64,000 bases of DNA from Parabacteroides goldsteinii DSM 19448 = WAL 12034 (GTDB lineage: Bacteria; Bacteroidota; Bacteroidia; Bacteroidales; Tannerellaceae). Shown here piece after piece: positions 1 through 64,000 of the stretch. Numbering within the stretch: the first letter of the stretch is position 1; each line of letters begins with the position of its first letter. The notes beneath the pieces were generated by a model that saw nothing but the letters and a program-made list of their open reading frames with translations, did not search any database and was not told where the DNA came from. The position numbers were made by a program, and so were the translations under genes. Where the stretch lies: positions 1,640,586 through 1,704,585 of the forward strand of contig NZ_KQ033912.1 in the NCBI RefSeq assembly GCF_000969835.1, given 5' to 3'.

Positions 1-104
1 TGCATTCGTTTTTTCGAGTGAATGACACTAAAGTAAACAATACCCCCCTATTTACATTCTCTTGGACGAAATTTATTTCATGGATGTTTCATGATTGTTT
101 ATTT

Positions 105-3100
105 TTAAAATGAAATATTAGCACCAAAAGCAAACTGCCTCAAAGAGGTATATTGGGGAGTCGCTCCTAGTTCCGGATCTTGTCCAGGATATTTCGTAAT
201 ATTAAATACATTTTCAATGGAAATATAGACACGCAGGTTTTCAATGAATACTTTTTTAGAAACAGAAACCGGTACCGTATACCCGAATGTCAGATTCTTT
301 AATTTCAAATAATTGGCATTATATAAATAAAGAGATGTACCCTCCGCATTCTGATTCCCACTCGCAGTAGTGACCAAACGACCATATTTACTGTTTATAT
401 TAGTTCTGGGATCTGACGGATCGTCTGGATTATAAAAATAACGATTATCTGCCACATCTTTACCTAAAGAATAACCCACATTGGCTGCAAGAGAATTATG
501 ACCAAATGTTGGTCCCCAATACAATTTAAAACCAGCGGCCCCAGCCCAATTCATCGAAATATCGAAACCTCTCCAAGCTGCCGACATCTGAAATCCGAAA
601 TTAAATTTAGGATCTGCCGATACATTTTGAAATTCACGGTCATCCGTTCCTCCATAAATGCCATCACCATTGACATCGGCATAAATATAATCTCCATACC
701 ATATCTTACTTTTATCTACAGTTTTATTAGGCATAAATGTATATCCTTCTGCTATCATCGCTTTCAACCAGGCCATATCCAATTCCGTACGGATCATACC
801 ATCAGCGGGACCTCCGGCGACACCGTCAACATCGTATCCCTTTCCCGAACCTTTATAAGGCGAACGGAGATAAAACTCTTTTTTCATATTTCCCTCGATA
901 ATAGGATCCACGGCAGAAGAACTGGATGCCACATCACCGATATTGCTTTTCCAATTGCCATTCTCATCATACCCCGCCTGAAATACACCTTTGTATTTAT
1001 CTATCTTATTCGGCGTATATGAGAAGTTTCCGGAAACAGAATAATTCACTTCTCCCGCTTTATCGTTCCAACCTAACGTCAACTCTACCCCTTTAGTACT
1101 CATTTCAGCGATGTTCTGGCGGGGAGCCGTCTTATTTCCGGCTGTCAGATAAATAGAAGGAGTAAATAAAATGCCTGTAGTCTTTTTGTGGAAAACATCA
1201 GCGGTAAATGAAAGACGATTATTAAGAGCATTTAAATCAACACCGACATTGACCATTTTGGATGTTTCCCATGATAACATACTATTCGCAATAGATGTCG
1301 AAGCCAAACCAGAAACCAGTTTACCTCCTAGCGGATATTTCGCACTGGCATACGTTGACATATATTCATATTCTCCCACATCCGTACCTCCATTATTTCC
1401 GACAGAACCATAAGAAACACGTAGCTTCAGATTGTCCAACCAATTCCGCGTATTATCCATAAAACTTTCTTCCGTTATTCGCCAGGCAGCAGAAAAAGAA
1501 GGGAAAGTTCCCCAACGATAGTCCCTGTGATAACGGGCATTACCGTCATGACGGAGATTCGCTTCAAACAAATATTTTGACTTATACGCATAGTTAATCC
1601 TTCCGAAGAAAGAACGGCTGGCTCTGTCGAAAGCACCACCTCCGATACTCTGCATTTCGGTTGCGGAGCCGGGAGTATGGATACTGGAATCAATCAATCC
1701 TTTTTTCGTTGCATTACGAGTATTCTGTTTATAATAATACTCTTCATATCCCGCCAAAATGCCTAAATCGTGATCTTCAGCAAACGTCGCATTATAACGT
1801 AATATATTTTGTATTGTATAACTGTAATCCGCACGGTTATAGAAATCAGTAGTCATCTCTGACGGTGCGGTAGCTGGTGTCAATATCACTCCATCGCTAA
1901 ATCTTACCCTGTCATACGGATTTGTCCATGTCTCGTTATCTTCCCAATATCGTTTATAGTTCAAATTAAAATCCCATGACAATCCTTTTATCGGGGTGAT
2001 GGTAGAATACAAAGTCGTATTGAAATTCGTTTTCTGTTTCGAACCGGCAATATCGTGCAATCTCGCCAAAGGATTATTAGCCATCGTATTTTCTTCCGGA
2101 GCTTCCGGGGCTCCGTACTGACCATTCCATATCGGATAAACTCCGGCAATAGCACTTCTCAGCCCCTCGTTCGCATTGTCAAAATTAGCAGGTTCTTTAT
2201 CTTCCTGAGAAGCAAAAGTACGGGTTCCGACCGTTAACCACTTTGTTATATCTGCTTCGATATTCGCACGTAAAGAATATTTCCGAATTCCTGTATTATC
2301 GACTAAACCGGGATTATCCAGATAACCCGCAGACATCAATACGCGCAGTTTGTCCGTTCCTCCGGTAATAGATACATTATGATCATTGATTATACCATGG
2401 TTAAACATTTCCTTTTCCCAATCAGTATTCGGATAAGCAACATAATTCGGGATACCATTCTCCGTTAACCCATTAGGATCTTTTTCTGCAGCCCTCCAGG
2501 CTTCAATAGTGGCCTCCGAAAAGTGGTTCGGTCGACCCATATTTTCATAGGCTTCATTAATTCTTTCCATATAATCGCCATAATTGGTCACCTGTTCAAT
2601 CAAATTGGTCGGACGGGCATACGAAAGACGACCAGAATAAGAAATAGAGAGTTTACCTGCTTTACCCTTCTTTGTGGTTATCAGAATAACACCGTTAGCC
2701 GCACGAGAACCATAGATGGAAGATGAAGCGGCATCTTTCAATACGGATATGTTTTCGATATCCTGCGGATTGATCAGGTCCATGGAACCTTCTATTCCAT
2801 CAATCAAAACCAGCGGATCGGAGTTATTCAACGTACCGATACCACGAATCCTGATTTTAGAGCCATCACTACCCGGATTACCGGAACTTTGCTGAACCTG
2901 TACACCGGCACTAAGACCTGCCAGTGCATTCGACACATTCGTCACAGGACGGGACAGCGCCTGATCTTCAAAATTGACGGACGAGATAGAACCGGTCAGG
3001 TTCACCTTTTTCTGTGTGCCGTAACCGACAACCACCACCTCATCGAGCGCTTCCGAATCTTCCACTATTTTGATCGTGAAAGAGGTTTGGTTATTGACCG

Positions 3101-3440
3101 GAATTTGTTGTTCCCTGTATCCGATAAAAGATACGACCAACGTCGATTTCGGGGAAACCTCCAACGTGAATTTACCTTCCATGTCGGTAATCGTTCCGTT
3201 GGTTGTTCCTTTTTCTACGATATTGGCACCGGCAACAGGACCGAACTGATCCTCCACAACACCGGTTACCGTCAATTTCGCCTGTTGTGTGGAAGGGTTA
3301 ACAAAGACCTCCCGATTTACATCCGTACCGTTGATAGCCGGGCTATCAACGGGTGTTGCAGCTGCAACAGAAGCCATAAACATAAAGGCTCCGGCAAATG
3401 CAAGCCTCGATGTCGGATAATTTTTACAATTCTCCATCAT
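105..3440 (-). CDS. SusC/RagA-family TonB-dependent outer membrane transporter
   Basis: Imports oligosaccharides across the outer membrane with TonB energy, normally as a complex with a SusD lipoprotein. The 1111-residue protein has a signal peptide (to about residue 28), a carboxypeptidase-regulatory-like domain (about 55-130), a TonB-box-like stretch EVVVVGYGTQKK, a plug domain with the family signature LVLIDGIEGSMD and SIYGSRAANGVILITTKKG, then a long barrel ending in RQFAFGANISF with the usual terminal Phe. There is no N-terminal STN domain, so control by the hybrid two-component system upstream is more likely than by a sigma/anti-sigma pair. It is the fourth gene of a leftward operon. 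SusD should follow left of position 1 and cannot be seen. The first two codons are both Met and either could start. Substrate unknown; neighbours suggest a uronate-containing glycan. Confidence 0.96.
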   Translation of the reverse strand: MMENCKNYPTSRLAFAGAFMFMASVAAATPVDSPAINGTDVNREVFVNPSTQQAKLTVTGVVEDQFGPVAGANIVEKGTTNGTITDMEGKFTLEVSPKSTLVVSFIGYREQQIPVNNQTSFTIKIVEDSEALDEVVVVGYGTQKKVNLTGSISSVNFEDQALSRPVTNVSNALAGLSAGVQVQQSSGNPGSDGSKIRIRGIGTLNNSDPLVLIDGIEGSMDLINPQDIENISVLKDAASSSIYGSRAANGVILITTKKGKAGKLSISYSGRLSYARPTNLIEQVTNYGDYMERINEAYENMGRPNHFSEATIEAWRAAEKDPNGLTENGIPNYVAYPNTDWEKEMFNHGIINDHNVSITGGTDKLRVLMSAGYLDNPGLVDNTGIRKYSLRANIEADITKWLTVGTRTFASQEDKEPANFDNANEGLRSAIAGVYPIWNGQYGAPEAPEENTMANNPLARLHDIAGSKQKTNFNTTLYSTITPIKGLSWDFNLNYKRYWEDNETWTNPYDRVRFSDGVILTPATAPSEMTTDFYNRADYSYTIQNILRYNATFAEDHDLGILAGYEEYYYKQNTRNATKKGLIDSSIHTPGSATEMQSIGGGAFDRASRSFFGRINYAYKSKYLFEANLRHDGNARYHRDYRWGTFPSFSAAWRITEESFMDNTRNWLDNLKLRVSYGSVGNNGGTDVGEYEYMSTYASAKYPLGGKLVSGLASTSIANSMLSWETSKMVNVGVDLNALNNRLSFTADVFHKKTTGILFTPSIYLTAGNKTAPRQNIAEMSTKGVELTLGWNDKAGEVNYSVSGNFSYTPNKIDKYKGVFQAGYDENGNWKSNIGDVASSSSAVDPIIEGNMKKEFYLRSPYKGSGKGYDVDGVAGGPADGMIRTELDMAWLKAMIAEGYTFMPNKTVDKSKIWYGDYIYADVNGDGIYGGTDDREFQNVSADPKFNFGFQMSAAWRGFDISMNWAGAAGFKLYWGPTFGHNSLAANVGYSLGKDVADNRYFYNPDDPSDPRTNINSKYGRLVTTASGNQNAEGTSLYLYNANYLKLKNLTFGYTVPVSVSKKVFIENLRVYISIENVFNITKYPGQDPELGATPQYTSLRQFAFGANISF

Positions 3441-3484
3441 AATAATATTATTTGAGTAAATGAATAATAGATTTTCCTGTATGG

Positions 3485-4732
3485 CTAATCTATATTTTGT
3501 TTGTTAATCAGATGTTTGTAACGGGTCAAGGCCTCCAGATAATAGTAATCCGCATAAATAAGCGGTACATCTATTTCCGACTTATGAGGCAGACTGCCCG
3601 TGCAGTGCATAATAATGAAATCGGCATTGCCGCCCAGCGGGGCACGATAATCCGGTGAAGAAAGACTTTTCAGCATCCTGACAGCCATCTCGGTATATGC
3701 TTTATTGGCGCTGAACTCGCCCAATTCGAAAAGAGCCGAGCAAACGATTGCAGCCGCAGAAGCATCCCTGACTTCTCCTTTAAACTCTTTGGCATAAGAA
3801 TCGCCATCGGGTGTAAAGCCGGCCTCCCCCACATTGAAATCCCACATAGGAACCAGATCGTCCGGAAGATGCCGGATAAAGTAATCGGCAAAATTTTCGG
3901 CCGCTTCCAGATAGACCGGGTATTTTGTCTCTCTGTACATCATCGTATAACCATAGACTGCCCAGGCTTGTCCACGCGACCAGGTGGAGTTGTCGCTATA
4001 GCCCTGACAGGTCTGGCGGTGCAGCGGCTGACCGGTAATCGTATCGTAATCCACCACATGATAGCTGCTGTAATCATCCCTGAAATGATATTTCAAAGTC
4101 GTGTTTGCATGAGCGACAGCTATATCATGATATTTTGTATCACCTGTTATGCGGGATACATAAAACAACAGTTCCAGATTCATCATATTGTCGATGATAA
4201 CCGGGTAAAACCATTCGGAACCATCCCATGCTTTCCGGTAATCCCATGATTCGATAGCCTGTACCCGTTCGTCGAAACGTGTACACAACGAATTGGCACT
4301 TTCTATCAGAATATCCTGATAGCCTTCTTTGGGAGCCAGACGCTCTGCATTGCCATAACTGCAATACATCATAAAACCGATGTCATGATTTCCGGTAAAA
4401 GACTTGTGCGGTTCAAGCGGATAAGTCCATTTCTCCGCATAGGTCACCCATTTTTTGTCTCCCGTCAGCTCATACAGATACCAAAGGGCTCCGGGGAAAA
4501 ATCCGGGTGTCCAGTCATGTCTCGAAGTGGAGACAAGACGCCCTTCCGCATCTGTTGTCCGCGGATAGTTTTTTCCGTTATATTCTCCTACACTGTTAAG
4601 TAATAACTGCATCTGTTCCGATGCAAAATTCACGTTTTCCTGAATAAAGGACTCTTCCGTATCTTTTCTCTGATTACAACCTGTCACCGACAAAACCATT
4701 AAAAAGCAACAGAACAAAGCTGTTTTCTTCAT
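3485..4732 (-). CDS. GH88 unsaturated glucuronyl hydrolase, lipoprotein
   Basis: Glycoside hydrolase family 88 removes the 4,5-unsaturated uronic acid left on oligosaccharides by a polysaccharide lyase. Seen: 415 residues; a lipoprotein signal with lipobox LSVTGC; the family motif HDWTPGFFPGALWYLYELTG near residue 72; HDIGFMMYCSYG, whose Asp matches a catalytic position; and IDNMMNLELL, which carries the second conserved Asp. The alpha/alpha toroid is full length. It lies 44 bp upstream of susC and 21 bp downstream of the DUF2264 gene, so all three are probably one transcript. The lipobox suggests a membrane-anchored enzyme facing the periplasm. GH105 is a related alternative, but the HDWTPGFFPG and HDIGF motifs fit GH88 better. 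Confidence 0.93.
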   Translation of the reverse strand: MKKTALFCCFLMVLSVTGCNQRKDTEESFIQENVNFASEQMQLLLNSVGEYNGKNYPRTTDAEGRLVSTSRHDWTPGFFPGALWYLYELTGDKKWVTYAEKWTYPLEPHKSFTGNHDIGFMMYCSYGNAERLAPKEGYQDILIESANSLCTRFDERVQAIESWDYRKAWDGSEWFYPVIIDNMMNLELLFYVSRITGDTKYHDIAVAHANTTLKYHFRDDYSSYHVVDYDTITGQPLHRQTCQGYSDNSTWSRGQAWAVYGYTMMYRETKYPVYLEAAENFADYFIRHLPDDLVPMWDFNVGEAGFTPDGDSYAKEFKGEVRDASAAAIVCSALFELGEFSANKAYTEMAVRMLKSLSSPDYRAPLGGNADFIIMHCTGSLPHKSEIDVPLIYADYYYLEALTRYKHLINKQNID

Positions 4733-4753
4733 GTCTGATATGTATATAATGTG

Positions 4754-5998
4754 TTATTTCATGATTGACTCGTGATAATCTTTCGGGAAAACTTTTCCGC
4801 CCCATGCACGCAGCGAAGTCCATTCTTCGGCGGGAGAAGTCCAGAAAGGATGATCGGCAGGCAATCCCAATGGCAGGAAACCCAGCGATGTCATATAAAG
4901 ACTGCCGTTATCCGTATAATAATCGGCCAGATTCGGCTGATGACCGACAAAGCCCAACTGAAGGAATCCTTCTTTATTAAAATTACCATCCTGGCTGAAC
5001 ATACGTTTCATCACAGTGGTCAGAGCACTTCTGACCTGGCCGTTTGTAAGTGTTTCAGGCAATCCATATTTCCAGGCAGATAGTCCCAGGGATTGAAAAG
5101 CGGCAAGGCGATAGGTCATCGACCGCCCGACGGCAGGATAGGCTCCTTCCGGAGATATCAGTCGCTCGATAATTACATTATAGCGTTGCATGCGGCGGAA
5201 TGCCAGGTCGAAACTGACCGGTTTATGTATGGGAGTATCTTTGATAGCCTCCGTCACTTCAACCATCATCGGGTGAATCACGTAAGCATTATAATAATCG
5301 AAAGAGATTTCCGGACCGTCCGAATACCATCCGTCCCCTTTGTACCATTCGTTCATCTTCTGAAGCCCCACTTCAATGACAAAAGCATCATACTCCTCGC
5401 CTATCGATAAAAGAAATGTTTCAACCATCGTCCTGAAAAGCAACCAGTTATTATAGGCGGGGCGTACCCACTTCAGGCTATGGAAAGTATCTATATACCG
5501 TTGTTTCGTCACACTGTCCAAAGGTTCCCATAACGCTTTCGGAGCACGCAGGAAACTGTTTGCCAGATAAGAGGCATCGCATAAAATCTGTCCTTCCCCT
5601 TCCCATTTCAGATAATCGGGACTTTCGGGGTCTACTGCATTTGCATAACTCTTTAACGCCCATTCACGTAACCGGCAGCGCATTTTCCCCTCTTCCGTAT
5701 CATCGTCCGGCAAACTTAACCAAGGAGCCAAACCAGCCATCAACCGCCCGAAAGTTTCCAGATAAGTCACATCGGGGGCACGCCCTTTCAACCAACTCGG
5801 ACTCAGTTCGACCGTCATATTCTTTCTAAGTTCCCCCTTGCTCATATTACTCAGTACAGGCTCGGATATACGATACAGCAAAGAGCACCAATAAGCCCTG
5901 TCGTTTTGTTCCAGATTCTGCTTCTTCCCTTTCGCACATAAAGAAACCGTACAAACAAAAGAAAGAATACAGATGTAGATAATGGATCTGTTTTTCAT
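4754..5998 (-). CDS. DUF2264 family protein, probable secreted PUL glycosidase
   Basis: 414 residues with an N-terminal signal peptide (cleaved around SLCAKG), followed by a predicted all-helical toroid typical of DUF2264. Visible conserved stretches are YLETFGRLMAGLAPWLSLPD, NNWLLFRTMVETFLL, WYSDGPEISFDYYNAYVIHP, and RAWGGKVFPKDY near the C terminus. DUF2264 proteins recur in Bacteroidetes PULs. From memory, some are classed in CAZy as a beta-glucuronidase family (GH154); I could not verify this. Its place between a hybrid two-component regulator and a GH88 gene supports a role in releasing or trimming uronic acids. The family call is firm; the reaction is inference. Confidence 0.85.
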   Translation of the reverse strand: MKNRSIIYICILSFVCTVSLCAKGKKQNLEQNDRAYWCSLLYRISEPVLSNMSKGELRKNMTVELSPSWLKGRAPDVTYLETFGRLMAGLAPWLSLPDDDTEEGKMRCRLREWALKSYANAVDPESPDYLKWEGEGQILCDASYLANSFLRAPKALWEPLDSVTKQRYIDTFHSLKWVRPAYNNWLLFRTMVETFLLSIGEEYDAFVIEVGLQKMNEWYKGDGWYSDGPEISFDYYNAYVIHPMMVEVTEAIKDTPIHKPVSFDLAFRRMQRYNVIIERLISPEGAYPAVGRSMTYRLAAFQSLGLSAWKYGLPETLTNGQVRSALTTVMKRMFSQDGNFNKEGFLQLGFVGHQPNLADYYTDNGSLYMTSLGFLPLGLPADHPFWTSPAEEWTSLRAWGGKVFPKDYHESIMK

Positions 5999-6169
5999 GT
6001 TCCTGAAATTAGATTTATGTAATGTGATATTTATCTCTCAACCCGGGGCAAAAGTAGAAGGAGAGGCATGTTCAGACTTGGCAGAATAATGCAAAAGATA
6101 GGCACAAATAGTGCATATCCACTTTTAACAGATTTATTTATAACGGCTTAGATATTAAAGTCGAAAATT

Positions 6170-9100
6170 TCACCCCCTACTATTCCTATACTCCATCGGG
6201 GAAGCATTGAATTGATTTTTGAAGCAACGGCTGAAGTAGCGGGGAGAACCGAAGCCGAGCATATCGGCTATTTCGGCAATCTGTAAATTCGTGTCGTCCT
6301 TTAAGAGGAAGGCTGCTTTTTTCAGTTTATAGTTAAGGATAAAATCATTGGGAGTCATCCCGGTGAGTTGCTTAAATTTGCTGAAAAGGGAACGGCGGCT
6401 TATAGCTACTTCTTCCGCCAACTTATCGATCGAAAACTCCGTATCGCTCAGATAGGCTTCTATAACAGACTCAACCTTCTGCAAGAACTTCTTATCCGTT
6501 TCATTATTAGCCAGTAATTGCATGGTCGAGGCCGGCTCATGCTGATATTTTTGCTGCTGGAGAAGCCTGTTTCGGATCAGGTTATTACATTTGACAAGTA
6601 ATATTTTCGTATTGAACGGTTTTGTTATATAATCGTCCGCCCCTTTCATCAACCCTTCTATATTATCTTCGGTGGAAGACAGGGCTGTCAACAGGACGAC
6701 AGGGATATGGCAGGTGGCAATATTCTGCTTCAGTTCAAAACACATCTGGTCGCCATACATTCCGGGCATCATTATATCGCTCACAATAATATCCGGCTCT
6801 TCTTCATGGGCAATGCGAAGCCCTTCCACCCCGTCATAAGCCTGTAAAACCTGATAGAATGGAGAGAAAAGAGTGTTCAATGTTTCCTGCAACTCCCTGT
6901 TATCTTCCACTATCAAAATCTTATAACGGCTCTCGTCTTCTTTTTGCAAAGCAGGCACCTCCAAATCATGCAAATCATCCAGAGCAACAGACTCAACCGG
7001 CATGTAACCGGTCATTGTATTTACCGCGCCGGCAGTCTCCCCTATTTTTACATGGGCATCCTTTTCAAAATGCAATTTGCCGGGAAGCAAGGTGATTATA
7101 AAAATACTGCCATAATTCAATTTACTCTCTACCTGGATTTTTCCATGATGCAATTCGATAATCTCTTTGCAGAGGGCAAGTCCGAGACCGGTACTGAACT
7201 CTTTCTGGGAAGAAAGAAAACTGTTTGAAGCCTGATAGTAACGCTCGAAAATAGTCGATAAATCTTTCTTGTCGATACCGATACCACTGTCGATCACTTT
7301 GATTACAATCTGCTCATCAACAACATCTGCGACCAACTCGATACTTCCCTGCACCGGAGTAAATTTGAAAGCATTCGATAAGACATTGGAAACAACCTTT
7401 TGCAATTGTTTCGGGTCGAACCAGCACGGTATCGAATCTTTTAAGGCTGAGAAAGAATAACGGATCTGGTTCGTCTGCGCTTTCTCTTCAAAAAAGATAT
7501 AGATATTACGAAGGAAAGGGATCAAATCCTGTTCAGATACGTTCAGACAGGTTTGTTTCTGCTCCGCTTTCTGAAAATCCAGCAGTTCGTTAATCAGATT
7601 CTGCATCTGGAAGGTCGTTTTATACACTTTGTTGATCTGGTTACGCACAGCCAACGACACCGTATTACCGTTCAATAATAACTCTATCTGAGAAATTATC
7701 AGGGAAAGAGGCGTCCTGAACTCATGGCTGACATTCGTAAAGAAAGAAATCTTTGCCTTATTCAGGTTAGTTATATACTCTTTCTCCTTCCGTTCGTATT
7801 CAAGGGAAGCCTCCAACTTCACCCGGCGCTGACGGAAAGAAAGGAAAGCATACAGCAGACCGGAAAATAATGCAATATATAACACCCAGGCTAACGGAGT
7901 ATTATAAAAAGGCGGCAGGATGGTTATCGCCATCCGTATCTCTTTCAACTGATCATTTTCAGCCTTCTTCTCCCGTACATGAAGCGTATAATCACCGGGG
8001 GAAAGGTTGGTATAACTGAGATGCATGTTGTGCGTCGGTATCCATTCCGGATCGAAACCATCCAGCTTGTATTCATAAACAGATGAATTATTCGATTGCA
8101 GGGAATTATTGCTTGCAAAACTGAGAATAAGATTATTCTGCTCATGCGACAAGGTCAATTGCGCGGTATAGGCGGGAATTACCGTCAGGATGCCGCTCTG
8201 GTCCGAAGGGGTGATTGTTTTATGATTAATTGCCAGATTTGAAAAATACAGGTCATAGTTCTTATCGTTCCAGATAATGTTATCCTCCCAAAAAGAGATC
8301 ATTCCGTCCGCCGATCCGACAAAAACCTCCTTATTCCTGCATCTGTATATCCCGCATCCACTGTTGATCGCAGAGAAAGGCAGGTCCTTCACAATACTGG
8401 CAGAGAAAACCTGCTCACCGGTTTCCGGGTTCATTATGGAGAGGCCTTTATTACAACTAATAATCAGATTCCCGTTTTGTGCCTCGGCCATCGAATAGCA
8501 AAAGTCACTCAGCAACTGTTCCTTCTCCGCATTATAATTCGTAAAATTATCATCGTTTTCATTATACAGAAAAATGCCGTCACCCGCCGTCGTAACAAAT
8601 ATCTTATTCCCGGCAACCTCGACCAAAGAGGTCATGAATGCAGCTCCTAGTCCTTTCTCCCCCGTACTATATGTTTGCCTTGCAGACGGCTCTTTTAGCG
8701 GTATACGGGTTATACTTGAAAAATGAGCCAACCATAAATTATCTTTTGAGTCAATGATAAACTGGTTGCCGTAGAATGTTTTTTCATCGGAGCCTGGGAA
8801 TAAGGGTGTAATCTCACCGGTCCCTTTTTTCAGTTTGAAAAGTCCGTAATCGTCCACAAAAATGACATATTCTTTATAGACTCTCAGCCAACTGATATTC
8901 GTATGCAGCCCGGCAGAATGCGGTTCCTTATCTATATAATTATAAAACCGGTCACTACTTATATCCAGGCGGCAGAGTCCGCCGGTGTATGTCCCGATAT
9001 ACAGTTGGTTTTCTTCCGGGTCATAATCTATACATTTCAGATTATTATGCTTGATGGAATTTCCACCGGAAGAGGCCGTGTAATAAGAGAACAAACCTGT

Positions 9101-10183
9101 TTTCCGGTCGAGCTTGTTCAAACCTCCCCCGTCCGTACAAATCCAGAGATTACCTGCATTATCCTCCGTCATCTGTCCGATAATAGGGAAATTCAGACAC
9201 TCCTTCCGTAGCGGATCATCCGAATAGAAGTTGAACATATTTCTCCTGGAATTAAAATAATTAACTCCCCCGTAATAAGTCCCGGCCCACAACACAGCTT
9301 GTTTGTCAACGAACAAAGACAGGATAGACGAATGGGTCAGGGAGCCTCTTACATGATCTTTTTTATAAGAAGAAAAATGTTTTGCAACCGGATCGTATTT
9401 GTTCAGTCCATAAAACGTTCCGATCCAGATATTACCGGAATAATCCTCAACAATAGAGCGTATATAATTGTGGCTGATTGAGTTTTCATTTTTGTCTGAC
9501 ACAAATTCTGTCAACTTGTTATCCGTACCACACAAGTACAAACCGCTAAGACGGGTTCCTATCCACACGTCGTAAGTCGAACTTTCAAACAGGACCGATA
9601 TATCCTTTTCCGGAATGACACACTGTTTTTCACCACCTTGTTCCATCCTATAAAGTCCTTTCCGCGTGCCGATCCACAATTGTTTCCGGCTGTCATAGCA
9701 AACAGAAGTGATATTATCCTTTACCCCCGTTACCTGAAATAAATCAATGCTCTTTTCTGCTGGATTCCAAGTAAAAATACTGTCGCCCGAAGAAAGAAAT
9801 ATCTGGTTTTGCGCTTTCTGTAACGAAGAGATACGTGTTTTCAAGGCATAAAAACAATCTTCTTTCAGATCATATCGGACAAGAAGATTACCGATCGTAA
9901 AAAAGACATCCCCCTCGTCCGTTCCTGTTATATGGTTAACAGTATAGTTAGTGACAGACCTGTTCAATAACTGGGAATAATTTTTATAATTGACGATTTC
10001 CTCCCCGTTGTAAATACATACCCCTTCCTCTGTGCCGAACCATATCCTGCCCAGCTTATCCTGATAGATGGCATGAACGGATAACTGCGGAAGTCCGTCT
10101 TTAACACCTAAGTGATTAAAATAGACAGGCCGGGCCGTTACCGCAGACATCACAAGTAATATGGTAATAAGAAAAAATCGCAT
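6170..10183 (-). CDS. Hybrid two-component system sensor/response regulator (HTCS)
   Basis: One polypeptide senses a periplasmic oligosaccharide and activates the adjacent PUL. From the start chosen here (about 1337 residues): signal peptide; two seven-bladed Reg_prop propellers, with recurrent IWFGTEEG / LWIGTRKG / LWICTDGGG blades; a Y_Y_Y domain (YEYKLDGFDPEWI); one membrane helix (WVLYIALFSGLLYAFL); HisKA with phospho-acceptor His in FFTNVSHEFRTPLSLI; HATPase with DSGIGIDKKDL and GLGLAL; a receiver with IVEDN, phospho-acceptor Asp in IIVSDIMMPG, and a TKPF Lys; and a C-terminal AraC HTH. The frame is open to 10303, but the Met at 10183 (MRFFLITILL...) starts a proper signal peptide and has an AGGA just upstream; the Met at 10210 is an alternative. 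It reads toward the PUL genes it probably controls. Confidence 0.96.
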   Translation of the reverse strand: MRFFLITILLVMSAVTARPVYFNHLGVKDGLPQLSVHAIYQDKLGRIWFGTEEGVCIYNGEEIVNYKNYSQLLNRSVTNYTVNHITGTDEGDVFFTIGNLLVRYDLKEDCFYALKTRISSLQKAQNQIFLSSGDSIFTWNPAEKSIDLFQVTGVKDNITSVCYDSRKQLWIGTRKGLYRMEQGGEKQCVIPEKDISVLFESSTYDVWIGTRLSGLYLCGTDNKLTEFVSDKNENSISHNYIRSIVEDYSGNIWIGTFYGLNKYDPVAKHFSSYKKDHVRGSLTHSSILSLFVDKQAVLWAGTYYGGVNYFNSRRNMFNFYSDDPLRKECLNFPIIGQMTEDNAGNLWICTDGGGLNKLDRKTGLFSYYTASSGGNSIKHNNLKCIDYDPEENQLYIGTYTGGLCRLDISSDRFYNYIDKEPHSAGLHTNISWLRVYKEYVIFVDDYGLFKLKKGTGEITPLFPGSDEKTFYGNQFIIDSKDNLWLAHFSSITRIPLKEPSARQTYSTGEKGLGAAFMTSLVEVAGNKIFVTTAGDGIFLYNENDDNFTNYNAEKEQLLSDFCYSMAEAQNGNLIISCNKGLSIMNPETGEQVFSASIVKDLPFSAINSGCGIYRCRNKEVFVGSADGMISFWEDNIIWNDKNYDLYFSNLAINHKTITPSDQSGILTVIPAYTAQLTLSHEQNNLILSFASNNSLQSNNSSVYEYKLDGFDPEWIPTHNMHLSYTNLSPGDYTLHVREKKAENDQLKEIRMAITILPPFYNTPLAWVLYIALFSGLLYAFLSFRQRRVKLEASLEYERKEKEYITNLNKAKISFFTNVSHEFRTPLSLIISQIELLLNGNTVSLAVRNQINKVYKTTFQMQNLINELLDFQKAEQKQTCLNVSEQDLIPFLRNIYIFFEEKAQTNQIRYSFSALKDSIPCWFDPKQLQKVVSNVLSNAFKFTPVQGSIELVADVVDEQIVIKVIDSGIGIDKKDLSTIFERYYQASNSFLSSQKEFSTGLGLALCKEIIELHHGKIQVESKLNYGSIFIITLLPGKLHFEKDAHVKIGETAGAVNTMTGYMPVESVALDDLHDLEVPALQKEDESRYKILIVEDNRELQETLNTLFSPFYQVLQAYDGVEGLRIAHEEEPDIIVSDIMMPGMYGDQMCFELKQNIATCHIPVVLLTALSSTEDNIEGLMKGADDYITKPFNTKILLVKCNNLIRNRLLQQQKYQHEPASTMQLLANNETDKKFLQKVESVIEAYLSDTEFSIDKLAEEVAISRRSLFSKFKQLTGMTPNDFILNYKLKKAAFLLKDDTNLQIAEIADMLGFGSPRYFSRCFKNQFNASPMEYRNSRG

Positions 10184-10705
10184 TATCCTGTATCGAATTA
10201 TCCCCCTCATATAAAAGTACCGGCCAAAGGTAAAAAATAAAACAAAGATATTCAGCATTAACCTAAGAATTCCGAGATTAACAAAATGACAGCAATGTAC
10301 CATGATAGGGTATAAACCGGTTTAATACTAAATACGCTATTTACAAATATCAAATTGTCAAATCAACCCATTCTTAGAAGAGTTGTACGGAGCAATGTCA
10401 AAACCTATAGTTTTTCATGCGATTGTCAGCGATCAAACGAATAACACTTCAACCGATTTATACATACAAAAACATCTCTATGGAATCCAGGAAGAACATA
10501 ATAAAACAATTTGCTACATTCTTCTCACACACGCCACAAATATGCTACTATAACCTCGATAATCATTTACCCTGCCACAGACAACATAAACTGTTTTTCA
10601 ACATACTTTTCCTCCATGAAAGGGCCTCTCAAAGGAGGGTATTCAACATTAATTAACACAAATCTCAGGTTTAAATAAGCCACCTACTCATTTAAAATAA
10701 AAAAA

Positions 10706-10724
10706 AACTCGTTTAAAACGAGTT
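10706..10724. repeat. Palindromic repeat AACTCGTTT-A-AAACGAGTT
   Basis: Perfect 9-bp arms around one base. Read leftward, the palindrome is followed by a run of T (the A-run at 10699-10707 on the plus strand), which resembles an intrinsic terminator, but no leftward gene ends here. A closely related sequence (GAACTCCGTTTAAAACGAGT followed by T-run) sits at 38763-38787 in another AT-rich gap. It is probably a small dispersed repeat rather than a gene-specific site. Confidence 0.6.
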
Positions 10725-10931
10725 CTACTTTTATTGAAAACAAACTACAAAAGATGTATCCAAAGACACAACTGTTAAATATTGTACACGAGAGCATCCT
10801 ATAACATCGGTTTGAAAGAATATACGCGCCACAAAAATCCGACTGATAGAATCTTTTTATTCAAGAATAGCTCCATATTGATTCATTTTGTCAAACCCAT
10901 CATTTCAAACAATTGCACATAAGTGTACATG

Positions 10932-11116
10932 TTATCTTTTCTTTGCCTCATACGCTCTGATTCTTTGCTCACAGCATTGTTTCGTAATATCCCGGAGTAA
11001 TTCAACTTTAGACAGAAGCGTTTCAATATCCTCTCCGGCAACAACAAAGCGTGAATTATAGCGAGCCTGATGAAGAAAAAAAGGATGGCTTTATTCAGGT
11101 CATCTAAAGCTCGCTT
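10932..11116 (-). pseudogene. Decayed 3' end of an unidentified gene
   Basis: Leftward reading gives a protein-like stretch ending in a TAA at 10932-10934: ...ARYNSRFVVAGEDIETLL, SKVELLRDITKQCC, EQRIRAYEAKKR. Upstream of a T-run around 11080 the sensible reading (KRALDDLNKAILFF) is in another frame, so one frameshift within the homopolymer would join them into a fragment of about 60 residues. No start codon is in frame. The charged, helical composition looks coding-derived, but I do not recognise the family. It is likely the tail of a gene lost by deletion or recombination. Confidence 0.45.
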
Positions 11117-11238
11117 TCATAACTATTTATCACAAAAACCCACATTAATACTACGAAACAAAACATTCAAAAGAATAAATATTCTATTCTTTTACTTTTT
11201 TTTATAGTCTTCCAGCAAAGAAAATTGCGGGATTTTGT

Positions 11239-11246
11239 TATTTTTG
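11239..11246 (+). promoter_or_regulatory. Candidate -7 box (TATTTTTG) for oadGAB
   Basis: Matches the Bacteroidetes sigma-ABfr -7 consensus TAnnTTTG about 70 bp before oadG. I see no good TTTG -33 element at the expected distance, so this is weak. Confidence 0.35.
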
Positions 11247-11317
11247 CATGCAATTTATAACTTGGCGGAGATTGTTTTGATCGCTTCCCACAACACTTAT
11301 TGTCATAAATATTAGAT

Positions 11318-11593
11318 ATGGAAAACATAGAAACTGGACTTTTGTTAATGGTAGTCGGAATGACCACAGTATTTGCAATTCTTTTGATCGTAATCTATTT
11401 AGGAAAAGGATTAATCACATTGGTAAACAAGTACGCACCGGAAGAAGTCATCGTAAAAAAACAAGTAACAACACAACCTGTTGCGGCCGGACAGTCCGGA
11501 AATATTCCGGGTAAGACTACCGCTGCTATCGTAGCTGCTGTCAGCATGGTAACAGGTGGACAAGGAAAGGTTACCAAAATTGAAAAATTATAA
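11318..11593 (+). CDS. oadG: Oxaloacetate decarboxylase gamma subunit (OadG)
   Basis: Small membrane subunit that holds the Na+-translocating decarboxylase complex together. 91 residues with one N-terminal membrane helix (LLLMVVGMTTVFAILLIVIY) in which the GM(T)TVF motif is typical of OadG, followed by a short cytoplasmic tail. It lies 22 bp ahead of oadA, giving the order G-A-B seen in many Bacteroidetes. The C-terminal tail (VTGGQGKVTKIEKL) is polar and short. Identification rests on the helix motif, size and context. Confidence 0.9.
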   Translation: MENIETGLLLMVVGMTTVFAILLIVIYLGKGLITLVNKYAPEEVIVKKQVTTQPVAAGQSGNIPGKTTAAIVAAVSMVTGGQGKVTKIEKL

Positions 11594-11615
11594 TACTAGC
11601 TATACATAATATATC

Positions 11616-13514
11616 ATGAAAAGAGAAATCAAATTCAGTTTGGTCTTCAGAGACATGTGGCAATCTGCCGGAAAATATGTTCCCAGAGTAGACCAGCTAA
11701 CCAGAGTTGCCCCCGCTATTGTTGAGATGGGCTGTTTTGCCCGCGTTGAAACCAACGGAGGGGGATTCGAGCAAGTTAATTTACTATTCGGAGAAAATCC
11801 AAATAAAGCCGTACGTGAATGGACGAAGCCATTCCATGAAGCAGGTATTCAAACACATATGCTGGACCGTGCACTGAACGGCCTTCGTATGAGTCCGGTT
11901 CCGGCAGATGTCCGCCAGCTATTCTACAAGGTAAAGAAAGCACAGGGCACCGACATCACCCGTACATTCTGCGGCCTGAATGACGTACGCAACATTGCTC
12001 CTTCCATCCAGTATGCCAAAGAAGCCGGGATGATCTCCCAGTGTTCGCTCTGTATCACCCACTCACCTATCCACACGGTCGAATATTATACCAAGATGGC
12101 CCTGGAACTGATCGAACTGGGAGCAGACGAAATCTGTATCAAGGATATGGCAGGTATCGGACGTCCTTATTCATTGGGACAGATCGTTGCCAATATCAAA
12201 GCAAAACACCCTGAAATACCTATCCAGTATCATAGCCATGCTGGTCCCGGATTTAATGTAGCTTCTATCCTGGAAGTGTGCAACGCCGGTTGCGACTATA
12301 TTGATGTAGGTATGGAACCTCTATCATGGGGAACAGGCCATGCCGACCTGCTGACCGTGCAGGCCATGTTGAAAGATGCCGGTTACAAAGTGCCGGAAAT
12401 CAATATGGAAGCCTACATGAAAGTACGCAGCATGATCCAGGAATTTATGGATGATTTCTTAGGATTGTATATCAGTCCGAAAAACCGTCTGATGAACTCA
12501 TTGCTGATCGGCCCGGGACTTCCCGGCGGTATGATGGGCAGCCTGATGTCTGACCTGGAAAAGAATCTGGAATCGATCAACAAAAACAATATCAAGAACA
12601 ACAAGCCGCTGATGTCGCAAGACCAGCTGCTGATCAAGCTGTTCGACGAAGTGGCTTATGTATGGCCACGTGTCGGTTATCCTCCATTGGTAACTCCGTT
12701 CAGCCAGTATGTAAAGAACCTGGCACTGATGAACGTAATGCAGATGGAAAAAGGGAAAGCACGCTGGAGCATGATCGCCGACGACATCTGGGATATGCTT
12801 CTCGGAAAAGCCGGAAGACTGCCTGGTCCGCTGGCTCCTGAAATCATCGAAAAGGCAAAAGCCGAAGGACGCGAATTCTTCGAAGGAAATCCGCAGGACA
12901 ACTACCCGGATGCTCTTGACAAATATCGCAAGATGATGAACGAGAAACAATGGGAAACCGGCGAAGACGACGAAGAGTTGTTCGAATATGCAATGCACCC
13001 GGCTCAGTACGAAGCCTACCGTTCCGGAAAAGCGAAAGTTGAATTCCTCGCTGATGTTGCCCAGAAAAAAGCTGCTTTGCAGGAAAAGGCACAACCGGCA
13101 GCACCGGCCACAGCCGCACCGGCAGCTTTGCCTACAACACCCCAGGTGCTGACTGTAGATGTAGACGGACAGCCTTACCGCGTAACAGTTGCCTTCGGAG
13201 ATACAGCTAATGCCACACCGGCAGCTGCTCCTGCCCAGGCCGCACAACCGGCAGCACCGGCCGCTCCAGCACCTGCCGGAGCCGGAAATGAAATTCTTTC
13301 ACCGCTGGAAGGAAAATTCTTCCTCGTAAAGAACGCTTCCGACACACCGCTTAAAGTTGGAGATATAGTCAAAGAAGGCGATGTGCTTTGTTATGTGGAA
13401 GCAATGAAAACATATAATGCCGTACGTTCGGAATTCAGCGGAAAGATCACTTCCATCAACTACGCTGGTGGCGACACGGTTTCTGAAGACGACGTATTAA
13501 TGACTATACAGTAA
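11616..13514 (+). CDS. oadA: Oxaloacetate decarboxylase alpha subunit with biotin carrier domain (OadA)
   Basis: Transfers the carboxyl group of oxaloacetate to biotin and hands it to the membrane beta subunit. 632 residues. The N-terminal HMGL-like carboxyltransferase barrel begins with the family signature FRDMWQSAGKYVPRVDQL and has ADEICIKDMAGIG and YHSHAGPGFNVASILE (metal-binding His pair region). The middle is the conserved carboxylase domain. Two Ala/Pro-rich flexible linkers (about residues 492-510 and 533-556) lead to a C-terminal biotinyl domain with the attachment Lys in YVEAMKTYN. The reaction lets the cell turn decarboxylation into a Na+ gradient, or run as a pyruvate/oxaloacetate interconversion in fermentation. 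The stop overlaps the start of oadB by one base (TAATG), implying translational coupling. Confidence 0.95.
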   Translation: MKREIKFSLVFRDMWQSAGKYVPRVDQLTRVAPAIVEMGCFARVETNGGGFEQVNLLFGENPNKAVREWTKPFHEAGIQTHMLDRALNGLRMSPVPADVRQLFYKVKKAQGTDITRTFCGLNDVRNIAPSIQYAKEAGMISQCSLCITHSPIHTVEYYTKMALELIELGADEICIKDMAGIGRPYSLGQIVANIKAKHPEIPIQYHSHAGPGFNVASILEVCNAGCDYIDVGMEPLSWGTGHADLLTVQAMLKDAGYKVPEINMEAYMKVRSMIQEFMDDFLGLYISPKNRLMNSLLIGPGLPGGMMGSLMSDLEKNLESINKNNIKNNKPLMSQDQLLIKLFDEVAYVWPRVGYPPLVTPFSQYVKNLALMNVMQMEKGKARWSMIADDIWDMLLGKAGRLPGPLAPEIIEKAKAEGREFFEGNPQDNYPDALDKYRKMMNEKQWETGEDDEELFEYAMHPAQYEAYRSGKAKVEFLADVAQKKAALQEKAQPAAPATAAPAALPTTPQVLTVDVDGQPYRVTVAFGDTANATPAAAPAQAAQPAAPAAPAPAGAGNEILSPLEGKFFLVKNASDTPLKVGDIVKEGDVLCYVEAMKTYNAVRSEFSGKITSINYAGGDTVSEDDVLMTIQ

Positions 13515-14749
13515 TGAACGAGATATTTCAAAATCTGTATGAAATGACTGCGTTCAGCAACATTATTGCTGAACCGCAGTTCCTGATCATGTATGCAATC
13601 GCATTCATATTGCTTTATCTGGGTATCAAGAAGCAATACGAACCCTTGCTGCTTGTGCCTATTGCATTCGGGGTGTTGCTTGCCAACTTCCCCGGAGGTG
13701 ACATGGGAGTGATCCAGGCTGATGAAAATGGATTGGTCAATGTTAACGGAGTAATGAAAAACATCTGGGAAATGCCGTTGCACGACATTGCTCATGAACT
13801 GGGAATCATGAACTTCATCTATTACATGCTGATCAAGACCGGTTTCCTTCCGCCAATCATTTTTATGGGTGTAGGAGCATTGACCGACTTCGGCCCGATG
13901 CTTCGTAATCTTCGCCTGTCGATTTTTGGTGCGGCTGCCCAGCTAGGTATTTTCACCGTTTTACTGGTAGCGATCCTGATGGGATTCACTCCGCAGGAAG
14001 CCGGTTCTCTCGGTATCATCGGGGGGGCAGATGGACCTACAGCGATCTTTACAACCATTAAACTCGCACCTCACTTATTAGGTCCGATTGCCATTGCTGC
14101 TTATTCATATATGGCACTGGTCCCTGTAATCATTCCACTGGTAGTCAAAGCTCTTTGCTCCCCAAAAGAACTTCGTATCAATATGAAGGAACAGGAAAAG
14201 AAATATCCTTCAACAGTAGAGATTAAGAATATGCGGGTTTTAAAAATTATATTCCCAATTATTGTTACTACTGTTGTTGCCTTGTTTGTTCCCAGTTCAG
14301 TGCCTTTGATAGGTATGTTGATGTTCGGTAACCTGGTAAAAGAAATCGGAACCAATACATTCCGTCTATTTGATGCTGCATCCAACAGTATCATGAATGC
14401 AGCGACCATCTTCCTGGGACTATCGGTAGGTGCAACCATGACGGCAGAAGCCTTCCTGAACTTTACAACGATCGGTATTGTGATCGGCGGATTCCTGGCT
14501 TTTGCCCTGTCTATCGCCGGCGGTATCTTCTTCGTAAAACTGTTCAACCTATTCACCAAGAAGAAAATCAATCCGCTTATCGGTGCAACCGGATTAAGTG
14601 CCGTCCCGATGGCTTCACGTGTTGCCAATGATATCGCATTGCAATACGATCCCAAAAACCATGTATTGCAGTATTGCATGGCCAGCAACATTTCCGGCGT
14701 AATCGGTTCGGCTGTTGCAGCCGGCGTATTGATCTCATTTCTGGGATAA
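13514..14749 (+). CDS. oadB: Oxaloacetate decarboxylase beta subunit, Na+ pump (OadB)
   Basis: Integral membrane subunit that decarboxylates carboxybiotin and exports Na+. 411 residues with about nine to eleven hydrophobic segments. The Na+-site region LGIIGGADGPTAIF is conserved, and the Asp in GGADGPT is the residue known to be essential in this family. Also seen: MGVGALTDFGPML near the N-terminal third and SAVPMASRVANDIALQYDP near the C terminus, both family hallmarks. It starts one base inside the oadA stop and is followed by a strong terminator, so oadGAB is a closed three-gene operon. Confidence 0.96.
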   Translation: MNEIFQNLYEMTAFSNIIAEPQFLIMYAIAFILLYLGIKKQYEPLLLVPIAFGVLLANFPGGDMGVIQADENGLVNVNGVMKNIWEMPLHDIAHELGIMNFIYYMLIKTGFLPPIIFMGVGALTDFGPMLRNLRLSIFGAAAQLGIFTVLLVAILMGFTPQEAGSLGIIGGADGPTAIFTTIKLAPHLLGPIAIAAYSYMALVPVIIPLVVKALCSPKELRINMKEQEKKYPSTVEIKNMRVLKIIFPIIVTTVVALFVPSSVPLIGMLMFGNLVKEIGTNTFRLFDAASNSIMNAATIFLGLSVGATMTAEAFLNFTTIGIVIGGFLAFALSIAGGIFFVKLFNLFTKKKINPLIGATGLSAVPMASRVANDIALQYDPKNHVLQYCMASNISGVIGSAVAAGVLISFLG

Positions 14750-14774
14750 AAAAACTGCAACTATTTATAAAAAG

Positions 14775-14815
14775 TCCCTGTAATCTGCTCAATGCAAGTT
14801 GCAGGGATTTTTGTT
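14775..14815 (+). terminator. Intrinsic terminator of oadGAB
   Basis: Stem TCCCTGTAA / TTGCAGGGA (one G-U pair) followed by TTTTTGTTT, 25 bp after the oadB stop. Confidence 0.85.
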
Positions 14816-14982
14816 TAATACATTTTTTGGAGAACAAAGCAGTTAATTCCGGACTTTTTACACGAATATTAACCTTTTCTAATAAATAAATTGCCCGCAA
14901 ATGCTGTAATCCAAAAATAAATACTTTAATTTGTGACTTGATATAGGAATGCTTTTTATCCTTTTCTTAAATGTGATTGAAT

Positions 14983-16833
14983 ATGAAGGACACTCATGAA
15001 ACTAATCTGCCTGCTGAAGAAACCGGCAAATTAGAAGAAACTAAAGCACCGGAAGTAACTCCGGAGAACACTGCGGCTGAAGTTGAAACAACTGAAACCC
15101 CGGATGAAGCGACAGCGAACGCTATCAGTAAATTATCAAAAGAAGAGATTCTTGAAAAATTAGCTGAATTGGTAAATGCTGCTGCCGAAACGGCACGCAA
15201 CGAAGTGGAATCGTTGAAACAGGCATTTTATAAAATCCACAGAGCCGAAGTTGAAGAATCGAAGAAAACATTCCTCGAAGGTGGTGGAGAAGAAAAGGAT
15301 TTCGTCGCTCCTGAAGATGAAGGCGAAAACAAACTGAAAGAATTGCTGGCCGTTTTTAAAGAAAAAAGAGCTGCAATCCTGGCAGAAGAAGAACGCATAA
15401 AGGCTGCGAACTATGCACTGAAACTTCAACTGATCGACCAGTTAAAAGTGCTTACCGAAAGTCAGGACGACTTCAATAAGCTATACAACGACTTTAAAGA
15501 CATCCAACAGAGATGGAAAGAAATTAAAGCCGTACCACAGGAACATGCAAACGAACTGTGGAAAAACTATCAGACTTACAGCGAAAGATTCTATGATATA
15601 ATCAAGATCAATAACCAGTTCCGCGATTACGACTTCAAGAAAAATCTGGAATTGAAAACTGCTCTATGTGAAACAGTTGAAAAGCTGCAAACCGAACCGG
15701 ATGTCGTGTCCGCATTCCACCAGCTTCAAAAACTACATCAGCAATGGCGTGAGATCGGTCCGGTTGCCAAAGAACTGCGTGAAGAGTTATGGGCTCGTTT
15801 CAAAGCGGCTTCTACCGTGATCAACAAACGTCATCAGGAGCATTTCGAATCGCTGAAATCGAAAGAACAGGAAAATCTGGTCGCAAAAACAGCTATCTGC
15901 GAAGAAATAGAAGGTATCGACTTCGATGCATTGAAGACATTCAAAGACTGGGAAGAAAAGAATAAAGAGGTGATCGCTTTACAGGATAAATGGAAAACAA
16001 TCGGTTTCGCACCGAAAAAATCCAATGTAAAGATTTTCGAACGCTTCCGCGCTGCCTGTGATGTATATTTCAACAAGAAAAGCGCTTTCTACAAGAATAT
16101 CAAGGAAGAGATGGAAAAGAATCTCGAACTGAAAAAAGCCTTGTGTGAGAAAGCGGAAGCACTGAAAGACAGCGTAGAATGGAAGAGTACGACTGAAAAG
16201 ATGATTGCTCTCCAGAAAGAATGGAAAACGATCGGTTCGGTTGCCCGCAAGCACTCGGATGTTGTATGGAAACGTTTCATTTCTGCCTGTGATTATTTCT
16301 TCGAACAGAAAAATAAAAATGTTTCCTCCCAGAAGAGCGTAGAACAGACAAATCTGGCTGCTAAAAAAGCATTGATCGAAAAGATCAATAAGCTGGACGA
16401 AACATTGAGTGCAGATGAAGCATTGGCTGAACTGAAAGATATGATGGCTGAATGGAATGCAATCGGTCATGTACCTTTCAAGGAAAAAGATAAAATCTAT
16501 AAAGAATATCACGAAGCGGTAGACAGCCAGTTCGACCGTTTGAAAGTAGACCAGACAGATCGTAAGATGCAGTCATTCCGCAGTAACCTGAACGATATGG
16601 CAGGCGAACATGGAAAAGGCAAACTGTATGGCGAACGCGAAAAGCTGATGAGAATGTATGACCGCATGAAAAATGAATTGCAGACATACGAAAATAATAT
16701 CGGCTTCCTCAGCATCTCTTCGAAAGGTGGTGGCGGTCTCGTGAAAGAAATGGAGCGCAAGATCGAAAAGCTAAAAGATGAGATGGCGCTCATAATTAAA
16801 AAGATCGATGCAATAGATGAAAATCTTGAATAA
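14983..16833 (+). CDS. DUF349 repeat protein
   Basis: 616 residues, strongly acidic N terminus (about 60 residues rich in Glu, Thr and Ala), then long charged helices containing at least five DUF349 repeats. These are recognisable by recurring W-K-x-I-G/A motifs: QQRWKEIKAVPQEH, HQQWREIGPVAKEL, QDKWKTIGFAPKKS, QKEWKTIGSVARKH and MAEWNAIGHVPFKE. The C terminus is a coiled coil (MERKIEKLKDEMALIIKK). There is no signal peptide or membrane segment, so it is cytoplasmic. Function is not established; proteins of this type are common single-copy genes in Bacteroidetes. An open frame reaches back to a TTG at 14977, but ATG at 14983 is the better start. It is followed by its own terminator and is probably monocistronic. 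Confidence 0.9.
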   Translation: MKDTHETNLPAEETGKLEETKAPEVTPENTAAEVETTETPDEATANAISKLSKEEILEKLAELVNAAAETARNEVESLKQAFYKIHRAEVEESKKTFLEGGGEEKDFVAPEDEGENKLKELLAVFKEKRAAILAEEERIKAANYALKLQLIDQLKVLTESQDDFNKLYNDFKDIQQRWKEIKAVPQEHANELWKNYQTYSERFYDIIKINNQFRDYDFKKNLELKTALCETVEKLQTEPDVVSAFHQLQKLHQQWREIGPVAKELREELWARFKAASTVINKRHQEHFESLKSKEQENLVAKTAICEEIEGIDFDALKTFKDWEEKNKEVIALQDKWKTIGFAPKKSNVKIFERFRAACDVYFNKKSAFYKNIKEEMEKNLELKKALCEKAEALKDSVEWKSTTEKMIALQKEWKTIGSVARKHSDVVWKRFISACDYFFEQKNKNVSSQKSVEQTNLAAKKALIEKINKLDETLSADEALAELKDMMAEWNAIGHVPFKEKDKIYKEYHEAVDSQFDRLKVDQTDRKMQSFRSNLNDMAGEHGKGKLYGEREKLMRMYDRMKNELQTYENNIGFLSISSKGGGGLVKEMERKIEKLKDEMALIIKKIDAIDENLE

Positions 16834-16840
16834 ATAAAAC

Positions 16841-16867
16841 GAAGCCGTCTCGCTAACAGACGGCTTC
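16841..16867 (+). terminator. Hairpin terminator after the DUF349 gene
   Basis: Perfect 10-bp stem GAAGCCGTCT / AGACGGCTTC with a 7-base loop, 8 bases after the stop codon. The following T content is modest (GCTGTTTATA). Confidence 0.75.
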
Positions 16868-16894
16868 GCTGTTTATATACATCTACTATTTTAT

Positions 16895-18103
16895 ATGATA
16901 TCCCAGATACATTTATTTAATCCCGGACATGAAACTGCCGTACTGCTGGGCACGGAGAACTATACACCTCCGACAAACGTACAAAGAATGATACAGGAGT
17001 TATCATATCTTCCGGTGTGGTACGCCGACAGCAACGATTATGTATTTACGGAAGAGATTGCTTCGCCCCGTTTCTTTTCTTTACAACCCAAAGAGCTCAG
17101 GCCATTCGCCACACTCGTCTCCGGAAAAGAGTTGAAGAATCTCGCTCCTTCCCTTCCGGAACTGGCAGCGTCTCCCTGGGGAATATCTCCGCACAGCCTG
17201 CACTTCTTTGAGAAACTGAAACAAGAATTACAATTAAACCTGTCCGTACCGACCTGGAAAGAAGAATATTTCCAGCTGACCGGCAGGCAGACAGCGGCAG
17301 AATGCCTTGAACGAATCCGCCAGCTGTTACCCGACCTTCCCATACCGGCTACTCCAAAATTCTGCAAAAAGATCAGGGAAATAGAAAAATACCTGATCCT
17401 GCAAAATGCCCCTTTTGTTGTAAAGACTCCTTATTCTTCATCCGGACGCGGTTTGCACTGGATACCGGAGCGTAAACTCACCCCTAAAGACCGTACCTGG
17501 ATAGAAGGGGCTATCAATAAACAGGGCACTGTCAGTATTGAATGCGGACTAGACAAGGTCCATGATTTGGCGATGGAGTTTTATTCCGATGGGGAAGGCC
17601 ATGTCACCTATGAAGGACTCTCCGTCTTCAGTACGGAAAAAAAAGGTTCCTACTCCGGAAATGTATTGGGAAGTCAGGAATACCTGGCTATACCGATCAA
17701 ACGTTGGATAGGAGAAGATGTTTACCAGCGGACCCAGGATGCGGTTGCAGAAGCCCTGAAAGGCATTTATGGAAATATATACCGTGGATATCTGGGAGTG
17801 GATATGATCGTCTACAAAACAAAAGACGGTTCGTATGCCCTCCATCCCTGTATCGAGATCAATATGCGCTATACGATGGGAATGGTTGCCCTCCGCCTCA
17901 GTCAAAGATATCTGGCTCCGCATACCATTGGTGATTTCCACATCACTTATGACAGTAAAGTCGGGGAAGCCTACGAACGTCATCGTTTCATGAAAGGAGC
18001 TTACCCGCTCACCATAGAAAATGGCAAAATCAGGGAAGGATACTTGTCTTTATGCCCAGTGACAAAAGAGACAAAGTACAGAGCTTATATTTTAGTTGTG
18101 TAG
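16895..18103 (+). CDS. Conserved unknown protein with ATP-grasp-like features
   Basis: 402 residues, no signal peptide, soluble. The N-terminal stretch (IHLFNPGHETAVL) is a nucleotide-fold-like beta-loop. The middle has VVKTPYSSSGRGL, which resembles the Lys and glycine-rich loop of ATP-grasp enzymes, and the C-terminal part has YRGYLGVDMIVYK and HPCIEINMRYTMGMVAL, which resembles the acidic metal-binding region (E-x-N) of that fold. I infer a ligase-like ATP-binding enzyme; the substrate is unknown. No biosynthetic partner is adjacent: it sits alone between two hairpins, and its stop codon lies within a hairpin shared with the convergent cupin gene. Confidence 0.7.
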   Translation: MISQIHLFNPGHETAVLLGTENYTPPTNVQRMIQELSYLPVWYADSNDYVFTEEIASPRFFSLQPKELRPFATLVSGKELKNLAPSLPELAASPWGISPHSLHFFEKLKQELQLNLSVPTWKEEYFQLTGRQTAAECLERIRQLLPDLPIPATPKFCKKIREIEKYLILQNAPFVVKTPYSSSGRGLHWIPERKLTPKDRTWIEGAINKQGTVSIECGLDKVHDLAMEFYSDGEGHVTYEGLSVFSTEKKGSYSGNVLGSQEYLAIPIKRWIGEDVYQRTQDAVAEALKGIYGNIYRGYLGVDMIVYKTKDGSYALHPCIEINMRYTMGMVALRLSQRYLAPHTIGDFHITYDSKVGEAYERHRFMKGAYPLTIENGKIREGYLSLCPVTKETKYRAYILVV

Positions 18104-18125
18104 ATAGTTTTCTCTATCTACACAA
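18096..18125. terminator. Shared hairpin spanning two convergent stop codons
   Basis: Perfect 12-bp arms TTGTGTAGATAG / CTATCTACACAA with a 6-base loop. The left arm contains the TAG of the rightward gene ending at 18103 and the right arm contains the TAG of the leftward gene ending at 18114. There is no long T-run on either side, so it may act bidirectionally or protect 3' ends. Confidence 0.65.
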
Positions 18126-18602
18126 TTGTTCAATAATCTCTTTTTCCTGAGGATACCTAACGACCAGTTCTTCTTTCCGGGCCAGTTCGAAATCTTTATA
18201 TTCGAATCCGGGAGCGACGGCACAACTTACTAACGTAAACCCTTTCGGTTCTTTCAGGCGGGCAGCAAACCAGGTATCAGGTTCAACAGTGATCTGCAAC
18301 TGTCCTCCCTCCTGATCCGAAAGTTCACGACAAACAAGTTGTCCTTTTTCGAAAGAATAAATATGTAAAGGTTCGCCTTTATGGAAAAACCAGCTTTCCG
18401 GAGATTGAATACGGTGAAAAGCCGAAAAGTCCGCCTCTTCCAACAGATAATAGATCGTTGTCAATACTCTGCGGTCGGATGGATATCCGGGAATAGGTTT
18501 CCACTTGTCCGGACGATATACTTCCTTAAAATAACCACCCTCCGGATGCGGAGACATATTTAGTTTTTCAATCCAATAAGAAGAATCCTTGCTACGATCC
18601 AT
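18114..18602 (-). CDS. Cupin_5 (DUF985) family protein
   Basis: 162 residues. The N terminus LNMSPHPEGGYFKEVYR is the family signature, followed by TTIYYLLEEADFSAFHRIQS, SWFFHKGEPLHIYSF and VSCAVAPGFEYKDFELA, which match the conserved cupin core of the DUF985 group. No signal peptide. Cupins of this group are small beta-barrels that may act on sugars or nucleotide sugars; the substrate is not known. It is 15 bp downstream of the membrane-barrel gene and could be co-transcribed with it. Confidence 0.85.
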   Translation of the reverse strand: MDRSKDSSYWIEKLNMSPHPEGGYFKEVYRPDKWKPIPGYPSDRRVLTTIYYLLEEADFSAFHRIQSPESWFFHKGEPLHIYSFEKGQLVCRELSDQEGGQLQITVEPDTWFAARLKEPKGFTLVSCAVAPGFEYKDFELARKEELVVRYPQEKEIIEQLCR

Positions 18603-18617
18603 AAGCTATATATCTTA

Positions 18618-19316
18618 TTATTTATGACGACGAACACTACGAATAGTACCCGTCTTTTCTGTTCTTAATTTATACCCCAAAGATAATCCAAATGTAAATG
18701 TACGGTCACGTATTCCATCCGATAAACAGGTAAAACTAGGTAAATAAGCGATATTAAATCCTAATTGCATATTCCTGAAGTCTTTCCGGATGCCACCCAC
18801 ACATTTCAAACCGAACAGGACAGGATGAATGCCATCCAGCTTTTCTTTTGTCGACTTATAATCTGAAACTGTATCATCAAAATCCGAATAGGTTGTTACT
18901 ACCGATTTCAAATTAAAATCGAGTCTGGGCCCCACTCCGATAAAAAAAGTATAACCGTCACGACTTGTTTTCTTAATGTCGAAAGTTGTACTCAATGTAA
19001 GATAATGTAACTTATCTTTTTCTGTAATCCTCCCACTCCATTCAGACCCAGTTATCGAATTATAAGGTATTTTCACCTGACCGCCTCTTCGGATATAACC
19101 GATATTTGTGGATAAATTATACCAGCCTTTATCCAAATACTGATACCCTAACGACATCTGATAGGGATAAACCTTATTCGTACTGGCTTTTTTTGCTCGC
19201 ATAGATGTTATGCTAAAACCGTTTTCCAACGTTATCACTTGTGCATTTCCCTTTACGGCAATACATAACAACATACACACCAACCATACACAACTCTTAT
19301 TTTTCATAATCTTCAT
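18618..19316 (-). CDS. Outer membrane beta-barrel protein, unknown function
   Basis: 232 residues with a signal peptide (cleavage near VKGNAQ) and alternating amphipathic strands with aromatic ends (YQMSLGYQYLDKGWYNLST, FTFGLSLGYKLR). The pattern fits a small 8- to 10-strand outer-membrane barrel. After the last strand, unusually, there is a basic tail (RTEKTGTIRSVRRHK) instead of a terminal aromatic residue, which is odd for a BAM substrate. Starts at the first or fourth codon (both Met). No named family recognised. Confidence 0.75.
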   Translation of the reverse strand: MKIMKNKSCVWLVCMLLCIAVKGNAQVITLENGFSITSMRAKKASTNKVYPYQMSLGYQYLDKGWYNLSTNIGYIRRGGQVKIPYNSITGSEWSGRITEKDKLHYLTLSTTFDIKKTSRDGYTFFIGVGPRLDFNLKSVVTTYSDFDDTVSDYKSTKEKLDGIHPVLFGLKCVGGIRKDFRNMQLGFNIAYLPSFTCLSDGIRDRTFTFGLSLGYKLRTEKTGTIRSVRRHK

Positions 19317-19385
19317 TTAATTCGTTATGAGAATTAAACGAGAGTCGGAACAATTTCGTATGTTACCCCTCTATATTTAGGACGA

Positions 19386-19499
19386 CTATAGGGGATTTTT
19401 TATTATACAGGCAAAAACAGGGTCTCTACAATTACGCGCAACTGGTATTTCATGGCCTGCCACATTCAGGACATTCACGTCATCACTTTTCCCACTCAT
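19386..19499 (-). CDS. Possible small protein of 37 residues
   Basis: Starts ATG at 19499, 17 bases after a -7-like box, and reads MSGKSDDVNVLNVAGHEIPV then ARNCRDPVFACIIKNPL to TAG. It contains two Cys, no signal peptide and no hydrophobic helix. The stop codon falls within an inverted repeat (CCCCTATA / TATAGAGGGG). The fit of promoter box, start and stop is suggestive, but there is no homology evidence; it could be a chance frame or remnant. Confidence 0.3.
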   Translation of the reverse strand: MSGKSDDVNVLNVAGHEIPVARNCRDPVFACIIKNPL

Positions 19500-19516
19500 A
19501 TCTTTTGTTTTTACAC

Positions 19517-19524
19517 CAAAAGTA
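19517..19524 (-). promoter_or_regulatory. Candidate leftward -7 box (TACTTTTG)
   Basis: CAAAAGTA on the plus strand reads TACTTTTG leftward, matching TAnnTTTG. It could drive the small ORF and/or the barrel gene at 19316. No clear TTTG -33 partner. Confidence 0.4.
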
Positions 19525-19632
19525 GACGAGTAGAAACAAGTCCGGAAATTATTGTGACAAACGGAAGGATTCCTTTGACGAATGGTTTATTATTCTTTAA
19601 TTTGTTGAGACATGCGAATTTATTCTAAAAAG

Positions 19633-20214
19633 CTATTCATCCTCAAATTCTTTCAATTCCTCCAATCCTTTTTCTATGGTTTCTATAGATTTCTTATCCA
19701 CATATTTATAACATAAATAACCGATGCAAACACCAAACAACACGCCTATCGCATCTACAATCATATGATAAAGGCTACGGTAATGATGATGTATGAAAAA
19801 GATAGAAACTATTACTATCAGAGCGACCAAAGGCCCCACAAACATTCCGCAGCGCTGTATTTTTCTGAACTTTATACACCATGCCATAGCCTCACAGATA
19901 GATAGTTTATTCAAATCCAAACGCTCCAGAAAGCGGAAATAACAAATACAGTAAATAAGAACGCTCCCCCCCAGCAATCCGGAAATAATCATTGCTGCCG
20001 GACGAATAACCACAATATTTTTCATAATCAACACTAAAATAAACATGACGAAAACAAGGACAATACCTCCCCAGTTCATCCATTTTAATCTTGACAGGGC
20101 AGAGTTGGTTCGTGTTACAATCATCTCCTTAATAATCCTTTTATTCAATATCTCATTCTGTGCCAATCGCTCGTTCAGCACATTCCAACCTGCTTTTAAT
20201 TCTTCCAGTTCCAT
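19633..20214 (-). CDS. Membrane protein encoded with an ECF sigma factor (possible anti-sigma factor)
   Basis: 193 residues with a soluble N terminus (MELEELKAGWNVLNERLAQN, helical, about 45 residues) followed by four hydrophobic segments, two (WGGIVLVFVMFILVLIM, IISGLLGGSVLIYCICYF) in the first half and two (FVGPLVALIVIVSIFFI, IGVLFGVCIGYLCYKYV) in the second. The tail is acidic (EELKEFEDE). It lies 12 bp downstream of the sigma gene. This arrangement suggests the N-terminal helices hold the sigma factor at the membrane; that is inference, since it has neither the zinc-binding motif nor the FecR domain of known anti-sigma factors. Confidence 0.75.
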   Translation of the reverse strand: MELEELKAGWNVLNERLAQNEILNKRIIKEMIVTRTNSALSRLKWMNWGGIVLVFVMFILVLIMKNIVVIRPAAMIISGLLGGSVLIYCICYFRFLERLDLNKLSICEAMAWCIKFRKIQRCGMFVGPLVALIVIVSIFFIHHHYRSLYHMIVDAIGVLFGVCIGYLCYKYVDKKSIETIEKGLEELKEFEDE

Positions 20215-20226
20215 ATTCTTTTTAAT

Positions 20227-20715
20227 TTAACTGTTTGACATGATTCTTAGTTTCTCTTTAATACGATTGAGTTTTACTGCCACATTATTACGGGAAAGTC
20301 CGGTAATATCCGCCATCTCCTGATAACTCTTTTCTTCCAGCCAAAGCAGGATCAGTGCACGCTCCAAACGTCCCAGCCGGTTTATCATCCGGTAAAGTTC
20401 ATGAAGCTGGGCTGTTTTATCTTCTTCTTCCACAAAATCTTCCAAGTCGACCGAAATCGGTACCACTTCCGGTTTGGACTTTGATTTGCGGAAAAAAGAA
20501 ATACAAGTATTCAGCCCGATACGATACACCCAGGTGGAAGCCTTACACTCGCCCCGGAAGCGGGGAAATGCTTTCCACAGGTTTATCACGACCTCCTGAT
20601 ATAAATCATTCAGATTTTCCGGATCACTTGCATAGATATAGCATACCTTATATATTACCTGCTTATATTCTTCTACAAGTGCGATAAACTCCTTCTCTTG
20701 TTGCTGTGCTTTCAT
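20227..20715 (-). CDS. ECF-type RNA polymerase sigma factor
   Basis: 162 residues with region 2 (EYKQVIYKVCYIYASDPEN, LYQEVVINLWKAFPRFRG, ASTWVYRIGLNTCISFFR) and region 4 (RLERALILLWLEEKSYQEMADITGLSRNNVAVKLNRIKEKLR), linked by an acidic segment. No signal peptide. First gene of a two-gene operon with the membrane protein at 19633. Divergent from the IclR gene with 183 bp between them. This type is distinct from the SusCD-linked sigma factors, since no FecR or susC follows. Confidence 0.93.
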   Translation of the reverse strand: MKAQQQEKEFIALVEEYKQVIYKVCYIYASDPENLNDLYQEVVINLWKAFPRFRGECKASTWVYRIGLNTCISFFRKSKSKPEVVPISVDLEDFVEEEDKTAQLHELYRMINRLGRLERALILLWLEEKSYQEMADITGLSRNNVAVKLNRIKEKLRIMSNS

Positions 20716-20834
20716 TTACTAACAATCGTATTGTTTACTATATCAGTCGTATGCAAAGATGGATAATTACAAGGAAGATGAACAATTATATTATTTATTA
20801 ACAAAATAAATAAGGCCTATTTCCTGGAAAACTC

Positions 20835-20842
20835 TACTTTTG
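20835..20842 (+). promoter_or_regulatory. Candidate -7 box (TACTTTTG) of the IclR gene
   Basis: Fits TAnnTTTG, 57 bases before the iclR-type start codon, and overlaps the first operator palindrome by two bases. No obvious -33 TTTG. Confidence 0.5.
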
Positions 20843-20876
20843 TTTCAAATAAGAAACAAAGTTTCATATCAGAAAC
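20841..20876. promoter_or_regulatory. Two tandem operator-like palindromes upstream of IclR gene
   Basis: TGTTTC-N6-GAAACA (20841-20858) followed two bases later by GTTTC-N6-GAAAC (20861-20876). The spacing is identical in both. IclR-family dimers bind palindromes of this size and KdgR-type members bind sites containing GAAAC/GTTTC. Placement directly on the -7 box suggests autorepression and probably control of the downstream cytochrome gene. Confidence 0.6.
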
Positions 20877-20898
20877 CATAAAACAATCTAAAAGGACC

Positions 20899-21699
20899 AT
20901 GATTACTCAAGAAGAAATACAAGAGAAAAACGCTGCCAAATACAATATTCCAATGCTGGAAAAGAGCTTCGAGCTATTGGAATTTCTGGTTAACTACCCC
21001 AGCGGACTAACCATGCAGGAACTCGTTAATTTACTGGATACTCCCAAAACGACCATATACAGGCTGCTCAGCTCCATGCAAGGCATGGGCTACCTGACAA
21101 AAGATGCCGATACACAACGGTTTTCATTGTCTAAAAGATTTCTGAAACTGGGACTGGCCGCCTTGGGAGAATCAAATATCGTAGAACAATCATTAGCCCC
21201 GATGCGTGCCCTCCGCGATACGATCAAAGAGAGTGTCATGCTAGGTGTCTTTATGGAAAACCGGGTAGTCCTTCTCGAACAGGTTTTAGGGTCACATAAT
21301 TTCACCTTCCTGTTACGTCCCGGAACAAGTTTTTGCCTGCACGCATCGGCGCCGGGCAAAATATTTTTAGCCTATCTATCGGACGAAGAACGCGAAAAGG
21401 CTATGCAAACCATCCAATACACAGTCTTCAACAAACATACGATAGCCAACGAAACACAGATGCGCAAAGAGATCAACCGCATCAGAAAAATGGGGTATGC
21501 ATCCGACCTGGAAGAAGAAATGGCCGGCGTTCATTGCATCGCCACTCCGATATTCAATCAGTTCGGGACCATCGCGGCCACTATTTGGACCTCCGGCCCA
21601 TCCGGCCGGCTGGATAAAGAAAAATTCCCGGAGACATCGAAAGAACTGATCCGGACTGCTCGCATTATCTCCGCTAACATGGGGTATATTCCTGAATAA
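20899..21699 (+). CDS. IclR-family transcriptional regulator
   Basis: 266 residues. The N-terminal winged helix is IPMLEKSFELLEFLV, GLTMQELVNLLDTPKTTIYR then LLSSMQGMGYLTKDADTQRF. The C-terminal effector domain carries the family motifs LHASAPGKIFLAYL and MGYASDLEEEMAGVHCIATP, with IAATIWTSGPSGRL near the end. Family members respond to small carboxylic or aromatic acids or sugar acids. Only 26 bp separate it from the cytochrome gene, which it most likely controls as part of one transcript. An N-terminal extension of about 16 residues precedes the HTH. Confidence 0.94.
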   Translation: MITQEEIQEKNAAKYNIPMLEKSFELLEFLVNYPSGLTMQELVNLLDTPKTTIYRLLSSMQGMGYLTKDADTQRFSLSKRFLKLGLAALGESNIVEQSLAPMRALRDTIKESVMLGVFMENRVVLLEQVLGSHNFTFLLRPGTSFCLHASAPGKIFLAYLSDEEREKAMQTIQYTVFNKHTIANETQMRKEINRIRKMGYASDLEEEMAGVHCIATPIFNQFGTIAATIWTSGPSGRLDKEKFPETSKELIRTARIISANMGYIPE

Positions 21700-21725
21700 A
21701 TTCTTACTTTCTTAATATGGACATC

Positions 21726-24089
21726 ATGAAAAGCTACTACAAATTCTTAATTCTTCTGACCTTCCTATTCGGAGGAAGCACATTACTTTCTGCCGAACAA
21801 ATGAATCCCAAAAAGATTACGCTAACATCTCATGCAAAAGAACAATTAGCAGGAAAACAAATATTATATATAGAACGAGAACAATACGCTCCAGACCATC
21901 ACAATACAGCAACCATATTTCAAAAAGGAGAAATTAACGAAAACAGCTTCTGCCCAGGAGGAGCCATGAGAATATATGATATCAATACCGGAAATACAAC
22001 GACACTGATAGAACTGGAAAATGGCGTAATTCGTGATCCTGAATTATCTTTTGACGGTAAAAAGATAATTTTCTCTATGCGGAAAAATAAAGACGATTAC
22101 TATCATATCTACGAAATTAATATAGATGGCTCCGAATTAAAACAACTCACGTTTGCAGAAGGTGTGTCTGATATTGACCCACTGTACCTGCCTGACGGAG
22201 GGATCGTATTCAGCTCTACACGCCAGCCAAAGTATTGCATGTGTAATCGACATATTATGTGTAACCTGTATCGTATGGAAGCAGACGGTGCCAATATCAC
22301 ACAAATCGGTATAAGCACATTGTTTGAAGGGCATTCTACCTTATTGAACGATGGTAGAATCTTATACGACCGTTGGGAATATGTCGACCGTAACTTCGGT
22401 GATGCACAAGGTTTATGGACAGTAAATCCAGATGGAACAAAACATTCCATCTATTATGGTAACAATACCCAATCACCAGGTGGAGTAATCGATGCTCGCC
22501 AAATACCTGGGACCGACCAGGTGATTTGTATCTTCGGATCATGCCACGACCGCCCTTGGGGAGCACTCGCCATTATTGACAGAAAAAAAGGAGTAGACGG
22601 CATTGAACCTGTTATACAAATATGGCCGGAAAATAGCAGAAATTTGATCGGCAAAGGAAATTTGGATTCATTCAAATGGATTGATTACTTCTTTGAAGAT
22701 CCTTTCCCCGTAAATGAAAATTTCTTTCTTGCATCACGAACAATTTGGACAAAAACCCATAAACAAGCCCCCATAGATTCTAAATCAGGCATTTATCTAA
22801 TCGGGCGAGACAGTACACAAGAATTACTTATAGAAGGAAGCCGAAGCCTTTTCGATCCAATGATTATCCAAGCACGCCCCAAACCTCATACTATACCTAC
22901 AAATAGAAACTACACAGACAAAAAAGGAACTTTTTACGTGCAAAACGTATATCACGGTACACACATGAATGGGGTAGAGCCTGGAACCGTCAAATACTTG
23001 CGTGTTATCGAATCACCAGAAAAAAAAACATGGACAAAAGATGCCTGGTATGGCCAAGGAGAGCAAGCTCCGGCTGTTAACTGGCATAGTTTTGAAATCA
23101 AACGAATCCTGGGAGAAGTTCCGGTGGAAGAAGATGGATCCGCCAATTTTGAAGTACCATCCGGCACATACGTTTATTTTCAGCTGCTTGACAAAAACAA
23201 AAAAATGATTCAGTCCATGCGTAGCGGTACAATGGTGATGCCAGGAGAAACAAACGGTTGTATTGGCTGCCATGAAGATCGTTTAAGCACACCCAGCTCT
23301 ATGGGAGCAAAACCATTGGCACTGAAAAAAAGCCCTGTCAAACTGAACGGCTGGATGGGAAAGGCTGCCAAAAGCTTCTCTTTTATGGAGCAAATTCAAC
23401 CCATATTAGATAAAAATTGTGTACGTTGTCATGACTTCGACCTCAAAAATCGCGAGAAATTGGTATTAGCGAAAGATAAAAATCCATTTTTTAATGCAGC
23501 CTATGTCAATCTATATGTAAAAAAGAAAGTTACCCTTATTGGCGGAGGGCCAGCACAGATACAAAAACCTTACTCTTGGGGATCTCATGCAAGTAAGCTT
23601 ACTAAAATTATCGATGAAAACCATCACAATATCAAATTATCGGTTAAAGAAAAAGAGACATTTTACACTTGGATGGACCTAAACGGGGTTTATTATCCGG
23701 TATACGAATCTGCATTCGATTCAACTCTTGCCGGACGAAGTCCATTGTACGATCACGAAATACGGGAATTAACAGCTTTGACGGGTATAAACATTTGGTT
23801 ACTCGACTGTTTTTGGAGAGAATTACCTGCACAAATATCTTTCGACCGCCCGGAAGTCAGTCCATGCCTAGACAAAATCAGAAACGACAAGCAGAAATAT
23901 GCCCGTGCCGTCGAAATCATCCGCACCGGACAAAAGCGGCTGAAAGCTACTCCACGCGGAGATATTGAAAAAGACCTCGTTCCCTGCGAACGGCATAAAG
24001 CACAGCTACGGAAATATGCGGAACGTCTAAAGGTCGAACAGCAAAACTGTTCGGTCATCGGACAAGGTAATAAGATTTACGACAAGTAA
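21726..24089 (+). CDS. Beta-propeller di-heme cytochrome, hydrazine-synthase-alpha-like (HzsA-related)
   Basis: About 787 residues, exported (signal peptide KFLILLTFLFGGSTLLSAEQ). The first half is a PD40/TolB-like propeller: blades DPELSFDGKKIIFSMRK, DIDPLYLPDGGIVFSSTR, GHSTLLNDGRILYDRWEY. A Cys cluster C171-x-C173-x5-C179 sits within it. Two canonical haem c sites follow: CIGCH at 512-516 and CVRCH at 565-569. A helical tail follows. The layout (propeller, middle domain, C-terminal haems) and length match the group annotated as related to anammox hydrazine synthase alpha; that enzyme's special Tyr-ligated haem (recalled) is not obvious here, so hydrazine synthesis is not implied. Likely a periplasmic electron-transfer or redox enzyme. 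ATG at 21717 is an alternative start. Body is more AT-rich than its last 250 bases and the IclR gene. Confidence 0.8.
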   Translation: MKSYYKFLILLTFLFGGSTLLSAEQMNPKKITLTSHAKEQLAGKQILYIEREQYAPDHHNTATIFQKGEINENSFCPGGAMRIYDINTGNTTTLIELENGVIRDPELSFDGKKIIFSMRKNKDDYYHIYEINIDGSELKQLTFAEGVSDIDPLYLPDGGIVFSSTRQPKYCMCNRHIMCNLYRMEADGANITQIGISTLFEGHSTLLNDGRILYDRWEYVDRNFGDAQGLWTVNPDGTKHSIYYGNNTQSPGGVIDARQIPGTDQVICIFGSCHDRPWGALAIIDRKKGVDGIEPVIQIWPENSRNLIGKGNLDSFKWIDYFFEDPFPVNENFFLASRTIWTKTHKQAPIDSKSGIYLIGRDSTQELLIEGSRSLFDPMIIQARPKPHTIPTNRNYTDKKGTFYVQNVYHGTHMNGVEPGTVKYLRVIESPEKKTWTKDAWYGQGEQAPAVNWHSFEIKRILGEVPVEEDGSANFEVPSGTYVYFQLLDKNKKMIQSMRSGTMVMPGETNGCIGCHEDRLSTPSSMGAKPLALKKSPVKLNGWMGKAAKSFSFMEQIQPILDKNCVRCHDFDLKNREKLVLAKDKNPFFNAAYVNLYVKKKVTLIGGGPAQIQKPYSWGSHASKLTKIIDENHHNIKLSVKEKETFYTWMDLNGVYYPVYESAFDSTLAGRSPLYDHEIRELTALTGINIWLLDCFWRELPAQISFDRPEVSPCLDKIRNDKQKYARAVEIIRTGQKRLKATPRGDIEKDLVPCERHKAQLRKYAERLKVEQQNCSVIGQGNKIYDK

Positions 24090-24251
24090 TATAAAGGCGA
24101 TATACTTCCGCTGAAGGAACTCTTGTCTCCTCATTTCCTTCGTGCAGGCGACAATGGTGCCATCATCTCGGAATTTGGAACATACCAGGATGGGAACGGA
24201 TTAAAATTCACCAATCAAAAGGCTGTGTTCACAGACGTGCTACGTCCTTAA
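24090..24251 (+). other. In-frame open extension after the cytochrome gene's TAA stop
   Basis: Immediately after the TAA the same frame stays open for 53 codons to a second TAA at 24249, reading YKGDILPLKELLSPHFLR, AGDNGAIISEFGTYQDGN, GLKFTNQKAVFTDVLRP. It is protein-like but has no own start codon and no family I recognise. It may be a C-terminal part cut off by a nonsense change, a fragment of another gene fused by recombination, or (less likely) a readthrough product. Confidence 0.5.
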
Positions 24252-24258
24252 ACAATCA

Positions 24259-24286
24259 GGTGACCGTATAATCCCGTACGGTCACC
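24259..24286. terminator. Hairpin between convergent cytochrome gene and folE
   Basis: Perfect 9-bp stem GGTGACCGT / ACGGTCACC with a 10-base loop, between the two convergent 3' ends. T-runs are weak on both sides. Confidence 0.6.
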
Positions 24287-24293
24287 GCAAATC

Positions 24294-24887
24294 CTACCGG
24301 TTATTCTTGATCAGGTTCATAAATTCCTCACGCGTCTTAGCCTGCTGGAAGAAACCTGTAAAGTCGGAAGTTGTCGTCAGGGAATTCTGTTTCTCCACAC
24401 CGCGCATCTGCATGCACATGTGCTGTGCTTCGATCACCACCATGACACCCAGAGGGTCCAACGTTTGCTGGATGCAGTCCTTGATCTGCATAGTCAGGCG
24501 TTCCTGGATTTGCAGGCGGCGGGCAAAGATATCCACTACCCGGGGAATCTTGCTCAGCCCCGTAATATATTTCTTGGGAATATAAGCGACATGGGCCTTT
24601 CCGAAGAACGGAAGCATATGATGTTCACACAGCGAAAAGAAATCAATATCTTTTACAATAACCATCTGCTTGTAGTCCTCTTCCTGAAACATAGCGGAAG
24701 CAAGTACCTTTGCAGGATCTTCGTTGTATCCTTTGGTTAAAAACTGCATAGCTTTTGCTACACGTTCCGGCGTTTTGATCAGACCTTCACGTTCGGCATC
24801 TTCGCCCAGCAGGCCTAATATTTGTTTGTAATGGCCGGCCAGTTCTTCGCGTGCCGCCAAGGTCTTGTCGTCTATTTCTTTTGTCAT
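24294..24887 (-). CDS. folE: GTP cyclohydrolase I (FolE)
   Basis: Converts GTP to dihydroneopterin triphosphate, the first step of folate synthesis. 197 residues from the start at 24887 ([10 protein letters not shown]); the frame is open to 24920 but the extra 11 residues look non-coding. Zinc ligands and active-site motifs are present: [40 protein letters not shown] and [11 protein letters not shown]. Full length for the family. Last gene of the run DUF1599 / DoxX / tpiA / SPOR / folE, an order shared by Bacteroidales. Confidence 0.97.
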
Positions 24888-24937
24888 TTCTATAATTATC
24901 CGTGTCAGCCACGGGGACAAGTTTCTTATTTTCTTAG

Positions 24938-25441
24938 TTAATTCAATGGAATTTTTACTTCTTCCCGGACAATATACATTTCTTTTCCGAACGAAGGGAA
25001 AGCTGTCATCAACAGGCGTTGCATATGATATGCTTCTTCGTGTGAACGGAAATCACCTACACGCAGTTTCCAAAACGGTGCGGTATAGCTGACATAAGTC
25101 GGGACATCAGGGAAAAGTTCCTTGATCTTCTTTTCTTTTTCGAACGCTTCATCTTTCGACTTACGTTGGCTATTTCCGGAAAACACCTGTGTCCGGAATC
25201 CCTGTATCTTCAGGAAGGCAGTACTATCCGTCTTCTCTACATTATCACCATACAGGCGTACTCCCACCATTTTACGAAGGGCCTCCGGCTGATTGACAAT
25301 CACCTCGCCTTTACCGGGCTTCGATGTTTGCAGGTCGTCAAAGATCGTCTGTGCCGATCCGTCGACACTCGTTTGTGCTGACGCCCCGGTCACACAAACC
25401 AGTAACATAAATAAGAAAGTGATACAAGGAGAATTCTTCAT
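24938..25441 (-). CDS. SPOR-domain exported protein
   Basis: 167 residues: signal peptide ([12 protein letters not shown]), a short low-complexity linker, then a SPOR domain at the C terminus ([50 protein letters not shown]). SPOR domains bind denuded peptidoglycan glycan strands, usually at division sites. It lies between tpiA and folE in the same orientation. Confidence 0.88.
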
Positions 25442-25509
25442 TGTGATTTATTTTTATGTTCAAATCGGGAGGGAAAGAGCGTTTGCCCTTTCCCTACAGG
25501 ATAATGTCA

Positions 25510-26265
25510 TTAAAATGCTTCAACGATCGGCATGAATTTATCAACAGCCAGAGAAGCACCACCGATCAGACCACCGTCTACGTTCGGTTTAGAGAACAAT
25601 TCTTTTGCGTTACCGGCATTAGCGCTACCACCATACAGGATTGTGCAGTCGTCAGCCACTGTGTTACCATATTTTGCAGCCAGTGTAGCACGGATATGAG
25701 CGTGGATTTCTTCAGCCTGTTCAGCAGAAGCAGTCTTGCCTGTACCGATAGCCCAAACCGGTTCGTAAGCCAGAACGATCTTACCGAAATCTTCAGCAGA
25801 AAGGTCGAACAAAGATTCTTTGATCTGAGCGTCTACCACTTCGAAGTGTTTGCCGGCTTCTCTTTCTTCCAGTACTTCACCGATACAGAAGATCGGGGTC
25901 AGACCGTTAGCCAGAGCCAACTGAACTTTAGTTTTCAGAATCTCCGGAGTTTCGTGATAGTAAGCACGTCTTTCAGAGTGACCCAAAATTACATATTTAG
26001 CACCTGTAGAAGCAACCATAGCAGCAGAAACTTCACCGGTGTAAGCACCTTTTTCTTTGTCAGCACAGTTTTCAGCAGCTACACCGATTTTATCAGTATC
26101 GATAGCAGCAGCGATGCTTGCCAGGTGAGTGAACGGAGTACCGATGATTACATCACAGTTGATAGCTTTGCCTTTCAGGGCTTCATTTAATCCTTTTGCC
26201 AATTCCAGACCTTCCTGAAGAGTTGTGTTCATCTTCCAGTTTCCTGCAACAATATTCTTTCTCAT
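25510..26265 (-). CDS. tpiA: Triosephosphate isomerase (TpiA)
   Basis: Interconverts dihydroxyacetone phosphate and glyceraldehyde 3-phosphate in glycolysis. 251 residues, full length. Substrate-binding Asn/Lys in VAGNWKMN, catalytic His in [10 protein letters not shown], catalytic Glu in [17 protein letters not shown], and the phosphate loop [11 protein letters not shown] / [10 protein letters not shown] are all intact. Third gene of the five-gene leftward run. Confidence 0.98.
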
Positions 26266-26303
26266 GATTTAATTAATTAAATATATAAATACAATAAAAT
26301 CTT

Positions 26304-27581
26304 TTATTCAGCCTTCTCTTTCCGTCTCCGGCGGAATCGGAAAAAGTCATATACCCAAACGAGCAGCAAAGGTACGGTAAAAGTCAATAAAATGGTAATA
26401 AGCCAGCCATCTTCTTTTTCTTTTGTTTCACTCAGGTTCAAATGATCTTCGATCTCAGCCTTTACATGTTCCTCGTCCGGGATATCGTTATAATGCCATT
26501 TGCCCATCACAGTACCGTCTTTCAGCAGTACCAGCCCCGGGTTAGAACGGATGATCGTCTTCAATAATACTTCGTCGGCCATACGGAACGGATATTCGGC
26601 ACCGGTATTGTCGCTCCATTCATCGATCATTTCAGGAGAGGAACCGGTCACACAATAGAATGGCATTTCATATTCCAGCGCATAATCATACACTCCGTTT
26701 ATCTCGTCGATCTGTTCATCATCCGCCTTTTCCAGTTTCGGAGCGATCAGCAGCAGAACCGGCTGCGGATTATGTAATATTTCATCGGTGACATCGTCTC
26801 CTTCGGCATTATAGATATTAAAAGAAGCCACAGGAGGTTCATACCCTTTCTTTATCAGTTCGGTCTTCGACTCAACAAATGTCCAGGCACTGTCATTTTG
26901 CGGATAGTTTTCCAAAGAAAATTCTTTCTGTACGCCATCTTTCTCATAGACAAAAGTATATTTATACTCATCTTCGGGAGCGCCATCGGGTATTGCCATT
27001 AAAGAAGGGATATTTGCCCCGATCTTATACGGACGAAAATCCATGACCGGCAGATGATTGTAATTCCAGTAAGCAAACCCAATGCAGAAAAAGTAAGAGA
27101 ACAACGCTACGAACCAGTAAACTTTATAAGTAAAACACTGGAACATCTTGCCGCAGTTCATGAACACCATAATAGCAGCAGCCGAAAGAACCAGGTTCTT
27201 AAAAAACGTCTCCCAATTCGTAATAACGACTGCATCCCCGAAACAACCGCAGTCGGAAACCGGATTGAATATCGCAAGATACAACGTCAGCGGCGTCATG
27301 AACGCCATAAAAAGTAAAACAAGGAAAGAGTTGTAGCGGCGGTATACCCCTAACAACATACAAACACCCATGGCAAACTCGGCAGCCGAAAGGGCAAAAG
27401 ATGCCAGGACAGTAAAAGGCTGCAACATATCCAACCCGAAAGAAGTCAGATAGTCGCCTATCTTAATTGCGCCTCCCATCGGATCGACCGCCTTTACAAA
27501 ACCGGAGAAGATAAACACGACCCCGATCAGCAGACGGCTGCACTCTGTCAGTATCTTTATTGCAGTCTCTTTATAGTTCAT
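26304..27581 (-). CDS. DoxX-like membrane protein with C-terminal thioredoxin-like domain (BT_3928 type)
   Basis: 425 residues. The N-terminal half has four or more membrane helices of the DoxX/MauE type (LLIGVVFIFSGFVKAVDP; FNPVSDCGCFGDAVVI with the conserved CGCFG). A periplasmic part follows that looks thioredoxin-like (PVLLLIAPKLEKAD, NPGLVLLKDGTVMGKWHYND) but lacks a CxxC pair, so it may bind rather than reduce. A final helix (WLITILLTFTVPLLLVWVYDF) and a basic tail close the protein. Three bases separate it from the DUF1599 gene and it precedes tpiA. Function is not established; a role in redox or envelope protein folding is inference. Confidence 0.85.
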   Translation of the reverse strand: MNYKETAIKILTECSRLLIGVVFIFSGFVKAVDPMGGAIKIGDYLTSFGLDMLQPFTVLASFALSAAEFAMGVCMLLGVYRRYNSFLVLLFMAFMTPLTLYLAIFNPVSDCGCFGDAVVITNWETFFKNLVLSAAAIMVFMNCGKMFQCFTYKVYWFVALFSYFFCIGFAYWNYNHLPVMDFRPYKIGANIPSLMAIPDGAPEDEYKYTFVYEKDGVQKEFSLENYPQNDSAWTFVESKTELIKKGYEPPVASFNIYNAEGDDVTDEILHNPQPVLLLIAPKLEKADDEQIDEINGVYDYALEYEMPFYCVTGSSPEMIDEWSDNTGAEYPFRMADEVLLKTIIRSNPGLVLLKDGTVMGKWHYNDIPDEEHVKAEIEDHLNLSETKEKEDGWLITILLTFTVPLLLVWVYDFFRFRRRRKEKAE

Positions 27582-27584
27582 ATA

Positions 27585-28130
27585 TTATTCTTCGCCATAT
27601 TCGAGTTTGATCAAACCGAACAGGGCGTAATTAATCATATCCATATAATTGGCATCCACACCTTCCGATACGATCGTCTTGCCACCATGGCTTTCTATCT
27701 GTTTGGTACGGTAGATCTTCATCAGGATCAGATCGGTATAGGAACTGATACGCATGCTGCGCCAGGCTTCATCGTAATCATGGTTCTTGGCATACATCAA
27801 CTCTTTGGTTTCCGTTATGTACTTATCGTACAATGCCAACGCTTCCTCATTCGTCATATCGGTCGTATCCGAAAAACCTTTTGCCAACTGGATCAGTCCG
27901 ATCACTCCGTAATTAACGATCGCAACAAACTCCGGACGTATCCCTTCGTCCACCATGCTCACCCCTTTTATCTCGAGGCTGCGGATACGGTTTGCCTTAA
28001 TAAATATCTGGTCGGTCACAGACAGGGGACGCATAATCCGCCAGGAGGGACCGTAATCTTTCAACTTCTTTTCGAACAACTCCCGGCATTGGGAGATCAC
28101 TTTCTCGAATTGCTCTTTCGTATCAGCCAT
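27585..28130 (-). CDS. DUF1599 domain protein
   Basis: 181 residues made of two similar halves, each with a D-Y-x-x-x-W-R-x-M-R core: KKLKDYGPSWRIMRPLSVTD near residue 24 and AKNHDYDEAWRSMRISSYTD near residue 118, and each ending in ...INYAxxGLIQL/KLE. This internal duplication is the family's hallmark. DUF1599 is linked by genome context to nucleotide metabolism, but no activity is known to me. First gene of the leftward run leading to tpiA and folE. Confidence 0.88.
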   Translation of the reverse strand: MADTKEQFEKVISQCRELFEKKLKDYGPSWRIMRPLSVTDQIFIKANRIRSLEIKGVSMVDEGIRPEFVAIVNYGVIGLIQLAKGFSDTTDMTNEEALALYDKYITETKELMYAKNHDYDEAWRSMRISSYTDLILMKIYRTKQIESHGGKTIVSEGVDANYMDMINYALFGLIKLEYGEE

Positions 28131-28172
28131 ATACTAAATATATTATGCCGCAAAGATAGTAAAAAAACAACA

Positions 28173-28203
28173 AAGGCACAGATGAAGTTTCCATCTGCGC
28201 CTT
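28173..28203 (-). terminator. Terminator of the M23 peptidase gene
   Basis: Leftward stem AAGGCGCAGATG / CATCTGTGCCTT followed by TGTTGTTTTTTTAC, 20 bp after the peptidase stop codon. Confidence 0.85.
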
Positions 28204-28223
28204 GCCTTTATCTTAAAAATAAC

Positions 28224-29471
28224 TTATTTACAGCGGATGGAACGACCCAGTTTCAAAACAGTAGTTTTGGATATACCATTCATTTCGCACAACTTGCCAA
28301 CTGTTGTTCCGTATTTAGCAGCCAGAGCACCCAAGGTATCACCACTCTTAATGCGGTGGTAAACAGGTGTTGCTTCCTGATCAGCACTGACATTTCCAGT
28401 CAGAGAGGCAACCGGAGTGGCAGCTTCTACAGTTGTAGTCTTAACCGCTTTTGCTACAGTTTGCGTATTTGTCTTTTTGGTTGCAGATTTAGCTGCTACA
28501 GTCGCTTCTTTTCCGGCACTACAACGGATTGACTGACCTAAACGAAGCATAGAAGTACTCTTGATGCCATTCAAACGGCAAAGCTCATTAACTGTCGTGC
28601 CATACATGCGGGCAATCTTACCCAGTGTATCACCCGATTTCACACGGTGATAAACCATCTGGTCACTTGAAGAAGTATAAATATTACTCTTACGCCCGTT
28701 AATCTTTATATTATGGAATACATAAACATCCTGATGAGGAACTGAGTTTTCGAAATCAATAATGTCGGCCGGATTGATAGCCTGTCCCAGGAAGCGGGTT
28801 TCGAAATGAAGATGAGAACCGGTAGAACGTCCGGTGTTTCCTCCTAATGCGATCGGATCGCCTGCACGAACAATGTCGTTTACATCAACAAGTGATTTGG
28901 ATAAGTGACCGTAAACTGTTTCAAGTCCGTTCGGATGGCGAACCACCAGGTAATTTCCATATCCGCGACGTTCGAAATTACGGATACGTACCTTTCCGTC
29001 AAATGCTGCACGGATCGTATCGCCTACCTGAACCTTCAGGTCTATTCCTTTATGCATACGACGACGACGGGGACCATATTTAGAGGTAACGCGCGTCATT
29101 GTATCGATAGGAAGAATAAATGTTGAACAATCTATAGCGCAGGAATCCGGCATTTCAACTTTAGCTCCTCCACGGAAAGGATCTACCCAACGGGTGTCCC
29201 AGTTCGATCCGTACAATTCATCTGCAGGAAACAGAAGGGCTTCATTGGCAGCAAGAGATTCATCAACTCTTGCATTGATCTCTGCCAGTTCTTTCAAACC
29301 CATATCTTTACGGATGGTAACACGGTCAGCCATCAGTTCGGATACGCGTTTATCCATTTTTACTATATGTATAGTTTCTTTTGGAGTATCTGTCCCTGTT
29401 TGTTTCTGAGCTGATACAGCCGAAACCATAAAGGAAGTACAACAAATAAAAAGTAGTGCTCTTATTTTCAT
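28224..29471 (-). CDS. M23 peptidase with two LysM domains
   Basis: Cell-wall endopeptidase, 415 residues. Signal peptide (LLFICCTSFMVSAVSAQ), then an M23 domain with the zinc ligands in RRMHKGIDLKV and SHLHFETRF and the loop VYGHLSKSLVDVNDIV. Two LysM repeats follow (VYHRVKSGDTLGKIARMYG; VYHRIKSGDTLGALAAKYG), joined by a Thr/Ala/Lys linker. It most likely cuts peptide cross-links in peptidoglycan during growth or separation. The Met at 29480 is an equally possible start. Confidence 0.95.
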   Translation of the reverse strand: MKIRALLFICCTSFMVSAVSAQKQTGTDTPKETIHIVKMDKRVSELMADRVTIRKDMGLKELAEINARVDESLAANEALLFPADELYGSNWDTRWVDPFRGGAKVEMPDSCAIDCSTFILPIDTMTRVTSKYGPRRRRMHKGIDLKVQVGDTIRAAFDGKVRIRNFERRGYGNYLVVRHPNGLETVYGHLSKSLVDVNDIVRAGDPIALGGNTGRSTGSHLHFETRFLGQAINPADIIDFENSVPHQDVYVFHNIKINGRKSNIYTSSSDQMVYHRVKSGDTLGKIARMYGTTVNELCRLNGIKSTSMLRLGQSIRCSAGKEATVAAKSATKKTNTQTVAKAVKTTTVEAATPVASLTGNVSADQEATPVYHRIKSGDTLGALAAKYGTTVGKLCEMNGISKTTVLKLGRSIRCK

Positions 29472-29679
29472 TTTTATCATTTTTCGAAATGGAATCCAGA
29501 AGTAAAATAAGCTGTGAAACAGACCCTATTTTTTACAAATTGACCAAAGTTCGTTATTTTGAGCAAGTTGACAAAATTCAATCCGGAAAAATTTCCGCAA
29601 TGAAAGTGAAGAAATTCAAAACGACGCACTATTCTTTCTGAAATACAAACACTTACACAAAAACATGTTTCACAACATA

Positions 29680-31776
29680 TTAGCTAATCATACTCCAGTT
29701 TATCTTCCGGGTAAAGAGTGTTTTTAACCTTTCGTTCAAAATCCGGTTGGGTTCGGACAGTAATTCGGGGTCTTTGTCCAAGACTTCCTGTGCGATATCC
29801 CGCGCATATTGCAATATCTGCCCGTCAGCAGCCAGGTTCGCAATCTTCAGGTCAAGCCCTTCCCCGCTTTGCTGGGTTCCTTCCAGATCTCCATGTCCGC
29901 GAAGGTGCAGGTCGGCTTCTGCAATCTCAAAACCGTTATTGCTGTTCACCATTATCTCCAGACGCTTACGGGTATCGTTGCTCAGCTTATAAGAAGAGAC
30001 CAGGATACAATAGGATTGTTCCGCACCACGTCCTACCCTGCCGCGCAACTGGTGTAATTGTGACAGACCGAAACGTTCGGCACTTTCAATCACCATCACA
30101 GAGGCATTCGGAACATTCACCCCTACCTCGATAACAGTTGTTGCCATCAATATCTGCGCTTCGCCGGTAATAAATTTCTGCATTTCGGTTTCCTTGTCCG
30201 CTACTTTCATTTTCCCATGCACCATGCAAACTTTATATTCGGGAAACACCTCTTTAAATGTTTCGAAACCGTCTTCCAGATTTTTATAGTCCAGCTTCTC
30301 ACTTCCTTCAATCAGCGGGTAAACAACATACACCTGGCGCCCCAACTGGATTTCCTTACGCAGAAAATCATATAACTGGGCTTTTTTATTATCGTAACGG
30401 TGCACTGTCTGGATAGGCTTGCGACCGGGGGGTAACTCATCAATAACGGAAACGTCCAGATCACCATACAAAGTCATGGCAAGTGTCCGGGGAATAGGAG
30501 TAGCCGTCATCACCAATACGTGAGGGACAACTGCATTCTTTTTCCAGAGGCGTGAACGTTGTTCCACACCGAAACGATGTTGTTCGTCAATAATAGCCAA
30601 CCCGAGTGAAGAGAATACCACAGTTTCTTCAATCAGGGCATGCGTTCCTATCACGATCTGTATTTCACCGCTGGCAATGGCCGGAAGTATTTTATTACGC
30701 TCCTTCTTTTTCGTCGATCCGGTCAATAAGGCAACACGAATATCCATATCTTTCAGGAATTCCATCACGGTAGCATAATGCTGGGTTGCCAGTATTTCCG
30801 TCGGCGCCATCATGCAAGCCTGACAATGGTTATCGACAGCCAGCAGCATGGAGAGTAAAGCGACCAACGTCTTTCCGCTTCCCACATCTCCCTGCAACAG
30901 ACGGTTCATCTGCCGCCCGCTCCCCATATCGGCACGGATCTCCTTCACCACCCGTTTTTGTGCACCGGTCAGTTCAAACGGAAGATAATCTTTATAGAAT
31001 GTATTAAAGTAATTCCCGACAGTGGGGAATACGATTCCTTTCAGCTTCAACTTCCGCAGACTGGCTGTACGGAGGATATTCAACTGTATAAAAAACAGTT
31101 CGTCGAACTTCAAGCGCAACTGTGCCTGTCTCAGCTTCTCCGTCGACTCCGGAAAATGGACATTACGGATCGCTTCCTTCAACGGCATCATCCGGATACG
31201 CGACAGGACATCTGCCGGAAGTGTTTCAGGCAATATCCAGTTCAAAGAACTCAGTAATGTATATTGCAGATTCTGTATCGCCCTCGAATTAAGGAACGAC
31301 TTTTTCATTTTTTCCGATGTATTATAGAAAGGTGTCAGACCGGCTGCCACCTGGTCTGCCTGATCCATCGGATCGATATCGGGATGGGGAATATTATAAA
31401 TATGTCCGAACTCGGTCGGTTTGCCGAAAACAATATAATCTGTCCCCGTTTTGTATTTATCGGTCACATAATTAAGACCTTTGAACCAGACGAGGTCGAT
31501 CGTCCCGGTGCCATCGGTAAATTTAGCCACCAATCGCCGGGTTCGCCCTTCCCCCACCGTGTCATAATACAGAATACGTCCTTTCAGTTGGATATAAGGC
31601 ATATTTCCCGTTATTTCGGAAACCTTATAAAACCGGCTACGGTCGATATATTTATACGGGAAATAAAACAACAAATCCTCATACGAAGATATTCCGGCCT
31701 CTTTCCGTAATATCTCCGCTTTCTTCGGGCCTACACCCGGCAGATACATAAGGGATCGTTTGTCTAAATCAAGCAT
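29680..31776 (-). CDS. recG: ATP-dependent DNA helicase RecG
   Basis: Remodels stalled replication forks and branched DNA. 698 residues, full length: N-terminal HhH-like and wedge (OB) domain (MPYIQLKGRILYYDTVGEG), Walker A GDVGSGKTLVALL, PTEILATQHY motif Ia, DEQH box IIDEQHRFGVEQR, motif III VMTATPIPRTLA, and motif VI QLRGRVGRGAEQSYC. The start codon lies within a short sequence that is repeated about 1.2 kb upstream on the far side of a YhcG-type nuclease gene, so its original promoter has probably been displaced. Confidence 0.97.
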   Translation of the reverse strand: MLDLDKRSLMYLPGVGPKKAEILRKEAGISSYEDLLFYFPYKYIDRSRFYKVSEITGNMPYIQLKGRILYYDTVGEGRTRRLVAKFTDGTGTIDLVWFKGLNYVTDKYKTGTDYIVFGKPTEFGHIYNIPHPDIDPMDQADQVAAGLTPFYNTSEKMKKSFLNSRAIQNLQYTLLSSLNWILPETLPADVLSRIRMMPLKEAIRNVHFPESTEKLRQAQLRLKFDELFFIQLNILRTASLRKLKLKGIVFPTVGNYFNTFYKDYLPFELTGAQKRVVKEIRADMGSGRQMNRLLQGDVGSGKTLVALLSMLLAVDNHCQACMMAPTEILATQHYATVMEFLKDMDIRVALLTGSTKKKERNKILPAIASGEIQIVIGTHALIEETVVFSSLGLAIIDEQHRFGVEQRSRLWKKNAVVPHVLVMTATPIPRTLAMTLYGDLDVSVIDELPPGRKPIQTVHRYDNKKAQLYDFLRKEIQLGRQVYVVYPLIEGSEKLDYKNLEDGFETFKEVFPEYKVCMVHGKMKVADKETEMQKFITGEAQILMATTVIEVGVNVPNASVMVIESAERFGLSQLHQLRGRVGRGAEQSYCILVSSYKLSNDTRKRLEIMVNSNNGFEIAEADLHLRGHGDLEGTQQSGEGLDLKIANLAADGQILQYARDIAQEVLDKDPELLSEPNRILNERLKTLFTRKINWSMIS

Positions 31777-31788
31777 AGCTGTCTATTT
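31767..31788. repeat. Direct repeat copy 1, over the recG start codon
   Basis: Plus-strand core CATAGCTGTCTATTT (31774-31788) is identical to 32934-32948; over 22 bases 20 match. The leftward sense reads AATAGACAGCTATG plus the first recG codons. Confidence 0.75.
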
Positions 31789-31801
31789 CTGTCTATATAA
31801 T

Positions 31802-32887
31802 TCACAAAACATAATCGTCATCGCCTTTATCTTCAAACTCATCAATCCATTCCTTCAATTTTCTTTGTAGTAAGCTTTTATTCGGAAGATATAGCGCATA
31901 TTCCGTTGCATAAATATTTGCATTCTCTGGTAGAGTGAGTTTGACTAAAGCATCATTTTTCTCCTGACAAAGCAAAATACCAATCGTCGGTTTCTCAAAA
32001 TCCATCTTTACATAACGATCAAAGAAATTGACATACATCTGCATTTGTCCTAAATCCTGATGTGTTAATTTATCAACTTTCAAGTCTATGAGAACATAGC
32101 ATTGTAACAATCGATTATAAAAAACCAAATCAACAAAGAAATGTTGCTCGTTAAAAGTAAAACGCTTCTGACGCGCTTCAAATAAAAAACCTTTTCCTAA
32201 CTCCAATAGAAAGTCTTGCAATTTTCCTATGATCGCATTTTCAAGCTTACTCTCACTATAAGCAGCATCTATTCTCAACCCCAAAAATTCCAAAGTCAAT
32301 GGATTCTTTATTATATCAGATGATTTCTCTAATGTCTGCCCTTCTATTGCCAAACGCATTACCTCGTTCTTGTTTCGGCTTAATGCTAATCGTTCATATA
32401 AACTTGATCCAATTTGTCTACTTAATTGTCGTACACTCCAATTCTGTTTGCCGCATTCTATTTCATAAAAATTTCGTTCTTCAGGATTTTCTATCCGCAT
32501 AAGAACAAGATAATGTGACCAGCTAAGAGTAAACTGGACGGTCTGCCCTGATAAAATCTCCGTTTCAATTGGCTCAACACTGTTGAGCTTATTAGAATAA
32601 GTTACATAAAACTGTCTGATTCTCTTCAAATTCGGGTAAGAATATCCATTGCCAAATTGTTGCGAAAGCCTATTTGACAATTCTTTCAATGTAGCTTTAC
32701 CATACTCCGCACGAGAAGCTCCCTGCTGTTCTTCTTCCACAATATAACGTCCTATTTCATAGTTTGTATACACCATAGCCACATTTATAGCTGTAGCTAG
32801 TTGTCTACGAGTCGACTCTATCAACATAGAGATTTTATCATATAAAACCTCTATTGTTTGCGAATTTGACATCTCTGAATCTTTCAT
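31802..32887 (-). CDS. YhcG/DUF1016-type PD-(D/E)XK nuclease
   Basis: 361 residues. The N-terminal DUF1016 domain is YEIGRYIVEEEQQGASRAEY, GKATLKELSNRLSQQFGNGY and SYPNLKRIRQFYVTY. The C-terminal nuclease has FLLELGKGFLFEARQKRFTF and HFFVDLVFYNRLLQCYVLID, continuing LKVDKLTHQDLGQMQMYVNF, giving the D...(E/D)-x-K-type active site (VDLVFY, LIDLK). Such proteins are accessory genes often found with restriction or defence islands or mobile DNA, and act on DNA. No methylase or other partner is beside it. AT-rich compared with recG, and bounded by duplicated recG 5' ends, which points to acquisition as a cassette. Start at 32887 or five codons later. Confidence 0.9.
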   Translation of the reverse strand: MKDSEMSNSQTIEVLYDKISMLIESTRRQLATAINVAMVYTNYEIGRYIVEEEQQGASRAEYGKATLKELSNRLSQQFGNGYSYPNLKRIRQFYVTYSNKLNSVEPIETEILSGQTVQFTLSWSHYLVLMRIENPEERNFYEIECGKQNWSVRQLSRQIGSSLYERLALSRNKNEVMRLAIEGQTLEKSSDIIKNPLTLEFLGLRIDAAYSESKLENAIIGKLQDFLLELGKGFLFEARQKRFTFNEQHFFVDLVFYNRLLQCYVLIDLKVDKLTHQDLGQMQMYVNFFDRYVKMDFEKPTIGILLCQEKNDALVKLTLPENANIYATEYALYLPNKSLLQRKLKEWIDEFEDKGDDDYVL

Positions 32888-32926
32888 ATTTCTTTACGGA
32901 TTTTTCAATAGTACAGCATCGGTCTG

Positions 32927-32948
32927 AATCGAACATAGCTGTCTATTT
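32927..32948. repeat. Direct repeat copy 2, diverged recG 5' end beyond the nuclease gene
   Basis: Leftward reading gives AATAGACAGCTATG then TTC GAT TCA GAC CGA, which parallels recG ATG CTT GAT TTA GAC AAA CGA. It looks like a second, diverged copy of the recG start region. Confidence 0.7.
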
Positions 32949-32994
32949 GGACAGCGAATTTATCATTTTTATGGGCATTATGCAAATAAGAAAA

Positions 32995-33027
32995 CAGAGT
33001 ATCTCACATTTTCAGTAAGATACTCTG
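32995..33027 (-). terminator. Terminator after the outer-membrane barrel genes
   Basis: Perfect 10-bp stem CAGAGTATCT / AGATACTCTG; leftward it is followed by TTTTCTTATTT. It ends the transcript from 33034 onward and insulates the nuclease gene. Confidence 0.85.
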
Positions 33028-33033
33028 CTTTTA

Positions 33034-33498
33034 TTACAATTTGAATTTGTATCCGACATATAGTCCAAACAGGAACTCCTGTTCATTTATACAGTTCTGG
33101 AAGCAGTTAACGCCGACAAAGACTCTTTTCATTTCAACACTGACTTCTGCCGTAGCACCTACCTGAACTTCCGGCCCCGTACCAAAATAAGCGCCTCCAT
33201 TCAGACGAAGATTTGCCTTTTCCTTCAATGGAATGTGGAATGATGCATAAACCGGGATATTAAAATCAATATCCCATGTATCCGAATTGCCGATTGCCGA
33301 CCTATTTGCCGTATGCAACAACACCCCGGTCTGAATTGAAAATAATGTTGATTGCGGAAAGTTTATATAGGCTCCCGCATGAAGCCCCCATACATCTCCA
33401 CCCATTATACCGGTACGTGCCTCTATATCAGCGGCCTGTACACAATTAAAAACAGAGAACAATGCAATAACAATTAATACCAGTGTCTTTTTCATCAT
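33034..33498 (-). CDS. Small outer membrane beta-barrel protein
   Basis: 154 residues with a signal peptide (LFSVFNCVQAAD) and six to eight amphipathic strands (YINFPQSTLFSIQTGVLLH, IPVYASFHIPLKEKANLRL). The last strand FLFGLYVGYKFKL ends in the aromatic/hydrophobic pattern used by the BAM complex. Length fits an 8-strand OmpA-like or OMP_b-brl barrel without extra domains. Last of three barrel genes in this block; function unknown. Confidence 0.8.
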   Translation of the reverse strand: MMKKTLVLIVIALFSVFNCVQAADIEARTGIMGGDVWGLHAGAYINFPQSTLFSIQTGVLLHTANRSAIGNSDTWDIDFNIPVYASFHIPLKEKANLRLNGGAYFGTGPEVQVGATAEVSVEMKRVFVGVNCFQNCINEQEFLFGLYVGYKFKL

Positions 33499-33506
33499 AT
33501 ATTCAT

Positions 33507-34112
33507 TTATTTACAAAGTGTAAACGGGATAAATACAGATATATTACAATCGGAAATTTGTCCCTTCCTGAACTTCTCGGTATCTATCGTATTTGTAAAG
33601 CCTAACCGGTAGTTCACAGAGATATCGATCTTATTATTGATATTATAACCGACTTTCCATAAAAGCGGAATATCAAACTTCTTCCCGTCGGAAGCCACAT
33701 ACCAGGTAGGCTCCAGTCCTAGACCTGCATATAAGCCTTTCACGATCTTATAATTAACGGAAGAAGACAAGGCGAGTGAAAGATTCGCATCGTTCGCCTC
33801 AACACGACCTGCATCAGACCTGACATCTTTCGATTTAAACATTTTGGCATTAACCAGCGGATCAATATCATAGAACCACCGGGTATGTTTCTTGTCTTCA
33901 ATACGGAAACGATAGCCCAGCTGTAAATTAAACTTGTAATCTTCAAAGAGTTTTGTCCCCTTAGCTACTTTTTCAATAATATCGGGATTCTTCATATTGG
34001 GAGCTACATTTCTGTCAAATCCCAAACCACCCCCTACCAGTAAACCTGTTCTCAACTGTGCATGGCTACTCATAGCCACCAAAAGAAAAAGAAATAATAA
34101 ATGCTTTTTCAT
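33507..34112 (-). CDS. Outer membrane beta-barrel protein (porin-like)
   Basis: 201 residues from the Met at 34112 (signal peptide HLLFLFLLVAMSSHAQ); the frame is open nine bases further. Strands include FNLQLGYRFRIEDKKHTRWF, LALSSSVNYKIVKGLYAGLG and IDISVNYRLGFTN. Resembles the PorT/OMP_b-brl_2 style. Eight bp upstream of the 154-residue barrel gene and doubtless co-transcribed with it. The C terminus (FIPFTLCK) ends on a Cys-Lys, which is unusual for a barrel. Confidence 0.8.
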   Translation of the reverse strand: MKKHLLFLFLLVAMSSHAQLRTGLLVGGGLGFDRNVAPNMKNPDIIEKVAKGTKLFEDYKFNLQLGYRFRIEDKKHTRWFYDIDPLVNAKMFKSKDVRSDAGRVEANDANLSLALSSSVNYKIVKGLYAGLGLEPTWYVASDGKKFDIPLLWKVGYNINNKIDISVNYRLGFTNTIDTEKFRKGQISDCNISVFIPFTLCK

Positions 34113-34438
34113 ACGCCACATTATTTAATTAATAAATAAACACAATCAACATCTCGCAAATATCACTACAAATATTCCTTCGTTTGCAAAACTAAGAATA
34201 AGTTTTAAACTTATCGATTAATCACACAGAAAAAGCACATACACATTAAGAAAATAAAGAGATATAGATTTTTCTGTCAAAAGTAAGAAAGTGTGTCAAA
34301 AGTCACGATCCTGTCATCCCGGGCTTGACCCAGGATCGCATACTAAGCGCTATAATCAGTGTAGTATGAGTTGGCGGATCAAGTCCGCCATGACAAAACA
34401 GACTTTTGGCACCTCCTTTGATATAAAACAGATTTCTC
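34113..34438. other. 326-bp gap holding a REP/MITE-like repeat
   Basis: Separates two barrel genes. AT-rich on the left, with a GC-rich inverted repeat element at 34312-34395. No gene is called: the rightward open frame over the repeat is a by-product of the repeat. Confidence 0.6.
34312..34395. repeat. 84-bp palindromic intergenic element (REP/MITE-like)
   Basis: Ends TGTCAT and ATGACA. The outer 20 bases of the two ends match as an inverted repeat at 16 positions (TGTCATCCCGGGCTTGACCC against TGTCATGGCGGACTTGATCC). Each end also forms its own hairpin with a CTTGA or ATCAAGT loop. Elements with the core TCATCCCGGGCTTGACCC occur in many bacteria as dispersed repeats (general recollection). 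GC-rich within an AT-rich setting. Confidence 0.75.
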
Positions 34439-35137
34439 TTACAAAGAGAATTTATAACCAACAGAAATACTGGCTGTTCTGTTTTTCATCTTATGAGTTG
34501 AAGTTTTATAACTTGGAGTATCAAAACCAGACCATACTTTCTTTAGTCCCAGATCATAAGCAAAAGAAATGACAAAATCAGATATTTCACCAGACAGTCC
34601 AAAACGCAGTCCGGAGTCAAAACGATCAAATGCTTTGATTTCCGTATCTACAAATCCTTCTTTTTTAAAGTCTTTAAATGGATTATCCCAGGTTTCAGCG
34701 GGGCGAGTACTTCCACTTTCATCTGAAACAATAATATCAAGATCACCAGAACCAACTACACCACAGGCAAAGTATGTTCCAATAGAAGGCACCAAATGTA
34801 CCTTTTCCATTAAAGGAATCCGATAACCGACCATTAAAGGAATCTCAAGATACCCCAAATGGATATTAGCATGCCTTAATACAGACGAATAATTATATCG
34901 ATCCCATAATCCGGAAGCACCTTTACTCGAATAAGATAATCCGGATTGTAGCATAACTCCATTCTTAAACAAATAGTCGACAGAAACTCCTCCTGTAACA
35001 TCTACGTTATGTGAATTGGCAATAATAGCCAAAGAAGAAACATTCATTCCAATTTCTGCCCCCAAACGAAATTGAGCACTCATTTTTGCTGCACTAAAAA
35101 GAATTAGTACAAGCATGATGTAAAATTTTGTTTTCAT
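34439..35137 (-). CDS. Outer membrane beta-barrel protein, PorT/OMP_b-brl_2 type
   Basis: 232 residues, signal peptide (MLVLILFSAAKMSAQ), then FRLGAEIGMNVSSLA, GGVSVDYLFKNGVMLQSGLS, LGYLEIPLMVGYRIPL and HLVPSIGTYFACGVVGSG, which follow the PorT-like pattern closely. The last strand TASISVGYKFSL ends in the expected form. It lies 23 bp downstream of the lipoprotein gene at 35161, so the two are probably co-transcribed. Function unknown. Confidence 0.85.
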   Translation of the reverse strand: MKTKFYIMLVLILFSAAKMSAQFRLGAEIGMNVSSLAIIANSHNVDVTGGVSVDYLFKNGVMLQSGLSYSSKGASGLWDRYNYSSVLRHANIHLGYLEIPLMVGYRIPLMEKVHLVPSIGTYFACGVVGSGDLDIIVSDESGSTRPAETWDNPFKDFKKEGFVDTEIKAFDRFDSGLRFGLSGEISDFVISFAYDLGLKKVWSGFDTPSYKTSTHKMKNRTASISVGYKFSL

Positions 35138-35160
35138 ACAATTTCAGTATACTGAATTAA

Positions 35161-36270
35161 TCATTCTCCAGAATGTACATTGTCATGCTCATCACATACT
35201 TTTTTAGCACAATTACCAGCATTATGGTCTTCATCCATACCATATTTTCCATTCGCATAATTGTAACCGAGACCTTCCGGATTTGTACCTCCGGTTATTG
35301 CCTTATAATGTATGCAAGCTGCATGTTGGACAGGTTTCGTATAATTCCTAACACTTAAACCTAAATTATACACAAATGTGTGATTATCAGACACATCAGC
35401 CTCATCCAACCCGGGATGAGAAAGTTCAAAGTCACCAATCGATTTTAATGTTTGATCCTCATTAACAGTTAAAGGTATGTTTTTAAATACACATTCTATT
35501 TGCTCCACGGCATACGATGTTGAATAATGCTTCCAACTTCCCTTTTTCCTTTTTCCATCAACAAAAATATGGAATTGTATACAAGCCTCATTTGTCCCCT
35601 GAGTATCAGTTAACACTACATTTCTAAGTAACGAACATGATGTAATTACCATCTTTGTATAGTCTGCTTTTTTATAACTATATTCTTTATATCCAATAAC
35701 ATCGGTTACTTCTCTTGCATTCCCAGTCATTACATAAGAAATTCTTGGAGACATAGAACGTTCTTTCCCTATAGAATAAACAGAAGTCTCATCTACTACA
35801 TTTTTCACATCTCCTAAGTAAAACACACCATCTTTATTTGTAATACACTGATAAGTCTTTGATTTAATAACCGGCTTAACAAGACTGTCTGTATCCAAAT
35901 AAATATATTCAGCATACTTATTTAATAATTGATCGAATTTATCAAAATCCTCATCGTTATATGCTTCTTCTACCTCATTAACGAATTTATTCACATAGGA
36001 TCGATAAGAAACAAATCCCATTGTCTTTTCCCAATTATTTAACTCCTGATCTGTTAACTTAATAAGCGAGTCAGTTACAGCAAAATAATCTTTTGTACTT
36101 CTAAAACAAAGCGAACCATCTCCTTGAACATAGCAAGGGACATCTACTGATGATTTAGTCTGTGGAGCATCACCACTATTATCAACTTCTTCTAAAACGC
36201 TATTTTCTCCACAAGAAAATAATGCACATGAAAACAAACATGTACCAATAAACATAATTAACTTATTCAT
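35161..36270 (-). CDS. Lipoprotein of unknown function (possibly DUF4848-like)
   Basis: 369 residues with a clear lipobox (CALFSCGENS). The N-terminal third (VPCYVQGDGSLCFRSTKDYF, LTDQELNNWEKTMGFVSYRS) resembles Bacteroidetes lipoproteins labelled DUF4848. The central part is beta-rich with a charged loop (FVDGKRKKGSWKHY). The C terminus is rich in Asp, His and Cys (MDEDHNAGNCAKKVCDEHDN), a possible metal-binding or disulphide-bonded tail. AT-rich. It lies in the accessory block between DUF3244 and a barrel gene. Confidence 0.7.
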   Translation of the reverse strand: MNKLIMFIGTCLFSCALFSCGENSVLEEVDNSGDAPQTKSSVDVPCYVQGDGSLCFRSTKDYFAVTDSLIKLTDQELNNWEKTMGFVSYRSYVNKFVNEVEEAYNDEDFDKFDQLLNKYAEYIYLDTDSLVKPVIKSKTYQCITNKDGVFYLGDVKNVVDETSVYSIGKERSMSPRISYVMTGNAREVTDVIGYKEYSYKKADYTKMVITSCSLLRNVVLTDTQGTNEACIQFHIFVDGKRKKGSWKHYSTSYAVEQIECVFKNIPLTVNEDQTLKSIGDFELSHPGLDEADVSDNHTFVYNLGLSVRNYTKPVQHAACIHYKAITGGTNPEGLGYNYANGKYGMDEDHNAGNCAKKVCDEHDNVHSGE

Positions 36271-36308
36271 AAAATGTAATTTATATAATTAATAATACAA
36301 TAATAATT

Positions 36309-36641
36309 CTATTCTATAGAAAAATTTCCCCATAGTTTATACTCATCACTAAGAACAATAATGATATAGGTTCCTTTTTTCAAATCCAACTCCAAAGGAA
36401 TGGTTCTACTATATCCTTCAATAGAAGAGTCAAAAACTATATTTCCTGCAACATCTTCTATTACTATATCCAATGTCTTTAACTCGTCTGAAATTCCCAA
36501 CTCTAATACCTGCCCATCAATATAGGCTTCGATCGGAGGCATTAAAGAACGACGTCTATCATTTAAATAGATCTTCTCCCTTTTTGCAAAACCTGCAATT
36601 GTTACGCAGAGCAACATCGCAACTAACAAACATCTTTTCAT
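36309..36641 (-). CDS. DUF3244 domain small secreted protein
   Basis: 110 residues: signal peptide (LLVAMLLCVTIAGFAK), then a single immunoglobulin-like beta-sandwich typical of DUF3244 (PPIEAYIDGQVLELGIS, LDIVIEDVAGNIVFDSS, IPLELDLKKGTYIIIVLSD). These small proteins often sit beside TPR/HTH membrane regulators in Bacteroides and relatives, as here. Likely periplasmic or surface; role unknown. Confidence 0.85.
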   Translation of the reverse strand: MKRCLLVAMLLCVTIAGFAKREKIYLNDRRRSLMPPIEAYIDGQVLELGISDELKTLDIVIEDVAGNIVFDSSIEGYSRTIPLELDLKKGTYIIIVLSDEYKLWGNFSIE

Positions 36642-36666
36642 TTCTTTTGTGTTTTATAATCTATGG

Positions 36667-36697
36667 CAAAAGTAGAGAGATAAAACTAGGACACAAG
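36667..36697 (-). promoter_or_regulatory. Promoter of the DUF3244 gene
   Basis: Leftward -7 box TACTTTTG (36667-36674) with CTTG at 36694-36697, one mismatch from TTTG, at a spacing of 19 bases. It would drive DUF3244, the lipoprotein and perhaps the barrel genes. Confidence 0.55.
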
Positions 36698-36773
36698 ACC
36701 TTTAAGCGGCAAACACATGTACAGGCCACTTTACCGCGACAAGCGTATAACGAATTGATTATCAATAAACAAA

Positions 36774-36811
36774 GACCCTCTGTACATACAACAATATATG
36801 TACAGAGGGTC
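36774..36811 (-). terminator. Terminator of the TPR regulator gene
   Basis: Perfect 15-bp stem GACCCTCTGTACATA / TATGTACAGAGGGTC with an 8-base loop; leftward it is followed by TTTGTTTATTG. It separates the regulator from DUF3244. Confidence 0.85.
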
Positions 36812-36834
36812 TTTCACCTATCTTAAAGAGATCT

Positions 36835-38445
36835 CTAAAGCGCAGCAATCAACTCTTCCAATGTTGTTTGTGTATTTTCAAATTTCCCCTTTTTACGGAT
36901 CCGATAACGCCTGCGATCGACCGAAGTAGATTGTATATCCAGAAAGATTGCCAATTGCTGGTTGTCCAACCCTAACTTCAACAAACAACAAAAATGCCTT
37001 TCCTCCTCTGTCAACCCAGGGAGTTGCTGTTCCAATCCATCCATGAAAAACGGATAAGTTATTTTTAATGATCCGTACAACGACAACCAGTCCTCATTCG
37101 TCAACGGATTCTTTTTAGCCTCCTCTACCGAACAAGCATTCTGCATGATCTTTTTATATGTTTCCGTATTTTCCAATATACCCTCTCGAATGCTCAAGAC
37201 TTGTTTGCTTAAGCCTTGTACCTTCAACTCTTTTTCTTGCATTTTTTTAACAATTCCCTCTTGTTCCTTTTTCAATTTTTCATTTGCCTTATCTAATCTT
37301 TTCTTATAAATATAAAAACCAATAAGAATAAATATCAACAACAAAATTCCCCCAATAATATTTCGAGAATACTTTAATTCCAAAATAGTATTCCGATTCA
37401 ATACCTCTGCATATTCATATCGCTTTTCCACCTTCAACAAGTCCATTTGCGATTGCAATTCAGCTACAGAATCAGCAATATGGTTAAAACGCTCATAATA
37501 ATCTAAAGCCAAACTATAATTACCCAATTCTTTTTCCAACATATACGATTGATACAATATACCACCGGTCAAAGGACGCTTGGCTGTTTTATGCAAAACT
37601 ACCATTTCAATATATGTACGCGCTTTATCATATTGACCTTCCCCCGTATACAAACCAGCCAATGCCAAATAAGTCGGTGCACTACCCGCCTCATCATAAG
37701 CAATCGATTGAAATAAAAATTTTTCTGCCAATGCATAGTTTTTCATTTCTTCATAATTAATTCCCAACCGGTTCGTCAAAGAACTCAATAACAACGAATC
37801 ATTCAAAGGCAAAGCCAATCGATAGGCTTTCTGATGATATTCCAAAGCCTCGTCATATTCTTCTTTCAATAGATGTATCCATCCTATATCCCGAATCGAA
37901 TAAATATAATTCACACTATCATTCCCTTTCAGGTAATATTCTCCACTCGAGAGATGGCAAAGTTTCGCTTCTTCGTAATTGTCATCAAAATCATGCAACT
38001 GAGCCATCTTATTATACAATTTCCCCACCAGCCGATAGTTTTTTGCTTTTTTCGCCAACTCTACCGCGCTCAGATAGGATTTCATCGCCCATTCATAATC
38101 GGTCTCCCCCTCGTAAGCCATCCCCAGATACAGTAAGCTATTCATCTTTTCTTCCAGAGAGCCGTGTTTTTCGTAATAATCATTTGCTCGCTCCATTTGC
38201 GGCACGAACGGCATGTCTTCACACAACTGTTCGGATAAACCGGCAGAAACCATGCAGAAATGAGCAAATACCTTATCACTCAACACCTCCGGATTGGTAA
38301 TACTTTCCAACAAGGCAAAAGCACTATCCGGCTGTTCAGCCCGAATCAATTCTTCCGCTTCTTGTATCTTTAAATTAATTTCATTGTTACTTTTACAGGA
38401 AAAGAACAAACAGAAAAGGATAAATAGTAATATGGCGTTTTTCAT
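36835..38445 (-). CDS. Membrane-anchored TPR protein with C-terminal HTH
   Basis: 536 residues. Lipoprotein-like N terminus (FCLFFSCKSN), then about eight tetratricopeptide repeats (YLGMAYEGETDYEWAMKSYL; LGINYEEMKNYALAEKFLFQ; LAGLYTGEGQYDKARTYIEM). One membrane helix follows (NIIGGILLLIFILIGFYIY), then a coiled coil (KLKKEQEGIVKKMQEKELKV) and a LuxR-like helix-turn-helix (LTEEERHFCCLLKLGLDNQQ LAIFLDIQ...). The layout places TPRs outside and a DNA-binding-like domain inside. This is a Bacteroidetes type with few characterised members; a one-component membrane regulator of the DUF3244/lipoprotein genes is inference. Same architecture as the gene at 58135. Confidence 0.85.
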   Translation of the reverse strand: MKNAILLFILFCLFFSCKSNNEINLKIQEAEELIRAEQPDSAFALLESITNPEVLSDKVFAHFCMVSAGLSEQLCEDMPFVPQMERANDYYEKHGSLEEKMNSLLYLGMAYEGETDYEWAMKSYLSAVELAKKAKNYRLVGKLYNKMAQLHDFDDNYEEAKLCHLSSGEYYLKGNDSVNYIYSIRDIGWIHLLKEEYDEALEYHQKAYRLALPLNDSLLLSSLTNRLGINYEEMKNYALAEKFLFQSIAYDEAGSAPTYLALAGLYTGEGQYDKARTYIEMVVLHKTAKRPLTGGILYQSYMLEKELGNYSLALDYYERFNHIADSVAELQSQMDLLKVEKRYEYAEVLNRNTILELKYSRNIIGGILLLIFILIGFYIYKKRLDKANEKLKKEQEGIVKKMQEKELKVQGLSKQVLSIREGILENTETYKKIMQNACSVEEAKKNPLTNEDWLSLYGSLKITYPFFMDGLEQQLPGLTEEERHFCCLLKLGLDNQQLAIFLDIQSTSVDRRRYRIRKKGKFENTQTTLEELIAAL

Positions 38446-39176
38446 ATCAATACTTGTGTGTTATTCGAACTGCAATATCCGAATTAAATATTTAATGCAC
38501 AAATTAACAGCAAGTATATTCAAAATAAAAACACCAATCAGAATTTCCCTATTATCAAAAAGACATCCTTTTTACCTAACCAATATCAGAATAATGCATT
38601 TTGCACAAATTTCATATCCGCCATTTTTCACAAAACGGACAAAATAGAATGGAAATAAATACACTATTTAACATATAATCAGCCAATATCAATTCCAACT
38701 ATTCACTTAAAACAAATTTCAACTCCGTTTAAAGCAAAATTTTTTTCGTTTTAAATGAAGTTGAACTCCGTTTAAAACGAGTTTTTTATTGATTGCAGTC
38801 GAAAAAAGCGCTTTTAGAGCATTCTTTTTCATGCACAAAGACATGTTAAAAAACAGTTTTTCTTTCTAGAAAGAGCAATAATACATACAAAATCCAAACA
38901 GCAAATTCACACAGATAACACCATTCATTCTACCAATCCCTACATATGCGTTATAAATAAAATCATAAAGATACCCACATCAAGTAAATATAAAAATAAT
39001 GATATTCACTTATAACGAATAAAACGAGTAAAAATTCATCTTCCCTATAAAGCCCTCATACAACTCACTGACAAGAGGCCTTATTTTACATTTTGATAAT
39101 TCTTCTATCCCCATTTACCCCCTTGTTGACAAGTCTTGACGCCAGCTCCATTAAGGGTAAACATTTAGACATACTA
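38446..39176. other. 731-bp AT-rich intergenic region with repeats
   Basis: No intact gene. Contains the repeat cluster at 38720-38787 related to the 10706 palindrome. The TPR gene promoter should lie at the left end, though I see no good TAnnTTTG box. Very AT-rich throughout. Confidence 0.55.
38720..38787. repeat. Repeat cluster with CAACTCCGTTTAAA and TTTAAAACGAGTT units
   Basis: Two copies of AACTCCGTTTAAA (38721-38733 and 38764-38776). CGTTTTAAA (38747-38755) and TTTAAAACG (38771-38779) form a perfect inverted repeat across 15 bases. The unit GTTTAAAACGAGTTTTTT is shared with the reverse complement of the 10706 repeat. The T-run after the second copy resembles a rightward terminator, but no rightward gene precedes it. 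Confidence 0.6.
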
Positions 39177-40316
39177 TCAAAAAGTCAATTCAAGCCAGCG
39201 GGACAGAAATACATCATATACCTGGTACCATAAATCACGAACATCTTCCTCCCGGTAAATCATTTCCTTTTCCAGCAAAGCATCGAGTGCTCGTTTGGAA
39301 TTAGCAGGTGTTCCTATCTTATATTTCTGTATGAATGTCTTAGACTGAGGCTGATACACTTTTCTTTCTTTGGCGATCGCAATCAAAAGTTGCCATTGCA
39401 CAGGACTTAACAACTGACGGTATTGAACATAAGTGGCTTGCTGAGATAATAAAAGATTACTGCAAACCTGCTTGACATCTTCCAAACGGATATTTTTTAA
39501 CGGTAAAGCATACGTGTTATTACAAATAACCTGTGTGTAATAAGTATGTAGCCTCGTCCATTCGAGAATGAAACCGATCGCTTCGTCATCTATTTTTTTC
39601 CCACCCTCTTCAAACTTATTTTTTATAAAAGTATAATATGCATCCTGCGAAATAGGATTCAAATACATCATTTGTGTACTTGAAAAAAACGGGCGCTTGG
39701 CACTATTAAATATTTCTGCCATCATATGTTTGTTACTTCCACTAAAAATAAATCGTGTCTTCTGCAGGTTCTGTATCCGTGAACGAAGTAATGCTTCTGT
39801 ATTTACCTCCGGATAATTAGCAACTTGCTGAAACTCGTCAATTGCGACTACTGCCTGCTGAGCTTCGTTTTCCAAGAACTGAAATATACCGGTAAGTGTC
39901 TTTTCTGTAGTTTTCATCTCAGTAAACCCAAAACTAACTTCTGGTGCCCCAGTCAAAGGGTCATACGAAATGACCGGATGAAATCCCTTCAACAAATCAA
40001 GAAAACGCTTTCCGAAACTTTTGTGTTCCGGAATTTGTTGCAAAATGGCTTGTGACAGATTTTCCGTAAATTCTTTCAAATTCTGTGTAGGATATATGTC
40101 TACATATATACAATGACAAGTGTTATCAACTCTCAAATCCTCAAACAAACGATGTATTAACGACGATTTTCCCAATCTTCGCAGAGAGATAAGCGTCGTA
40201 TTTATATTATTTTCGACCTGTTTTTTTAAAGTCATTAATTCATATTCCCGATCACAGAAAAATGATTTACCGATATAACCTGTTATTGGAAAAGGATTTA
40301 CACTACTAAAAGCCAT
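39177..40316 (-). CDS. AAA-type ATPase (archaeal ATPase/AAA_14-like)
   Basis: 379 residues, cytoplasmic. N-terminal F-x-x-R-E-x-E motif (FFCDREYELMTLKKQV), Walker A with an RR start (LISLRRLGKSSLIHRLF), Walker B VVAIDEFQQVANYPE, and sensor-1 RFIFSGSNKHMM. The C-terminal winged helix is QYRQLLSPVQWQLLIAIAKE and ALDALLEKEMIYREED. Members are orphan ATPases common in Bacteroidetes and archaea, often in accessory DNA; the partner is unknown. A 14-bp tandem repeat just upstream (40360-40390) is probably its operator. It sits alone in the AT-rich block. Confidence 0.85.
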   Translation of the reverse strand: MAFSSVNPFPITGYIGKSFFCDREYELMTLKKQVENNINTTLISLRRLGKSSLIHRLFEDLRVDNTCHCIYVDIYPTQNLKEFTENLSQAILQQIPEHKSFGKRFLDLLKGFHPVISYDPLTGAPEVSFGFTEMKTTEKTLTGIFQFLENEAQQAVVAIDEFQQVANYPEVNTEALLRSRIQNLQKTRFIFSGSNKHMMAEIFNSAKRPFFSSTQMMYLNPISQDAYYTFIKNKFEEGGKKIDDEAIGFILEWTRLHTYYTQVICNNTYALPLKNIRLEDVKQVCSNLLLSQQATYVQYRQLLSPVQWQLLIAIAKERKVYQPQSKTFIQKYKIGTPANSKRALDALLEKEMIYREEDVRDLWYQVYDVFLSRWLELTF

Positions 40317-40359
40317 ATTGCATAAGTTTTATGAATTACAAATATACACTTTTTTATCA

Positions 40360-40390
40360 TACATTTTGTATGATACATTTTGTATGATAC
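40360..40390. promoter_or_regulatory. Tandem 14-bp palindromic repeat, probable operator
   Basis: TACATTTTGTATGA occurs twice in a row followed by TAC; each copy contains the palindrome ATACATTTTGTAT, and ATCATAC-N5-GTATGAT spans 40356-40374. It lies 44 bases before the ATPase start codon. Confidence 0.6.
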
Positions 40391-40492
40391 TTTTTATTAA
40401 CAAGCACAAACCTTGCCGCCCTATCGACAGTCGGTATAGTTTTGGATTTTGATAATTTTCTTATCAAATCTGACACAAGTACGGGTTTACTA

Positions 40493-40523
40493 TTTGAGCA
40501 TCGACAAAAATCATATACATTTG
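40493..40523 (+). promoter_or_regulatory. Promoter of the GH78 gene
   Basis: TTTG (40493-40496), 19-base spacer, TACATTTG (40516-40523): a complete match to the Bacteroidetes -33/-7 consensus, 33 bases before the start codon. Confidence 0.75.
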
Positions 40524-40555
40524 TCCTAATCCATGTGAAACTAAACTTTGTCAAT

Positions 40556-43282
40556 ATGAAACTTAAGTCCGGTATTTCAATTCTTTTGTCATTTCTTTTT
40601 GTTTTGACAGCAAATGCAACTCTTACTCCTGTCAGGCTCACCTGTGAATATCTGGTCGATCCCTCCGTTACAGATGCCCGGCATCCCCGGTTGTCGTGGA
40701 TCAATACAGCCGCTCCCGGCGAACGAGGACAACAGCAGACCGCCTATCAGATACGGGTTGCTTCATCGGCCGATAAACTGAAAAAAGAACAGGCCGACCT
40801 TTGGGACAGTGGTAAGAAAAAAAGCAGCCAGTCCTTTCTGGTTCGTTACGAAGGAAAGCCGCTACAATCGAGACAGGAATGCTGGTGGCAAGTCCGTGTT
40901 TGGGATGCCAACGGAAAAATATCGGACTGGAGTGAACCTGCCCGCTGGAATATGGGATTGCTGAATGCCGATGAATGGAAAGCACAATGGATCGGTGTCC
41001 CCTGGCAAGGCGAAGAAGCCACGGCAAAATCAGCAGACAAAACACTTCCCCCTGCCCCACTCTTCCGAAAAGATTTTACCGTTTCCAAAGAAATAGCTTC
41101 AGCAAAAATCTATATCAGCGGATTGGGTTATTTTGAATTATATCTGAACGGAGAAAAAGTCGGCAACGACGTTCTGGTCCCCAACCAGACCAATTATGGG
41201 AAACGGGACGACCTGGATGTAACCCGTGTGACCCTCGACGATAATTTCAGAGGCTATAATGTCCTCTATCTCTGCTACGACCTGAAAGAAGCGTTGAAAC
41301 AAGGTAAAAATGCACTCGGCTGCCTGTTAGGTAACGGCTTCTATAATGCGGCACTAAGCTGGACGATGCCCTACGGATCGCCACGCCTGATCGCGCAGTT
41401 ACATATCGGCTACACCGACGGCAGCGAGGAGGTCATCACATCGGACACTTCCTGGAAAGTATCGCGTAGCGCCATTGTCTTAGATGGAATTTACCAGGGA
41501 GAACATTATGACGCCCGGTTGGAACAGCCGGATTGGTGTTCGCCGGACAAACCGGCTAACGGATGGGAGTCTGCCGTCGTACGGAAAGCGCCGGAAGGTG
41601 AACTACAGGCACAGATGTCTCATTCCGACAAGGTAATGGAAGTCTTGAAACCGAAAAAGATCACACGACTGGAAAACGGAAATTATAAAGTCGATTTCGG
41701 AGAAGAAATATCCGGCTGGGTACATCTGCACAATATGCAGGGAGAGGCAGGCAGAAAGGTAGAGATACGTTATATCTGTGAATCACCCAACGGATCAAAC
41801 TCTTACACAATGAAAGGCGGCGGACCGGAATCGTATGCCGCCCGCTTCACCTGGTTTGTTTTCCGGGAAGCGGAGATCATCAACTGGCCGGGTGAACTCC
41901 GGGAGGATAACCTGACAGCAGAAGCCGTATATACGGAAATTGAAACGACCGGACATTTCGAATGCTCGAACCCTCTTTTCAACCAGATCAATAAGATATG
42001 GAGACGAAGCCTGACAGACAACTCACACGGCAGTATTATCAGCGACTGTCCCCATCGGGAACGTTCTGCCTATACCGGCGACGGACAGGTGGCTTGCGTC
42101 ACTGTCATGCACAACTATGATGCCGCAGCTTTATATACCAAATGGATCAAAGACATATTGCTTGCCCAGAATAAAGCGACCGGTTATGTTCCGAACGGTG
42201 CACCCTGGCAGCCCGGCTGCGGAGGCGGCGTGGCATGGGGAGCAGCTATGAACATTATGCCGTGGGAGTTTTATCTGCATTATGCAGATAAAGATTTGCT
42301 GGCTGCCAATTACACCGGAATGAAAGAACAGCTCCGGTACATGCAAACCTGGGTAGATTCCGACGGCATCATGCTTTCGCAGATAAAAAGCAACGGAAAC
42401 GTCAGCGAATGGCACAACCTGGGAGAATGGTGCCCGGCAGACGGATTCCCTCCGAAAGACCTAGTTCATACATTCTATCTCTGGCGTTGTGCCGATCTTA
42501 CGGCAAAAGCGGCATCAGCACTGGGAGAGAAAAAGGATGCAAGCCTTTTCTCCGCTCTGGCAGAGAAAACACGGCAGGCTTTCCACAAACGTTTCTATAA
42601 TCCGGTGACTAAAACATATGGTCCTTCGGGCAGCAATATCTTCGCTCTGGTAATGGGAGTTCCGGATGAAGTAAAGAAAGATGTACAGGAAACGGTACGG
42701 GAAGAAGTGCGCGCCCATAACGGACACTTATACACAGGTATTTTCGGTACTCAGTTCTTTTTTGAGACATTGGCAGACAACGGAATGAACGAACTGGCCT
42801 ATGAAGCAATGAATAAAAAGGATATGCCTGGTTACGGATGGTGGATTTCACAGGGAGCCACAACGACCTGGGAAGAATGGAACGGCAACAACTCGCGCAA
42901 CCACCCGATGTTCGGTGGCGGCTTTACCTGGTTTTACAGGAAGATGGCAGGACTGAATAGCGACCAACAGGAACCCGGCTATAAACACATCATCATAAAA
43001 CCTTATCCTCCTAAAGCGATCAACTATGCTTCCTACTCTACCCGTACCCCTTTCGGACAGGCGGCTGTGAATTGGGAAAAACAAAATAATACGTTCAAAA
43101 TGGACGTTGAAATACCTGTTGGAAGCCGTGCCACAGTCTATCTGCCGGTTATTTCCGGAAAGACGGTAAAAGAATGCCGCTCCGGCATCAAACAGGCAAA
43201 AGGCGTTAAGTACAACGGGATACAGGATGGTTATGCGGTTATGGAGGTGTCTTCCGGAAAATATTGTTTTGAGACTGATTAA
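40556..43282 (+). CDS. Alpha-L-rhamnosidase, glycoside hydrolase family 78
   Basis: Releases terminal alpha-L-rhamnose from glycans or glycosides. 908 residues from ATG 40556; the frame is open to 40442 but the promoter (40493-40523) lies inside that extension and the signal peptide begins at 40556 ([18 protein letters not shown]). A fibronectin-like N-terminal domain, Bac_rhamnosid_N ([35 protein letters not shown]), then the (alpha/alpha)6 barrel with the conserved acid-rich motif [20 protein letters not shown] and [11 protein letters not shown], which carry the family's catalytic Asp and Glu. C-terminal beta-sandwich complete. No susCD pair adjacent, so it is an isolated enzyme gene. Its last 44 bases overlap the 3' end of ispD on the other strand. 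Confidence 0.95.
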
Positions 43283-43970
43283 GAAGCAATCCCTGTGCTA
43301 TCAGCAGATCGAACGGGGTCGTTATTTTGATATTCTCACGGTTGCCGGTTACCAACCGGACCGGTATTCCGGCAGCCTCAACAACCGAAGCGTCATCCGT
43401 GAAAAGAGATGTGAACGGTTGTTCGTATGCTTCCAGCAAAATATCACTGCGAAAAACCTGCGGTGTCTGTACAGCTACATAACGGCTACGGTCTACCGGA
43501 TGCGAACCGTTTTCATCGGTTTCACGCAACGAGTCGATCATCGGCATAACCGGAATAGCAGCTCCGCTTTTTTCTGCCTCATCAAAACAGGCACAGATTA
43601 CTTCGGGAGAGACAAACGGACGTACACCGTCATGTACCGCGATCAAGACTTTTTCATTTCGTCCGGATGCATTTCCAATTTCTTCCGAAAGGAATTGTAA
43701 TCCGTTCCGAACGGAATGAAACCGGGTCTCACCGCCATTCGCTATCCGGTGAGGCGCCTTACACCCGATCTCCCGGCAAAGCATATTCCAGTAAGGCTGG
43801 TGATCTTCGGGAAGGACCAGCAGCAATTCTGCCGCATTATCCCAGCGATGGAAGGCTTCCAACGTATGCATCAGGATCGGTTTACCTTCCAGCGGAATGA
43901 ACTGCTTAGGCAAATCGCCTCCCATCCGGAGACCTTTCCCTCCGGCCACGATCAATACATATTTGCGCAT
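43239..43970 (-). CDS. ispD: 2-C-methyl-D-erythritol 4-phosphate cytidylyltransferase (IspD)
   Basis: Third step of the MEP isoprenoid pathway; couples CTP and MEP. 243 residues: [17 protein letters not shown] (CTP-binding loop), [53 protein letters not shown] and [10 protein letters not shown] are all intact. Full length. Overlaps xseB by one base upstream and the convergent GH78 gene by 44 bases downstream. The C-terminal few residues ([13 protein letters not shown]) fall in the overlap and are outside the conserved core. Confidence 0.96.
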
Positions 43971-44167
43971 TACTCCAGTTCCTCCAATACCTTTTTGACT
44001 TCTTCGTCTACCTTATACAGTTTCTCCTTGCATAACTTAATCAGCCGGGTAGCCTCTTTCACCTTCTCTGAAAGGACATCCACATCCAGCTCACCGTTCT
44101 CTATATCGGCCACAATTTTACGGAGTTTCTCTACCGCTTCATTGTATGTTTCTTCTTTCTTTGTCAT
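43970..44167 (-). CDS. xseB: Exodeoxyribonuclease VII small subunit (XseB)
   Basis: 65 residues with the family signature [20 protein letters not shown] then [20 protein letters not shown], which forms a helical hairpin that binds XseA. Starts 13 bp after xseA and overlaps ispD by one base (TAATG arrangement). Confidence 0.95.
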
Positions 44168-44180
44168 ATTTCGGAATAAT

Positions 44181-45524
44181 TTATTTTTTAACGATACTCT
44201 TCACATCCCCATCCGCAAACCGGGTCACCAGTTCATCGCCGGGATTCAGATCGGTTGCATGTTTGATGATTTTGCCGTCTTTCAGGGACAAACTATAACC
44301 ACGCTTCAATACATAATCGGGAGATGCCATTTTAATGAACTGCTCCGTCAACTGGATAAACCGCGTGCCTTCCGCCAGGCGCGAAGCAGCACGGTTCTGC
44401 AACTGCATTTGCAGGCTTTCAAGCGTTGAACGCCGGCGGAGCAACATAGCCGAAGCAGAAGCCGGTAGTTTATTGCCTGCCATTTGCAGGAAAGAACGGT
44501 TACGCTCGATCCTGTTCGTGACAATCACCGGTAAACGTGCCCCCAGCAATTGCAGGAAGTTTTTTTGTTTCAATAAGATCGTGCTTGCCAGTTCGCTCAC
44601 CTCCTGCTGAAGGTCTTCCAGTTCTTCCGCCGCTGCATCCATACGGCCGATCAGAAATTCGGCTACGGCTGTCGGCGTTTTCATCCGCGTATGTGCCACC
44701 ATATCCAGAATGGTATCATCGCGCTCATGGCCGATACCCGTTATCACCGGCAACGGGAACTGGGCACAATTTGCCGCCAGCAGATAGGAGTCGAAACTAT
44801 TCAGATCGGAAGTTGAACCACCGCCGCGGATAATGACCACCACGTCGAAACAATCGATATGATGGTAAATACGGTCCAGCGCCGCGATGACAGACTCTTC
44901 CGTTCTCTCCCCTTGCATCAGGGCAGGAAATAATTTCGGATAAAATGGATAACCCGCTTTATTATTTGCCAGCTGATTCAGGAAATCCTCATACCCGGCA
45001 GCCGTCGGGGAAGTAATAACAGCAATACGTTTAGGCAGGACGGGGAGCGGTAATTCTTTATTCAATGTAAATACGCCCTCTTCTTTCAACTGGCGGATAA
45101 TCTCCATCCGCTTTCTCAGCATATCTCCCAATGTATAAGCAGGATCGATATCCAGCACCGTCAGGCTGTATCCGTACAGTTCATGAAATTCGACCGATAC
45201 TTTCACCAGCACCTTCAGTCCGGAAGCAAACATCTGCCCCGTCTCCATCTCAAAGTAAGGCTTCAGCATCCGGAACGTTTTAGCCCATATCGAGCCGCGT
45301 GCCCTGGCAACCAATTGCCCGGTTATAGGATTTTTTTCAATAAACTCCAGATAGCAATGCCCGGAAGAAGCATTCGTCCGCACATCACTCATCTCCGCAC
45401 GAACCCAGCAAGTGCCGGGGAAAGCCTCACTGACCGCACCGCGCACCAGGTTATTCAATTCCAGCAAAGACAGTTCCCTGCGTTCTTCGCCCATATATTC
45501 CGGATTAATGTTCAGTCCTGGCAT
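44181..45524 (-). CDS. xseA: Exodeoxyribonuclease VII large subunit (XseA)
   Basis: Nuclease subunit degrading single-stranded DNA in both directions. 447 residues from the Met at 45524, which has AAAGGA eight bases upstream; an upstream extension of the frame lies inside the S8 peptidase gene and is not needed. N-terminal OB fold (LSLLELNNLVRGAVSEAF, VRAEMSDVRTN, GHCYLEF), catalytic core VLPKRIAVITSPTAAGYEDF, DVVVIIRGGGSTSDLNSFD, ITGIGHERDDTILDMVAHTR, MKTPTAVAEFL, followed by a coiled coil and a C-terminal RGYSLSLKDGKII. The start overlaps the upstream peptidase gene by 20 bases, implying coupled translation. Confidence 0.96.
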   Translation of the reverse strand: MPGLNINPEYMGEERRELSLLELNNLVRGAVSEAFPGTCWVRAEMSDVRTNASSGHCYLEFIEKNPITGQLVARARGSIWAKTFRMLKPYFEMETGQMFASGLKVLVKVSVEFHELYGYSLTVLDIDPAYTLGDMLRKRMEIIRQLKEEGVFTLNKELPLPVLPKRIAVITSPTAAGYEDFLNQLANNKAGYPFYPKLFPALMQGERTEESVIAALDRIYHHIDCFDVVVIIRGGGSTSDLNSFDSYLLAANCAQFPLPVITGIGHERDDTILDMVAHTRMKTPTAVAEFLIGRMDAAAEELEDLQQEVSELASTILLKQKNFLQLLGARLPVIVTNRIERNRSFLQMAGNKLPASASAMLLRRRSTLESLQMQLQNRAASRLAEGTRFIQLTEQFIKMASPDYVLKRGYSLSLKDGKIIKHATDLNPGDELVTRFADGDVKSIVKK

Positions 45525-46881
45525 ACTGCATTCCTTTCTTATAGGCTTTATATATATTCGGGATGCCATACCCCAGTTCGGCATCGGGCTGTTTGAACTG
45601 GCTGGAAACCTGCTGTAATAAAGCAATGACCTCCTTATTGCTCAACTCCGGCAACGCCTGCCACAGACAGACGCCCAATCCCGCCAATATAGGAGTTGCA
45701 AAAGATGTTCCGCTGGCATAGCGTACATTTCCTTGTGGATCGATCACACAACTGCCCGACCCTAATGCCACCACATCCGGTTTCACCCGGTAATCGGCAG
45801 TAAATCCTACCGAACTGAAAATACTTTTCTTTTTATCTTCCGTAATAGACCCAACCGTCAGAATATCCGATGCATCGGAAGGGAAAGTAATTTTCCCCCA
45901 ACTGCCGTTTCCTTCATTTCCGGCACTGCAAAACATCAGGATCCCCTTTTGCGCTGCGATATGTGCCGCCTGGCTGATCAAAGAACTCTTTCCGTCCAAA
46001 GCGGACTGATCGTAAGATAATTCATCTGCATCAAAAGCGAAATAACCTAATGAAGAAGAGATCACATCGACTCCTACACTATCGGCATATTCAACAGCCG
46101 CCGCCCAATAGTCTTCTTCTATCGGATATTCGGAATCGCTGTCTTCGCTTTTTATAAGCAAATAAGACGCTTTGGGAGCGGTCCCGACCATGATCCCGGG
46201 CATATTGGCAGCCATACAAGACAGAACCTTCGTCCCATGATCGTCTGCTTCATACACACTGCGGCCCGGATAAATCACATTATGCGTCCCGATCAATTGC
46301 AGGGAATCGAAAACGCAGATACGGTCTACATTCTGGAAGCCGGCATCTATCACTGCCACACGCATCCCTTCCCCACGGAAGCCGGCATCATGCAGTTTGA
46401 TTCCATTCAACATTTTGATCTGCCTTTCAGCATATCCGTATTTCTCTTTCAAAGGAGCATCAGAAGGAGAAAGACGGATCTCCTGATCATCTTCCTGGGC
46501 CGGAGTCACATCATGCCCTTTCCATACCCATTTTACTGAATCGACCATCGTCAGATTTTTCAGACGCTCGGCAACTGTGCTGTCTTTACTGGTCACGACT
46601 ACGGTAGAAAGCCATTTACTCTGCACCACCGGTTCAGCGCCGGTAGCGACCAATGTATCCAGATAAGCATGCGCAATGGGAAGATCGGAAGCGGTGACCG
46701 GCGTTCCCGCCTTTTTACGCCGCTGAATGGATTCTTTCGACAGGAAAGCCTCCGGTTCTTCCACTGTAAAGCCGGAATCGCCTTTATCTTTCAAATAGAC
46801 ACGAAAACAGTAACTTTCTCCGGCAGTAAGCCACGAAGAAAAACAGCATAACAAAACAAACAGTCCTATATATTTTTTCAT
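45505..46881 (-). CDS. Exported subtilisin-like serine peptidase (S8)
   Basis: 458 residues. Signal peptide (LFVLLCCFSSWLTAG), an N-terminal inhibitor-like region, then the catalytic triad in order: Asp in VAVIDAGFQNVD, His in EADDHGTKVLSCMA, Ser in ASGTSFATPILAGLG; oxyanion Asn in MFCSAGNEGNGSWG. The peptidase is probably periplasmic or cell-surface; no sorting domain (T9SS C-terminal) is seen. It heads the transcript xseA-xseB-ispD. A leftward -7-like box TACTTTTG lies at 46904-46911. Confidence 0.93.
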   Translation of the reverse strand: MKKYIGLFVLLCCFSSWLTAGESYCFRVYLKDKGDSGFTVEEPEAFLSKESIQRRKKAGTPVTASDLPIAHAYLDTLVATGAEPVVQSKWLSTVVVTSKDSTVAERLKNLTMVDSVKWVWKGHDVTPAQEDDQEIRLSPSDAPLKEKYGYAERQIKMLNGIKLHDAGFRGEGMRVAVIDAGFQNVDRICVFDSLQLIGTHNVIYPGRSVYEADDHGTKVLSCMAANMPGIMVGTAPKASYLLIKSEDSDSEYPIEEDYWAAAVEYADSVGVDVISSSLGYFAFDADELSYDQSALDGKSSLISQAAHIAAQKGILMFCSAGNEGNGSWGKITFPSDASDILTVGSITEDKKKSIFSSVGFTADYRVKPDVVALGSGSCVIDPQGNVRYASGTSFATPILAGLGVCLWQALPELSNKEVIALLQQVSSQFKQPDAELGYGIPNIYKAYKKGMQYARTEH

Positions 46882-46928
46882 GGGATCATATAACTCAACT
46901 CTACAAAAGTAGTAATTGCCTTGGATAT

Positions 46929-46961
46929 AAAAAAGCCCGGCAACTCATCAAGAGGCCGGGC
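46929..46961 (-). terminator. Terminator of the Lrp-family gene
   Basis: Stem GCCCGGC / GCCGGGC with a 13-base loop; leftward it ends in TTTTTTA. On the plus strand it is also followed by T's, so it may work both ways. Confidence 0.85.
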
Positions 46962-46980
46962 CATTATTTTTTAAACTAAT

Positions 46981-47448
46981 TTATTCGTTTACGTTACAGA
47001 TAGGAATTTCACGCTTAACACTTTGACGTAAAGAAATCAAAGTCTCTGTAGCAGTAACCCCCGGTATCTCCTGAATCTTTGTATTCAGCAATTCCATCAG
47101 ATGTTCATTATCACGGGCATATAACTTGATCAGCATTGTATAAGGACCTGTTGTAAAATGACACTCAACCACTTCGGGTATCTTCTCAAACTCAGGCACT
47201 ACGTCTTTATACATAGAACCCCGTTCCAGTTTCACACCGATATATGTACAAGTATTATATCCCAGAATCTTAGGATTAATATGATAACCCGACCCAACGA
47301 TCACATTCATATCAATCATGCGCTGTACCCGTTGATGGATGGCTGCACGCGACACACCACACTCTTCAGCTACATCCTTGAAAGGAATCCTGGCATTCTT
47401 TGAAATAATGTTCAATATCTGCCGGTCCAGTTTGTCTATTTTCTCCAT
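46981..47448 (-). CDS. Lrp/AsnC-family transcriptional regulator
   Basis: 155 residues. Winged helix (DRQILNIISKNARIPFKDVA, EECGVSRAAIHQRVQRM) then the RAM effector domain (YIGVKLERGSMYKDVVPEFE, ECHFTTGPYTMLIKLYARDN, GVTATETLISLRQSVKREI). Binds amino acids and acts as a dimer or octamer. Conserved single gene in Bacteroidales; monocistronic, with its own terminator. Confidence 0.94.
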   Translation of the reverse strand: MEKIDKLDRQILNIISKNARIPFKDVAEECGVSRAAIHQRVQRMIDMNVIVGSGYHINPKILGYNTCTYIGVKLERGSMYKDVVPEFEKIPEVVECHFTTGPYTMLIKLYARDNEHLMELLNTKIQEIPGVTATETLISLRQSVKREIPICNVNE

Positions 47449-47557
47449 TTCTACTATCGCTTTATTATACGCTCTTTTTATTTATATATCAAAAGTATAT
47501 AATTATTTTCAACAATCTATCATTCTGAAAGAAAAAAGTAGCAAATAAATAATAAAA

Positions 47558-47593
47558 GCGGGCAAATAATGCTTTTTAGCATAATTTACCCGC
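47558..47593 (-). terminator. Terminator of the FKBP gene pair
   Basis: Arms GCGGGCAAATAATGCT / AGCATAATTTACCCGC (two non-Watson-Crick positions); leftward followed by TTTTATTATTTATTT. Confidence 0.85.
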
Positions 47594-47616
47594 CTCTTTA
47601 TCTACAAAATGAGATA

Positions 47617-48333
47617 TTACTTTTTCTGATCGTCTTTAACGATATCCAGTAACTCGATTTCGAATTTCAGAAGACTGTTCGGTTTGATGCTGCTTCCACG
47701 AGGAGGCTGAGGACCATAACCCAGTTCAGAAGGAACCCAAACTATATATTTAGATCCGACCGGCATAATCTGCAGGATTTCAGTCCATCCCGGGATTACA
47801 CGATCAACTCTGAATTCAGCAGGTTCGCCACGGCTAACAGAGCTATCGAATTCAGATCCGTCCAACAGAGTTCCTGTATAATGTACTTTCACATTATCTT
47901 CTTTTGCCGGTTTTGCACCAGTACCTTCTTTTTCTACTTTATATTGCAAGCCGCTTTCAGTTGTGATAACGCCGTCTTTCGTTTTGTTTTCAGCCAGGAA
48001 CTTTTCACCTTCTTCCTTAGCCTGCTGAGACTCTCTAGCCTGAGCTTCTACGAAATAAGTGTTCAGATAAGTCTGAGCCTGTTCCGGAGTCATCTTTGTA
48101 GAATCGCCTTTAATAGCCTGAACAAAACCTGCGATCAGTGCATCGATATTGGCTTCGCCACCAGGTAATGTTTTCAAATTTTCTTTATAACCGGCACCGG
48201 TAGAAACACCGATAGCATAACTTGCGCTATCTACTGCCGATTTCAAATTTGCACTAGGCTTAGAATCACAAGAAGTGGCAGCAATGCCTAAAGCTACAAT
48301 CGCTGTAGCAGCTAAAACATTAATCTTTTTCAT
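47617..48333 (-). CDS. FKBP-type peptidyl-prolyl isomerase, lipoprotein
   Basis: 238 residues. Lipobox IAATSCDSK. FKBP N-terminal dimerisation domain (SASYAIGVSTGAGYKENLKT, PEQAQTYLNTYFVEAQAR), then the catalytic domain: VKVHYTGTLLDGSEFDSSVS, RGEPAEFRVDRVIPGWTEIL, PVGSKYIVWVPSELGYG. Isomerises prolyl bonds of exported proteins and may chaperone outer-membrane proteins. Pairs with the adjacent cytoplasmic-looking FKBP, 13 bp upstream. Confidence 0.94.
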   Translation of the reverse strand: MKKINVLAATAIVALGIAATSCDSKPSANLKSAVDSASYAIGVSTGAGYKENLKTLPGGEANIDALIAGFVQAIKGDSTKMTPEQAQTYLNTYFVEAQARESQQAKEEGEKFLAENKTKDGVITTESGLQYKVEKEGTGAKPAKEDNVKVHYTGTLLDGSEFDSSVSRGEPAEFRVDRVIPGWTEILQIMPVGSKYIVWVPSELGYGPQPPRGSSIKPNSLLKFEIELLDIVKDDQKK

Positions 48334-48346
48334 TTTTCTCTATAAA

Positions 48347-48934
48347 TTATTTTACTATATCTAACAATTCAACATCAAAAACCAATGCACTGTTCGGTTC
48401 GATAGCTTCACCCGCTCCATGTTCGCCATAAGCCAGGTCTGACGGGATAAATAGTCTCCATTTAGATCCTACCGGCATTAACTGCAATGCTTCCACCCAT
48501 CCCGGGATAACCTGCGATACTCCGAATACAGCCGGTTCGCCACGCTGTACCGAACTATCAAACACTGTTCCGTTGATTAATGTTCCGTGATAATGACATT
48601 TCACCTTGTCAGAAGCAGTCGGTTTAGGACCTTCACCTTTCTGAAGTACCTGATATTGCAATCCGCTGGGCAGGGTAACTACACCTGCTTTTCCTTTATT
48701 GATATTCAGGAATTCCTCTCCGGCTTTCTTATTTATTTCAAATTTTTCTTTTTGCAGCTTCATGAAGTAATCGTTGATCACCTGCTTAGCTTCGTCATAA
48801 CTGATTTCCGGGGTCTGACCACCTAAAATATCTTTCAATCCTTTCACAAAGTCTTCAATCTGAAGATCATTAATGCCCGAGTTCTGGAAATTATTTCCGA
48901 TACTTAAGCCAAGTGCGTAACTTACTTTATCCAT
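48347..48934 (-). CDS. FKBP-type peptidyl-prolyl isomerase without signal peptide
   Basis: 195 residues, same two-domain layout as its downstream neighbour (N-terminal VSYALGLSIGNNFQNSGIND, catalytic KVKCHYHGTLINGTVFDSSV, QRGEPAVFGVSQVIPGWVEA, PVGSKWRLFIPSDLAYGEHG), but without signal peptide or lipobox, so it should stay in the cytoplasm. The two are tandem paralogues. A leftward -7-like box TACTTTTG lies at 48965-48972. Confidence 0.93.
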   Translation of the reverse strand: MDKVSYALGLSIGNNFQNSGINDLQIEDFVKGLKDILGGQTPEISYDEAKQVINDYFMKLQKEKFEINKKAGEEFLNINKGKAGVVTLPSGLQYQVLQKGEGPKPTASDKVKCHYHGTLINGTVFDSSVQRGEPAVFGVSQVIPGWVEALQLMPVGSKWRLFIPSDLAYGEHGAGEAIEPNSALVFDVELLDIVK

Positions 48935-49015
48935 TCTTTTTCGTTTTCAACTAATTACAAGCTACAAAAGTAATGCTTTTAACTACACAAACGTCATCAG
49001 AAGGCACTTTTTTAT

Positions 49016-49023
49016 TACTTTTG
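49016..49023 (+). promoter_or_regulatory. Candidate -7 box (TACTTTTG) of the orphan sigma gene
   Basis: Fits TAnnTTTG and lies eight bases before the start codon, which would give a very short leader. No -33 TTTG at the expected place. Confidence 0.35.
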
Positions 49024-49031
49024 CATCTGTT

Positions 49032-49607
49032 ATGGGAGAACAACAAACGGAATCTTCACTATTTTCAACGCTCTTCGGTCAATTCAAAGAGCCGTTCATT
49101 CTGTTTGCCAATTCATACGTAAGGGATATGGCCGCCGCGGAGGATATTTACATGGAGGCAATCATCCAATACTGGGAAAAAAGAAAAGAACTGCCAGCCG
49201 ACACCAATATTCCCGGGTACATATTAACAACTGTAAAAAACAAGTCACTCAACCACTTACGCCACCAGACCATCCGTACAGATGTGGAAGACCAATTATA
49301 TGACCACCGGCAACGGGAACTGAATTTTCGTATCTCGTCCCTGGAGTCGTGCGACCCGTCAGACCTCTTCACGGTCGAAGTCAAAGAGATCATCCGAAAA
49401 ACATTAAACGAACTGCCGGAACAAACCCGCGCGATTTTCTTTAAAAGCCGGTATGAAAGCAAAACAAACCGGGAAATTGCAGCCGAACTGGAAGTCAGTA
49501 TCAAAACAGTAGAATTCCATATTTCGAAAGCACTGAAACTATTCCGTAGCCGGCTGAAAGATTATCTACCGGCATTGCTGATATTGACCGGAATAAGCGA
49601 CTTATAA
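49032..49607 (+). CDS. ECF sigma-70 factor (Bacteroidetes expansion type), orphan
   Basis: 191 residues. Region 2 (FKEPFILFANSYVRDMAAAE, DIYMEAIIQYWEKRKEL, IPGYILTTVKNKSLNHLRHQ) and region 4 (LNELPEQTRAIFFKSRYESK, TNREIAAELEVSIKTVEFHI SKALKLFRSRLKDYL). This group is normally followed by a FecR anti-sigma gene and a susCD pair. Here the next gene is a choloylglycine-family hydrolase with a 99-bp AT-rich gap, and no FecR gene is nearby, so the partner is lost or elsewhere. Confidence 0.93.
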   Translation: MGEQQTESSLFSTLFGQFKEPFILFANSYVRDMAAAEDIYMEAIIQYWEKRKELPADTNIPGYILTTVKNKSLNHLRHQTIRTDVEDQLYDHRQRELNFRISSLESCDPSDLFTVEVKEIIRKTLNELPEQTRAIFFKSRYESKTNREIAAELEVSIKTVEFHISKALKLFRSRLKDYLPALLILTGISDL

Positions 49608-49706
49608 CTATTTTTTTAATCTACTCTCCGACAGTATAAAAAGAACCTCGCTTTTTAAACATTATCTCCTCCTCATCGTTTATATATAAAGTAAAACGAT
49701 AAGATT

Positions 49707-50756
49707 ATGAGACGTATACAGAAATGGGGAATAGCGCTAGCTGCCATTACAGCGGGCACTCAGTTAAATACCACAGAAGCCTGCACCAGAGTTGTTTATC
49801 AGGGAAAAGACAATACAGTTCTGACCGCCCGGTCGATGGACTGGAAAGAAGATACCCGCAGCAACCTGTGGATATTTCCGCGAGGTATGAAGCGTAATGG
49901 AGAAATAGGAAAGAATCCGCTTGAATGGACTTCCAAATATGGAAGTGTAGTTGCTTCCGCCTACGATATTTGCAGTACGGACGGGATGAACGAAAAGGGA
50001 CTGGTCGCCAATCTGCTCTGGCTGGCAGAGTCGGAATACCCGCAGTGGGATGGTAAAAAACCGGGACTGTCCATTGCCGCCTGGGTTCAATATATACTGG
50101 ATAATTTCGCCACAGTCGATGAAGCAGTTTCCTATGTTGAAAAAGGCACCTTCGAAGTTGTATCGGACATGATGCCTGACGGAACCCGCATGGCAACATT
50201 ACATCTTTCCATCTCGGATGCCGACGGTGACAATGCGATCTTTGAATATATCGGCGGAGAATTGAAAATCCACCACGACAAATCATACCAGGTAATGACC
50301 AACTCCCCGGTTTTCGACCAGCAACTGGCCTTGAATGATTACTGGAAAAATATCGGGGGAACAACATTCCTACCAGGAACCAACCGTGCTGCCGACCGTT
50401 TTGTCAGAGCCTCTTTCTATATTAATGCTATTCCGAAAGTGGCAGATACCCGTACGGCCGTTGCCAGTGTATTCAGCGTAATCCGTAACACGTCAGTACC
50501 ATTAGGTATCACAACACCTAACGAACCGAATATCTCATCGACAAGATGGAGAACCGTTTCCGACCAAAAGAATAAAGTTTATTTCTTTGAATCGACCATC
50601 CAGCCTAATGTATTCTGGGTAAATTTACAAGATGTGGATTTTTCAGAAAAAGCACCGGTGAAGATGCTTGACCTGGTTAGCGGTAAAACCTATGCCGGCA
50701 ACACGGCAGAGCAATTTGTTGAAGCTAAACCGTTCAAATTCCTGGGAGTCGATTAA
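49707..50756 (+). CDS. Choloylglycine hydrolase family protein (bile salt hydrolase / penicillin V acylase)
   Basis: Linear-amide C-N hydrolase. 349 residues with a signal peptide (IALAAITAGTQLNTTEA) ending just before the nucleophile Cys in EACTRVVYQG, exposed as the N terminus after processing. Other family residues are visible: Arg and Asp in TARSMDW, Asn in MTNSPVFDQQ, Arg in GTNRAADRFVRASFY; plus GMNEKGLVANLLWLAESEYP. This matches Bacteroidetes bile salt hydrolases, which are exported, but penicillin V acylases have the same layout, so substrate is not certain. In the gut the likely substrates are conjugated bile acids. Its stop codon lies in the loop of its own terminator. Confidence 0.92.
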   Translation: MRRIQKWGIALAAITAGTQLNTTEACTRVVYQGKDNTVLTARSMDWKEDTRSNLWIFPRGMKRNGEIGKNPLEWTSKYGSVVASAYDICSTDGMNEKGLVANLLWLAESEYPQWDGKKPGLSIAAWVQYILDNFATVDEAVSYVEKGTFEVVSDMMPDGTRMATLHLSISDADGDNAIFEYIGGELKIHHDKSYQVMTNSPVFDQQLALNDYWKNIGGTTFLPGTNRAADRFVRASFYINAIPKVADTRTAVASVFSVIRNTSVPLGITTPNEPNISSTRWRTVSDQKNKVYFFESTIQPNVFWVNLQDVDFSEKAPVKMLDLVSGKTYAGNTAEQFVEAKPFKFLGVD

Positions 50757-50769
50757 GACTCCCTTTTTT
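50744..50769 (+). terminator. Terminator of the choloylglycine hydrolase gene
   Basis: Stem GGGAGTC / GACTCCC with the TAA stop in the 6-base loop, followed by TTTTTT. The convergent SRPBCC gene stops immediately after the T-run. Confidence 0.9.
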
Positions 50770-51281
50770 CAGGCTATATCTTCACTAAGTTTCACGCGCA
50801 GGTCATTCTGATAAGTATGCATAAACTTTTCCAGATCAAAGAAAAGGCGGGAAACGACTTTCAGAAAAGGATTCTTCATCCGGATAATTTCCGTCGATGT
50901 AAAATGAGTTCCTCCCGTACTGGTTACTTTCAGTTCGCCTTTCCAGTACCCGGTGAATCCGTTTCCTTTCACAATTTCAAATTCATATAAGGAATGAGGT
51001 ACTTTACGGGCTGTCCTGAACCGGATAACAGAGCCGTTCTTCGCTATTTCATCCCAGACTTCTATACCGTCTTTCTCTTCCACAATAACGATCTCTTCCA
51101 GATCACTGCGATAACCGTAATCAGCATTATTGATGAGTGCATTATACACCTTCTCGGGGGAAGCATTATAAAAACATTCACTGGTTGCAGTTCTTTCATC
51201 CGGCAAAAGAAGGCCGGCAATAAAAACTAAAAGAATAATTCCTGCTATAACAATAAATATATAAGTAAAGATAGATATCAT
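50769..51281 (-). CDS. Membrane-anchored SRPBCC-fold protein
   Basis: 170 residues. One N-terminal helix (FTYIFIVIAGIILLVFIAGLL), then a START/SRPBCC-like domain (ASPEKVYNALINNADYGYRS, DGIEVWDEIAKNGSVIRFRT, GYWKGELKVTSTGGTHFTST). Such domains bind hydrophobic small molecules. No partner gene in the same direction. Its 3' end meets that of the choloylglycine hydrolase gene; whether the two act together is unknown. Confidence 0.8.
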   Translation of the reverse strand: MISIFTYIFIVIAGIILLVFIAGLLLPDERTATSECFYNASPEKVYNALINNADYGYRSDLEEIVIVEEKDGIEVWDEIAKNGSVIRFRTARKVPHSLYEFEIVKGNGFTGYWKGELKVTSTGGTHFTSTEIIRMKNPFLKVVSRLFFDLEKFMHTYQNDLRVKLSEDIA

Positions 51282-51446
51282 TTATAATCGATTTTATAAA
51301 TAACTGAGTTACTGACTGTTTACAAAAGTAACCAATAAAACTCACATAACAGGAATATTCATAGTAAAAACAATCCTTCCTTTTCCCGGCAAACAAAGCC
51401 ATCACTTATCTGTTTTATATACAGGGAATAAAAAACAAAAGATCAA

Positions 51447-52268
51447 ATGAAAGAAGTTATTTTAAACAACGGAACAAAAATCCCTTCCATCGGAGTCGGT
51501 GTATTCAGGGTTGAAGATGCAAACATTGCATATGAAACAGTAAAAACAGCTTTATCTGTCGGATACAGACATGTAGACACAGCCATGATTTATGGGAATG
51601 AAGAAGCTGTCGGCAAGGCAATCCGGGACTCAGGTATCCCACGGGAAGAGATATTCCTGACTACTAAGTTATGGAATGACGACCAGCGGTCGGGAAAAGT
51701 AGAAGAAGCGATCGAAGCCAGCCTGAAAAGATTGGGCATGGATTATGTAAATCTCTATCTTGTGCACTGGCCGGTAAAAGAGACTTACGTCAGTGTCTGG
51801 AAAAAGATGGAAGCAGTGTATAAAAGCGGAAAAGCAAAAGCAATCGGAGTCAGCAATTATCAGACACATCATTTAGCCGATTTGCTCGAAGAAGCAGAAA
51901 TCATACCAGCAGTCAACCAGATAGAATGTTACCCCTACCTTTCCCAGGCGGCAACTATCCAATATTGCCTGGAAAGGAATATCCGTCCGGAAGCATGGGG
52001 ACCATTGGGAGCCGGCAAATCAGACATTCTGACAAACCCTGTCATTACCGAGATTGCTAAAAAGCGCGGCCTGACTCCTGCACAGGTCGTTTTAGGCTGG
52101 AATCTGGAACGTGGAGTGATAGTCATCCCCAAATCCATCCATAAAGAGAGATTGACAGAGAATCTGAAATGTACGGATTTCGAACTGACAGACGAAGATA
52201 TGACCCGGATAAGTGCTCTTAATAAGAATCTGAGACTGGGTGCAGACCCGGACCATTTCAATTTTTAG
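51447..52268 (+). CDS. Aldo/keto reductase
   Basis: NAD(P)H-dependent carbonyl reductase of the AKR5-like group. 273 residues, cytoplasmic: IPSIGVGVFRVEDANIAYET, GYRHVDTAMIYGNEEAVGKA (catalytic Asp and Tyr), LTTKLWND (catalytic Lys), YLVHWPVK (catalytic His), AIGVSNYQTHHLADLLE, VNQIECYPYLSQ, and VIPKSIHKERLTENLKCTDF (cofactor site). Full length. Substrate not predictable. Confidence 0.93.
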   Translation: MKEVILNNGTKIPSIGVGVFRVEDANIAYETVKTALSVGYRHVDTAMIYGNEEAVGKAIRDSGIPREEIFLTTKLWNDDQRSGKVEEAIEASLKRLGMDYVNLYLVHWPVKETYVSVWKKMEAVYKSGKAKAIGVSNYQTHHLADLLEEAEIIPAVNQIECYPYLSQAATIQYCLERNIRPEAWGPLGAGKSDILTNPVITEIAKKRGLTPAQVVLGWNLERGVIVIPKSIHKERLTENLKCTDFELTDEDMTRISALNKNLRLGADPDHFNF

Positions 52269-52542
52269 CAAACCTCTATAAACAATTAAAGCCTGTCTCA
52301 CGACAAGCCCTAATCAAACTTTGTTAACCTTAAATCTAATACTATTATGAAAAAACCACAGTACAAAGATACACCTGTAGCAAGCGTTTGTCAAGCTTTT
52401 TACAGACAATATATGTTAAGCCTCCAAGCATCTTTCGCCAAAAAGTGTTAGCTAAGATAAAACTATATACAATACTGGCAAAAACTGCTAAAATTAACAA
52501 TTAAAGAGCGCTTTTTTACTCCGGGAAAACGTATTCGCCGGT
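52269..52542. other. Intergenic region with a possible 34-residue ORF
   Basis: AT-rich. ATG at 52347 follows the string CTTAAATCTAATACTATT. The frame reads MKKPQYKDTPVASVCQAFYR QYMLSLQASFAKKC to TAG at 52449-52451. A one-base loss before GTG at 52445 would extend it through VLAKIKLYTILAKTAKINN. It could be the decayed start of a transporter gene or a small protein; no family match. Confidence is low. Confidence 0.3.
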
Positions 52543-52926
52543 TTACAGAACCAACTCCGAAAACAACTTTTCAAACGTAACCTCCAGGTCAGTCGAAAAG
52601 CCGGGATGCGGACGCGAAGTCTGAATGGAAGAACTGCGCACTGCCGTCAGCCAACGGAAACGCTCGGGAATATCCATAGAGGCTATCGGGCCACCGTCGG
52701 CGGTGCCGGAGCAGATGCGGTCGAATACTTTCAGGCTGGCATAGAGCGAATCCATATCCAGTTCGGAAGAGAACAGACAGAGCTTCTTTTCATCCACCTG
52801 ATAACGCGCCTTTATAAACCGGGCCCGTTTAGAGAACATGATAAGACCCACATTAATAAACTCCTCCCGTTCCACCCGGGGAACAAAACGGATAACGGCG
52901 TATTCATATAAGTGCTTTCCTTGCAT
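52543..52926 (-). CDS. DUF3037 domain protein
   Basis: 127 residues with the family pattern YEYAVIRFVPRVEREEFINV GLIMF near the N terminus and a conserved C-terminal helix. Overlaps the HipA-like kinase gene upstream by 23 bases (start inside its 3' end). The DUF3037/HipA_2 pairing recurs in bacteria and suggests a functional unit, probably a kinase and partner, though no activity is known to me. The 3' end is close to the AT-rich gap; no clear terminator. Confidence 0.85.
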   Translation of the reverse strand: MQGKHLYEYAVIRFVPRVEREEFINVGLIMFSKRARFIKARYQVDEKKLCLFSSELDMDSLYASLKVFDRICSGTADGGPIASMDIPERFRWLTAVRSSSIQTSRPHPGFSTDLEVTFEKLFSELVL

Positions 52927-53686
52927 GCTGCGCTTCTTTTATAAATGTTTCGGAATGGGCAATCCTTTCTGTCAGGAATTCAATATAAACGTCTCTTATT
53001 TCCTGCGGCGTACCGGGACTTTCGTTCCACTGCAACCAGTCGTCCGGAACCAGAGAAACAATTTCACGGATTTTATCCGGAGTAAGAATACGTTTAAATT
53101 CGGCATCCGTTTCCTCCAACTTACCGGCTTCCGGCAACAGGGCATGGTCTTTAATCTGGATAAACGGGCTTAAAGCATGTTTGCGCCAGTTCGACCATGA
53201 ATAATGGAAATAGAGTGACGCGCCATGGTCAATCAGCCATAATTCCTTATGCCACATCAGCATATTGGTATTGCGGGTCGTACGGTCCACATTCGTCAGG
53301 AGGGCATCCAGCCAGACTATTTGGGAAGCGAGTTTTTCTCCGACCTTATTGATTACCGGGTCAAATGTCAGGGCACCCGACAGGAAATGCAATCCCAGAT
53401 TCAACCCACGGCTTGCCTGCAATAAATCCTGTATCTCCTCATCCCCTTCGGTACGCCCAAAAGCCTCATCGAGATTAAGAAAGACCAGTTCAGGCACACG
53501 GAAACCCAATGCCCGCGCTATTTCACCGCCAATCAATTCGGCTATCAGGGCCTTGGTCCCATGACCGGCTCCCCGGAACTTTACGACATATTTATATTCA
53601 TCGTCGGCTTCTGCCAAAGCCGGCAACGAACCTCCCTCCCGGAGAGGCATAATATATCTGACTACATTCGCTGTTCGCAATTCCAT
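52904..53686 (-). CDS. HipA-like kinase (HipA_2 type)
   Basis: 260 residues from the Met at 53686 (MELRTANVVRYIMPLREGGS); the frame is open to 53731. Sequence features match a compact HipA-like kinase: EYKYVVKFRGAGHGTKALIA (ATP-binding Lys), IAELIGGEIARALGFRVPEL, VWLDALLTNVDRTTRNTNML (catalytic-loop Asp-Asn) and WLIDHGASLYFHYSW (DFG-like IDHG). No HipB antitoxin gene is adjacent; DUF3037 is its partner. The role could be toxin-like or regulatory; substrate unknown. Confidence 0.85.
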   Translation of the reverse strand: MELRTANVVRYIMPLREGGSLPALAEADDEYKYVVKFRGAGHGTKALIAELIGGEIARALGFRVPELVFLNLDEAFGRTEGDEEIQDLLQASRGLNLGLHFLSGALTFDPVINKVGEKLASQIVWLDALLTNVDRTTRNTNMLMWHKELWLIDHGASLYFHYSWSNWRKHALSPFIQIKDHALLPEAGKLEETDAEFKRILTPDKIREIVSLVPDDWLQWNESPGTPQEIRDVYIEFLTERIAHSETFIKEAQHARKALI

Positions 53687-53799
53687 AATAAATGCTTTTG
53701 ACAAAGATAAAGATACTTCCTGTTTACACAAAAGAAACTATCTACATCTCTAAAACAAAATAACCGAACCGTTGTTTTTATTCAAAGGACGTTATCATA

Positions 53800-54912
53800 T
53801 CATGTCAGAAGTTTATAGATATTTCCCGGCAACGCCTTAATCCGTCCGTTCATTTCCAGTTCAAATAGTAGGGAAGAGAGTTCGCGGACAGGCTGATTCA
53901 GTTCCGTTGCCAGTTGGTCGATATGTATTTCTCCCTTTTCGCGAAGAAGTTTTATGACTGTTCCTGCACGGTCGTCTTCTTCGAAAAACAATTCAGCCTG
54001 GACAGGGGCAGGCGAAGGCGTTTTATTCACGTCCCAACAAAGTGCCGACACCAAATCGGAAGCCGATGTTATCAAACCCGCCTTATTCTGCCGGATTAAT
54101 GCGTTGCATCCTTTGGAATAATAATCGTTTACCCGTCCGGGGAATGCATAGACATCATGCCCATAGGAAAAAGCAAGGTCAGCCGTAATAAGCGAGCCTC
54201 CTTTTTCTGCCGATTCCATTACAATCGTTACTTCCGCCAATCCGGCAACAATCCGGTTACGCCGGACAAAGTTCGGCTTATCCGGTTCCGTTCCACTGGG
54301 GAAATCGGACAACAATCCGCCATGAGACAACATTTCAACAGCTACGGAGCGATGTGAGGAAGGATAGATGCGGTCCAGACCATGAGCCAGCACAGCTACA
54401 GTCGGCAGTCCATACTTCAGGGCACTCCGGTGGGCACAGATATCGACGCCATAAGCCAGTCCGCTCACGACCAGCAAATCCGGATAAGAGACCGACAAGG
54501 CATGTATCAACTCTTCCGTCATCGTCCTGCCATATTCTGTTATGTGGCGCGTCCCGACAATACTGACAATATGTGTACTATTCAAGTCGGTCTTCCCTTT
54601 AAAATAGAGTAGTACAGGAGCGTCGGAGCACTCTTTCAAACGTTTGGGGTAACTCTCATCTGTCAGGAAATAACAGCTTATCTGGTTCTTTTCAATAAAA
54701 GTCAACTCTTTCTCGGCTTGCAGAAGCACTTCCGGGCTTTTGACGGCAGCAGCGGTAAGGCTGCCGAAACCCGGAATCTTCTCCAATGTCTGTCTCTTTT
54801 CCGCAAAGACAGCCTCTGCGTCGCCGAAGGTTTGCAGAAGCTGACGGGCCAGGACATCTCCCACCCCGTTTATCATAGTTAAGCCAATCTGGTAAATCCG
54901 TTTATCTGTCAT
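53800..54912 (-). CDS. dprA: DNA-protecting protein DprA
   Basis: 370 residues. N-terminal HhH (GLTMINGVGDVLARQLLQTF), Rossmann core with ILYFKG-like lead-in, VSIVGTRHITEYGRTMTEEL, VVSGLAYGVDICAHRSALKY, PTVAVLAHGLDRIYPSSHR, FPSGTEPDKPNFVRRNRIVA, ALIRQNKAGLITSASDLVSA, and a C-terminal winged helix. Loads RecA on incoming single-stranded DNA in transformation and recombination. It lies between the HipA kinase and the thioesterase in a leftward run. Confidence 0.96.
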   Translation of the reverse strand: MTDKRIYQIGLTMINGVGDVLARQLLQTFGDAEAVFAEKRQTLEKIPGFGSLTAAAVKSPEVLLQAEKELTFIEKNQISCYFLTDESYPKRLKECSDAPVLLYFKGKTDLNSTHIVSIVGTRHITEYGRTMTEELIHALSVSYPDLLVVSGLAYGVDICAHRSALKYGLPTVAVLAHGLDRIYPSSHRSVAVEMLSHGGLLSDFPSGTEPDKPNFVRRNRIVAGLAEVTIVMESAEKGGSLITADLAFSYGHDVYAFPGRVNDYYSKGCNALIRQNKAGLITSASDLVSALCWDVNKTPSPAPVQAELFFEEDDRAGTVIKLLREKGEIHIDQLATELNQPVRELSSLLFELEMNGRIKALPGNIYKLLT

Positions 54913-54919
54913 GATACTG

Positions 54920-55330
54920 TCATAGTTTGTCTTGTATCCTTTTCAACATTTCGTCAAAATATTCGCCGCGGGTCAGCTTGCCGTCCTGTACGACAACCGA
55001 TTCGACTTTCCCCTTAGTTGCCAGCGCACCGTCGGAGGCTCTGTAGATATCCTGTTCAAAGACCAGCTTTACGCCTTTCTTATATACATTCAGGCAGGAG
55101 ATATAGCTGTCGCCGCTCTTCAAAGAGGTCTTGTAGTCAATCTCCACATGAGAGACAAACCCGTCCACTCCCTTATCATGCATGGCACCGAAATTCTCTC
55201 CCAGCGACTCGAGGAACTCATGACGGGTATGTTCCATATAATGCTGATAGTTGGAGTTATTCACTACGCCCTGCAAGTCGCATTCGTAGTCACGCACTTT
55301 GTCTGTCAGTTTAAAAATATACTCTTTCAT
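54920..55330 (-). CDS. 4-hydroxybenzoyl-CoA-type acyl-CoA thioesterase
   Basis: 136 residues, hot-dog fold: VRDYECDLQGVVNNSNYQHY (the Asp and Asn of the active-site loop), MEHTRHEFLESLGENF, VEIDYKTSLKSGDSYISCLN, VKLVFEQDIYRASDGALATK. Hydrolyses an acyl-CoA; chain length unknown. Its start overlaps the U32 stop by one base; seven bases separate it from dprA. Confidence 0.92.
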   Translation of the reverse strand: MKEYIFKLTDKVRDYECDLQGVVNNSNYQHYMEHTRHEFLESLGENFGAMHDKGVDGFVSHVEIDYKTSLKSGDSYISCLNVYKKGVKLVFEQDIYRASDGALATKGKVESVVVQDGKLTRGEYFDEMLKRIQDKL

Positions 55331-56586
55331 TATTTCAGTTCTTTATCGTTCGTTGATACCATTTTATAAAGACGGTCCGAAGGACGTACTTTATCGGAGA
55401 CTTTAAAGGAGAAGCGTTCGCCCTTGACAGTCTCTTCCACCGGTTTGAGGTCGACACGTATTTCATCGATGGTCTGCATCACCGCGCCGGTTGTCGGGCC
55501 GGTAATCAGAATCTCGTCGCCCACCTTCAGCGAACCCGATTCCATTTCAAACTCCGCCACACCGATACCGCTGAAATATTTGATTCCTTTCGCCACATAG
55601 ACTTTCTTTTTAGTCGAACCGGAACCATATTTGCTGCTCCATTCACCCAGGCGCTGCCCCAGATAATAACCATCCCAGAAACCACGGTTAAAGACACTTT
55701 TCAGACGTTCGTCCCAAACAGCGATTTTCTCTTCATCATAACTTCCGCTGCAATAAGCCTTCACCGCCTCCTTGTAACACTCCGTTACGATACGCACATA
55801 TTCGGGTCCGCGGGCACGTCCTTCAATCTTAAATACCCGGACGCCTGCATCCATCATCTTGTTCATGAAATGAATCGTCTTCAGGTCTTTGGGCGACATG
55901 ATATACTGGTTCTCTATATCCAGTTCGATATTGCTGTCCTTATCCTTCACCGTATAGCCGCGGCGGCAAATCTGCATGCAGGCCCCGCGGTTGGCAGAGG
56001 CATTCATCTCGTGCAAACTCAGGTAACATTTGCCGGAGACAGCCATACACAAAGCGCCATGTGCAAACATCTCGATACGAATCAGTTCGCCTCCCGGACC
56101 GGTAATCTGCTGTTCAACGATTTGCTGATAGATTTCAGAAACCTGCTTCAGGTTCAACTCACGGGCCAGCACCACCACATCGGCAAACTGGGCATAGAAC
56201 TTCAGCGCCTCCACATTCGAAATATTCAACTGGGTAGAAAGATGCACCTCCTGTCCGATACGGTTCGCATAACTCATTGCAGCCACATCCGCCGCAATGA
56301 TCGCAGAGACTTCCGCCGCCTTCGCCGCATCGATAATCTCGCGCATCAGAGCCAGGTCTTCCCCGTAAATAACTGTATTGACCGTCAGATAACTTTTAAT
56401 CCCGTGTTCCTTACAGATAGAAACAATCTTACGCAAATCGTCTGTCGTGAAATTATTGGAAGAACGCGAACGCATGTTCAGTCCCTCAATGCCGAAGTAG
56501 ATAGAGTCGGCACCTCCCTGAATAGCCGCCATCAACGATTCATACGAACCTACCGGCGCCATTATTTCAAAATCTTTTTCGTTCAA
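55330..56586 (-). CDS. U32 family peptidase-like protein (RNA-hydroxylation type)
   Basis: 418 residues. PVGSYESLMAAIQGGADSIY, GVRVFKIEGRARGPEYVRIV and the Cys-bearing region HGALCMAVSGKCYLSLHEMN then ANRGACMQICRRGY are typical of the family. Several members (RlhA, TrhP) hydroxylate RNA with prephenate help, and the Cys set fits an iron-sulphur cluster, so an RNA-modifying role is more likely than proteolysis. Heads a leftward run with thioesterase, dprA, HipA and DUF3037. A -7-like box TATCTTTG lies at 56614-56621 within an element shared with the TPR gene at 59370. Confidence 0.92.
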   Translation of the reverse strand: MNEKDFEIMAPVGSYESLMAAIQGGADSIYFGIEGLNMRSRSSNNFTTDDLRKIVSICKEHGIKSYLTVNTVIYGEDLALMREIIDAAKAAEVSAIIAADVAAMSYANRIGQEVHLSTQLNISNVEALKFYAQFADVVVLARELNLKQVSEIYQQIVEQQITGPGGELIRIEMFAHGALCMAVSGKCYLSLHEMNASANRGACMQICRRGYTVKDKDSNIELDIENQYIMSPKDLKTIHFMNKMMDAGVRVFKIEGRARGPEYVRIVTECYKEAVKAYCSGSYDEEKIAVWDERLKSVFNRGFWDGYYLGQRLGEWSSKYGSGSTKKKVYVAKGIKYFSGIGVAEFEMESGSLKVGDEILITGPTTGAVMQTIDEIRVDLKPVEETVKGERFSFKVSDKVRPSDRLYKMVSTNDKELK

Positions 56587-56711
56587 AGCTGTTTGGTTTT
56601 AAATTAGAAACCACAAAGATACGGGTTTCTTCCTAATATTACATGAATAAAATCGGTTAACTTTTAGCCTCTTACCGGCATGCAGTCTTTAAAACACCCA
56701 ATCATTGCTAC

Positions 56712-56775
56712 TGTTTCATCCTAATGAAACAAGTGTTTCTACATAATGGAACAGTTGTTTCATTATGTAGAAACA
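56712..56775. repeat. Two adjacent TGTTTC-type palindromes
   Basis: TGTTTCAT-CCTA-ATGAAACA (56712-56731), then TGTTTCTACATAATG / CATTATGTAGAAACA with a 12-base loop (56734-56775, perfect 15-bp arms). It lies between the end of the propeller lipoprotein gene and the U32 gene. Could be a terminator-like structure, a repeat, or an operator; TGTTTC/GAAACA also makes up the IclR-type site at 20841. Confidence 0.55.
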
Positions 56776-56871
56776 GATTCCCTTAAGGATGTACCAGACC
56801 GATGCTTACGCGGCTCTTCCAGGCAGCAACCTTATCTATAAATACGTTTCATCCGATACCTTTTAAGCCTT

Positions 56872-58068
56872 TCAACGTAAATGATAAATAGTAACGAGCG
56901 GATTCGAATCTTCCGTTACCTGTTGCAGGACAGGGTGTTTCCTGAGGTCGGGATATTTCTCTTTGAGATATTCGATTTCCACTGCCGTATTGAATTGTAT
57001 CATCAGTTTTTTAGCCGGAAAGGAGAAGAAAGGCCAGATGGGAAGTCCCCCGTCCGTTTCATTGCGGATACCGATGCCGGTCAAAGCCCTGTTGTATCCG
57101 AACAATTCGTCTGCGTCGATAAGAGAAGCCTCACGACACAAGGCTCCGGTTTCTTTATTCAGGCTGTACAAAAAGAATTTAGACTGGTCGGAACCTTTAA
57201 AGCATTTGACAAAATAAGACCGGGGAGTCTCAAAGATATTGAAAATACTGAATTTACCATCCACGGCGGCATTTCCTGTTTTAGAGGAGCGTATTTCTTC
57301 CTCATCGGCAGCAGAATAACCATGCCTGATAAGAAATGCCGGTGAAATTGCTTTTGCATTCACATTCCAGACGGTATCTATCCCATCCGAATAGCAAAAC
57401 CAGCCGTCCATGCTGCCATTATATATCCATCCTTTCAAACTGACTTCTTCCAGCGGCATTAAACCCACATTTCCAATCGTCCGCCGAAATGCAATCGTAT
57501 CGTCCGTAGCCCAGTTGAAAATTCCAAGGCTGAACATTCCCGGAATATTCATAGGGACATACATCCGGCCTAGTTCGGCCATCGTATTTGCTCCGACAGA
57601 AAGCTGATAAGAATTAGGACGCAGACTCGTTATCTTTTTAATAAATTCGCCGTCAAAAGAGTAAAATGAGGTGGAAAAATACTCGTTAACACAAAAAAGA
57701 CGGTTTTCTTCATCGATGGTGAGTGATATAATCTGTGCGACTTCTCCCGGACCATTCCCTGTCTTTGCGATAGGACGGACAAACTTTCCTTTCCGGTCAA
57801 ACTGCAAAACGCTTTCCTGCCGGGTAGAATAAATAAAGATATACTCGTCGGAAACACATGCATCCAATACGTTTGCAATCAGAGATTCATCGGTCAACTC
57901 CAGAGGAATATACTCAATCGATTCTATTTCGTCCGCTATTCCAACCTTATCGGATGAAAACGTTTTTGCCGTCAAATCAATCTCCGGTAATTCGCCGGCC
58001 GACTGCTTCGACCCGCATCCGGTTAAAACCATCATGGCTGCTATGAGCCCTAATAACATCTTTTTCAT
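56872..58068 (-). CDS. Six-bladed beta-propeller lipoprotein (BF3164-like)
   Basis: 398 residues. Lipobox LTGCGSK, then a propeller of the NHL/6-bladed type: DEIESIEYIPLELTDESLIA, YIFIYSTRQESVLQFDRKGK, KTGNGPGEVAQIISLTIDEE, NRLFCVNEYFSTSFYSFDGE. These surface lipoproteins are frequent in Bacteroidetes next to TPR/HTH membrane regulators, and the gene at 58135 is one. Role unknown; ligand sensing or glycan binding is inference. A leftward -7-like box TACTTTTG lies at 58083-58090, very near the start. Confidence 0.87.
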   Translation of the reverse strand: MKKMLLGLIAAMMVLTGCGSKQSAGELPEIDLTAKTFSSDKVGIADEIESIEYIPLELTDESLIANVLDACVSDEYIFIYSTRQESVLQFDRKGKFVRPIAKTGNGPGEVAQIISLTIDEENRLFCVNEYFSTSFYSFDGEFIKKITSLRPNSYQLSVGANTMAELGRMYVPMNIPGMFSLGIFNWATDDTIAFRRTIGNVGLMPLEEVSLKGWIYNGSMDGWFCYSDGIDTVWNVNAKAISPAFLIRHGYSAADEEEIRSSKTGNAAVDGKFSIFNIFETPRSYFVKCFKGSDQSKFFLYSLNKETGALCREASLIDADELFGYNRALTGIGIRNETDGGLPIWPFFSFPAKKLMIQFNTAVEIEYLKEKYPDLRKHPVLQQVTEDSNPLVTIYHLR

Positions 58069-58134
58069 ACGCTTTTTTCAGACAAAAGTAGAAGAAACAG
58101 TCTCCTTCACGGTTTCACATCAGTTCACATCTGC

Positions 58135-59370
58135 TTAAAAATCACGAATAAAGGAGTCACACAGTTCCGGCGTTCCCTTTTCACCCGTCATTTTCTGGTA
58201 AAGACGGACGCGGCGCATCGAAATAGCCTGATTGGTACAACAGAGCAACATAGCCATTGTAGAAGGGGGAACATCCATTTTAATCAGGCAGCACATGCGC
58301 CATTCCTGTTCACTCAGTTTCGGTATTTTCTTTTTCAGCCGTTCGCGAAACTCCGGGTAGGTCCGATTGAAGGCTTGCAACAACTCTTCCCAGTCCTTAG
58401 TACCCGCCCTCCATTCTTCTTTCCGGTGAAAACGCTGATAAACTTCCGAAGAGAGGAAATCTGTTTCCGACAGGGAGACGGCCGCCTTTTTCTTCCGGTA
58501 ACGGGAATAACCCAAGAGACTTGTACCGCAAAGGATAAACAGGGCGCTCCAGAGATACAGCCTCCCTGTTTGAGTATTTTCAGCATTCGACAGACGTCTC
58601 TCCCACTCTTTCTGCTCCGAAGTCCAAAGAAGTTGAGTTATTTGATTGTCTTCCTGCTGCCGTCGCAAAACGGACAGGTTATGGAGATAATTCTTTTGAT
58701 AAAAATCAGCTTGCAGACTGTCTCCGCGACATTGGGCAATCCGGGACAAAGCGGCATATAAATGCGGATGGGAAGAGGGTACCTGGCTTAAATTCGTTTC
58801 AGCTTCTTCCAATTTACCCATGTTTATTTGTAAATCAGCCAGAGCCAGAAAGAGTTCCGCTTTTTCTTCCCGGGGGATTGTTTGTTCCAATTCTGTTTTC
58901 AGTAAAGCCTCCGACTCCTTATACTTTCCTCCCTGCTGCAATACTTTCGCCTGTTTTATCCGGCAATCGCCCATTTGATAATAATAGAAGGCACTGTCCG
59001 GCATTCGGGACAACATATAAATATCCCCCATCTCCCGATAAAGCACCGTTCGAAGAGAATCACCGCCTGCACTTCCGAGATAAGACAATGCTTTTTTCTC
59101 GCTTTGCAGGGCCTTTTGCTTCAAAGATTGATTCCGGTAAATTTTTCCCATTTCCAAATAGCCATGAGAAAGAGCAAGGCTGTCTTTATCCTTTTCGGCC
59201 AGCCTGATAGCCTGTTGATAAGTATCCAATGCAGGAATATACTGTAACCTTTCCCCATAGAAAGCAGCCTGCCGGAAAAGTTCCCCGACAGTTACAGCCT
59301 CTTTTCGCTCAGCTGAAGAACAGGCAACGAAAAGGTAAATGAAAATGATTATCCCTACTTTGTATATCAT
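58135..59370 (-). CDS. Membrane-anchored TPR protein with C-terminal HTH
   Basis: 411 residues: lipobox-like LFVACSSAE, TPRs (HGYLEMGKIYRNQSLKQKAL; LFLALADLQINMGKLEEAET), a membrane helix (LYLWSALFILCGTSLLGYS), and a C-terminal helix-turn-helix-like segment (LSEQEWRMCCLIKMDVPPST MAMLLCCTNQAISMRRVRLY). Architecture and order match the gene at 36835, but only the layout and the C-terminal helices are clearly alike. It precedes the propeller lipoprotein and may regulate it. Confidence 0.82.
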   Translation of the reverse strand: MIYKVGIIIFIYLFVACSSAERKEAVTVGELFRQAAFYGERLQYIPALDTYQQAIRLAEKDKDSLALSHGYLEMGKIYRNQSLKQKALQSEKKALSYLGSAGGDSLRTVLYREMGDIYMLSRMPDSAFYYYQMGDCRIKQAKVLQQGGKYKESEALLKTELEQTIPREEKAELFLALADLQINMGKLEEAETNLSQVPSSHPHLYAALSRIAQCRGDSLQADFYQKNYLHNLSVLRRQQEDNQITQLLWTSEQKEWERRLSNAENTQTGRLYLWSALFILCGTSLLGYSRYRKKKAAVSLSETDFLSSEVYQRFHRKEEWRAGTKDWEELLQAFNRTYPEFRERLKKKIPKLSEQEWRMCCLIKMDVPPSTMAMLLCCTNQAISMRRVRLYQKMTGEKGTPELCDSFIRDF

Positions 59371-59420
59371 CTATTCCAGTTCCTCTTGGTTTAGAGGTTT
59401 GGTTTTAAATCAGAAAGATA

Positions 59421-59450
59421 CAAAGATATGGGATTCTTACTATAAACAAA
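59421..59450 (-). promoter_or_regulatory. Promoter of the 58135 TPR gene
   Basis: Leftward TTTG (59447-59450), 18-base spacer, TATCTTTG (59421-59428). About 50 bases before the start codon. The flanking sequence is shared with the U32 upstream region. Confidence 0.6.
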
Positions 59451-59516
59451 TATCAAAACTTACAAACTTTCACTCTGCCGTTCTATAAGATTTATTGGAA
59501 TGTACAGAAACAAACA

Positions 59517-59541
59517 GAGGACACCTCTTAAAGGCATCCTC
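59517..59541 (-). terminator. Terminator of the BlaI/BlaR1 pair
   Basis: Leftward GAGGATGCCT / AGGTGTCCTC imperfect stem followed by TGTTTGTTT, 20 bp after the BlaR1 stop. Confidence 0.6.
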
Positions 59542-59561
59542 CGATATAAAAAATAAACAAA

Positions 59562-61421
59562 TCATTTAATGCCGTCAGGAACCTTATTTTTAATCGTACA
59601 AGAAAGCCCTTTCCCTTCCAGAACCTGCTTCACTGCTTCAAGATAACTTAATGGGACATCTTTGTTGGCCGGCAAAACAGTGAGTTCCTCAACCTTCTCT
59701 TTTCCCTTACTTATTCTTTCAGCAGTAGCTTTTACATTCTCCATCTTTTTAGACAGCGTAGCTTCATAAACACCGGATTCGAAAGATGCCGTGCGATAAG
59801 ATATTAATACGGGATAAGCAGTACTGTCATCTTCTGAAATTTCAGCATAAAGAGCGGGCGAAGGTATAGTCGAGCCATCTTCCAGTTTCATATAGGTATG
59901 AATTTCCACGACTTTACCCTTTATATCCACTAAATCACTCTTGCGAGGTTTAATCTGTTTAAAGTTCTTTTTCAACTCTTCATACGCTTTAAGACTCACT
60001 TGCTTTCCATCAACCGTATAATAAGCTACATCCTGCTTCTTTTCCTGCCCCTTTCCCGGAAAATTCTTATTATTTCTGGCATCCTCAAACAGCAGGAAGG
60101 GGGCTTTATCAGCACCTACAACTTTTTGCCGCTTATCAAATGCCTCCTTTACCAAATGTAAAACGGCCTCAGTAGCTTCCTCCGGAGTATTTATGTCAAT
60201 AAGGAAATAGAAGGAAACAGGCTTTTTACTTTTTTCAAATAAATCCTGCAACTTGCCCAAGAATTGTTCCTTTTCTTTATAGTTTGCAAAATCATTATTC
60301 AACAGCACATCACCTTTAGCATTGATAAATAGATCCTTCGGCTCAGTATTCTTTTTCATGAAAGCTATAATCTCATCAGGTTCAAACGCAGTTTGCAGTT
60401 CTACCTTTTTCATATAACTATCCAATTCCGTCTTAAAGAAACTCTTCATATCCTGTTGTTCTTCCGGCGGAGTTTCCTTATCTTTGCTCTGTACAAGCGT
60501 TTCCAACTGCCGGTTTATTTCCGGACGGGCAAAAGCGTTCAGGACGATAAGTCCTACGGGGACCAGGAGCAATAGCTTCAACTGAGCCCAATTGTTTGAT
60601 TTACCTTTTAACATCATAGTAATACGTTTTTTAATTTTACTGTGATTGAAGCTGTTGGCAAGAGTGTAGAGGCTGGAGCCGACAGCTTTTTTCACGAGTA
60701 ACAGTTGATATTTTGTTGCATCGACGCCTTGGGTAAGTACTCCTTTATCGGCCTGGTATTCATGAATATCCTTTAACTCCCGTTTCAACAGCCAGATAGC
60801 CGGGTTGAACCAGTGAAGCCAAAGAATGCACTCCATAAAAAGCAGGTCAATGGAATGATGAGATTTCAAATGCATCATTTCATGCGTCAGAATCTCGTCA
60901 GGATATTTCTCATAATCTTCTTCCGAAATAATAATATAACGTCCCCAACTGAAAGGGGACACACAGGAAGGAACTATTATTAATGTATAGCGCCCCTGTT
61001 GCAATTTGCGGCCACTCCGAATCAAAACAAACATTTTTCTGAATGAGAGCAAAGTTGTCAACAGGCAAAAAATAAATCCTGCCCAATAAAGAAGAGCAAT
61101 GATTTGTCCCCAATCAATCATTTTGGCCGGCGTAACCACAGGAGTCCTATCGACCTCGGGGGTATTATCCGAAAGATAAGTTACAACTGTTTCTTCACCG
61201 GCTATCATCTTTTCCAAATGAATGATCGGCTGTTGTATCAATAAAGGTTCGGAAGTCTGTATCTTTATGGCTGGCAGCAACATACAGGTAGCGATTCCTA
61301 CCAACAACACCCACCGGTTGAAACGGAAGAACGTATCGTTACTAAGCAACGCCTTGAAGCCTAAATAAAATAATATCAGGCAAATAGTGGATTTCAGTAT
61401 GTACAGAAGTAAAGCTCCCAT
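59562..61421 (-). CDS. BlaR1/MecR1-type M56 family metallopeptidase
   Basis: 619 residues. N-terminal membrane helices (LLYILKSTICLILFYLGFKA; IIALLYWAGFIFCLLTTLLS), the M56 zinc site LTHEMMHLKSHHSIDLL with a second Glu in KRELKDIHEYQADKGVL, a further helix (LKLLLLVPVGLIVLNAF), then a large periplasmic region with Asp/Lys-rich linkers and two partial domains of unknown type. There is no penicillin-binding domain, so it may sense something other than a beta-lactam. Signals by cleaving the BlaI-type repressor encoded 12 bp upstream. Confidence 0.9.
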   Translation of the reverse strand: MGALLLYILKSTICLILFYLGFKALLSNDTFFRFNRWVLLVGIATCMLLPAIKIQTSEPLLIQQPIIHLEKMIAGEETVVTYLSDNTPEVDRTPVVTPAKMIDWGQIIALLYWAGFIFCLLTTLLSFRKMFVLIRSGRKLQQGRYTLIIVPSCVSPFSWGRYIIISEEDYEKYPDEILTHEMMHLKSHHSIDLLFMECILWLHWFNPAIWLLKRELKDIHEYQADKGVLTQGVDATKYQLLLVKKAVGSSLYTLANSFNHSKIKKRITMMLKGKSNNWAQLKLLLLVPVGLIVLNAFARPEINRQLETLVQSKDKETPPEEQQDMKSFFKTELDSYMKKVELQTAFEPDEIIAFMKKNTEPKDLFINAKGDVLLNNDFANYKEKEQFLGKLQDLFEKSKKPVSFYFLIDINTPEEATEAVLHLVKEAFDKRQKVVGADKAPFLLFEDARNNKNFPGKGQEKKQDVAYYTVDGKQVSLKAYEELKKNFKQIKPRKSDLVDIKGKVVEIHTYMKLEDGSTIPSPALYAEISEDDSTAYPVLISYRTASFESGVYEATLSKKMENVKATAERISKGKEKVEELTVLPANKDVPLSYLEAVKQVLEGKGLSCTIKNKVPDGIK

Positions 61422-61433
61422 AAGCCTACGTTT

Positions 61434-61790
61434 TTACTTATTTTTAATCTGTTGTATCAACTCTTGCAATTCATCAAGAGTCAACGCCTCTTCCTCAATC
61501 AAAGTAGAGACGACACGGGTATAGGAATTATCGAAATACTTATCGACCACCTGCTTCAGGGTCTTCTTCCGGTATTCGTCTTCCGATATTAATGCATAAT
61601 ACTGATGTGTATTTCCAAATACCTTATAACCGATATATCCTTTTTCCTCCAATGTGCGAACAATGGTTGAAAGCGTATTATAATGCGGCTTGGGTTCCTC
61701 CTGCAAGTCGAGAAGTTCGCGGACAAACAGAGGACCTTTCGCCCAGAAATAGCCCAATATCTCTTCTTCTTTCGATGTCAATCGTTTCAT
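61434..61790 (-). CDS. BlaI/MecI/CopY-family repressor
   Basis: 118 residues from the Met at 61790 (MKRLTSKEEEILGYFWAKGP); the frame is open to 61820. Winged helix: LFVRELLDLQEEPKPHYNTL, STIVRTLEEKGYIGYKVFGN, followed by a dimerisation helix (LKQVVDKYFDNSYTRVVSTL). Dimer repressor removed by BlaR1-type cleavage. Paired with the M56 gene downstream. Confidence 0.94.
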   Translation of the reverse strand: MKRLTSKEEEILGYFWAKGPLFVRELLDLQEEPKPHYNTLSTIVRTLEEKGYIGYKVFGNTHQYYALISEDEYRKKTLKQVVDKYFDNSYTRVVSTLIEEEALTLDELQELIQQIKNK

Positions 61791-61862
61791 AATCTGTTGT
61801 TTTATTAAAGGAATGCACAAATATAACTATATTTATTAGTAATACAACTATAATACATAGTT

Positions 61863-61887
61863 AATCTACTATAAATCGTAGTAGATT
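61863..61887. promoter_or_regulatory. Candidate operator for the BlaI-type repressor
   Basis: AATCTACTA-N7-TAGTAGATT, perfect 9-bp arms, 73 bases before the repressor start. Size fits a BlaI dimer site. Between the divergent? no: the next gene (61960) also points left and ends here, so it is upstream of blaI only. Confidence 0.5.
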
Positions 61888-61959
61888 ATTCATTAAAGGC
61901 CAGGATAACCGCATCAAAAGAATAATTAACCCATATCCGGATCTTTATTTTGCTACATT

Positions 61960-62721
61960 TCAAATTAATCCCCAATGGGATGCCACTGTAATTGCTTCAA
62001 TACAATTCTCAACATCCAGTTTTTGGAATATATTCCTTTTATGAAACTTGATAGTATTCACATTCAATGACAATTCTTCGGCTATAGCTGCATTTGTATG
62101 ACCTTGGGAAGACAGTTGCAAAATGAGTCTCTCTTTAACTGTAAGAAGTGGTAAAGTATTTTTGTACCAGAATTTCTCCTTTTCCTGATAAATGAATTGC
62201 TCCCCTGTATTGAAATTTTTAATGATCGTTTTATTTTTAGCTTTCGAATATAGCGGGGTCACAACACATACCGCTAACCAAAGATCGCCAGCCTTATTAA
62301 TTATGAGCGGTATCAACCGTTGATTTACCCTGGTTACTTTTTTGTTTATATGCACCAGATCGAAATCATATTCAATAGAATACATGTACCGCTTTTCGAT
62401 CGGAAGTTTATAGTAAAAGTCAAAACCGGCCTTATTGATTTCCAATAAACGCCTTAAATCATTTTCGGGAACAACCCTGGTATAAAATGAATACCCCCAC
62501 TCAAGAACTTGCTCCACAGAGTAGCCACACAAAAACAATTTATCAGGAGACACATAGACAAATGATTGTTTCAGATAATCAATCACATACAAAGAGTGAT
62601 TCAAAGTACATGCCATACGATGAACAATATCCATACTGTTCTTCATCTTTTCATTCAGATCGTCATCAATCTTTGGCCTCTTAACAGGATCAAAAAATTT
62701 CTCTACACTAAATTCTTTCAT
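61960..62721 (-). CDS. LuxR-type transcriptional regulator with PAS-like sensor
   Basis: 253 residues from the Met at 62721; the frame is open to 62766. The N-terminal part resembles a PAS sensor (LNHSLYVIDYLKQSFVYVSP DKLFLCGYSVEQVLEWG). The C-terminal LuxR HTH is LLTVKERLILQLSSQGHTNA, AIAEELSLNVNTIKFHKRNI, FQKLDVENCIEAI. Cytoplasmic. It stands alone between the BlaI operator and the insertion sequence. Target genes unknown. Confidence 0.88.
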   Translation of the reverse strand: MKEFSVEKFFDPVKRPKIDDDLNEKMKNSMDIVHRMACTLNHSLYVIDYLKQSFVYVSPDKLFLCGYSVEQVLEWGYSFYTRVVPENDLRRLLEINKAGFDFYYKLPIEKRYMYSIEYDFDLVHINKKVTRVNQRLIPLIINKAGDLWLAVCVVTPLYSKAKNKTIIKNFNTGEQFIYQEKEKFWYKNTLPLLTVKERLILQLSSQGHTNAAIAEELSLNVNTIKFHKRNIFQKLDVENCIEAITVASHWGLI

Positions 62722-62918
62722 GTCTTGTTTTTTACTGTCTGCTAAAAATACGAACATTATAATCAATTTTACGACATCGTCTCAAAAAAAATCACGCATA
62801 AATGATTTCTCTACTCTAAAGTGTAGCTATTTATTATTCCTGTCATTCTATATTTGCGCATAACTCAATTAAAAATCATGTAATACTATAACAATAGTTC
62901 GTTAAAAATTCGCCACGC

Positions 62919-64000
62919 CTAAGCGGCTCTGGCAGTAAATAAAATGAGTTCTTTGAAAAGTTTGTCAATAACTTGCATGTCTGGGTTAATCCCGAACACG
63001 CAAATAAATCGTTCAAGCATATAAGCATTGTGTATGAAAGACTTGCAGGAGGATATGGAATAGGTTATTCCGAGCCTCTTACATGCGGCTTTGGCCAAGT
63101 TGACAGCTGCAAGCGACGCATTGAAGTGAAAATCCAACTTTCTGAAGTCGGTTGACTGACAGTTGGTGATTCCCGCATGCTGCTTGCCATCTCTAAAGCA
63201 AAATTCCAGCTGGAACCTGGTTCTGTAATAATCCAGAACCTCACGTCCATCCATCGAATCGTCTGTAGAGAAGTAAAGTTGCCACTTGTCTGTCCTTCCG
63301 TCCATCGGATACCAGACGGATAAGGAAACATACCTTTTGAGAGCTTTTGCATATACCCTCAATCCGTATAGTTTTCCCTTGTTCACCTCGTATTCCTTGC
63401 ACCGGGTCAGATCCAGATTGGCAAAGTCAATCCTGCCGTCAAACCACTTGGGATGACCACGTTTCCCTGTTTTCTTTTCCAATGTCGGATAGTACAGGAT
63501 TACATCATTCCTAAAGCGGCTGATGACATGGAAATCGTTCTCACACATAGGCGTTATGAAAGTTTCCTTGGAAAAGAATGCGTCTGCAACCACCGTTCTG
63601 GATATGCTCTGTATCTTGTCTTTTTTGCTGATAAGATAGCTGCTGTACCAGTCAACGAGGTTTTTGCCCATATTATCCAAGGTCTTACAATCCGGCGTCT
63701 GAATGGAACCTAAAGTCATGCAATCATGGTTGTCGATGTCAATGACCCCGATGCCCAAGATTTCCAATCCTCGCTTATAATCTCCTGCACAACCAGACCA
63801 GAAGTAACCTATCCAAGGTGTCTTCTTGCCTGATTTGGGGATATAGGAAGGATCGATGGCGATGGCTTTTCTTTTACCTGTGAGATGCTTGCTGATGATA
63901 GAATCATTGAACGCAAACCAGTCGAAAGTTTCATTCTCAAAAAGGCTACGGTATGTCTGTTCCGAAAAACGTCCATACCTGCCCAATTGGAGGAAGTTTA
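62919..64000 (-). mobile_element. IS4-superfamily transposase, cut by the window edge
   Basis: At least 359 residues; the frame stays open to the right edge (last readable codons NFLQLGRYGRF), so the true start is outside. The DDE core is visible: Asp in KAIAIDPSYIPKSGKK, Asp in RTVVADAFFSKETF, and the YREK signature Y-x2-R-x3-E-x6-K in YYRTRFQLEFCFRDGKQ, which defines IS4-type transposases. TTG at 63986 is not a convincing start. The terminal inverted repeats cannot be paired because only one end is in view. It may lie near 62820-62918, to the left of the stop. Confidence 0.88.

Follow-up and report, generated by a model that had tools for sequence, protein, structure and literature searches.

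Hydrazine synthase (HZS) is the key enzyme of anammox bacteria, and a gene resembling the one for its alpha subunit raises a simple question in the gut bacterium Parabacteroides goldsteinii: what would such a protein do there? The gene, hereafter hzsA, lies on the + strand at 21726..24089 of the window, the whole stretch of 64,000 nucleotides that was analysed. Its frame is open from 21717 or 21726 to 24089, giving 790 or 787 amino acids, and the start at 21726 agrees with the start in relatives. An earlier note, made from the sequence alone, had seen in it an HZS-alpha-like exported protein with a propeller and two haem sites, placed under IclR control and possibly truncated at its stop codon. 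Here, I give an even chance to the reading that the protein is one half of an alpha-betagamma haem oxidoreductase in the periplasm, its alpha part, and that this enzyme acts on a sugar-derived compound and does not make hydrazine.

Architecture of the predicted protein

The 787-residue product is predicted to be an exported c-type di-haem protein. Its hydrophobic N terminus, a putative Sec-type signal peptide (21726..21800, +), was recognised by eye and looks similar in homologues. The beta-propeller domain that follows, at about residues 42-384 (21849..22877, +), is of the TolB type: it matches TIGR02800 (E 2.7e-09), and TolB-type propellers align to residues 27-384 of the structural model. 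Taken as a PD40 propeller, as the earlier note had it, the match is weak (E 0.0092, 16.4 bits against a cut-off of 20.9), whereas homology to TolB/HZS-type propellers is clear. The HZS_alpha middle domain, at residues 420-517 (22983..23276, +), exceeds the gathering cut-off of PF18582 with 130.8 against 26.6 bits. Both of the announced CxxCH motifs are present, C512-H516 (23259..23273, +), the equivalent of haem alphaI, which aligns with HZS C583-H587 in 43 of 43 family members, and C565-H569 (23418..23432, +), the equivalent of haem alphaII, likewise in 43 of 43; judging from these motifs, two c-type haems would be attached to the protein.

The supposed likeness to HZS alpha in layout, fold and length is upheld by profile and structure comparisons. 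Overlaid on hydrazine synthase, the predicted structure, a model that contains no haem, has the HZS-alpha fold, with Foldseek TM-scores to 5c2v of only 0.55-0.58; the helical C-terminal part reaches residue 787, past the range aligned to 5c2v (42-748). By precomputed domains (PF26549 and PF18582) the protein falls under the UniProt name "HzsA-related protein", which gives no function.

Comparison with anammox hydrazine synthase

The most literal answer would be a true hydrazine synthase alpha subunit in a gut bacterium that forms hydrazine, and the fold, the two haem sites and the distant betagamma homologues of relatives (see below) speak for it. It is nevertheless extremely improbable. The window protein is 22% identical to HzsA of Candidatus Kuenenia stuttgartiensis (PDB 5c2v), and it scores 58.6 bits on NF052339, the anammox HzsA equivalog with a cut-off of 800 bits, as against 44-64 bits for six related proteins; that cut-off is exceeded in 27 of 392 Planctomycetota genomes. 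Twelve anammox proteins (L140-L151) drawn from these 27 genomes were aligned with 43 family members, namely the window protein and those of 42 of 80 related loci, HZS residue numbering relying on taking the Tyr of CH-x-GSY as 591. In HZS, as described in PMC12758564 and PMC12607021, Tyr591 is the ligand of haem alphaI and His587 sits on a zinc ion. His587 of the CxxCH motif is conserved in all 43 family members, a further point for the literal answer, and in all 12 anammox proteins. Tyr591 is found in each of the 12 anammox proteins and in none of the 43 family members, whose residues in that column are L (19), R (14), V (4), N (3), I (2) and H (1). Haem site 1 is followed by EDRL in the window protein and by xGSY in HZS, and the haem-1 histidine of the former may now serve as an ordinary haem ligand.

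Two further columns concern the zinc ligand and the second haem. That of the zinc ligand Cys303 (MAFFT alignment) holds Asn in 43 of 43 family members, yet no more than 5 of the 12 anammox proteins have Cys there, which makes it weakly diagnostic. The column of His772, the distal ligand of haem alphaII, is His in 16 of 43 members; the adjacent H633 is His in 42 of 43, so that a bis-His second haem is possible in the family.

In a tree of 58 rows (quick search, SH-aLRT support, rooted on the anammox proteins), support was 100 for the anammox proteins, 95 for the HZS-alpha paralogues and 94 for the window family, with the window protein inside a Parabacteroides clade (99). Anammox HzsA is set apart by long branches, 3.55 on either side of the root, and these count against hydrazine synthesis, as do the sugar-type neighbours described below; the NF052339 cut-off and the missing Tyr591 are the grounds on which a true hydrazine synthase is rejected.

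A family-specific Cys/His set in the propeller

Unlike anammox HzsA, the window family has its own invariant residues H58, H59, C171, H176, C273 and H274, plus C173 in 42 of 43 members. H58-H59 (21897..21902, +), found in 43 of 43, has no His counterpart in any of the 12 anammox proteins. In the motif C171-x-C173-x2-H176 (22236..22253, +), C171 and H176 are each present in 43 of 43; four of the 12 anammox proteins have Cys at the position of C173, none has Cys or His at those of C171 and H176, and the C-x-C-x2-H motif occurs in 0 of 11 HZS-alpha paralogues. C273-H274 (22542..22547, +), again 43 of 43, faces a gap in every one of the 12 anammox sequences. The C-x-C-x5-C cluster of the earlier note exists as C171, C173 and C179. 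Only 14 of 43 members have Cys at position 179, which leaves the histidine-ended motif as the conserved one. By the DSSP string of the model, C171-H176 and C273-H274 each lie between two successive strands; they may share one propeller face, and the Cys/His set may bind a metal there.

A putative betagamma partner

Neighbours within 7 kb of hzsA were counted in the best 80 of 312 loci and identified by Pfam, NCBIfam and PDB searches of representatives; as the 80 loci had been selected by HZS matches, the counts have no unlinked control. Of the 80 loci, 18 have a fused HZS betagamma homologue in this range, directly downstream in 14 (13 among the 60 loci whose downstream sequence reaches 2 kb), and 62 show none; downstream sequence is shorter than 2 kb in 20 of the 80. 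It matches NF052342 (8.2e-32, 110 bits, far under the cut-off of 1250, which 0 of 295 Bacteroidales genomes pass) and, in separate halves, 5c2v_C (5.9e-21) and 5c2v_B (1.9e-15). Matches of the NF052342 propeller alone are common, occurring in 85 of the 295 genomes and, among 14 controls, in three (E. coli, B. subtilis and Methanosarcina), and for this reason only matches reaching the gamma region (about 409-588 of the profile, read by eye) were counted. On this basis, among the matches listed, at least 21 of the 295 Bacteroidales genomes have a betagamma homologue, at least 20 of them together with HZS_alpha; the exceptions among these matches are G063, with betagamma and no HZS_alpha, and G071, the reverse. 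HZS_alpha itself is found in 21 of the 295 genomes and in none of the 14 controls, with eight matches in P. goldsteinii. A betagamma homologue is present in 15 of 15 searched genomes with a window-type hzsA, a sixteenth being that of locus L001 (Parabacteroides faecis), outside this search. The 64-kb window contains no betagamma gene and, besides IclR, no partner gene of hzsA.

This pairing bears on a rather unlikely alternative, a di-haem protein that carries electrons or senses a ligand and catalyses nothing itself, such as a periplasmic adaptor that passes electrons to or from dehydrogenases or signals to the IclR regulon. Such a role would suit the loss of Tyr591, the unusual ligand of the active HZS haem, the persistence of orphan hzsA copies without adjoining pathway genes, and the IclR gene directly upstream in 8 of 80 loci (within 7 kb in 9). 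The dense invariant set of Cys, His, Trp, Glu and Tyr in the propeller and the association with a betagamma homologue favour an active site instead.

Sugar-type neighbours and a proposed function

The sugar-type context proposed earlier gains support from isomerase, kinase, aldolase, dehydrogenase and SusCD genes in some relatives. An iron alcohol dehydrogenase is near hzsA in 6 of the 80 loci, and the pair of DERA and FGGY kinase in 5, across Bacteroidota and Planctomycetota (75 loci are without the pair); an isomerase gene was found near hzsA in 3 by clustering and in a fourth, L037, by a search with the tail discussed below. The order in another genome of the genus (L153) is SusC, SusD, IclR, iron alcohol dehydrogenase, hzsA, GH2, DERA and FGGY kinase. 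P. goldsteinii has paralogous operons, among them a region (L128) in which alpha and betagamma stand with DERA (DeoC), a zinc alcohol dehydrogenase, FGGY and DUF6905 proteins, and another (L127) that runs from IclR through betagamma, a chorismatase-like gene, an isomerase, a 1334-residue alpha, CcsBA, a small protein, DhaK and DhaL to an LsrF-type aldolase, whose P. gordonii copy scores 470.6 bits on the LsrF model (cut-off 297). CcsBA is a c-type cytochrome assembly protein with ResB and Cytochrom_C_asm domains, and its place in an alpha operon supports haem attachment. An isomerase-like gene also adjoins 18 of 19 large-type HZS-alpha loci (L104-L122), the nineteenth, L116, starting at a contig end.

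The loss of Tyr591, taken with the sugar-use operons of several relatives, makes redox chemistry on a sugar-derived compound likely. In the scheme proposed, an alpha-betagamma haem oxidoreductase in the periplasm would alter the redox state of such a compound, electrons probably being exchanged by the haems of alpha with betagamma, its MauG/peroxidase-like partner; the product would be isomerised, taken up and phosphorylated by an FGGY or DhaKL kinase, and the phosphorylated product might then be split by DERA or an LsrF-type aldolase.

The same operons could be read otherwise, the oxidoreductase acting on a non-sugar released from glycosides (an aglycone, a dicarbonyl, a small N or S compound) and the sugar genes processing the sugar half. 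The GH2 hydrolase and SusCD beside hzsA in L153, the chorismatase-like gene in the L127 betagamma operon (TIGR04444, 90.9 bits, cut-off 325) and a large HZS-alpha paralogue fused to an FGE-like domain in L012 would agree with this. The recurrent linked enzymes are mostly of sugar isomerase, kinase, aldolase and dehydrogenase types, and I regard a non-sugar substrate as improbable. A more far-reaching form of the sugar reading is offered tentatively: gut Bacteroidales and PVC bacteria might share a periplasmic alpha-betagamma haem machine of the HZS type that carries out a new redox step on glycan-derived sugars through a metal site of the propeller Cys/His set, a site missing from anammox HzsA, with anammox HZS as an offshoot of the sugar-redox family.

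HZS-like genes outside anammox bacteria

The earlier statement that no such chemistry is known in this group stands in so far as none was found in the literature for gut Bacteroidales; it falls short in that HzsA-like proteins outside anammox bacteria have already been published, from Planctomycetota, Desulfobacterota and KSB1 (PMC12758564 and PMC10732223). PMC12758564 describes distant HZS alpha and betagamma homologues without the key residues, the alpha homologues mainly in Planctomycetota and Desulfobacterota, and notes betagamma-like homologues in Bacteroidota. PMC10732223 suggests that HZS-like proteins form a wider family whose substrates are other ones. The likeness between the hzs-like genes of these two papers and the genes described here extends to an alpha-like protein with a fused betagamma-like partner, the absence of Tyr591 and suspected alternative substrates. 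They differ in context: the neighbours given in PMC12758564 are FG-GAP or ABC-transporter genes, or neither, and here they are IclR, isomerase, kinase, aldolase and SusCD genes. Gut Bacteroidales alpha homologues are not treated there as far as the paper was covered. The operon context in gut Bacteroidales, the Cys/His set and the scar described below were not found in the literature, judged by titles and the starts of abstracts.

The finding carries a warning for annotators, as HZS-like genes may be miscalled hydrazine synthase. A study of the ruminant gut (PMC12784710) reports enrichment of K20934, "hydrazine synthase subunit", with Clostridium named as its potential host and Bacteroides as a possible reservoir for clusters of anammox genes. 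K20934 calls of this kind may in part come from HZS-like genes similar to the window hzsA. Besides, the presence of alpha and betagamma in gut Bacteroidales, partly linked to sugar genes, yields a concrete hypothesis for the other chemistry of the family, and one that can be tested in cultivable bacteria.

The IclR regulator and its putative operators

An IclR gene was rightly placed just upstream of hzsA. It occupies 20899..21699 (+) and encodes 266 residues with both IclR_C and HTH_IclR domains (PF01614, 2.2e-40; PF09339, 2.6e-11). The regulator is 92% identical to that of the P. faecis operon and stays below the equivalog cut-offs of BhcR (177.7 against 350 bits) and KdgR (149 against 275 bits).

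The twin operator-like palindromes of the earlier note are exact copies of GTTTC-N6-GAAAC, at 20842..20857 and 20861..20876, with their first bases 57 and 38 bp upstream of the IclR start, and are the sole two exact copies in the window; when the 200 bp preceding this gene were shuffled by dinucleotides, an exact palindrome appeared in 0 of 500 trials. With at most one mismatch, the motif is near related IclR starts in 11 of 18 units including the window, three of the 11 (L127, L134 and L155) being near-copies; for this count IclR starts were set by alignment. The hzsA units among them are the window, L001, L005, L009, L024, L152 and L153 (with the site some 115 bp ahead of the IclR gene), and the betagamma units are L138, which has an exact copy, and the three near-copies. 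Two or more mismatches occur in the other seven (L014, L015, L016, L042, L048, L135 and L139). Shuffle controls cover 13 units: for the three with an exact site, an equal one appeared in 0 of 500 shuffles, and for the four with one mismatch, in 2 to 6 of 500. The shared motif suggests that window-type hzsA and betagamma may be under common IclR control in some Bacteroidales. Together, the two palindromes also yield an inner GAAAC-N3-GTTTC at 20853-20865, a possible KdgR-type operator that resembles the KdgR box, in a locus whose regulator is below the KdgR cut-off.

A probable deletion scar after the stop codon

The in-frame tail behind the TAA is real, with 53 sense codons at 24090-24251 and no ATG among them; the truncation read from it is not. 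Seventeen homologues, chosen among 120 listed of 4772 matches, were aligned, and the tail is absent from all of them: the ends of 16 agree with that of the window protein to within 7 residues, and P0094 alone is shorter. The lengths of the 120 listed matches range from 617 to 815 residues, against 841 with the tail. Truncation and stop read-through are both rejected on two grounds: the alignment shows homologues stopping where the TAA does, an outcome that the earlier note had itself named as refuting, and the tail is a piece of a different gene.

That other gene was identified by comparing the tail with the 80 related loci: 51 of 51 residues match L001 of P. faecis (E about 1e-30; 16194-16346 of that locus, 130 of 156 nucleotides identical). 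The 26 differing nucleotides affect 25 of 52 compared codons and are all synonymous, so that the tail was probably coding until recently. The counterpart is the C terminus of a 233-residue protein that is related to D-lyxose/D-mannose isomerases (7nzo, E 1.8e-20) and whose N terminus, judged by eye, is of the lipoprotein type. No full-length cupin enzyme of that family (7nzo, 2y0o) is encoded at this place: the window keeps only the last 51 codons and the stop of a D-lyxose/mannose-isomerase-like lipoprotein gene, in a scar at 24090..24251 (+).

In P. faecis the order is IclR, hzsA, SDR, DERA, FGGY kinase and isomerase, then the right-hand neighbours of the window. The first of these in the window, at 24294..24920 (-), is similar by eye to the gene flanking the P. 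faecis operon and is taken here to be folE, a GTP cyclohydrolase I-like gene. The blastn match to L001 extends beyond the tail into this gene, and those to L002 and L004 cover its end. Most likely, a deletion in the window lineage took away SDR, DERA, the kinase gene and most of the isomerase gene on its 5' side; a gain in L001 alone fails to account for the 51-codon stub. Under the oxidoreductase reading, IclR, hzsA and the stub would be what remains in this lineage, its betagamma partner being encoded elsewhere in the genome. The scar illustrates how an in-frame stretch after a stop can mimic a truncated C terminus.

In another genome of the genus (L152), IclR and hzsA directly precede the same right-hand neighbours, with no isomerase stub detected by the tail search, and in L002 (P. 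goldsteinii) and L004 (P. gordonii) hzsA is at the same place with no IclR gene called upstream. These arrangements suggest that gene loss around a retained hzsA may have occurred more than once.

Conservation and selection

With a scar adjoining hzsA and IclR its only partner in 64 kb, the gene might itself be the decaying remnant of a deleted operon. I consider this very unlikely, for the frame is intact and of full length, the invariant residues are retained, and the identical top cluster of the window protein has 201 member sequences. Between the window and P. faecis, pN is 0.081 and pS 0.80; synonymous sites being saturated in this pair, no dN/dS ratio was taken from it, and the orphan copies L002 and L004 were used instead (dN 0.027, dS 0.835, omega 0.03). 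The latter comparison shows purifying selection on hzsA, and the persistence of the orphan gene in P. goldsteinii and P. gordonii implies that the linked pathway genes are not strictly needed. Among 38 genomes of the genus to which genome G002 belongs, an orthologue with at least 67% identity is found in seven, and an hzsA match at E <= 0.001 in 29, three of which are marginal (G021, G035 and G043; E 5e-5 to 4e-4), with frames of about 320 residues.

Gene sets and neighbours of HZS-alpha genes

A gene set recurs in gut Bacteroidales at seven of the related loci, namely L127 (554-13701), L134, L135, L136, L138, L139 and L155. Its core consists of the fused beta-gamma homologue of hydrazine synthase (HZS) and a D-lyxose-isomerase-like lipoprotein; an HZS-alpha protein of about 1335 aa is present in most of them, and IclR, a chorismatase-like gene, CcsBA, DhaK, DhaL and an LsrF-type aldolase are often found as well. 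It forms a complete HZS-like set joined to a kinase-aldolase module.

In the 1088-aa HZS-alpha protein of L012 (6648-9914), the haem part is followed by a domain that Pfam assigns to the FGE-sulfatase (SUMF1-like) family, and PvdO/EgtB-like NCBIfam models match at the equivalent position of the 1334-aa HZS-alpha protein of L127 (5151-9155).

Upstream of the window IclR gene lies a divergent gene pair (19633-20715, minus strand) which, by eye, looks like a putative ECF sigma factor and its membrane partner. In L002, L004 and L152, hzsA is likewise preceded by a similar putative pair, which also clusters with L003; none was called in L001 (P. faecis).

SusC/SusD pairs, confirmed by Pfam, adjoin two of the eight HZS_alpha genes of the P. 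goldsteinii genome G001 (L131 and L133), so loci for glycan use may repeatedly include cytochromes of this type.

Among the best 80 of the 312 hzsA loci, four encode a hydrophobic protein of 257-344 aa linked to hzsA, DERA and FGGY (L027:19018-20025; L007:4656-5429; L035:7268-8302; L063:3877-4908), which is probably a permease; the L027 protein had no Pfam match, and neither it nor that of L007 matched in NCBIfam. An exported-looking protein of about 300 aa with a Mala_s_1-like domain (L008:14183-15076) belongs to a cluster recurrent close to alpha and beta-gamma genes, in four of the 80 loci and in L128, L129, L134, L135 and L155.
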